From positions 1 through 26,079 of the IMG/VR virus record IMGVR_UViG_3300034104_003449: DNA of 26,079 nucleotides. One strand, written 5' to 3'. This stretch comes from a virus. Under the pieces are notes generated by a model that worked only from the letters and a program-made list of their open reading frames with translations, was not told the DNA's origin and did no database searches. Positions 1 through 26,079 of this stretch are shown one piece after another. Position 1 is the first letter of the stretch. The number at the start of each line of letters is the position of its first letter. Both the position numbers and the translations under genes were made by a program.

Positions 1-2
1 TC

Positions 3-1172
3 TCGGCCGATGAGCGGCACATCCTGCACGCCTGGGAGATCGCCCCGCCAGGCTGCGAGATCGTCGCGCTGGCCAACTGGAACACGGTCTGCGATGAGTA
101 CGTGCATCGCCTCACGCAGCGCACCGGAAGCGGCCTGAAGAAACAGCTGGCGAAGCTGATCGAGGGCTACGGCAGCAAGGAACACTTGGGCGAGTGCTTC
201 ACCACCGCTGAGCGTCCAACACGTGTCAGCGTCGGCATGGTTCGTTTGACGCGACCTGGCCAACGTGTAAGCGGGGCTGATGAGTTCGACGGGTTCTACC
301 TGGGCCCGGACGACATCGAGGCCCAGGGCGAGGGACTGATTCCCTACCGCCGCAGCCGGGACATCGTGCAGCGCTACGTGGAAGCTTGCAAGATCTTCGA
401 TGAGCAGGTGGCCGCAGGCACCAGGCTGCGGGGTGTGCTGGATGGATTCTTCGGCCAGGAGCTGGGCTTACAGGTGACCGTCGAAGGTGCGCCGGTGACC
501 CGCAACCGGTTCCGCAAGGATCTGCAAAAGCAGGCCTGGAAGCACGTCTTCGATGAGTTCCTGCCGCAGCAGATGGCCACCAGCCAGCTAGCGAAGGACA
601 TCAACCGGTTTGTGGAGGAGCAGTCGAAGATCCCGTTCACGGAGCGGAACATCTACCGGATGCTGCAGATCGTCGCCGGCACCCAGGAGCAGCGGGTGGA
701 CCGGGCGGTGGAAGAGGCCGTCGATTCGATCACTCGCCACACGGTGGAAAACCGCTACGGGGTGGAGGGCTGGGTGACCAACTCGGGCTACATGCTGAAC
801 CGGCGATTCATCCGGCCTTACATGGCCGAGCTGGCGTACAGCGAGCCGCGCAAGGTGCGGATCAGGAGCCACGGCGGCCAGTGGGATGAGATCCAGGATC
901 TGATCAAGGCGCTGTGCTTCATCACCGGTCGGTCGATTGAAGAGGTGCGCCTGCCGGAGCGATTCAGCGAGAACCAGTACTGGCCGGGCGACTGGTACGA
1001 CTGGGGATTCTTCCTATTCCGCCCCTACAAGAAAGGCACCGTGCATTTCGAGTTCAAGGATCAGGAGGTCTGGGCGGCACTGAACGCCCGCTATGCCCGA
1101 ATCAAGGGCCAGGTGCTGCCCGAACAACACCGCCGGCCGAAGCAGCGCAGACGGCAGGGGGTGGCGGCATGA
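3..1172 (+). CDS. DNA adenine methyltransferase C-terminal part with DUF4942-like domain (5' truncated by window)
   Basis: The frame is open to the left edge, so the true start lies outside the window; a GTG at 102 is internal. The first visible residues (HILHAWEIAPPGCEIVAL) match the strand after the DPPY motif in class I SAM-dependent N6-adenine methylases, where a helix HAxxxLxPGG precedes a hydrophobic strand. The last 100 or so residues, with a KKGTVHFEF segment followed by a W-x-x-L-N helix, resemble the DUF4942 domain, which is often found C-terminal to phage or plasmid methylases. The role would be methylating phage DNA, perhaps against host restriction. The catalytic motif itself is not visible. 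The tail is basic (KQRRR). Its stop overlaps the next start (ATGA). Function is moderately sure; an alternative is a nuclease/helicase-type DUF4942 protein. Confidence 0.62.
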   Translation, partial: SADERHILHAWEIAPPGCEIVALANWNTVCDEYVHRLTQRTGSGLKKQLAKLIEGYGSKEHLGECFTTAERPTRVSVGMVRLTRPGQRVSGADEFDGFYLGPDDIEAQGEGLIPYRRSRDIVQRYVEACKIFDEQVAAGTRLRGVLDGFFGQELGLQVTVEGAPVTRNRFRKDLQKQAWKHVFDEFLPQQMATSQLAKDINRFVEEQSKIPFTERNIYRMLQIVAGTQEQRVDRAVEEAVDSITRHTVENRYGVEGWVTNSGYMLNRRFIRPYMAELAYSEPRKVRIRSHGGQWDEIQDLIKALCFITGRSIEEVRLPERFSENQYWPGDWYDWGFFLFRPYKKGTVHFEFKDQEVWAALNARYARIKGQVLPEQHRRPKQRRRQGVAA

Positions 1173-1492
1173 GCGCTACGAAACTCCGCATCGCCGCCGA
1201 GACCGTACTGGCCCAGCTCCGCATGGAGGCCCAGCGTCCGGCTGCCATGCCGATCCGCCAGCTGGTGGCCATGCGCCGCACGATCAGCGACCGGGTGCTG
1301 ATGGACTACCTGCACATCCGGGTGCTCACCGGCGGCTGTGGCGTCGCGTCCACCGCCACTCTGCGCGAGGTGTGGGGCTGTGATCAGTCCACCGTGTCGC
1401 GCCGGGTGAATGCCGTGGCCGCCGCCGGCCTGGCCGACATCACCACCGGCTGGGGCGGGTATCGAGTCCATGGGTTGAGGGGGATGGGATGA
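1169..1492 (+). CDS. small winged helix-turn-helix DNA-binding protein
   Basis: A protein of 107 residues whose centre reads as a winged helix: a helix (MPIRQLVAMRRTISDRVLMDYL), then an HTH (STATLREVWGCDQSTVSRRV) and a wing (ADITTGWGGYRVHG). The CDQSTVSRRV recognition helix resembles MarR- or replication-initiator-type HTHs in phages. The start ATG overlaps the methylase stop (ATGA) and its own stop overlaps the next start, so it is probably translationally coupled to the methylase. It may regulate this operon or act in DNA replication; the sequence does not decide between these. No ligand-binding or catalytic domain is present. Confidence 0.68.
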   Translation: MSATKLRIAAETVLAQLRMEAQRPAAMPIRQLVAMRRTISDRVLMDYLHIRVLTGGCGVASTATLREVWGCDQSTVSRRVNAVAAAGLADITTGWGGYRVHGLRGMG

Positions 1493-1644
1493 GCCACCCC
1501 ATGACCGAAACCCGCCGCCTCTCCATCATCCTCACCCTCCCCGAGGTCGAGTCCCTCCGCCGCCAGCTCCGGCCTGGCGAGGGGATGAACGATCTGCTCC
1601 GGCGGATCGTGAACGACCGCATCCACAACCTCACCCCCCGATGA
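1489..1644 (+). CDS. ribbon-helix-helix-like small protein
   Basis: A 51-residue reading frame fills the gap between two coupled genes, with ATGA overlaps at both ends (1489-1492 and 1641-1644). The order is a short beta strand (RRLSIILTL), a helix (PEVESLRRQL) and a second helix (GMNDLLRRIVNDRI). This is the Arc/CopG ribbon-helix-helix arrangement, in which the strand would insert in the DNA groove as a dimer. Known members are small repressors or antitoxins. No toxin-like partner is evident nearby, so an operon autoregulator is the simplest guess. An alternative start at the fourth-next Met (MTETRR) is possible. Confidence 0.55.
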   Translation: MSHPMTETRRLSIILTLPEVESLRRQLRPGEGMNDLLRRIVNDRIHNLTPR

Positions 1645-1919
1645 TCACCCTCACCACCCCCACCCAGCAGGCCTTGGCCCGCATCGCCACCGCGCCTGTT
1701 ACCAGCGATCAGGCCCGGCCCACGCCAACACCATCCACCCGGTTATCCCTGGCCGCCTGCCCCATGCCGGGCCGGTGCCCTGAGCCGTGCCAGACCTGCA
1801 CCGCCGTCGCCCGCAGCGTGGCTGCTGAGCTGGGGCAGGTGTTGCGCGAGAGACACGGTGGGTCCAGTTCGGTGGCGGACTGGTTGGATGGATTCACGCA
1901 CACTGGAGATGAGCGATGA
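1641..1919 (+). CDS. hypothetical protein with a Cys cluster
   Basis: A protein of 92 residues that I do not recognise. The N-terminal 40 residues are Thr/Pro/Ala-rich and probably disordered. The middle holds four cysteines in a compact stretch (CPMPGRCPEPCQTC), which could bind zinc. The C-terminal part is a helix (VARSVAAELGQVLRERHG) followed by a short tail. Start and stop both overlap neighbours by ATGA, which is the main reason to accept it as a gene. Its place in a methylase-headed operon gives no specific function. Confidence 0.5.
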   Translation: MITLTTPTQQALARIATAPVTSDQARPTPTPSTRLSLAACPMPGRCPEPCQTCTAVARSVAAELGQVLRERHGGSSSVADWLDGFTHTGDER

Positions 1920-2365
1920 GCACTGATTGGAAGGCGCTGTGCGCTGAGTTGGCTGATGCGTTGGATGCGTGGCAGCTAGGCGGCGGCCCGCCCGAAGACA
2001 CTGCCGACGCCGACCTGATCGCCCGCGCCCGCACCGCCCTGGCCCAGCCCGGGCCGGAGGGGCTGCCCCCAAGGGTTGGCCACATCCTGAGGCTGGCTGA
2101 GATTATCCGCGAGGTGGATGGCAGCCACGACAAGGGAGCCGCCGCACTGGCTGAGGCGATCCTGTCTCACTCTGGCAGCAGATGGAGCCCCACCATCGAC
2201 CCGGTGCCGGTGAGCGAGCGCCCATGGGAGCGCGAGGGGTGGTGTGATGCGGAGGGAATGTGTTGGTGGTGGTGCCACCACCACGAATCGTGGGAGCTTG
2301 GCGACAGCCAGGCTCATTACAGGTACTGTCTCCCCCGCCACGCCCTGCCAATCCCCACCCCCTAG
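1916..2365 (+). CDS. hypothetical protein with DUF551-like C-terminal module
   Basis: A 149-residue protein. The N-terminal half is helical (ALCAELADALDAW; RVGHILRLAEIIREVDGS). From about residue 95 the pattern PVSERPWEREGWCDAEGMCWWW, then HHHESWELG and a final YCLPRHALPIPTP, follows the layout of small phage DUF551-type modules. In those modules an opening V-S-E-R-x-P and a closing W/L-P-x-P frame a beta-rich body. The body holds an unusual run of Trp, Cys and His residues that may bind metal. Function is unknown even for the family. It is the last gene of the first operon, and a promoter element starts one base after its stop. Confidence 0.55.
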   Translation: MSTDWKALCAELADALDAWQLGGGPPEDTADADLIARARTALAQPGPEGLPPRVGHILRLAEIIREVDGSHDKGAAALAEAILSHSGSRWSPTIDPVPVSERPWEREGWCDAEGMCWWWCHHHESWELGDSQAHYRYCLPRHALPIPTP

Positions 2366-2398
2366 GGTGCAGAACCGGAACCCACCCGGTATGATTCC
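2366..2398 (+). promoter_or_regulatory. early-type promoter element, copy 1
   Basis: A 17-base block GGTGCAGAACCGGAACC (2366-2382) is followed after 7 bases by TATGATT (2390-2396). An identical 17-mer with the same 7-base gap and a TACGATT lies on the opposite strand at 10031-10063. TATGAT is a good -10 hexamer. TGCAGA at 2368-2373 sits 16 bases upstream as a weak -35, so the conserved block may instead be an activator or repressor site. Position and direction fit transcription of 2449-3679. Confidence 0.6.
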
Positions 2399-2448
2399 AT
2401 CACCAGCAGCCCGAGCGCGGCGCTGGCCATCCACTCGTCACCATTGCC

Positions 2449-2628
2449 ATGACCACCATCTGCACCATCCTGGCCCTGCTGTTTTTCCCTGTCCTGTTCC
2501 TGCTGTGGCTGACGGAATCCCGCCAGCAGCGTGCGCGGCGGTGGCGGCGGGATGGCTGGACACAGCAGCGCATCGCTGATCGACTGGGGTGTTCCCGGTC
2601 AACGGTTCGGAGGATGCTGGCGGCCTGA
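2449..2628 (+). CDS. predicted membrane-anchored helix-turn-helix protein
   Basis: A 59-residue frame that begins at an ATG preceded by a CAC-rich leader without a Shine-Dalgarno. Residues 4-22 form one hydrophobic segment (ICTILALLFFPVLFLLWL), then comes a strongly basic linker (RQQRARRWRR). Residues 36-57 form an HTH (GWTQQRIADRLGCSRSTVRRM) like those of small XRE/sigma-4-like regulators. The basic linker implies the HTH faces the cytoplasm. Membrane tethering of a regulator is unusual. A fusion artefact is unlikely because anchor and HTH share one uninterrupted frame. It is the first gene after the promoter element at 2366-2398. Confidence 0.6.
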   Translation: MTTICTILALLFFPVLFLLWLTESRQQRARRWRRDGWTQQRIADRLGCSRSTVRRMLAA

Positions 2629-2653
2629 TCACTCACCACACCACGGAAACACC

Positions 2654-3079
2654 ATGACCGACCAGCACCGCGTCACGCCTGAGCAGTGGGCCAAAGTGAT
2701 CACAGACGCTCGGATTTGGCAGGGCCCCTTCGAGTGCATCCTCGAACTCCGCGACCGCATCGCAGCGCTGGAGGCAGCCCATTCGCCCCAGCCAGACAAG
2801 CTCGACCGGCTCATAGCGCTGGACGCTGCCGATCCGAACTGGGAACCCGATCCCGCCATGCCCGAACTCCGCGCCGCCAGCGCCGGGGCCCAGCCCGCTG
2901 GGGGGTTGGTGGAGAGGGTGGCGGCCCGGATTGAGTACGGCATTGATGCCGAGCTGGACCCGGAAGGCATCGCCCGCGCCGCAATCCGCGAGTTGGCCAA
3001 ATGGTTGCGCGACCGCTACCCCAAGTCTCCCGAGGCTGGCGCGGTGGCGTTCAACCTCTGCCAGGAGGTCGACCTATGA
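2654..3079 (+). CDS. hypothetical phage protein (141 residues)
   Basis: I choose the ATG at 2654 over upstream GTGs because the protein starts cleanly (MTDQHRVTPEQWAKV) and the context GGAAACACCATGACC resembles other starts in this window. Residues 25-45 are a likely coiled coil (CILELRDRIAALEAAH). A Pro/Asp-rich linker follows, then a second helical region (GLVERVAARIEYGI...AAIRELAKWLRDR). Family function is unknown to me. It is coupled to the next gene by ATGA, and a strong ribosome site for that gene lies in its last codons. Confidence 0.6.
   Translation: MTDQHRVTPEQWAKVITDARIWQGPFECILELRDRIAALEAAHSPQPDKLDRLIALDAADPNWEPDPAMPELRAASAGAQPAGGLVERVAARIEYGIDAELDPEGIARAAIRELAKWLRDRYPKSPEAGAVAFNLCQEVDL
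3062..3068 (+). promoter_or_regulatory. strong ribosome binding site AGGAGGT for the 3076 gene
   Basis: A near-perfect Shine-Dalgarno lies 7 bases before the ATG at 3076. It stands out because most starts in this window lack one, and it fixes the start of the 3076 gene inside a longer open frame. Confidence 0.75.
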
Positions 3080-3333
3080 CTGACCAATTTCCTGACGCCA
3101 CGAAAATGGTCCTCTCCCCAGCGGCTCAGGCGGTGCTGGACAAGTACAGGTCTCTCGGCCTACCTGCTGCTGTCTATTCCTTGGCCGACCAAGTGCTTCC
3201 TTATGAGCCAGAACCTGACGGTAATGGCATTAAGTGGATCAAATGGTTTTGCAATGTTCTCCGCTTCAAGGAAAGACGGAGGATTCGCAATGAAATCCTA
3301 CTTATCGCCGCTGCGTTGGAGATTCGCCGCTAA
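3076..3333 (+). CDS. hypothetical small phage protein, low GC
   Basis: An 85-residue protein whose start is fixed by AGGAGGT at 3062-3068 and the ATGA overlap with the previous stop. N-terminus MTDQFPDATKMVLSPAAQAVLDKYRSLG, then a helical centre and a C-terminal helix (RRIRNEILLIAAALEIRR). Fold and function are not recognised. Base composition is clearly lower in GC than its neighbours (about 42% in the line at 3241-3300 by hand count), which suggests separate acquisition. It overlaps the next gene by one base (TAATG). Confidence 0.65.
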   Translation: MTDQFPDATKMVLSPAAQAVLDKYRSLGLPAAVYSLADQVLPYEPEPDGNGIKWIKWFCNVLRFKERRRIRNEILLIAAALEIRR

Positions 3334-3476
3334 TGCCCCGCCTCTACCACGTCCAGCTCACCACCGGCCCGATTGAGCTCTACGCCATCACCCAGACCCA
3401 GGCTATCGCCACTGCACTGGAGCTGGCCGGGCCTTGTGCCAAGGTGCTCAAGGTGTGGCGGGAGGGGGAGTGGTGA
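3333..3476 (+). CDS. hypothetical small protein (47 residues)
   Basis: A short frame that starts at the ATG overlapping the previous TAA and ends in a TGA overlapping the next ATG. The sequence alternates a strand (RLYHVQLTTGPIEL) with a helix (TQAIATALELAG) and a final strand (CAKVLKVWREGEW), a compact beta-alpha-beta fold. Accepted because of perfect packing between two genes and good codon use; function unknown. Confidence 0.5.
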   Translation: MPRLYHVQLTTGPIELYAITQTQAIATALELAGPCAKVLKVWREGEW

Positions 3477-3679
3477 TGGATCTCACAGCGCGACCATTCC
3501 CAATGCCCGACAGCTCATTCGCTGAACTGATGGCCAGCATCGGAGCGAAACAGATTCGCAAGGCCTACTCGTCGCCGCCGCCTCGGTGGGAGACGCTCTG
3601 TTTCGTTATCACTCCTGAGCCGAGCATCGGCCGCAAACGCCGAGCGCGGCGACAGCGCGGGCGACAGCGCGCCCCCTAA
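3476..3679 (+). CDS. hypothetical small basic protein
   Basis: A 67-residue protein starting at the ATG that overlaps the preceding stop. The centre (SFAELMASIGAKQIRKAYSS) is helical and the tail is very basic (GRKRRARRQRGRQR), which could bind nucleic acid. It is the last gene of this forward block and its stop overlaps that of the convergent gene at 3676-3885. Family not recognised. Confidence 0.42.
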   Translation: MDLTARPFPMPDSSFAELMASIGAKQIRKAYSSPPPRWETLCFVITPEPSIGRKRRARRQRGRQRAP

Positions 3680-3885
3680 ACCCCCGGCTCATCACACTCC
3701 GAAGGCCCTCGCCGCGGCTGCTCACTCCCACCAGGGAGCTGCAGTCCGCGGCGTTGGCATTTCCAGCGAAACGACCGCAGCGCCGCGTGACGGCTGGCAC
3801 TGACGGCCTCGACCCCCTGCCACTGCACCAGCCAGGTCGGCTGCCCGTCGCGGATCACCAGTTCGGTGGTGGGGAGGTGGTGCAT
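3676..3885 (-). CDS. hypothetical small protein, convergent with the forward block
   Basis: A 69-residue protein starting with an ATG at 3885. The N-terminal 50 residues look folded: a strand (TELVIRDGQPTWLVQWQG) then a helix (SASRHAALRSFRWKCQRRG). The tail is Pro/Gly/Arg-rich. It is read divergently from the XRE regulator at 3936, with only 50 bases between the two starts, so both promoters and any operator must lie in 3886-3935. This divergent position next to a repressor is where an early antirepressor or cro-like gene would sit, but the sequence shows no HTH. Function unknown. Confidence 0.48.
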   Translation of the reverse strand: MHHLPTTELVIRDGQPTWLVQWQGVEAVSASRHAALRSFRWKCQRRGLQLPGGSEQPRRGPSECDEPGV

Positions 3886-3935
3886 GGTTCAGGGTATCCA
3901 TGGGAATAGCCTGGCTTCCCCGCTCGCGAACCACC

Positions 3936-4334
3936 ATGGCGCAGTATCGGTACGATCCCGAGCTGCAGCAGATCGCCGCTGCACGTTTCGGGGACATGCT
4001 GCGGCGGTGGCGTGAACAGCAGGGCTGGACCCAGTACACCGCCTACAAGTGGGCCAAGGGTGCCGGGTTTGTGGCGATGGCGCCGAGCACGCTGAGCGTG
4101 ATGGAGAACGGCCTGGCACCGAAACCCAGGCCAGAGACGTTCTTCGCGCTGGCCGAGATCCACCGCCGGCTGGCGCTGCAGGAGTTTGACGGCATCACCG
4201 ATCGATCACTGGCCCAGCTGGTGGAGGCCGCCCAGCCGCTGCGTGGTGACGATGGACGGGTGTGGGGCCCGGCTGAGTTCTGGAGCTGCCACGTCGGGTT
4301 GCTGGGGGTGCCGAACGCCTACGCAGACCCGTGA
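3936..4334 (+). CDS. XRE-family helix-turn-helix regulator (candidate phage repressor)
   Basis: 132 residues from the ATG at 3936; an upstream ATG at 3900 in the same frame would add 12 unlikely residues. Residues 18-80 form a five-helix XRE/Cro-type domain: RFGDMLRRWREQQGWTQ, then a helix (YTAYKWAKGAG), then the recognition region APSTLSVMENG. This keeps the typical S-x-x-E-N-G ending. An extended C-terminal part (SLAQLVEAAQPL...WGPAEFW) may mediate dimerisation; there is no peptidase domain of LexA/CI type. It lies directly upstream of the serine recombinase and divergent from 3676-3885, the usual place for a lysogeny regulator. The DNA target is unknown. Confidence 0.72.
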   Translation: MAQYRYDPELQQIAAARFGDMLRRWREQQGWTQYTAYKWAKGAGFVAMAPSTLSVMENGLAPKPRPETFFALAEIHRRLALQEFDGITDRSLAQLVEAAQPLRGDDGRVWGPAEFWSCHVGLLGVPNAYADP

Positions 4335-4339
4335 TTACT

Positions 4340-4380
4340 TGTGCGCTCTGCTGGCGTTATAGCGCTAGAATTAGCGCACA
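4340..4380 (+). repeat. inverted-repeat site A upstream of the recombinase
   Basis: TGTGCGCT at 4340-4347 and its complement AGCGCACA at 4373-4380 form 8-base arms 25 bases apart, with an inner palindrome AGCGCT at 4361-4366. A matching site lies inside the gene at 4692-4738. The region also has TATAG and TAGAAT (4366-4371) hexamers and is the only spacer upstream of the recombinase, so it may serve as operator, recombinase binding site, or both. Confidence 0.6.
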
Positions 4381-4413
4381 GCTGCGCGGCAAGGGTTGAA
4401 AAGCAAGGAGACA

Positions 4414-6087
4414 ATGCGCTTAAAAACGCATCGTTATTACGTTTACGCCTACCTAGGCGAAGATGGCAACCCCTATTACATCGGCAAAGGTTGCGGTCGC
4501 CGTTCTCTTATGCCTCACCGCGCCGATGCTCCGACTCCAGAAAGCCCTTCGCAAATCTTGATGCTGGCCGAGCGGCTAGACGAGGAAACGGCGCATTTTC
4601 TAGAGGCTCGGCTAATTGCTCAGTACGGACGCAAGGCCGCCGGGACAGGGTGCTTGCTCAATATTCGCCCCGGAAGGCCTGCGGCATCTACTGTGCGCTC
4701 TGGCTCCACATCGAAGCTAAATACTGCCATAGCGCACAATGGGAGCGACCCCCACGGTATTCCAGTGATCCTTGGGTACTGCCGCATCTCAACTGATGGC
4801 GAAGACCAGGACGGCGCCTTTCAGGCACAGGCTGCGCGGCTCACGGCGGCTGGCTGCGATCGTGTCATTGCCGAACGAGAGAGCGGGCGCAAGGCGGACA
4901 GGGAGGGACTTGCCGAGGTGATGGCGTTGGTCACCAGTGGAAACGTAAAGGAGCTGGTTTTCACACGCATTGACCGACTCGGCAGGGACGCTGCGCAAAC
5001 TGACACATTGCTAGCGCTTTGCGATCTGCAGCAAGTAAAGGTCCGAGCACTTGATGGCGGTGTTATCGAGACTGCCTCGCCGCAAGGTTTTCTACTTGCG
5101 CGGGTGATGACAACCATGGCGGAAGTTGAGTCACGGATGCTTAGTCAGCGTTTGCGGCGGAATTTTGATGTTTATCGGGCTCAGGGCCGCCATCTACGCA
5201 GAAGACTTCCTTTTGGTTACGACCGTGGCGATGGAACAAAGCTAGTGCCTCACTCAACAAACTTCGCTTACGCAATTCGTGTTATCAAAGAGTTGCGGCA
5301 GCAAGGCAGTTTTGCTGCTGTGGCCAACTCGCTTCCAGACTGGTGTCCGTGGACGCCAGCCGCTACCAGCCTCCAAGCCTGGTTTGTCAACCCCGTCATC
5401 CGTGGCCACATCGGCCACCACCTCGACCGCAAATCAGGCAAGGGCTGGCGGCAGCAGTGGGGCGAGATTCACTACGACCAGCACCCGGCGCTGATCAGCG
5501 ATCGGGACTGGCGGGATCTGGCCGCCCTGCTGCAGCGCCCTACCAACCGGTTTAAGAACACCGGCAGCACCGAAGTGCAGCATGGGCTGACAGGACTGCT
5601 CCGGTGCGCCAGCTGCGGCCATCTGCTCAGGCGGAATACATCCAATGGTGTCGCCTGGTGGAGGTGTCGGCATCGGCTCTGCACAGCCCGGGGCGGCGCC
5701 CGTGAGGATCGGATCCTGCCGGTGGTGATCGATGCCTGCGTGGCCGAAGCGCACCAACTCGCCGCGCTGCTGGCCCAGCCAGAGTCGGACGATCCGATGC
5801 TGATCGTGATGCGCGACGAGCTGGAGCTGATGGAGCGAATGGCCGCACGCAACCCAGAGAACCGGGCAATGGCGGCAGCGGTGGCAGAGCAGCGCCAGCG
5901 GATCGAGGCACTGCGCAGGGTGGAGCGGTCGGCGGCGGATCCCGAGCTGTGCGAAAAACTGCGGGATCCGTGGTTCTTCGCCGGTGCTACGCCGGAACAG
6001 CAGCGGGCGATGCTGGCGCTGGTACTGCGATCGGTGACGGTGGGGGAACGTGGCGCCCCGATCGAACCTCTTCCTCGTAGCTCTTGA
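4414..6087 (+). CDS. large serine recombinase with N-terminal GIY-YIG nuclease domain (probable phage integrase)
   Basis: 557 residues from the ATG at 4414, which has AAGGAG at 4405-4410; a TTG at 4396 would add six. Residues 7-88 are a GIY-YIG domain: YVY at 9-11, YIG at 22-24, Arg30, catalytic-type Glu64 and a closing LLNIRPG. Residues 118-250 are a resolvase catalytic domain with Ser126 in YCRIS and the arginine helix RIDRLGRD (185-192). Residues 255-340 match the recombinase domain. A zinc ribbon follows (Cys398, Cys401, Cys418, Cys423), then a coiled coil (465-505) and a C-terminal region. Serine integrases cut and rejoin attP and attB. A nuclease fused in front is atypical. GC is low (about 50-57%) up to near 5340 and high after it, so the gene looks chimeric. 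An internal in-frame GTG just before the catalytic domain could give a recombinase-only form. Confidence 0.9.
   Translation: MRLKTHRYYVYAYLGEDGNPYYIGKGCGRRSLMPHRADAPTPESPSQILMLAERLDEETAHFLEARLIAQYGRKAAGTGCLLNIRPGRPAASTVRSGSTSKLNTAIAHNGSDPHGIPVILGYCRISTDGEDQDGAFQAQAARLTAAGCDRVIAERESGRKADREGLAEVMALVTSGNVKELVFTRIDRLGRDAAQTDTLLALCDLQQVKVRALDGGVIETASPQGFLLARVMTTMAEVESRMLSQRLRRNFDVYRAQGRHLRRRLPFGYDRGDGTKLVPHSTNFAYAIRVIKELRQQGSFAAVANSLPDWCPWTPAATSLQAWFVNPVIRGHIGHHLDRKSGKGWRQQWGEIHYDQHPALISDRDWRDLAALLQRPTNRFKNTGSTEVQHGLTGLLRCASCGHLLRRNTSNGVAWWRCRHRLCTARGGAREDRILPVVIDACVAEAHQLAALLAQPESDDPMLIVMRDELELMERMAARNPENRAMAAAVAEQRQRIEALRRVERSAADPELCEKLRDPWFFAGATPEQQRAMLALVLRSVTVGERGAPIEPLPRSS
4692..4738 (+). 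repeat. inverted-repeat site B inside the recombinase gene
   Basis: TGTGCGCT (4692-4699) and AGCGCACA (4731-4738) repeat the arms of site A in the same orientation; the left part TGTGCGCTCTG is an 11-base exact match. It encodes the linker between the GIY-YIG and catalytic domains. Arm spacing is 31 bases here and 25 in site A. Confidence 0.6.
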
Positions 6088-6096
6088 GTCGCTGCA

Positions 6097-6115
6097 ACAG
6101 GGCCTCGCGGCCTGT
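6097..6115. terminator. hairpin between convergent genes
   Basis: ACAGGGCC-TCGC-GGCCTGT can fold as a 7-pair stem with one bulged G and a four-base loop, just after the recombinase stop and before the end of the reverse-strand operon. There is no T-run on either side, so termination is only suggested by position. Confidence 0.3.
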
Positions 6116-6141
6116 CAGCGGAGGGCTGCACTTCCGCATCT

Positions 6142-6612
6142 TCACCCCTCCACCACGTACAGATTGCAGTCCCGGGCGAACCCGGGGCCTTCCTCAATCG
6201 GATCAGGAAAACCCATGCGGCACTCCTCACCGTTCCAGAGCTTGCAGCGGTAGCAGCTCAGCTCGTTTGGCTCTGGCGCTGGCGCATCCTGCCCCCACCT
6301 GGGGATTTCTGCGCGGCGGCGGGTGTACAGCATCCCTATCCTGATCTGGCGGATCAGCTCGGATGAACACTGCATCGCCAGGGCCATTTCAGCGTGGCTG
6401 CAACGCGAGAGCAGGATTTCCTTGATGTCATCATCACCGAAGCGGTAGTTACCCCTGCCGCCAGCCTTGCGTTTTGGTGGTGGGTCGGTGAAGTGCTCGG
6501 ATGATTGTTTGCAGGATTTGCAGATAATCAGGCGAGCACGAACACCGCCGGATTGAACACGGCTGCGGACGATCGTTATCTCGGTGGAATGGCAGTGCTT
6601 GCAGTTGATCAT
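6142..6612 (-). CDS. zinc-ribbon and helix-turn-helix protein with C-terminal four-cysteine module
   Basis: 156 residues. Cys4-x2-Cys7 and Cys31-x2-Cys34 make an N-terminal zinc ribbon. Residues 60-97 look like an HTH of resolvase/transposase kind (IKEILLSRCSHAEMALAMQ then SSELIRQIRIG). A second cluster (Cys120, Cys123, Cys131, Cys149) could hold another metal or an iron-sulfur centre. The combination fits a nucleic-acid-binding regulator encoded at the downstream end of the early operon. It overlaps dcd by four bases. The exact family is not known to me. Confidence 0.68.
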   Translation of the reverse strand: MINCKHCHSTEITIVRSRVQSGGVRARLIICKSCKQSSEHFTDPPPKRKAGGRGNYRFGDDDIKEILLSRCSHAEMALAMQCSSELIRQIRIGMLYTRRRAEIPRWGQDAPAPEPNELSCYRCKLWNGEECRMGFPDPIEEGPGFARDCNLYVVEG

Positions 6613-7121
6613 CCCTTGCTTGCCTGCGCTGTGGTATCACCGTTGTAGCGGCCAGTCTGCGCATAGCTGGCTAGTGGCCGCTCAGCCATCAGGTGAAACA
6701 CCATCTGCCCGATCTTCATCCCCGGCCAGAGCAGCTGGGGCCACAGCTGGCGGTTGTTGCGCAGCTCCAGCGTCAGTACCGAACCGTGCCAGCCCGGGTC
6801 AGCCCACACGGCCAGCGCCTGATCCAGGCCTTCGCGGGCGCGGCTGGACTTTAGGCGGAACTCCGCGGCCACGTCATCCGGCAGGTGGAACACCTCCATC
6901 GTCTGGGCCAGGCAGAACTGCCCCGGCACCATTTCGTAGGGGCTGACCTCGCTGTGCCGGCTGAGCGGGTACGGCAGCAGCTCACGGCTGGAGACCGACT
7001 CAATCAGCAGGTTGTCGCCGAGCCTCACATCCAGGCTGGCGGGATTGATCAGCTCAGGGTCGTAGCCCTCCACCATGCCGCCTTCGCAGCGGCTGCGGAT
7101 CTGCCAGTCACACAGAGGCAT
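6609..7121 (-). CDS. dcd: dCTP deaminase / dUTPase-fold enzyme
   Basis: 170 residues, slightly short of bacterial dCTP deaminase (about 190). Recognised by INPASLDVRLGDNLLI near residues 25-41, the nucleotide-binding segment KSSRAREGLD (91-100), GWHGSVLTLEL (110-120) with Glu119 in the catalytic-glutamate position, and PGMKIGQMVF (133-142). The C-terminus is GRYNGDTTAQ. The enzyme converts dCTP to dUTP, feeding dTTP synthesis; bifunctional members also release pyrophosphate. In a phage this would raise thymidylate supply or keep uracil out of DNA. It is co-directional with and overlaps the zinc-ribbon gene downstream. Deaminase versus dUTPase cannot be decided by eye. Confidence 0.88.
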   Translation of the reverse strand: MPLCDWQIRSRCEGGMVEGYDPELINPASLDVRLGDNLLIESVSSRELLPYPLSRHSEVSPYEMVPGQFCLAQTMEVFHLPDDVAAEFRLKSSRAREGLDQALAVWADPGWHGSVLTLELRNNRQLWPQLLWPGMKIGQMVFHLMAERPLASYAQTGRYNGDTTAQASKG

Positions 7122-7154
7122 CGGTGTTCTCCAGGGGTTTGATCAGTTCTTGGT

Positions 7155-7367
7155 TCACGGCAGGATCGGCGATCGGGACAGGACTTGCTGCGGCACGGTC
7201 CACTCCTGGCCTTGGTAATCCACCACCACGTAATGCGGCCAGCCTGAGCGGCCATGGCCGAATGCGGCGGTGACCTTGGCGGCGAATTGCGGATGGCCAG
7301 CGATGAACACTTCGTCACCTGTGGCGAATCGCCAGGGGTTGGCGGTGAGGGTTGCGGTTAGAGCCAC
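7155..7367 (-). CDS. hypothetical small protein with SH3/KOW-like beta pattern
   Basis: 70 residues from a GTG at 7367. It reads as a string of strands: FATGDEVFIAG, QFAAKVTAAFGHG, HYVVVDYQGQEWTVPQ. The G-D-E-V-F opening and V-D-x-x-G-x-x-W turn suggest a small beta barrel of SH3-like type, but I cannot name a family. It overlaps the upstream gene by ten bases. The GTG start lacks a clear ribosome site. Confidence 0.55.
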   Translation of the reverse strand: MALTATLTANPWRFATGDEVFIAGHPQFAAKVTAAFGHGRSGWPHYVVVDYQGQEWTVPQQVLSRSPILP

Positions 7368-7591
7368 GCGCAGGATCTCCGAGAAAGAACAGTGATAGAG
7401 CTGGCGTCTGGGTGGCGAGCAGCAGCGAACTGATGCGCCTGCTGGCGGGACACGGCCCGGATGGTGCAGCGCATCGGCTGACGGCAGGCGAAGGTGATCT
7501 CACAGGGCCAGTGAATGGCGCCGGGCTCGCTGGTCCTGGTGATGCCCTCGCCAGTGAACTGGCAGGCGTCGTCGTCGGGGGTGAAGGTCAT
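7358..7591 (-). CDS. hypothetical small phage protein
   Basis: 77 residues. The first half (FTPDDDACQFTGEGITR...HWPCEITFACRQPMRCTIRAV) contains four cysteines and beta-like segments. The second half is a helix (RQQAHQFAAARHPDA) and a short tail that overlaps the next gene. The start ATG overlaps the upstream stop by ATGA. It is not recognised beyond being a plausible member of the early operon. Confidence 0.5.
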   Translation of the reverse strand: MTFTPDDDACQFTGEGITRTSEPGAIHWPCEITFACRQPMRCTIRAVSRQQAHQFAAARHPDASSITVLSRRSCAWL

Positions 7592-7848
7592 TGCTGGGCT
7601 TCCAGTTCGCGGGCGGAGAATTCGGCGACGACTTGGCCGACAGGATTGGGATTCCGCCGGCGCTTGGCATGATCAGCGCATGCCTTGCGGGCACCCGCAA
7701 TGGTGTCGCTAGTGTTGACGCCTGCGCCGCCACTGCGGTCGCAGCACTGCATCCATGCCAGCGAACACCACGGGCGAAACTGCGCTTCGTAGCCAGCGAA
7801 GTCGTCCCGCACCACGCGGTAACGGGTCGGGGGGAATCTGAGTTTCAT
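7588..7848 (-). CDS. hypothetical small phage protein ending in ELEAQQ
   Basis: 86 residues. The N-terminal RYRVVRDDFAGYEAQFRPW looks like a beta hairpin with aromatic residues, followed by a cysteine-bearing loop (SLAWMQCCDRSG). Then comes a helix (NTSDTIAGARKACADHAKRRR). The C-terminus ELEAQQ and the overlapping start of the following gene repeat what is found at the end of the upstream gene. Start and stop are both ATGA overlaps. Function unknown. Confidence 0.58.
   Translation of the reverse strand: MKLRFPPTRYRVVRDDFAGYEAQFRPWCSLAWMQCCDRSGGAGVNTSDTIAGARKACADHAKRRRNPNPVGQVVAEFSARELEAQQ
7589..7609 (-). repeat. gene-junction repeat, copy 1
   Basis: Twenty-one bases encoding the ELEAQQ end of one gene and the overlapping ATG of the next; 20 of 21 bases match the copy at 7846-7866. 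Confidence 0.65.
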
Positions 7849-8255
7849 TGCTGGGCCTCCAGTTCGGCGAGACGGGTGAGGGCTTCCTCTAAAACATTGA
7901 GCTGCTGCTTGGTTTCTGCGCCTTCTAGGTCCACTACGCTTCCTAGGTTTTTCAACTGGCGGACCACCTCCAGCCCCTGCTCCGCCAGCGACGGCGGCTT
8001 GGGGCGGCGGGCGGCGCGGAGAATGTCTTCTGATTCATCGCGAAACTCCTTCCAGCCAGTGCATTCAGCTAGAACGTCCCACGCCGATTGACTGCCAAGT
8101 ACGTCAATACACGCCTCCAGCTCCTGATCTGCGCCCCACTGGGCGGCGCGGTCGGCCACACCATGGACTAAGAGTCTTTCGGTGTGCTCTTCGATGTTGC
8201 TATCAATCCACTGCTGCGCCAACTCCTTTGGCACCTTCACAGGATGATCAGCCAC
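7845..8255 (-). CDS. hypothetical helical phage protein
   Basis: 136 residues starting with a GTG at 8255 that overlaps the upstream frame by eight bases. Almost entirely helical: PKELAQQWIDSNIEEHTERLL, then a central segment with QELEACIDVLG, and a C-terminal coiled coil (TKQQLNVLEEALTRLAELEAQQ). No enzymatic motif. It belongs to the set of small early proteins typical of cyanophages, whose role is unknown. Confidence 0.6.
   Translation of the reverse strand: MADHPVKVPKELAQQWIDSNIEEHTERLLVHGVADRAAQWGADQELEACIDVLGSQSAWDVLAECTGWKEFRDESEDILRAARRPKPPSLAEQGLEVVRQLKNLGSVVDLEGAETKQQLNVLEEALTRLAELEAQQ
7846..7866 (-). repeat. gene-junction repeat, copy 2
   Basis: A second copy of the 21-base junction block, again coding ELEAQQ and the overlapping start of the next gene; one base differs from 7589-7609. 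Confidence 0.65.
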
Positions 8256-8412
8256 GGCGCACCTCCACCGCCTGAATCCCCACCTCCCGAACCAGCGCCA
8301 CCACCGACGCCACCATGCCCAACAGGCACAGCGTCAGGGCGATCACGGTTCGGCGACCGGCAGCGGCCTGGGCAGTAGCCGCAGCGCGGCGGGCCTGGGC
8401 CTGGCGGAGCAC
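8248..8412 (-). CDS. small single-pass membrane protein
   Basis: 54 residues from a GTG at 8412; the frame is open further upstream, so the start is uncertain. An Ala/Arg-rich N-terminal helix (RQAQARRAAATAQAAAGRR) precedes one transmembrane segment (TVIALTLCLLGMVASVVALV) and a short C-terminal tail. It fits between two genes of the operon, overlapping the downstream start. Possible roles are a membrane anchor or a superinfection-exclusion-type protein, but nothing shows which. Confidence 0.42.
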   Translation of the reverse strand: MLRQAQARRAAATAQAAAGRRTVIALTLCLLGMVASVVALVREVGIQAVEVRRG

Positions 8413-8428
8413 AGCAGCCAGGCGGTGA

Positions 8429-8611
8429 TCAGATGGAGCATGGGGCCTCCGTGATGCTGATGATCTCCGCGCCTGGGAACTGCGCTTCGAAGGCGTCGCG
8501 GACGGCAGATGCGCCCCATCCCTTAGGGCAGGTCCATTCAAGTTTGAGAGTTTCATTGTCGATTGCACGGCGATAGGTGATGGTGTGAGTGATTCCGATG
8601 GCGGCGGACAT
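8429..8611 (-). CDS. hypothetical small protein
   Basis: 60 residues from the ATG at 8611, two bases after the upstream stop. Alternating strands and a helix (HTITYRRAIDNETLKLEWTCPKG, then AVRDAFEAQFPGAEIISITEA) suggest a small alpha/beta fold. The upstream ATG at 8653 in the same frame would overlap the preceding gene by 40 bases and is less likely. Function not recognised. Confidence 0.55.
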   Translation of the reverse strand: MSAAIGITHTITYRRAIDNETLKLEWTCPKGWGASAVRDAFEAQFPGAEIISITEAPCSI

Positions 8612-8613
8612 CG

Positions 8614-8919
8614 CTAGAACGCCTCCGTCGATTGCCCGACGAACTTCATGCACTCCCGCAGGTCCGCCAGCAGGTCGGCGGCGAGCTCCTTTGGCACGGC
8701 CTGGCCCGAATCCCAGGCGTTGTCCGCCACGGCGCTGGCCGTGACCTTCACCGCATCGATCAGCCCCACCAGCAGGGGCATGAGAGGGCGGTTGCGCTCG
8801 CCGCAGTCGGGCAGCTGGATCAGTGAATCGACGTGTGCCGGCAGCGCCTGGCGGGCGGCCTGAAGGATCAGGTCGGATAGTGCGCCGTCGCAGGAGAGGG
8901 GTTGGGTGGGGGTGGGCAT
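8614..8919 (-). CDS. hypothetical helical protein
   Basis: 101 residues from the ATG at 8919, preceded by a C/A-rich leader (CACCCACT) rather than a Shine-Dalgarno; an earlier ATG at 8967 would run into the next small gene. Helical throughout (ALSDLILQAARQAL; LMPLLVGLIDAVKVTASAVAD; ELAADLLADLRECMKFV). No known motif. It is part of the early operon with two-base spacing to the gene downstream. Confidence 0.58.
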   Translation of the reverse strand: MPTPTQPLSCDGALSDLILQAARQALPAHVDSLIQLPDCGERNRPLMPLLVGLIDAVKVTASAVADNAWDSGQAVPKELAADLLADLRECMKFVGQSTEAF

Positions 8920-8935
8920 AGTGGGTGGGGTGTTG

Positions 8936-9091
8936 TCATTCCTTGAAGTGGCGCCGGGTCCATCCAATGCCCAGATTCCTGTGCAATGGCAGGTTGACAG
9001 CTCTGCCCGTTTTCTCGTGTTGCCACATTTGCCACCACCAGCGGGTAAGCAGGGAGTTTTGCAGGGCGCGAATGAATCTGTACGCAGTCAT
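8936..9091 (-). CDS. small Trp-rich basic protein
   Basis: A 51-residue frame in an otherwise empty gap. The ATG at 9091 follows AGAGGAAC about eight bases upstream, a fair ribosome site. The sequence begins MTAYRFIRALQNSLLTRWWWQMW, an amphipathic, tryptophan-rich helix, and ends in a basic tail (GWTRRHFKE). It could sit at the membrane surface. I accept it because of its ribosome site and its snug fit 16 bases after the Gp157-like gene; no family is known to me. Confidence 0.52.
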   Translation of the reverse strand: MTAYRFIRALQNSLLTRWWWQMWQHEKTGRAVNLPLHRNLGIGWTRRHFKE

Positions 9092-9107
9092 TGGTGTGTT
9101 CCTCTTT

Positions 9108-9716
9108 TCATTTGAGACTCCAGCTCCGCCGCTCGATCAGGGTGCAGCCGGGCACGGTTTTGACCGTGGCGACGGCAGCGGCCTTGGCAGCGGCATCTTC
9201 ATCTTGCGCGGCTTTCACCGCTGCAGCGACAGCGGCATTGATCGATTCCTTGATCGCGGTCTTGTTGGCTTCGATCTTGGTGCGCTGATACAGCTTCGGT
9301 AGATCCTCCGGCTCGCAGTCCACCACCACAACCGTAGATTTCCGGCTGGTGATTTTGTGTCCAGGCAACTGATAGGAGGTCTCATCAGGGATGGCCTTCT
9401 GCAGCGCTGTCACCAGAATGTCCAGCATCGCCTCCTGTTGCCGATCATCACCAGCGGCCAGCTCTGCCAGCGCCTGAGCGCGAGCTTTGCGGGCATCACG
9501 CCGGGCCCTGAGGCTGTCAATCACCCAGCACCAGGCGTCGGCCTTGGCGAGGATGGCCTGTTTGTTGTCGGACTCGGCGGAGATCAGGCCTTCCAGCGTG
9601 GCCTTGGCCGCGGCCACCACGGCGGGGTCGTCGCTGAACAGGTCGGCGGCGGCCTCGTCGATCTGCTGCTGCAGGCGGAGGGCGTCGCCGGTTAGGGCGT
9701 AGAGGGTGGTGGTCAT
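9108..9716 (-). CDS. Gp157-family phage protein
   Basis: 202 residues from the ATG at 9716; a TTG at 9722 would add two. The layout is that of siphovirus Gp157 proteins. It opens TLYALTGDALRLQQQIDEAA, then a long coiled-coil body (KADAWCWVIDSLRARRDARKARAQALAEL). A beta segment follows (GHKITSRKSTVVVVDC then EDLPKLYQ), then KIEANKTAIKESI and a closing VPGCTLIERRSWSLK. An Ala-rich insert lies before the closing part. The family was linked to phage resistance in Streptococcus phages and is widely found next to single-strand annealing genes; none is seen here. Family assignment is strong, function weak. Confidence 0.85.
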   Translation of the reverse strand: MTTTLYALTGDALRLQQQIDEAAADLFSDDPAVVAAAKATLEGLISAESDNKQAILAKADAWCWVIDSLRARRDARKARAQALAELAAGDDRQQEAMLDILVTALQKAIPDETSYQLPGHKITSRKSTVVVVDCEPEDLPKLYQRTKIEANKTAIKESINAAVAAAVKAAQDEDAAAKAAAVATVKTVPGCTLIERRSWSLK

Positions 9717-9718
9717 GG

Positions 9719-10006
9719 TCAATTCCCCAGGGAGTAGCTAACGGATGGCTGCGTTAGCGCCTTCTTGAACGCTTCCAGCCCCGCCACCCGCCGCTCCAGT
9801 GCGTCGATGCGGTCGGTCTCGGTGGGGGTGGGCTCGGTGGCTGGCTTCCAATAGCTGGTGTGCTGCCACGGGGCGCCAGGGCCGACATAGCTCCAGTGGG
9901 CGAAGTTGTACTCACTGGAGCCTGGCCGTGACCTCAGCCGCACATCCTCATTCCCATCCCCATCCGCCCTAGTCGGCGGACGGTCAGTGATCCATTGCTG
10001 TTCCAT
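9719..10006 (-). CDS. first gene of the early reverse operon, hypothetical
   Basis: 95 residues. The N-terminal part (QQWITDRPPTRADGD...DVRLRSRPG...FAHWSYVGPGAPWQHTSYW) has the W-I-T-D-x-x-P-T opening and aromatic ending of small phage DUF551-like modules. The C-terminal part is a coiled coil (TDRIDALERRVAGLEAFKKAL). It is the promoter-proximal gene behind the element at 10031-10063. Its stop lies two bases before the Gp157-like start. Function unknown. Confidence 0.62.
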   Translation of the reverse strand: MEQQWITDRPPTRADGDGNEDVRLRSRPGSSEYNFAHWSYVGPGAPWQHTSYWKPATEPTPTETDRIDALERRVAGLEAFKKALTQPSVSYSLGN

Positions 10007-10030
10007 GGCGTCGCGAGTGGTGCAGACCTG

Positions 10031-10063
10031 CCAATCGTACCGCTTAGGTTCCGGTTCTGCACC
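10031..10063 (-). promoter_or_regulatory. early-type promoter element, copy 2
   Basis: On the reverse strand this reads GGTGCAGAACCGGAACC, seven bases, then TACGATT (-10 hexamer TACGAT at 10034-10039). It matches copy 1 at 2366-2398 in 27 of 33 positions with identical spacing. It lies about 25 bases before the start at 10006 and overlaps the upstream side of the divergent sigma gene. Confidence 0.62.
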
Positions 10064-10069
10064 TATGAT
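10064..10069 (+). promoter_or_regulatory. possible -10 box of the sigma factor gene
   Basis: TATGAT lies immediately downstream (+ strand) of the conserved 17-mer and 26 bases before the GTG start at 10096. No convincing -35 is present at the usual distance, so transcription may depend on a factor binding the 17-mer, or this may be chance. Confidence 0.35.
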
Positions 10070-10095
10070 GGAGCAGATCCGTCAAAATTCGTCCG

Positions 10096-11157
10096 GTGCC
10101 GCCCAGCTCCAACCAGTCCTGGTGGCTCGATTCGATCGGTCGGATCCCGCTGCTCTCCCCAGCCGAGGAGATCGAACTCGGCACTGCGATCCAGCGATGG
10201 CAGCAGCACCCCGACCCGTGCCCACCAGTGATCCGGCGCCGCGGCCAACGGGCCAGAGACCGGTTCGTGAGCGCGAATCTGCGGCTGGTGGTCGCCTACA
10301 TCTCCAAGCGCTGCCACAGGCTCACCCGGTCCTTCGACCGCGAGGACCTGACCCAGGCGGGGAACATGGGCCTGATCACCGCCGCTGAGCGGTTCGACCC
10401 GGCGAAGGGGTACCGGTTCTCCACCTACGCATATTGGTGGATACGGCAGGCCATCAATCGCTGGGTGGATCAGCACGGCCGCGCCATCGCCATCCCCGGC
10501 AGCCACTGCCAGCACCTGGCGAAGCTGGACGCCATCACCCGCCGACTGGAGCGGGAACTGGGCCGATCGCCTACGCAGGCGGAGATCGCCGCAGAGCTGG
10601 GCGTGTCGCTGCGGGTGCTGGAGCAGGTGATCGAAAACGGCCGGCCGGTGGGCTCGCTGGATCAGGTCGTGACCGATGACGGGCTGGAGCTGGGCAGCCT
10701 GTGCGCCACCTACGACCGCACGCCAGAGGATGAAGAGGAACAGCGTGAACGCTGGCGGCAGGCGGAGCAGCTGCGGGGGCTGATCGCCAGGTTGGCGCCG
10801 CAGGATCGCAGGTTGTTGTCCCTGGCCTGGGGCCTCGACGGGGTGGAGATCCCCCGGGGCGAGCTGGCCCAGCAGGAGGGCCTGAGCACACGGGCCTTGG
10901 AGGTGCGGCTTGCACGGCTGCAGGCGGCTCTGGCGTCGCAGTCGGTGCAGCTGGTGCTGGTGGCGGTGGAGCGGAAGAAGCCGGAGCCGAAAGATAAGAG
11001 CAGGCGGAAACGCGAGCGGCCTGATCAGCTGGTGCTGGTGCCGGTCGAAAGGGTGAAGCCCACGTCCCCGGCGCTGCGCAGGGTTGGGGGATTCCCTCGG
11101 AACTGGGTCTGTCTCGGCGATCGGCTGCGGGTCGCTGCTGCTGGGGGGAGTTGGTGA
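10096..11157 (+). CDS. RNA polymerase sigma-70 factor, phage-encoded
   Basis: 353 residues from a GTG at 10096, the only sensible start before region 1.2. Region 1.2 is WWLDSIGRIPLLSPAEEIELG (9-29). Region 2 runs from RARDRFVSANLRLVVAYIS to FSTYAYWWIRQAINRWV (52-125), with the polymerase- and -10-binding segments intact. Region 3 is about 145-200 and region 4 about 225-280. The order matches cyanobacterial group 2/3 factors, but the protein then carries a basic tail with a 12-residue repeat, QLVLVxVERxKP at 285-296 and 311-322. Region 4.2 (LAQQEGLSTRALEVRLARL) is degenerate, so -35 recognition may be altered. It is divergent from the early operon. It would guide host polymerase to phage or host promoters. 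Confidence 0.92.
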   Translation: MPPSSNQSWWLDSIGRIPLLSPAEEIELGTAIQRWQQHPDPCPPVIRRRGQRARDRFVSANLRLVVAYISKRCHRLTRSFDREDLTQAGNMGLITAAERFDPAKGYRFSTYAYWWIRQAINRWVDQHGRAIAIPGSHCQHLAKLDAITRRLERELGRSPTQAEIAAELGVSLRVLEQVIENGRPVGSLDQVVTDDGLELGSLCATYDRTPEDEEEQRERWRQAEQLRGLIARLAPQDRRLLSLAWGLDGVEIPRGELAQQEGLSTRALEVRLARLQAALASQSVQLVLVAVERKKPEPKDKSRRKRERPDQLVLVPVERVKPTSPALRRVGGFPRNWVCLGDRLRVAAAGGSW

Positions 11158-11223
11158 AGGAGTGACCCGCCTGTTTGGGCATCGCTGAGAGGCCTGGCGG
11201 GTGTTGCTGGGGTCAGGATACAG

Positions 11224-11247
11224 AAAAGCCCGGCGCTGTGGCCGGGC
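11224..11247 (-). terminator. rho-independent terminator of the 11271-11486 unit
   Basis: Reverse strand: a perfect 7-base GC stem (arms at 11228-11234 and 11241-11247, six-base loop) followed directly by TTTT. It lies 23 bases after the stop at 11271. The + strand side has no T-run, so it serves the reverse strand. Confidence 0.75.
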
Positions 11248-11270
11248 GGGGTGGTTGGCGGGGGTGGGGA

Positions 11271-11486
11271 TCAGGCGCGGAAGGCGCCGTCTTTGACCAG
11301 CCCGGCCCAGAACTTGCGGGCCTCTTCGCGGGTCATCTGAAACTGACCGGTGATCTTCAGTTGGCCGGCGCCCCATCCCTTGCGGGTGCGGACTGGCTGA
11401 GGTGCGCGGCGGGTGACGGCAACACCTTGAGCGTGGGGGCGGAACTCGAAGGTCTGGCAGTTGTCGAGGCAAAGGGTGTGGGTCAT
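11271..11486 (-). CDS. hypothetical small protein
   Basis: 71 residues. N-terminal strands (THTLCLDNCQTFEFRPHAQGVAVTRR), a linker, then a C-terminal helix (MTREEARKFWAGLVKDGAFRA) of a kind often seen at the end of small phage proteins. The ATG at 11486 is preceded by a CACTCCAC leader shared with two neighbours. It is the last gene before the terminator at 11224-11247. Function unknown. Confidence 0.58.
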   Translation of the reverse strand: MTHTLCLDNCQTFEFRPHAQGVAVTRRAPQPVRTRKGWGAGQLKITGQFQMTREEARKFWAGLVKDGAFRA

Positions 11487-11510
11487 GGCTGGCTGGTGGT
11501 GAGTGGAGTG
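11481..11510 (-). repeat. repeated 5' leader, copy 1
   Basis: The leader ending in CAGCCATGACC with an upstream CACTCCAC is shared with 11739-11766 and 12350-12379; all three abut start codons. Confidence 0.5.
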
Positions 11511-11528
11511 AATGATGCGGCGACGGAA

Positions 11529-11744
11529 TCAACCGACGCGGACAATCTCAACAGGGCGAAGGCTCAGAACATCAAGCACTTTGCAGCCGCAGGCTTCGCG
11601 GTTCAGGCGATTCGTCATCACGGTGATAGCTTCCGCAGCGCCTTGAACTTCATCCACGCCCACGCATTTGGTTTCGTGCTGATCGATGTAGCCACAGGCG
11701 GTTTGGATTTGGACTTCAGCGATGAAAACGGTGAAGGTGGTCAT
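11529..11744 (-). CDS. hypothetical small protein
   Basis: 71 residues from the ATG at 11744, the start that follows the shared leader; the frame is open up to 11804 but would read through the promoter block. Pattern: strand (TTFTVFIAEVQIQTACGYID), a Gly/Val turn, helix (GAAEAITVMTNRLNRE), strand (CGCKVLDVLSLRPVEIVRV), a small alpha/beta fold with four cysteines. No family recognised. It is the first gene of the unit headed by the promoter at 11786-11814. Confidence 0.6.
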   Translation of the reverse strand: MTTFTVFIAEVQIQTACGYIDQHETKCVGVDEVQGAAEAITVMTNRLNREACGCKVLDVLSLRPVEIVRVG

Positions 11745-11766
11745 GGCTGTCAGTGGCGGTGGAGGC
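11739..11766 (-). repeat. repeated 5' leader, copy 2
   Basis: Second copy of the CTCCACCGCCAC...AGCCATGACC leader, between promoter copy 1 and the start at 11744. Confidence 0.5.
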
Positions 11767-11816
11767 GTTTCCCTCCGATGCCCATACTGTAACCCGTGGG
11801 GCACACCCTGGCAACC
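11767..11816 (-). promoter_or_regulatory. duplicated promoter block, copy 1
   Basis: Reverse strand: TTGCCA (11809-11814), a 17-base spacer, TACAGT (11786-11791), then a GGAGGGAAAC downstream segment. The whole 50-base block recurs at 12443-12493 with one mismatch and one extra C. Spacing and hexamers fit a sigma-70 promoter for 11529-11744. Confidence 0.72.
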
Positions 11817-11831
11817 ACCAGGGCGGACGGT

Positions 11832-12044
11832 TTACAGATCGTCACGTTTCCGCTGCCTCGCCACCCTCTCCCGGTTCCACTCCCTGCCGGCTGGCGACTG
11901 CTTCCAGCAACGGGAGCACAGTGGCGCCGTGCGGTCGCTGATCACGGTGCGGCCGCACTGGGGGCAGGTGGGCAGGGCGGGGAGCTCGCCCGCCAGGCGG
12001 AGGCGATGGCGGGCGGTTTTCTCGCGGCTGGGTTGGCGGGGCAT
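11832..12044 (-). CDS. small zinc-ribbon protein
   Basis: 70 residues from the ATG at 12044 that overlaps the preceding stop by one base (TGATG). Basic N-terminus (RQPSREKTARHRLRLAG), then Cys-Pro-Gln-Cys-Gly and, 13 residues after the second cysteine, Cys-Ser-Arg-Cys-Trp, a typical zinc ribbon. A basic tail (REWNRERVARQRKR) follows. A nucleic-acid-binding role is likely; partner unknown. The stop lies directly before the promoter block of the next unit. Confidence 0.65.
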   Translation of the reverse strand: MPRQPSREKTARHRLRLAGELPALPTCPQCGRTVISDRTAPLCSRCWKQSPAGREWNRERVARQRKRDDL

Positions 12045-12355
12045 CAGCGGACCCGGTAGCCGATCGACCCGTAGGCGACGGTGATGTCGGCGGAAACAGG
12101 CACGCGGAGGGCCCGGCACAGGCAGGCCTGCCAGAGCCGGCGCAGTTGCTTGGTATCTGAGTATTTGCCCCATGGGTGATCAGGGCGGCTTGAAAGCTCA
12201 GATTCCAGCGCCTGCCAAGGGCGATCTTCCATGCCGAGGTTGAGGCCGTCAGCCCCGTTGGCGAAGTGGCGCTCAGCAAAGCGCAGGGCCGATGCAGTCA
12301 GCGCTGCGTCATCGTCTGTAGTGAAGGGGCGGATGGTGCCGATTGCGTTGGTCAT
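12044..12355 (-). CDS. hypothetical protein (103 residues)
   Basis: The start is taken at the ATG at 12355 behind the shared leader; the frame is open to 12499 but would include the promoter. Sequence: IGTIRPFTTDDDAALTASALRFAERHF, then a Gly-rich segment, a Trp-containing middle (RPWQALESELSSRPDHPWGKYS), a helix (TKQLRRLWQACLCRALR) and a strand end (DITVAYGSIGYRVR). Not recognised. The long leader (100 bases) contains a stable hairpin at 12422-12435 that could control expression. Confidence 0.6.
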   Translation of the reverse strand: MTNAIGTIRPFTTDDDAALTASALRFAERHFANGADGLNLGMEDRPWQALESELSSRPDHPWGKYSDTKQLRRLWQACLCRALRVPVSADITVAYGSIGYRVR

Positions 12356-12379
12356 GGCTGGCGAGTGGCGGTGGAGTGG
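12350..12379 (-). repeat. repeated 5' leader, copy 3
   Basis: Third copy of the CACTCCACCGCCACT...CAGCCATGACC leader, at the start of 12044-12355. Confidence 0.5.
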
Positions 12380-12421
12380 GTGCGGGGAATGCCGACGATC
12401 TGGCAGGCTCCCCGTGGGCCA

Positions 12422-12435
12422 GGGGCCGGAGCCCC
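12422..12435 (-). promoter_or_regulatory. GC hairpin in the leader of 12044-12355
   Basis: Reverse strand GGGGC-TCCG-GCCCC, a 5-base perfect stem with a TCCG tetraloop, between promoter copy 2 and the start codon. It lies in a 60-base segment that copy 1 lacks. No T-run follows, so it is more likely an mRNA-stability or attenuation element than a terminator. Confidence 0.4.
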
Positions 12436-12442
12436 GGAAGAG

Positions 12443-12493
12443 GTTTCCCTCCCGATGCACATACTGTAACCCGTGGGGCACACCCTGGCAACC
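12443..12493 (-). promoter_or_regulatory. duplicated promoter block, copy 2
   Basis: TTGCCA (12486-12491), 17-base spacer, TACAGT (12463-12468), then GGGAGGGAAAC. 49 of 51 positions agree with 11767-11816. Upstream of the -35 the two copies also share a looser T-TGT-AAC-G-CC pattern ending in GG before TTGCCA. It would transcribe 12044-12355 and 11832-12044. Confidence 0.72.
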
Positions 12494-12518
12494 CATCACC
12501 GGGTCAGTTCACAAACTG

Positions 12519-12785
12519 TTACCGCCTCCGCAGCTCCCGCGCCCACCGGTGATGCTCACCCGTCGGCTCACCCAGCGGCGGCGCGCCCTTCAGCGCCAGC
12601 TCCACCTGCAGGTTGGCCGCCTTGCGCTGCAGCTCAATGATCAGGTGCTGCTGCTGGTACCAGGCCTGGATCAGCTCATCGCAGCGCTCCGCCAGCTGGT
12701 CCCGGCTCATGTGTGCAGCGGCGCGGCGGTCGCGTTCCATCTCGAAACAGCTCGACAGGCTGAGGGTGAGATCCAGGCCCAGCAT
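12519..12785 (-). CDS. coiled-coil small phage protein
   Basis: 88 residues. N-terminus MLGLDLTLSLSSCFEMERDRR, then one long helix (SRDQLAERCDELIQAWYQQQHLIIELQRKAANLQVELAL) and a Pro/Glu/Arg tail. No catalytic motif. The assigned ATG at 12785 shares a CATG with the start of the opposite-strand gene at 12784. An internal ATG at 12740 would avoid the overlap, but the N-terminal segment looks like a normal protein start. Ends just before promoter copy 2. Confidence 0.62.
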   Translation of the reverse strand: MLGLDLTLSLSSCFEMERDRRAAAHMSRDQLAERCDELIQAWYQQQHLIIELQRKAANLQVELALKGAPPLGEPTGEHHRWARELRRR

Positions 12786-12975
12786 GATCGCAGCGCAGTT
12801 GGCTCAGTCTGAGCAGTGCGAACCCCCGCCCTACATCACCGTGGAGCGTGACGCCCGTGGCGGCGCCTGCTGGGTGGTGGTTGGCTTGGGCACTGAGGTC
12901 CGCTGCTACTGCGGCCATCGGGCGGTGGCGATGCTGGAGATGATGTGCGCCTCTCGCGGGATCCCGACGCCCTAG
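12784..12975 (+). CDS. lone forward-strand small protein
   Basis: 63 residues, ending four bases before the stop of the metallophosphoesterase gene on the other strand. The sequence PYITVERDARGGACWVVVGLGTEVRCYCGHRAVAMLEMMCA reads as two strands and a helix with three cysteines and a histidine that could bind metal. Third codon positions are GC-rich as in real genes here, and no reverse-strand gene fills this stretch. It overlaps the divergent gene at 12519-12785 by two bases. Function unknown. Confidence 0.5.
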   Translation: MIAAQLAQSEQCEPPPYITVERDARGGACWVVVGLGTEVRCYCGHRAVAMLEMMCASRGIPTP

Positions 12976-12979
12976 GCGC

Positions 12980-14131
12980 TCACTCCGTAAAGATCGGGAA
13001 CGAGCCGGCAAATCCTTTGTCGCTGTGCAGGAACCGCATCCCCTGCTGCGGGCGCTCGATTCGGTAGCCGCTCTGCAGCCCGTACGGCGCACACCCCGGC
13101 AGGCTGCCGTTGCTCGTTGCCCTGGACCCAAACCCCAGCGTGTGGAAGTGGCCGTGGAAGGTGTGATCAGCCGGCACCGACTGGTCCAGGTTCTTGGCGT
13201 GCTTGTCCACGTTCCACAGCGGCCCCGCCGCCCCGCCGTTGTAGCGAACCGAATCGCCATGGAAGAACCGCAGGCGCTTGCCGTACACATCCAGGTAGAG
13301 GCAGTCAGCATCAGCGATAAACCACTCCAGCCGCGGCTCATCCCGGTAGTGCCGGCGCATTGAGCAATACGCCAGATGCTCGTAGCTGTTCTCGGTGGCG
13401 TTGCTCTGCTGCTTCTTCGTGTTCCGCCCGTGATTGCCCACGTTGCAGGGGATCAGCATCCTCTCCAGGTCGGAATGCTGCAGCAGGTAGTCCAGCCCCC
13501 GCACGATCGCCCGCTCGCACCTGACGATCTGCTGCGTTGTGGTGAGCGTCTGATTCTGCACCGCATCGCCGTGTAGCTCCCCCTCGATTAGATCGCCGCC
13601 CAGCCAGATCACGGCCTCCCGAATTGTTGCCGTGCTCCGTTGTCCGTTGATCACCTTCAGCGCATTGCGGAACACGGCATCTAGCCGGTCGTCGAATATC
13701 TCGGGGTTGAACTCGTTGAGCCCGTTGACGGATGACGGTTTGACGATCTGCCCGCAGTGCAGATCAGACAGCAGCAGGATTGGCACCGCCTCATCTTTCT
13801 GCGGATCCTCTGGCGGGGTGATGATGCCCTGATCAAAAATGTCCTTGATCTCAAGCGCCACCGTCAGCGCATCCTGCACCGCCTCCAGCTTGGCCAGGGC
13901 GCGCTCTGCGCTGGCTTTGGCATCCCGTGTCTCTGCCCGCAGCCGGCGCGCCTCCAGCTGCAGCGCCAGCACGTCATCAGCTGTATCGCTGCGCTTGCCG
14001 TTTGGGCAGCACCCCGGCTTGCATAAAGGCCGCCGCTGGCCCGACTGTTCAACCCACTCAACAGACGATTCAGGAATCCAAGCCCTGCAAACTTTCGACC
14101 GGCGACACTGATACGGGCGTTCGGTCGTCAT
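12980..14131 (-). CDS. metallophosphoesterase with N-terminal Cys motif
   Basis: 383 residues. Calcineurin-like phosphoesterase motifs are complete: SDLHCG (122-127), GGD (178-180), GNHGR (232-236), HGDS (291-294) and HGHFHT (326-331). These supply the Asp/His/Asn ligands for two metals. Ahead of them lie a cysteine module (Cys9, Cys15, Cys37, Cys41, Cys42) that may bind zinc, and a coiled coil (54-96). Phage relatives are DNA-repair exonuclease-like or phosphodiesterase enzymes; the substrate cannot be read from sequence. Situated 15 bases downstream of the HNH gene and read in the same direction, suggesting a DNA-processing role. Confidence 0.9.
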   Translation of the reverse strand: MTTERPYQCRRSKVCRAWIPESSVEWVEQSGQRRPLCKPGCCPNGKRSDTADDVLALQLEARRLRAETRDAKASAERALAKLEAVQDALTVALEIKDIFDQGIITPPEDPQKDEAVPILLLSDLHCGQIVKPSSVNGLNEFNPEIFDDRLDAVFRNALKVINGQRSTATIREAVIWLGGDLIEGELHGDAVQNQTLTTTQQIVRCERAIVRGLDYLLQHSDLERMLIPCNVGNHGRNTKKQQSNATENSYEHLAYCSMRRHYRDEPRLEWFIADADCLYLDVYGKRLRFFHGDSVRYNGGAAGPLWNVDKHAKNLDQSVPADHTFHGHFHTLGFGSRATSNGSLPGCAPYGLQSGYRIERPQQGMRFLHSDKGFAGSFPIFTE

Positions 14132-14146
14132 CGCTTTAGGGGGTGA

Positions 14147-14491
14147 TCACGACGGGGACACTTGAGGCTTACCCTCAGTGTGCGGACTACTACCAATCCA
14201 CCCATCAATTCGCGCTGCACGATGTACGCAGTGCCAGGCCTGGGCCTCAAACCACTCCCGCCAGTCCGTCGAGGATTTCGCCCCGTTGCAGCGTTGGCAG
14301 GCGGGCACCAGGTTCTGAGCCACCGTCAGCCCGCCCCGGGAGCGCGGCAGCACGTGGTCGAGGGTGTCGGCCGAGTCGGTGCAATAGGCGCACTGGTGGT
14401 TCCACTCGGCGAAGATCCTGCGGCGGAATCGGGCCTTGGTGGCTTTCTTGGGCTGGAGCTCGGTCTGATCGATCAGGTGATCGAAGGGCAT
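14147..14491 (-). CDS. HNH endonuclease
   Basis: 114 residues. The HNH core is complete: Cys34-x2-Cys37, Asp45-His46 (TLDHVLPRSRGG), a following Asn60 and Cys65-x2-Cys68-Asn69. The two Cys pairs would bind structural zinc and His46 would be the general base. The N-terminus is basic (KKATKARFRRR). Small HNH proteins of this type act as packaging-associated nickases or homing nucleases in phages. Here it follows the endolysin with a one-base overlap (TGATG) rather than sitting by a terminase, so the role is open. No intron is evident. Confidence 0.88.
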   Translation of the reverse strand: MPFDHLIDQTELQPKKATKARFRRRIFAEWNHQCAYCTDSADTLDHVLPRSRGGLTVAQNLVPACQRCNGAKSSTDWREWFEAQAWHCVHRAARIDGWIGSSPHTEGKPQVSPS

Positions 14492-15771
14492 CAGCGCTCA
14501 GCGATGACTGCCCATCCCGTGTTCGCGCCTTCCACCTGCCACCGTGGGCCGAAGTTCCGCCGGCTGTACCTGGCGAACCGGGCCACGCCTCCCGGGGTGG
14601 CGCCGCTCACCAGATCGGCCTCACCGAACGGGTCATGCACGACCAGGTGATCCTTCGTGTAGCCCACCACGATCAGCCAGTGGCCACCGCCGGAGGGTGC
14701 CGACACCGGGCCGCGGTGCAGGAACCCGACCGGCACGGGCACGCCGCGGTTGATCTGCTGCTCCAGGTCGGCGAACCCGGCCACCTTGGTGAACTTCGCC
14801 CGGATCCCGAAGCTCGACAGCGCCCGAATCTGCGCGGTCGGGTCGGTGGTGTCGCCGTACTGCTGGACCCGTTTCAGATACTGATCGTCGCCGTTCGGGC
14901 CGGCGAGGGTCCCAGGCTTGAGGTACTGCAGCAGCATGGCGCAGCTGGAGCTGAAACACATCCGAGCCGCCTGGTCCCGGTCGGCGCTGTCCATCTGCGC
15001 GTACCAGGGCACCTGCAGCGGGTTGCCGTAGCCGGTGGACTGCTGCAGGTGCACCGCCGGCCGCCCAGCCAGCGAGATCGCCGCCACTGCTCGAGCGAAG
15101 TACGCCTCCCGATCCGCCAGGCCGTTGGCGGGGTCGCGGCCGTTGACCTTCGCCGAAACCTGCCGGCAGCTGGCGCCCTGATCCACGAACGCATTGATCG
15201 CGTTCAGGTGCCACCAGAACCCGGCGGAGGTGAACGGATACCGGATCGACACGTAGGACGCCCCGTCCATCACGTCTGGATCTTTGATGTAGTCGGCGAA
15301 GCGCTGGTAGTTGTAGCGGCCCGTGAGCTGGATCGCCCCGGCGCCCTTGAACCGGCGACCGTCACCGGTGCGGGTGTTCCCCAGGTCCTGCCGGCCTTCG
15401 TAGGCGTCGCCGCTGGCGAGCTCCAGCATCCACCGCAGGCCGCCGGATTCGTGGCCGACCTGGGCCAGGAAGTGCCGGATCCTCGCCGGGGTGTTGAACG
15501 CGAATCTCCGCAGGCAGGAGTTGAGATCCGCCAGCTGGCTGGCGCTGGGCGATCTGGTGAACACCGCCGTGGCCTGGGCCATTGTCACCAGCTCGGCGGG
15601 CGGCGCCGGCGCTGCAGGGCTGCCCTGTGCCCGCCAGAGGTCGGTGAACTCCTGGCGCTGCTCAGTGGTGGCCCGCTCCCACGCGGCCTCCCACGCGGCC
15701 AGCTGGTGGGGGGTCATTGCGCCGGCACGGGCGACGTGCTCAGCAGCGGCGCGGAAGGTGGCGAAGGTCAT
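14491..15771 (-). CDS. two-enzyme endolysin: GH19 chitinase/lysozyme domain plus C39-type peptidase domain
   Basis: 426 residues without signal peptide. Residues 1-50 are an extra helical segment. Residues 62-230 match glycoside hydrolase family 19: catalytic Glu108 in QVGHESGG, a second acidic EGR near 125, and FKGAGAIQLTGRYNY (141-155). Residues 250-426 match the C39-like peptidase fold: Cys272 in the RMCFSSSCAMLL helix, His364 in GGHWLIVVGY and Asp380 in VHDPFGE form the triad. The first domain should cut the glycan strands and the second could cut the peptide bridges of peptidoglycan. It is coupled by ATGA to an upstream small membrane protein, as in lysis cassettes. The peptidase substrate is inferred. 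Confidence 0.88.
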   Translation of the reverse strand: MTFATFRAAAEHVARAGAMTPHQLAAWEAAWERATTEQRQEFTDLWRAQGSPAAPAPPAELVTMAQATAVFTRSPSASQLADLNSCLRRFAFNTPARIRHFLAQVGHESGGLRWMLELASGDAYEGRQDLGNTRTGDGRRFKGAGAIQLTGRYNYQRFADYIKDPDVMDGASYVSIRYPFTSAGFWWHLNAINAFVDQGASCRQVSAKVNGRDPANGLADREAYFARAVAAISLAGRPAVHLQQSTGYGNPLQVPWYAQMDSADRDQAARMCFSSSCAMLLQYLKPGTLAGPNGDDQYLKRVQQYGDTTDPTAQIRALSSFGIRAKFTKVAGFADLEQQINRGVPVPVGFLHRGPVSAPSGGGHWLIVVGYTKDHLVVHDPFGEADLVSGATPGGVARFARYSRRNFGPRWQVEGANTGWAVIAER

Positions 15772-15926
15772 TTCAGATTCAGATCGGGCAGGCGGTCGCC
15801 AGTGGCGTGATCAGCGCGGCGGTAGAGCCGGCGCCAGGCGGGCTTGACGACCAGCTCTGCAAAGCCGGTGGTGAGGGTCCACACCGCCAGCCCCAGCAGC
15901 AGGTCAGCGTTCGGGTGCAGCGTCAT
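15768..15926 (-). CDS. small membrane protein of the lysis module
   Basis: 52 residues, ATGA-coupled on both sides. One hydrophobic segment (LLLGLAVWTLTTGFAELVV) starts near residue 9 and is followed by a basic cytoplasm-type tail (KPAWRRLYRRADHATGDR). Placed directly before the endolysin, it is a candidate holin or antiholin subunit. The sequence alone cannot assign the role. Confidence 0.55.
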   Translation of the reverse strand: MTLHPNADLLLGLAVWTLTTGFAELVVKPAWRRLYRRADHATGDRLPDLNLK

Positions 15927-16189
15927 GCGTCGGGGTCGGTGGGTCGGCTGGATTCGCGGCGGTGGAGGGCCGGGTTCTTGGTCCAGTACCCCACGACTCC
16001 GCCCGCAGCCGCGCCCAGGGCCAGGTCAGAGGCGCGGGTGATCATGCTGTGGCCGGTCATCCAGCAGCTGTCCAGATCCTTGCCAGCCACGCGGCAATCG
16101 ATGATGTAGCCGACGCCGCCGACGATCGCCAGGCCGGCTGTCACAGCCCCCAGCCACGCGGGTGCCTGGCGGGTCATGTCGGGTTTCAT
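15923..16189 (-). CDS. two-segment membrane protein, candidate holin
   Basis: 88 residues. Hydrophobic segments at about 12-30 (WLGAVTAGLAIVGGVGYII) and 54-68 (LALGAAAGGVVGYW), separated by a soluble loop with two cysteines (DCRVAGKDLDSCW). The C-terminus is charged. Two membrane passes and the position before the endolysin fit a class II holin. A second ATG (MTRQAP, residue 5) may be the true start. ATGA overlaps join it to both neighbours. Confidence 0.55.
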   Translation of the reverse strand: MKPDMTRQAPAWLGAVTAGLAIVGGVGYIIDCRVAGKDLDSCWMTGHSMITRASDLALGAAAGGVVGYWTKNPALHRRESSRPTDPDA

Positions 16190-16377
16190 TTTCCCGCCTC
16201 CGACCGTCGCTCTACGTCCCTGAGCCGTTCCTCGTGGTCTCTGAGCATCTCCTGAATCCCGCCCAGGATGGTGGTGGTGCGGGCCTCAAATCTGCCCAGC
16301 CCATTGGCGATCTTCCAGAGGGCTGTGACTCCTGCGCCACAGAGGCCGAGGGCGGCAACAACGAACTCGGGTCCCAC
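16186..16377 (-). CDS. membrane-anchored coiled-coil protein, holin/XhlA-like
   Basis: 63 residues from a GTG at 16377. One N-terminal hydrophobic segment (FVVAALGLCGAGVTALWKIA) and a C-terminal amphipathic coil (TTTILGGIQEMLRDHEERLRDVERR), the layout of small phage haemolysin/holin-type proteins. The same frame reaches a CTG at 16404 that overlaps the preceding stop (CTGA), giving a natural-looking 72-residue start (TTDTAAAPVGPEF). The true start may therefore be the CTG. Confidence 0.58.
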   Translation of the reverse strand: MGPEFVVAALGLCGAGVTALWKIANGLGRFEARTTTILGGIQEMLRDHEERLRDVERRSEAGK

Positions 16378-16400
16378 TGGTGCAGCGGCTGTATCTGTGG

Positions 16401-16550
16401 TCAGTCTGCGGAGGCCCGCTCAACCGCCGCCACCTGCACCGCCTCTAGGAACCCCTGCAGCCGCTCAGCGGCCATGCTGAGCAGCAACGCATCACCGCTG
16501 GCTCTGGCAGCCGCGTAGGCGTTGATCAGCCTGATCAGGTCGTCCTTCAT
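16401..16550 (-). CDS. small helical protein
   Basis: 49 residues, ATGA-coupled to the gene upstream. One long helix (DDLIRLINAYAAARASGDALLLSMAAERLQGFLEAVQVAAVERA) with no membrane character. Found between tail and lysis modules. Not recognised; accepted on fit and coupling. Confidence 0.5.
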   Translation of the reverse strand: MKDDLIRLINAYAAARASGDALLLSMAAERLQGFLEAVQVAAVERASAD

Positions 16551-16819
16551 TCCCACGGCAGCCCCGCAGCGGTGGGTGATGGTGTCAGCTGCTCAGCGAG
16601 CTTCTGATCAATGCGCAGCAGCTCGGCCTCGCCCAGCGCATCCTCCAGCCACAGCAAGACGGTTTCGGCGTCCAGCTCTTCGTAGGGGATCATCTCCTGG
16701 TGATCAGCCGGGGGCAGTTCCACACTGCCGTAGACCCTGGCGCTGCCGGCGGTGCGCTCCCAGTGGATGGCCTGGACCATGCCGGTGTCGGCTTGGCGAT
16801 CGAGTTGGAGGATGTTCAT
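16547..16819 (-). CDS. DUF7936-like small protein next to tail fibre
   Basis: 90 residues. The order is MNILQLDRQADTGMVQAIHWERTAG, a YGSVELPPAD strand, IPYEELDAETVLLWLEDALGEAELLRIDQKLAEQL and a final GLPWE. This pattern (V-Q-A-x-H-W, V-Y-G-x-V-x-L, I/T-P-Y-x-x-L, V-x-x-W-x-x-x-x-L-G, G-L-P-W) resembles the phage family DUF7936, which occurs among structural genes. Function is unknown. It overlaps the fibre stop by one base and may be a fibre-associated factor. Confidence 0.62.
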   Translation of the reverse strand: MNILQLDRQADTGMVQAIHWERTAGSARVYGSVELPPADHQEMIPYEELDAETVLLWLEDALGEAELLRIDQKLAEQLTPSPTAAGLPWE

Positions 16820-18579
16820 TAGGTGATGGTGACGGTATCAAGGAACCAGAGGCCGGGTGTGAGTATTTCAACCGAGTATTGCGTGCCGAACAGCGTTACG
16901 GCGGTTGGGTTGGTGAGTGTTACGGTGCATTCACCGCTGCCCAGGTCGGCAAAGGCGAAGTGAGTTGCTCTTACATATTGATATTCCATAATCGTGGTTG
17001 CGCCGGCAATGGCGCAAACGCCAGCATCAGTGTTAAAGATCCTGAAAGCATACTCAGCTGCTGGAAAACTGGTGGCAGCGTTAGAAGCGGCAAAGTGGGT
17101 AATGCTGAGCTTGATTAACGCTGCTCGTTGGACTGATGAAGCAGCCGACTTAAACCTAAAGACGATCGTGCCCGTCGTGGCGGTGATGCTTGTAGTCAGC
17201 CATGCCACATATTTTTGAGAAATGCCATGATTGCCGGCCCCAACGATGAGTTTGTTGTTGGCGACTACCGTGCCGGAGATCTGTCCGATCGGCTCGGCAG
17301 TAGCCCCCACCAGCAGCGCCCCGCCTGGCGAGATCCGCGCCCGCTCCAGCGTGTTCGTCGCCCACCCAATCACATTGGTCGCCGGCCTGAACAGGCCAGC
17401 AGCAGGCACCGTCGTGCCGGTTGGGTTGAGGCTGGCGCCAGTGATTGTGCCGGTTGTCAGCACGTTTTGAGCGCCGAAATCCGGGGCGATCTTGCTGCCG
17501 GCGATAGCAGCTGAAGCGCTCACGTCCGCATTCACGATCACGCCGGAGCCGATCGCCGTCACGCCTGAGCTGTTGATCGTCACATCGCCCGTGATTTCAG
17601 TGGCGGCCACCAAATTGCTAGAGTTCCCCAGCAGCACCCGGCCAGCCGTTGCGCCGCTGCCCACTGCATCGGTGATGCCGTAGCCCGCCAGGGTGGTGGG
17701 TAGACCCGTGAGGCTGTTGTAGCTGGGCGTGATCGTCACAGGCGACCCAGTGCCAGTGATGCGGCCTTTGGCGTCGATCGTGAGGGGTGTGACGCTGGTG
17801 GCCGCGTTGTTCACCGTGGCGGCACTCACCCCGGAGTTTGACAGGGTGAGCACACCGGTGCTGGCTAGGGTCGCGTCACCCGTGATTTCTGTGACCGTGG
17901 CCACGTTGGAGGCGTTGCCCATCACCACCCGTCCGGCGGTGACGGCTGCCAGCTTGGTCAGGGCGATGGCAGCAGAGGCATTGATGTCCGCGTTGACGAT
18001 CGTGCCGTCCACCAGATTGGCGCTGGCCACGGTGATCGCGGTCGGCAGGGCTCCGGTTGCGAGCTTGGAGAGCGCAATGGCCGCATTGCTGGCCACACTG
18101 GCGTTCACAACGCTGTCGGCGGTTGGCGCAGCGGTGATCGTGATGTTGTTGGTTCCGTCGAACGAAACCCCGTTGATCGTTCGGGCCGTGGCCAGTTTGG
18201 TGGCGGTGGCTGCATTGCCGTCCAGGTCGGCATCGATGAGATTGGCGGCGAAGTTGCCTGACGCATCACGCCGCACCAGGGAGCTGACGACGGCGGCAGC
18301 AGTGGCCCCGTCCAGCAGGCTGAACTGTGCAGCGGACATGAAACCCGCCCCGCTGCCGCTGGCCAGGGCGTGCAGGCTGGTGCCGGTCTGATTGCCGTGC
18401 GCGTGGACGTGATTGCCCCTAGCGGCGCTGCTGGAGTCGCCTGCAGCGCCCGTCAGCCCTACCGCCTGAGGCGTGGCGGTGCTCAGCGTCGGGCCGATCG
18501 CCACCTGTGCGCCGGGGGCGTCCAGAACAGTGACTTCAACACCGGACTGCTCGATTACGGTCAGTTCAACCTGAGCCAT
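16819..18579 (-). CDS. repeat-rich tail fibre protein
   Basis: 586 residues. The N-terminal part (MAQVELTVIEQSGVEVTVL, then AARGNHVHAHGNQTG) is likely the attachment region, with a His-rich segment. The body carries recurring units: three versions of N-A-S-x-A-S/N-A-A-I-A-x-S/T-K-L/I-A, and two long repeats beginning GRVVMGNASN and GRVLLGNSSN, each followed by EITGD. These fit a trimeric beta-structured shaft. The C-terminal 150 or so residues are different in style and lower in GC (about 45-48% in sampled lines at 16981 and 17101), as expected for an exchanged receptor-binding tip. Location in the tail operon supports the call. Confidence 0.82.
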   Translation of the reverse strand: MAQVELTVIEQSGVEVTVLDAPGAQVAIGPTLSTATPQAVGLTGAAGDSSSAARGNHVHAHGNQTGTSLHALASGSGAGFMSAAQFSLLDGATAAAVVSSLVRRDASGNFAANLIDADLDGNAATATKLATARTINGVSFDGTNNITITAAPTADSVVNASVASNAAIALSKLATGALPTAITVASANLVDGTIVNADINASAAIALTKLAAVTAGRVVMGNASNVATVTEITGDATLASTGVLTLSNSGVSAATVNNAATSVTPLTIDAKGRITGTGSPVTITPSYNSLTGLPTTLAGYGITDAVGSGATAGRVLLGNSSNLVAATEITGDVTINSSGVTAIGSGVIVNADVSASAAIAGSKIAPDFGAQNVLTTGTITGASLNPTGTTVPAAGLFRPATNVIGWATNTLERARISPGGALLVGATAEPIGQISGTVVANNKLIVGAGNHGISQKYVAWLTTSITATTGTIVFRFKSAASSVQRAALIKLSITHFAASNAATSFPAAEYAFRIFNTDAGVCAIAGATTIMEYQYVRATHFAFADLGSGECTVTLTNPTAVTLFGTQYSVEILTPGLWFLDTVTIT

Positions 18580-18959
18580 TAGCTGTTCCTCGAAACGGTT
18601 TCGCGGACCTCGACAAGGGCCTTCGCGTAGTAGAACCGATCGGTGTCAGGCGTGGTGATTGATAGATCCATCTGGTAAGTGGTGCCGACCGGTAGGGCCA
18701 GCGCATTAGCAGGGGTCAGCTCCAGATCCAACATTCCAGGGATTGGCGTGCCGGATGCCTCCGGCAGCTCCACATTAAAGGTGCCGATTTGCGTGCCGGC
18801 AGCGTTCTTGATGTCGGCATCAATCACCGTGCCGTTGGCGGTCAGGTCCAGCTCAGTGCCATCGATTTTCACGATGAACCGCTTGCGAAATGTGGAGTTG
18901 CGCAGGATCACCAGCGGTTCCAGCTCGGCTGGGTAGATCGTTAGCTGTGGCAGCGTCAT
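18579..18959 (-). CDS. BppU-like baseplate or fibre-connecting protein
   Basis: 126 residues. It follows the plan of BppU N-terminal-type domains: ILRNSTFRKRFIVKIDGTELDLTANGTVIDADIKNAAG, a strand pair, then TPANALALPVGTTYQMDLSITT and a closing VEVRETV. The L-D-L-T motif and the L-P-x-G-x-x-Y-x-x-D-L stretch are typical of this beta sandwich. In siphophages it links receptor-binding proteins to the tail tip. It overlaps the fibre start by one base. Confidence 0.68.
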   Translation of the reverse strand: MTLPQLTIYPAELEPLVILRNSTFRKRFIVKIDGTELDLTANGTVIDADIKNAAGTQIGTFNVELPEASGTPIPGMLDLELTPANALALPVGTTYQMDLSITTPDTDRFYYAKALVEVRETVSRNS

Positions 18960-19114
18960 GGCAACGATTCCTCGATGTTCTGGATCATCGCCTCATCACG
19001 CGAATGTGCCGCGTAGGGGTCTGTGTTCATGCTAAGCAGCCACTGATACAACGAGTTCGCCAGCACCCGCTCATCAGTGGCGGCGGGGATGTAGCCAGGG
19101 TCAGAGGGAAGCAT
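18956..19114 (-). CDS. small tail-module protein
   Basis: 52 residues, ATGA-coupled to the BppU-like gene and two bases after the giant protein stop. Sequence DPGYIPAATDERVLANSLYQWLLSMNTDP, then DEAMIQNIEES; helical and acidic. Not recognised. Its conserved packing implies it is translated with the tail proteins. Confidence 0.5.
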   Translation of the reverse strand: MLPSDPGYIPAATDERVLANSLYQWLLSMNTDPYAAHSRDEAMIQNIEESLP

Positions 19115-19116
19115 GA

Positions 19117-22100
19117 TCAGAGCACGACGTTGGGGGTGATGTTGAAGCCATGTTCGGGGCTGATCCCCCGCACGTAGGACCTCAGCGCCATGTTCAGGAA
19201 GAACGTGCCATCTGCCTGATTCAGGGCGGCGGCGGTGATCACGGGGTTGTATTCCTTGCCGGTGCCGCCGACCGGGTTTGGTGCGCCGAAGGTGGCAGAG
19301 CCAGGGACGTACTTAGGCAGGATCTGCGTAGTCTGATTGATTGCCAGTCCTGCCACCTTGAAGATACTCAATGCGGTGTTGTCAGGAGTTCCGCTGCCCA
19401 ACCTGGACTCAGCGGCAAGAAACACTGTTGCGCCGCGCTCCTGATCTAGCAGGCCCTCATTGCCCAGCAGCACGCCACGGGCCTTGACGGTGTTGTAGCC
19501 GTTGGAGCCGAACCGACCGACAAAGCCCTGCGAGACAGCGCCAGTGGACGATCCAGCCTGGCCTGTAAGGAACGACTCGCGAACGGTCAGGCTCCGCTTT
19601 GCATGGATGAACTGATCCAGGAATGGGCCGCTGTCATTGTCGGCAGGCTCGGCGCCTGCACTGGTGAGCAGGTGAATGTGGTTCGCCAGGTAGCGGGTAT
19701 CAGTTGAGTTCCGATACCAGCTGCGATCACCAGCGGCTGAGCCTTGGTTGTAGCTAATCTTGCCGCCCATCTGGTCAATCACCACAGGCTCGCTGGTGAT
19801 CGATGAAAGGAACGTGTGATGGAACTGTCGCCAGGTCCAAGGGGTGGCCACTGACGCTGATCCGTAGTGGGCGCTGCTCGAATCGGGCACGGCATTTGTT
19901 ACCCCCATGCCGGCGCTGGTGATGGCCGCATTCCCGCGCAGGTAGATGTTGCTCCACCGCAGCTGCACAAGGCCGTTGGTGGCGATGTACGGCGCACGGT
20001 TGCCGCCCAGTGATTCTTTGCGCGACGGCAGCGCCGGGCCGAACACAATGCCGCGCAGGTCCGCCACGTCCGTGCTGTTGCCCTCCAGCTGCAGCACCGG
20101 GGTGGTGGTCCAGCTGTCATAGGCCGGGTTGCGGCCATTGCTGATCCGCAGCTGGTTCAGGAATGTGTCAACGTTCGTAGTGGTGTTGGTGGTGAATGCA
20201 CCACTGGGGAGCGCGACGCTGCCGGAGATGAGTTGCCCCTGAGTGATCGCCCCATCCGCCACCAGCTTGATCAGCTCGGGCACCCCTAGGCAATGGAAAC
20301 CCCCGCGAAAATCCACGCCACGCAGGCAGCGCATCTGCCGGCCGATAGTGTTTACGTGCAGTTGATTGCCAGCGCTTGCGTTGTCGCGCAACTGCAGCAC
20401 AAACGCCCGGAAATTCACTCGGGTGGTCAGGTTGCCGTAACCCGAACCATCAAAATAGGTTTCAGCCGTGGCAGCGTCGCCGGTCTCAGTGAAGATCAAC
20501 GGCCAGCCGGCCTGGGTCGGGTCGCTGGCCCTGAACACCACGCTGCACTGCCAGATTGAGGCGGGGTCATACAGCCCCGGCGCAATCCTGATCTCTGCGG
20601 TCTGGTTGCCGCTGCCAATCACAGCATTGGCGTACTCTGCCGCCCGCGCCAGGGTCGGGATCGCCGCTGCCGGTGTGGTCGGCGGGGTGTCGAACATCGA
20701 GTCCAGATTTCGATCCGCTGCCGTGCTCTGCACGTAGATCGTCACCGTGCCGGTGGCAGCACTGATCAGCCGCTGGGCTTGCCGCCAGCGGTTTAGGCCG
20801 CCGATCGTCACCACATCCGGAGCGCCCTCCAGCGCTGCATCAGAACTGGCGACCGTGCCAGGCAGTTCGGTCAGTTGGGCGATGCTGGCCAGCTCCACGG
20901 CGCCAGCCCTGGTGGTCTTCGCCTGTGACTGGCTGCCGAACTCGGCGGTGCCGCCGATGGTCACGTCCTGCAGGCTGGCCGTGCCGCCGACCTGGATACC
21001 GTTCGGGAAGTCCGTCCGCTGCGCCTCATCCAGCGTCTGGCCGCCGAGTGATTCAGGGCTGATGGTGGCGCCCGTGGCGATGTCTTCGAGGCCCTTGGGC
21101 GTCACCTCGAAGCCGTCTTCGTTGCTGCCCTTGGGCACCACCCGGCCGCCAGCTGCGGAGGTGAAGTAATAGGTGAACTTGTTGAACTCCGAGAGATCGC
21201 CCTGCACCGCGGGCATGGCCTTCGAGTAGTTCCCGAAGCCGGCCCACTCCCACTGGTGGTTGTAGAGCCTGATCGTCGAAGGCCGCCGGAACTCCACCGC
21301 CCAGTTCCCCAGTCCGGTGGCAGCACCACCAGATGGAGCCGTGGGGAAGTCCGTTGCGCTGCTCGGGTCACGGTCACGGCTGCCGGCAGCCCGCGGCACC
21401 AGAGCGGCATGGGCGGCGGCATCAGTGAATCCCAGCGCCCGCAGCAGGGCATAGGCGCCCAGGTAGTCCGTGGCGGTGCGGTACTGATCCCGCACAGGGC
21501 CCGCCGAGGTCCAGATCGTTGTCCAGTTGATGCCCAGCGTGGTGGAGTCGTCCGTGTCGCTGGTGTCGGTGTCCAGCACCAGGATGGGCGCCTCCTGGCT
21601 GATCGCATCCTCAGGGTTGAACTCCGAGGGCATGTGCACGAACGTCTCGCCCCACAGCGCCGGGTCTGGCGATGCACCAGAGCTGACGAACGTCCCCTTG
21701 GCCTGCCAGTGCTTGCCGGCGTGCTTCACCACCGTTCCCTGGCGGTAGAACGTCGCGGTGGCATAGGTCTTCGACGGAGCGCCGCGGCGGATGGTCACCT
21801 CGCTGGTGCGGGTGACTCCAGAGCCAGGCAGGGGGCCCGTGCCGGCGGCGGTCACCATCAGTACCTCTTCCCCGCCAGCGGCCAGCACCCGGCCGATCGC
21901 GCCGTTGCTGCGGTTCGGGTCGGTCTGCAGCACGGCATCACGCTGCGGCAGCCTGGCGCTGGCAGTGTTGTTCAGGATCAGGCTGGACCTCCGCTCGGCC
22001 ACGGTGCGGGTGTCCACCACTCGGCGGATGTAGACCCGGCGACCGATCACGGCGTCCCCTGCCGCCTCGTTGGTTCCAGCCTGCAGCGGGGCGGCGGTGA

Positions 22101-23772
22101 TGCCGATCGAGGCCGGCGCAGAGCTGCTCCAGGCGCTGCTGCTCAGCGTGGCCCGCCAGTCAGCGCCGGCAGGGTTGTCGATCCAGATCCGGGTGCCTGA
22201 GGCGAACGAATAGCCCAGGGACTGCAGCAGTGCCGGGTTGGTGGCGCTGCTCGGGTCGATCGCCAGGCCGTTGGTCAGGGTGATGGCTGAGCCGCTCACA
22301 GCGGCCACCACGCCCAGCTCAATGCGGCGGATGTTGGAGGTTTTCTCGCTGAGGTTCAGCGGCACTCGCACCCGGCCGACCGCCCAGTTTTTGTCCTTGT
22401 TGAACGCAAAGCCTTTGTAACCCTTGGCGAGGGCAGAGCATCCGCCGAACGTGGAATTGCCGCCGTTGTCGGTGATCTCCCCGCCGGAGTCCACCATCGT
22501 CACCTCAGACTGGCCAATCCCGAAGATCGAAACCTTCTGGATGTAGGCGTTGTTGATTGCCGAGATGTGCCGGGTTTGGCGTGCAGGATTGCGCCGCACA
22601 TTGTCGGGCGCTGCGTTGATGTACTTCTGGTAGTCCTGTGGGGTGTTGGTCAGGCTTACCCAGTTGCCGCCTTCGTAGACCTGCCAGCAGCGCATATCCT
22701 TCTGCTGGTTGGTGCTAGTGAAGTTGGCGCAGACCATTGACTTCAGGCCGCTGATCTTGGCGCCGTCCCAGAACGCGCCGCCCATGCCGTAGTCGGAGCG
22801 CACCGATACGTTGAAGATGTACGGTGAGGCGCCTCTGGTGGTATCCCACGCGCTGGAGGGTGCCTGGGTCTGATCAATCGGGCCTACGATCTCGTGCTCA
22901 CTGGGCCGGGCCGTCAGCAGGGCGCTCGCCAGGTCGGCGCCAGTGCCAACGGCAGATTGGATTTTGGCGTAGAACGTGTCGAGCTCGGCCTTGCTGGCAG
23001 GGTGGAACACGTCCAGCAGGTGGACAGATTCGGCATGGCCGATCTTGTCCATTGCGGTGTAGTCGAAGAAGAATCCCGTGCCCGAGACCTTTAGGATGCT
23101 GCGGCGGTTGCTGTAGTCCGCGGCCTCATCCTCGACCTGCGTGACCCAGCTCGGGCGAATAGTGGTCTTGCGCAGATCCTGCCCGCGCATTGAGCATCCA
23201 CGGGGCAGCAGCACGCCGCCGGTGGAGGGGTTGAACGCGATCAGCTCGGCCGGGGTCGGGTCTTTCGCCGTGCCCCAGCTCGCCAGGCTGGTGGTGCCGC
23301 TGCCGGGGTCGTTCAGGGCGATGTGGACGCCACCGCTCAGCACGATGGTCACGCAGTCCACGTGAGCGCGTGGGTCTGAATAGGAGTACCAGTTCTTGCT
23401 GGTGATGATCGCCGCCTCGATCGCGGCGCGGTTGATGGTCTTGAAGGGCCGCGCTGAGGTGTATCCACATTCCAGGCGCTGCAGCTCGATTCGCCTCAGC
23501 TTCTGCTGGATGATCTCCGCGTCGGTCGCGCCGGCTTCGTGGCTGTTGTAGCTGCCACCAACAAACCGGTCAGAGCCGATGTACGGATCAACGTAGAGGG
23601 TGAACGGTGCATTCAGGGGGTCAGCAACCGCAAGCGCACCCGCCACGACTCGGGCATTGCCGCCCAGCTGCCGGAGCATGTCGATCAGGACGGCAACCTG
23701 ATCATTCGCCTCCGCCTGGCTGGCAGCCACGTCGAGGGCGCCGCTTTGCCCTGCCCGCTGCAGCTGGCTCAT
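19117..23772 (-). CDS. giant virion structural protein (1551 residues)
   Basis: The N-terminal helical segment (residues 1-50) is followed by FTLYVDPYIGSDRFVGG and RRIELQRLECGYTSARPFKTINRA. This signature recalls large virion proteins of T4-like cyanophages and implies a pectin-lyase-type beta helix (CVTIVLSGGVHIALND; GVLLPRGCSMRGQDL). Later parts hold more strand-rich units (LQDVTIGGTAEFGSQSQAKT; AEIRIAPGLYD) and a hallmark Arg/Asn-rich C-terminal region. No enzymatic residues can be assigned by eye. It is the largest gene here, likely a tail-side fibre or spike-bearing baseplate component. It is translated before the BppU-like and fibre genes. Confidence 0.8.
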   Translation of the reverse strand: MSQLQRAGQSGALDVAASQAEANDQVAVLIDMLRQLGGNARVVAGALAVADPLNAPFTLYVDPYIGSDRFVGGSYNSHEAGATDAEIIQQKLRRIELQRLECGYTSARPFKTINRAAIEAAIITSKNWYSYSDPRAHVDCVTIVLSGGVHIALNDPGSGTTSLASWGTAKDPTPAELIAFNPSTGGVLLPRGCSMRGQDLRKTTIRPSWVTQVEDEAADYSNRRSILKVSGTGFFFDYTAMDKIGHAESVHLLDVFHPASKAELDTFYAKIQSAVGTGADLASALLTARPSEHEIVGPIDQTQAPSSAWDTTRGASPYIFNVSVRSDYGMGGAFWDGAKISGLKSMVCANFTSTNQQKDMRCWQVYEGGNWVSLTNTPQDYQKYINAAPDNVRRNPARQTRHISAINNAYIQKVSIFGIGQSEVTMVDSGGEITDNGGNSTFGGCSALAKGYKGFAFNKDKNWAVGRVRVPLNLSEKTSNIRRIELGVVAAVSGSAITLTNGLAIDPSSATNPALLQSLGYSFASGTRIWIDNPAGADWRATLSSSAWSSSAPASIGITAAPLQAGTNEAAGDAVIGRRVYIRRVVDTRTVAERRSSLILNNTASARLPQRDAVLQTDPNRSNGAIGRVLAAGGEEVLMVTAAGTGPLPGSGVTRTSEVTIRRGAPSKTYATATFYRQGTVVKHAGKHWQAKGTFVSSGASPDPALWGETFVHMPSEFNPEDAISQEAPILVLDTDTSDTDDSTTLGINWTTIWTSAGPVRDQYRTATDYLGAYALLRALGFTDAAAHAALVPRAAGSRDRDPSSATDFPTAPSGGAATGLGNWAVEFRRPSTIRLYNHQWEWAGFGNYSKAMPAVQGDLSEFNKFTYYFTSAAGGRVVPKGSNEDGFEVTPKGLEDIATGATISPESLGGQTLDEAQRTDFPNGIQVGGTASLQDVTIGGTAEFGSQSQAKTTRAGAVELASIAQLTELPGTVASSDAALEGAPDVVTIGGLNRWRQAQRLISAATGTVTIYVQSTAADRNLDSMFDTPPTTPAAAIPTLARAAEYANAVIGSGNQTAEIRIAPGLYDPASIWQCSVVFRASDPTQAGWPLIFTETGDAATAETYFDGSGYGNLTTRVNFRAFVLQLRDNASAGNQLHVNTIGRQMRCLRGVDFRGGFHCLGVPELIKLVADGAITQGQLISGSVALPSGAFTTNTTTNVDTFLNQLRISNGRNPAYDSWTTTPVLQLEGNSTDVADLRGIVFGPALPSRKESLGGNRAPYIATNGLVQLRWSNIYLRGNAAITSAGMGVTNAVPDSSSAHYGSASVATPWTWRQFHHTFLSSITSEPVVIDQMGGKISYNQGSAAGDRSWYRNSTDTRYLANHIHLLTSAGAEPADNDSGPFLDQFIHAKRSLTVRESFLTGQAGSSTGAVSQGFVGRFGSNGYNTVKARGVLLGNEGLLDQERGATVFLAAESRLGSGTPDNTALSIFKVAGLAINQTTQILPKYVPGSATFGAPNPVGGTGKEYNPVITAAALNQADGTFFLNMALRSYVRGISPEHGFNITPNVVL

Positions 23773-23804
23773 CTGGTTACGCCGGCTCGATTCCTGCCCT
23801 CAGG

Positions 23805-24848
23805 CTATGGAGCTTGCCTCGCCAGCCTGATCTGGCCGGTGGCCACGAACTGCGCTGAGATCAGGATCACGTCGGTCGCCGAGGTGTTCACGCTGCTGGA
23901 GCCAAGCAGGATGTCGGTCTCGTAGAAGATCCGTTCCTTGACGTGCTCCGCCACGTTGCTGTTGCGCTGGTCCACCAGCTGGAACCGGGCGCGGGCCTTG
24001 CTGCCCTGCTGCGTGAGCATCATCAACCGGAGCAGGCCCAGCCCGCTCTGCTCGCCCGTCACGCGGCTGTGGTCCATCTCCCCGTTGAAGGATCCGGCAC
24101 CCTTGGCCACGCCCTTGGCGTAGTCGCCGAACGACTGGCCGATCGCCTCCAGGTCCAGCGTGGTGGCATTCATGTCGAACACCCACCCGGTCAGGTCGCA
24201 CTGCATCAGCCAGCCGCGCCCTTCCGCGTCCGCTGCCGTGTCGGCCAGCACCTGCGGCACCGCTGCGAGGTTCTGGGCCGGTTGCTCGCCATCGGCGATC
24301 TCCGCGTCGCCGATCGCCTGCAGCAGGGCCAGCGCTGCGGCCTCGTATCCGGCGCGGCTGGAGGCCGGCATGATCAGCATCGGTCCTGGCGAGACATTCC
24401 GCAGCGGGATCAGGCCTTGGGCGCCGCCGTTGATCGCGTCCAGTTCGGTGCTGTAGAACCGCACATCGTCCATCTCATCGCGGTGGATGTAGGCCGTCGC
24501 GGTCTGCTGAAACCCGACCGTCTGCGCCGACTCCCAGAACCGCGCCGATGGGTTGGCACTCCAGAACCCGCCACCCGCCGTCCGTGCTGCCAGGGCGGGC
24601 CCCACGGCGGTCTCCCCACCAGTCCAGAACGCATGGCCATCGGGGCAGGGCGCCGCGCCGTTGATGCCGATCCCGAGCGGCACGCCGCGCAGGCTCACCA
24701 GCAGCACCTCATCGCCCGACTGGAACGCCAGATCGGTCAGGTCCAGCGATGGTGATGTGCCGCGCTGCAGCCGCTGATCGGCTAGCGCCGTGGGAGCGGG
24801 CCACTCGCGGCTGAGCTGAACAATTCCCTTGCGGCCTTCGACAGCCAT
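23805..24848 (-). CDS. tail protein with a tail-tube-like C-terminal domain
   Basis: 347 residues. The first 200 residues (GRKGIVQLSREW...DLTDLAFQSGDEVLLVSLRGVPLGIG; RDEMDDVRFYSTELDAING) are beta-rich and unknown. From about 225 the sequence parallels its neighbour 24848-25243: TTLDLEAIGQSFGDYAKGV against a matching TLETTGVGELDDTFSYGK, then GSFNGEMDHSR, a helix, ERIFYETDILLGS and VILISAQFVATGQIRL. This suggests a tube-fold domain grafted on a larger protein. It follows the tube gene with a one-base overlap and lies upstream of the giant virion gene. Role in tail assembly is inferred. Confidence 0.68.
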   Translation of the reverse strand: MAVEGRKGIVQLSREWPAPTALADQRLQRGTSPSLDLTDLAFQSGDEVLLVSLRGVPLGIGINGAAPCPDGHAFWTGGETAVGPALAARTAGGGFWSANPSARFWESAQTVGFQQTATAYIHRDEMDDVRFYSTELDAINGGAQGLIPLRNVSPGPMLIMPASSRAGYEAAALALLQAIGDAEIADGEQPAQNLAAVPQVLADTAADAEGRGWLMQCDLTGWVFDMNATTLDLEAIGQSFGDYAKGVAKGAGSFNGEMDHSRVTGEQSGLGLLRLMMLTQQGSKARARFQLVDQRNSNVAEHVKERIFYETDILLGSSSVNTSATDVILISAQFVATGQIRLARQAP

Positions 24849-25243
24849 CAGAGAGCACGGCTGGGCTTGCCGCTGATCACGAACGAGATGCTCACCTGGG
24901 TGTTGTCGCCCACGCTGGTGGCGATGCCTTGCGAATTGATCAGCACCGGGCCAGAGATGGACTTGCTGCCGCCCTTGTAGATCGTCATTACCAGATCATC
25001 AGGCGTCTCGCCATCATCGAAGATCCGATTCATCAGGTTCACCGTGGCCTGATCGTCGGTTTTGTAGAGCAGCGTGGCCGATCCGCTGGTGGTGCGCTTG
25101 CCGTAGCTGAAGGTGTCGTCTAGTTCGCCGACGCCGGTCGTCTCCAGCGTCTGCCGCTGGGTTTCCATGCTGATGCTGCGGATCTTGGCCACCTTCTGGC
25201 CCTGGAACCGCACCTCTCCGTGCGTTGCGTTGGCGACAGTCAT
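24848..25243 (-). CDS. tail tube-like protein
   Basis: 131 residues from the ATG at 25243, chosen over one at 25324 whose extension would overlap the upstream gene. Strands VRFQGQKVAKIRSISMETQ, TLETTGVGELDDTFSYGKRTTSGSATLLY, a helix (TVNLMNRIFDD), and VLINSQGIATSVGDNTQVSISFVISG show the two-sheet-plus-helix tail-tube fold seen in siphophage and contractile tails. It is single-domain and short, as for tube subunits. A major structural role is likely. Confidence 0.7.
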   Translation of the reverse strand: MTVANATHGEVRFQGQKVAKIRSISMETQRQTLETTGVGELDDTFSYGKRTTSGSATLLYKTDDQATVNLMNRIFDDGETPDDLVMTIYKGGSKSISGPVLINSQGIATSVGDNTQVSISFVISGKPSRAL

Positions 25244-25262
25244 TGGGCGGCCTCGACCTTTC

Positions 25263-25649
25263 TCAGAGTCTAAGCTCGGCTCTGAATGTGCACCGGCAGG
25301 TGATCCGCCGGCCGCCCTGCACACGGCTGCCCTCAGGGGGGCTGGCCCAGTACCACTTCAGGCCAGGGCCAGGGTTGAACAGGTCCGCATCGGTGAGACT
25401 CTTGCCAACGATCGCAGGGAACGTCACGTCGAACACCTTGCCCCGTGCTGCCGTGTGCGCCGCTTTGATCAGCGCATAGGCCGCCTGGGTGATGTTGGCG
25501 AACTCCAGGGTCATCGGCGCATCACTGGCGCGGCTGCCCCACTGGCGCACCGACCGCACGCCGGACTGTGAGCGCATCTCCGTTACGGGGAAGTCCGGCT
25601 CGCCGAACTCATGGCCGGTGGGCTGGATCTCGGGGAATTGGACGGTCAT
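25263..25649 (-). CDS. minor tail protein
   Basis: 128 residues. QSGVRSVRQWGSRASDAPMTLEFANITQAAYALIKAAHTA is a strand-helix unit typical of small tail proteins of the kind found by tail tip genes. It is followed by KVFDVTFPAIVG, a Pro-rich part and a C-terminal strand (RRITCRCTFRAEL). The start overlaps the previous stop by ATGA. The exact family is not certain. Confidence 0.62.
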   Translation of the reverse strand: MTVQFPEIQPTGHEFGEPDFPVTEMRSQSGVRSVRQWGSRASDAPMTLEFANITQAAYALIKAAHTAARGKVFDVTFPAIVGKSLTDADLFNPGPGLKWYWASPPEGSRVQGGRRITCRCTFRAELRL

Positions 25650-26079
25650 TGGATCACCCAGGCGCCTGCTGTATCCCAGTCTGCGGCCACCAGCAGGACG
25701 CCCGCATTGTTGATCGGCATGTGCACCGCTTCGATCTCATAGACGCCATCCTCAGTCGGGGTGATCCGGCTGATCTGATAGGTGCGCACCTGCGTGCTGG
25801 CCTGCTTGACGGTGAACATGATCCCGGCTGGCGATCCCTGCCCGTTGGTGACCGTCAGGGTGCCGGCGTCATTTACTGCCCCGCTGCCGCCCCAGCTCAC
25901 CACGTCGTAGGTCCCGTTGGCCAGGGGCTGGGTGCTCACCACCGTGCCATTGCCCAGCACGATGCCGTTGTTGAACTGGTCGTAGACCGTCGCATCCATC
26001 GCCACCCGGATCAGATCGCCAGGGCCCACGCCGGTGGTGATGCCCTCCATTCCGTCGTAGGTGGTTGTGAATCTGATCG
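25646..26079 (-). CDS. tail-tip/host-specificity-like protein, C-terminal end (5' truncated by window)
   Basis: The frame runs to the right edge (IRFTTTYDG precedes the first internal Met at 26050), so only the end of a larger protein is seen, about 144 residues. The visible part consists of beta-rich units (FNNGIVLGNGTVVSTQPLANGTYDVVSWGG, TLTVTNGQG). A C-terminus follows (RTYQISRITPTEDGVYEIEAVHMP, then DWDTAGAWVIQ) like the ends of phage tail-tip J-type proteins. It is the first of the tail genes visible, upstream of the minor tail gene. Identity is inferred from this short part only. Confidence 0.58.
   Translation of the reverse strand, partial: IRFTTTYDGMEGITTGVGPGDLIRVAMDATVYDQFNNGIVLGNGTVVSTQPLANGTYDVVSWGGSGAVNDAGTLTVTNGQGSPAGIMFTVKQASTQVRTYQISRITPTEDGVYEIEAVHMPINNAGVLLVAADWDTAGAWVIQ

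Follow-up and report, generated by a model that had tools for sequence, protein, structure and literature searches.

I-TevI consists of an N-terminal GIY-YIG domain, a linker and a site-specific DNA-binding part. The same domain occurs in the free-standing nucleases of the T4 Seg family and their cyanophage relatives (S-SRM01, B23, ACG-2014f). Homing nucleases occur at the borders of phage exchange (PMC10448857), and for GIY-YIG domains both mobility and loss of NUMOD modules have been discussed, with the caution that in many fusions the domain may owe its place to mobility rather than to a function (PMC1564403). Large serine integrases, of the XisF-like cyanobacterial branch and of the phiC31/Bxb1 kind, share a catalytic serine, a Recombinase domain, a zinc ribbon and a helical C-terminal region, and their attP dyad adjoins the gene. 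An attP within a gene is known for mycobacteriophage repressors, and in the integration-dependent immunity of mycobacteriophage BPs integration at such a site alters the product by shortening the repressor at its C-terminus (PMC4557955). In unicellular cyanobacteria, lysogeny has been described as apparently rare (PMC6157547). Each of these ingredients was thus already known; their combination in the locus described here is new to us.

The locus lies in a metagenomic cyanophage contig from IMG/VR (IMGVR_UViG_3300034104_003449), which was analysed over its whole length of 26,079 nucleotides (the window). Genes for a dCTP deaminase, a Mu Gam-like end protection protein, an exonuclease, an endolysin and a tail fibre (listed together at 6609-7121, 9108-9722, 12980-14131, 14491-15771 and 19117-23772, all on the minus strand) indicate a temperate siphovirus-like genome. 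A DUF4942 protein with weak similarity to DNA methyltransferases is encoded at 102-1172. As in I-TevI, a GIY-YIG domain, a linker and a DNA-binding part follow each other in one ORF, the DNA-binding part being a recombinase. The ORF shares with the Seg-type nucleases the domain, its signature residues, the phage setting and the position at a border of exchange, but where they have a C-terminal DNA-binding part it has an attP-encoded linker and the integrase, and homing is our proposal. The attP dyad adjoins the integrase part as in other large serine integrases, but there is a 117-residue N-terminal nuclease extension and attP lies within the ORF. As in BPs, attP is in a coding gene and integration would alter the product; the window integrase gene would lose an N-terminal nuclease, with any regulation by this loss being hypothetical.

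The GIY-YIG and serine integrase domains

The nuclease and the integrase are encoded by the following features, and their fusion is probably real:

4405-4410, plus strand: AAGGAG, Shine-Dalgarno-like by sequence, 3 nt 5' of ATG 4414
4414-6087, plus strand: ORF of 557 aa for GIY-YIG domain, attP-encoded linker and large serine integrase; frame open from 4375
4432-4677, plus strand: GIY-YIG nuclease domain, residues 7-88 (Y11, YYIGKG 21-26, R30, E64, N83), from PHROGs, alignment, an independent HMM and predicted fold
4765-6087, plus strand: large serine integrase, residues 118-557, with GTG 4765 (V118) at the start used by relatives, from Pfam, NCBIfam and relatives
4771-5190, plus strand: Resolvase catalytic domain, residues 120-259 (Pfam PF00239, 2.8e-27; L029-like)
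5587-5739, plus strand: recombinase zinc beta ribbon, residues 392-442 (Pfam Zn_ribbon_recom PF13408, 2.6e-7, above cut-off)

The ATG at 4414, the stop at 6087 and the length of 557 aa were rechecked and agree with the coordinates and reading frame of the initial annotation. In the sequence as given, the fused frame runs for 570 codons without a stop. A search for a consensus promoter upstream of the ORF found none.

The GIY-YIG part of the ORF had no match in Pfam or NCBIfam at E 1, which alone would speak against the nuclease domain proposed in the initial annotation. Three PHROG families did match it (15526, best at 5e-15, 10829 and 5356), and seven related phage proteins aligned to it with 36-45% identity. 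In this alignment Y9, Y11, YYIGKG, R30, E64 and N83 were invariant, so that the GIY and YIG motifs and the catalytic Arg, Glu and Asn are all present. An HMM that we built from the seven phage proteins alone, with the window sequence excluded, recovered the window ORF at 6.3e-25 and hit none of the other loci to which it was applied. The model of the isolated domain had a pLDDT of 79, and its top Foldseek matches were GIY-YIG nucleases only (UvrC, a 5hmC restriction enzyme), with weak E-values of about 0.03-0.05. The model of the full-length protein was poor over residues 1-113 and is therefore uninformative on the domain arrangement.

The domain is most closely related (about 45% identity) to homing-type nucleases that Synechococcus phages encode as free-standing proteins. 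A C-terminal DNA-binding module of its own (NUMOD, HTH) is absent: the domain stops at residue ~88 and is followed by attP. In the genome of S-SRM01, relatives of the domain were found in six places. One of them (MW015081.1, 62515-63273; 1989-2747 in our locus L247) belongs to a GIY-YIG protein that several cyanophage records label 'translation initiation factor 2', which is probably a misannotation.

Downstream, the motif GYCRIS holds Arg124 and Ser126 of the Resolvase domain, and a Recombinase domain (PF07508, residues 306-373) scored 0.7 bits under the Pfam cut-off. This Resolvase domain with its catalytic serine, together with the Recombinase region and the zinc ribbon, places the protein among the large serine integrases. 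The best NCBIfam model was the fdxN excisase XisF (NF041201), aligned over the full model length at 226 bits, below the curated cut-off of 375 for membership. No Shine-Dalgarno sequence was found near GTG 4765. PHROG, alignment, HMM and Pfam results together thus bear out that a complete serine integrase is preceded by a GIY-YIG domain whose signature residues are intact.

Scans of IMG/VR recovered about 60 related cyanophage integrases with ~49-84% identity. Their first residue corresponds to residue ~118 of the fused protein, and the nuclease domain is absent from every one of the ~60. Neither the 50,697 phage records nor the 72,556 plasmids contained the fused protein at >=80% coverage in one place, and two scans of genome contigs, in which cellular genomes were thinly covered, gave no relative. 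The fusion is a singleton among the IMG/VR relatives, phage records and plasmids searched; the same domain order did not turn up in the other genomes covered, and a single instance gives no support for a family. We found no description of a GIY-YIG-serine integrase fusion in the open-access literature, in line with the initial annotation, which knew of none.

A candidate attachment site within the reading frame

Directly 5' of almost every integrase of the clade lies a 42-bp dyad, GCGCT...AGCGC, in most cases centred on AA. Among 32 distinct 42-bp sites the spacing is fixed, and the arms vary yet the dyad is kept. A broad pattern for the dyad gave mostly chance matches. The prophage-like contig L250 is 99.9% identical to the phage L019 over 1882 bp comprising left arm and core, up to the core, and continues past the core with unrelated, host-like DNA, where the opposite strand reads ATGGCTGACACCTTTTCCTTAGAT (MADTFSLD). 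Since L250 joins half of the dyad to host-like DNA in an attR-like manner, we read the dyad as attP; for the same reason a mere operator was rejected as its sole role. This attR-like junction is a single case, in a relative and not in the window phage.

2360-2400 of L250, reverse complement: attR-like junction, from identity with L019 followed by host-like DNA

In nearly every phage of the clade the right arm contains, antisense to the integrase gene, an initiation codon and then codons for x-(T/S)-F-S-(L/F)-D or something close to it (surveyed upstream of the integrases in L002-L032 and L181-L216). The clade phages apparently insert into the 5' end of a host gene, which would thereby get a new start from the phage. 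This gene may resemble yajQ, as the cyanobacterial YajQ begins with a similar M-x-x-T-F-S-F-D-V; PF04461 (YajQ) had no match in 50 records and the yajQ identity is a lead only. In L205, the 110 bp that precede the integrase match at 3001 contain a variant attP, GTGCTCTTTTGACG...CGTCAAAAGAGCAC, with perfect arms of 14 bp, both arms being altered together and the spacing unchanged. L193 and L217 have no canonical attP dyad ahead of the integrase and possibly represent other att types or prophage ends.

In the window, the corresponding elements are:

4343-4360, plus strand: attP left-arm remnant GCGCTCTGCTGGCGTTAT, without core, 16/18 identical to the left arm of the family
4695-4735, plus strand: candidate attP of the window phage, 41 bp, dyad TGTGCGCT...AGCGCACA, centre AA 4714-4715, from a weight matrix and identity via L250
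4710-4730, minus strand: antisense host-gene start ATG GCA GTA TTT AGC TTC GAT (MAVFSFD, continuing to MAVFSFDV), as in nearly all clade phages

The weight matrix was built from the 32 distinct family sites. It scored 4695-4735 at 27.5 with one base missing, compared with -4.3 for the runner-up in the window and peaks of -8.6 to -0.5 in five shuffles. The site lies within ORF 4414-6087, and its codons form the linker that joins nuclease to integrase, so that an attP inside a coding sequence, as in an integration-dependent switch, is present. Integration at AA 4714-4715 should therefore part the nuclease from the integrase, and if fusion and attP are both real the integrated prophage would contain no intact fusion. 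If the hypothetical host flank resembled that of L250, the nuclease part would end up as a protein of 121 aa. The partial site at 4343-4360 we read, from its sequence, as a leftover of an earlier attP. Capture of a cassette between two att sites, as a circle taken up by the integrase, was considered and is not supported, since 4340-4380 holds a left arm only, has no AA core and scores at noise level.

Mosaic origin and possible role of the nuclease

about 4335-5305, no strand assigned: low-GC foreign tract of GIY-YIG domain, attP and integrase N-terminal half, from GC3 and the return of DNA similarity to relatives at 5290-5341

Upstream of the tract GC3 is 0.81 and downstream 0.77, but it falls to 0.55 in the GIY-YIG domain, to 0.59 in the catalytic domain and to 0.44 directly behind the latter. 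Both L029 and L002 have a GC3 of 0.92 in their catalytic domains. The composition breaks at ~4335 and ~5305 and shows no step between nuclease and catalytic domain, so that a single imported tract seems to hold the nuclease, attP and the integrase N-terminal half. Over residues 118-260 the identity is 93% with L029 and ~65% with L002, and over residues 310-557 it is 88% with L002. The integrase gene is a domain-level recombinant, with 4765-5340 L029-like and 5341-6222 L002-like. A regulator gene of the HTH_31/HTH_3 type (3900-4334) lies between the left flank of the phage and attP; only the start of this gene is present in L005 and L018, where an excisionase-like HTH stretch in antisense orientation comes next, which makes the DNA left of attP a variable spot. 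Homing with co-conversion would account for the low-GC tract, and so would ordinary mosaicism without homing.

We propose, at roughly even probability, that a homing-nuclease domain invaded the attP-int junction by tract exchange and now reads through attP into the integrase. The source would be a free-standing, Seg-like cyanophage homing nuclease and the recipient a temperate cyanosiphovirus; the GIY-YIG domain would have arrived between attP and integrase without a DNA-binding part of its own, on a tract whose attP and N-terminal integrase half took the place of the resident ones. From free or circular phage DNA, a nuclease-linker-integrase protein would then be made, whose integrase half would integrate at the 5' end of the host gene and could place the nuclease at att or int DNA. 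If the attP-int region of a co-infecting phage were cut and repaired from a window-type copy, the tract would spread by homing with co-conversion. Upon integration at AA 4714-4715, one prophage end would have the nuclease frame continuing into the host DNA, and the other the integrase with its GTG start. Spread of the gene by homing, as suggested in the initial annotation, receives indirect support from the free-standing homing-type relatives, the mosaic low-GC tract and the attP left-arm remnant. The nuclease is most likely a selfish element or a remnant and not essential to integration.

A fortuitous read-through is a possible, if doubtful, alternative: a decaying nuclease fragment without a role would precede an integrase made mainly from GTG 4765, as in L029. 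The relatives start at the equivalent of this GTG, including L029 with its 93% identical catalytic domain, the nuclease has no C-terminal DNA-binding part, and an attP of the window subtype is free of the in-frame stops that other relatives have. However, the Shine-Dalgarno-like sequence stands at ATG 4414 and not at GTG 4765, and all signature residues are kept across 88 codons without a stop.

It is unlikely, though conceivable, that the locus forms a one-way switch, in which the integrase-guided nuclease of the unintegrated phage attacks the attP-int region of competitors (for homing or exclusion) and integration disarms it, with a standard integrase staying behind at the prophage end. To regard the split of nuclease and integrase as a selected switch is speculation.

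The fused frame itself depends on a missing base, since the window attP has 41 bp, whereas all 32 distinct relatives have 42. With one base added to the arm, the GIY-YIG ORF would stop at 4794, past the start of the integrase, so that the two overlap. The short attP could be an impaired site or a sequence error; a true deletion is more likely than an error. That a one-base artefact or a recent indel hides a true state with a separate GIY-YIG ORF of 127 aa overlapping the integrase start seems quite improbable: this shortfall speaks for it, but a true deletion is plausible in a left arm that is divergent overall, the frame stays open over 570 codons of the sequence as given, and assembled contigs seldom contain single-base indel errors.

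That the nuclease directly serves integration, with nicking or cutting at att biasing its direction as the initial annotation proposed, is very improbable even though the nuclease is tethered to an att-binding protein, as a cut in attP would destroy the substrate, ~60 relatives manage without a nuclease and serine integrases are not known to need an extra one.

Returning to the invasion of the attP-int junction by a homing-type nuclease, such an event in the integration switch of a temperate cyanophage would offer a route by which integration modules move between phages. If the fusion protein is made, it would be a natural nuclease guided by a serine integrase, which integration changes through the embedded attP. 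Beyond the fusion, the comparison defines attP and an attR-like junction for a clade of ~60 cyanophage integrases, whose integration seemingly restores the start of a host gene.
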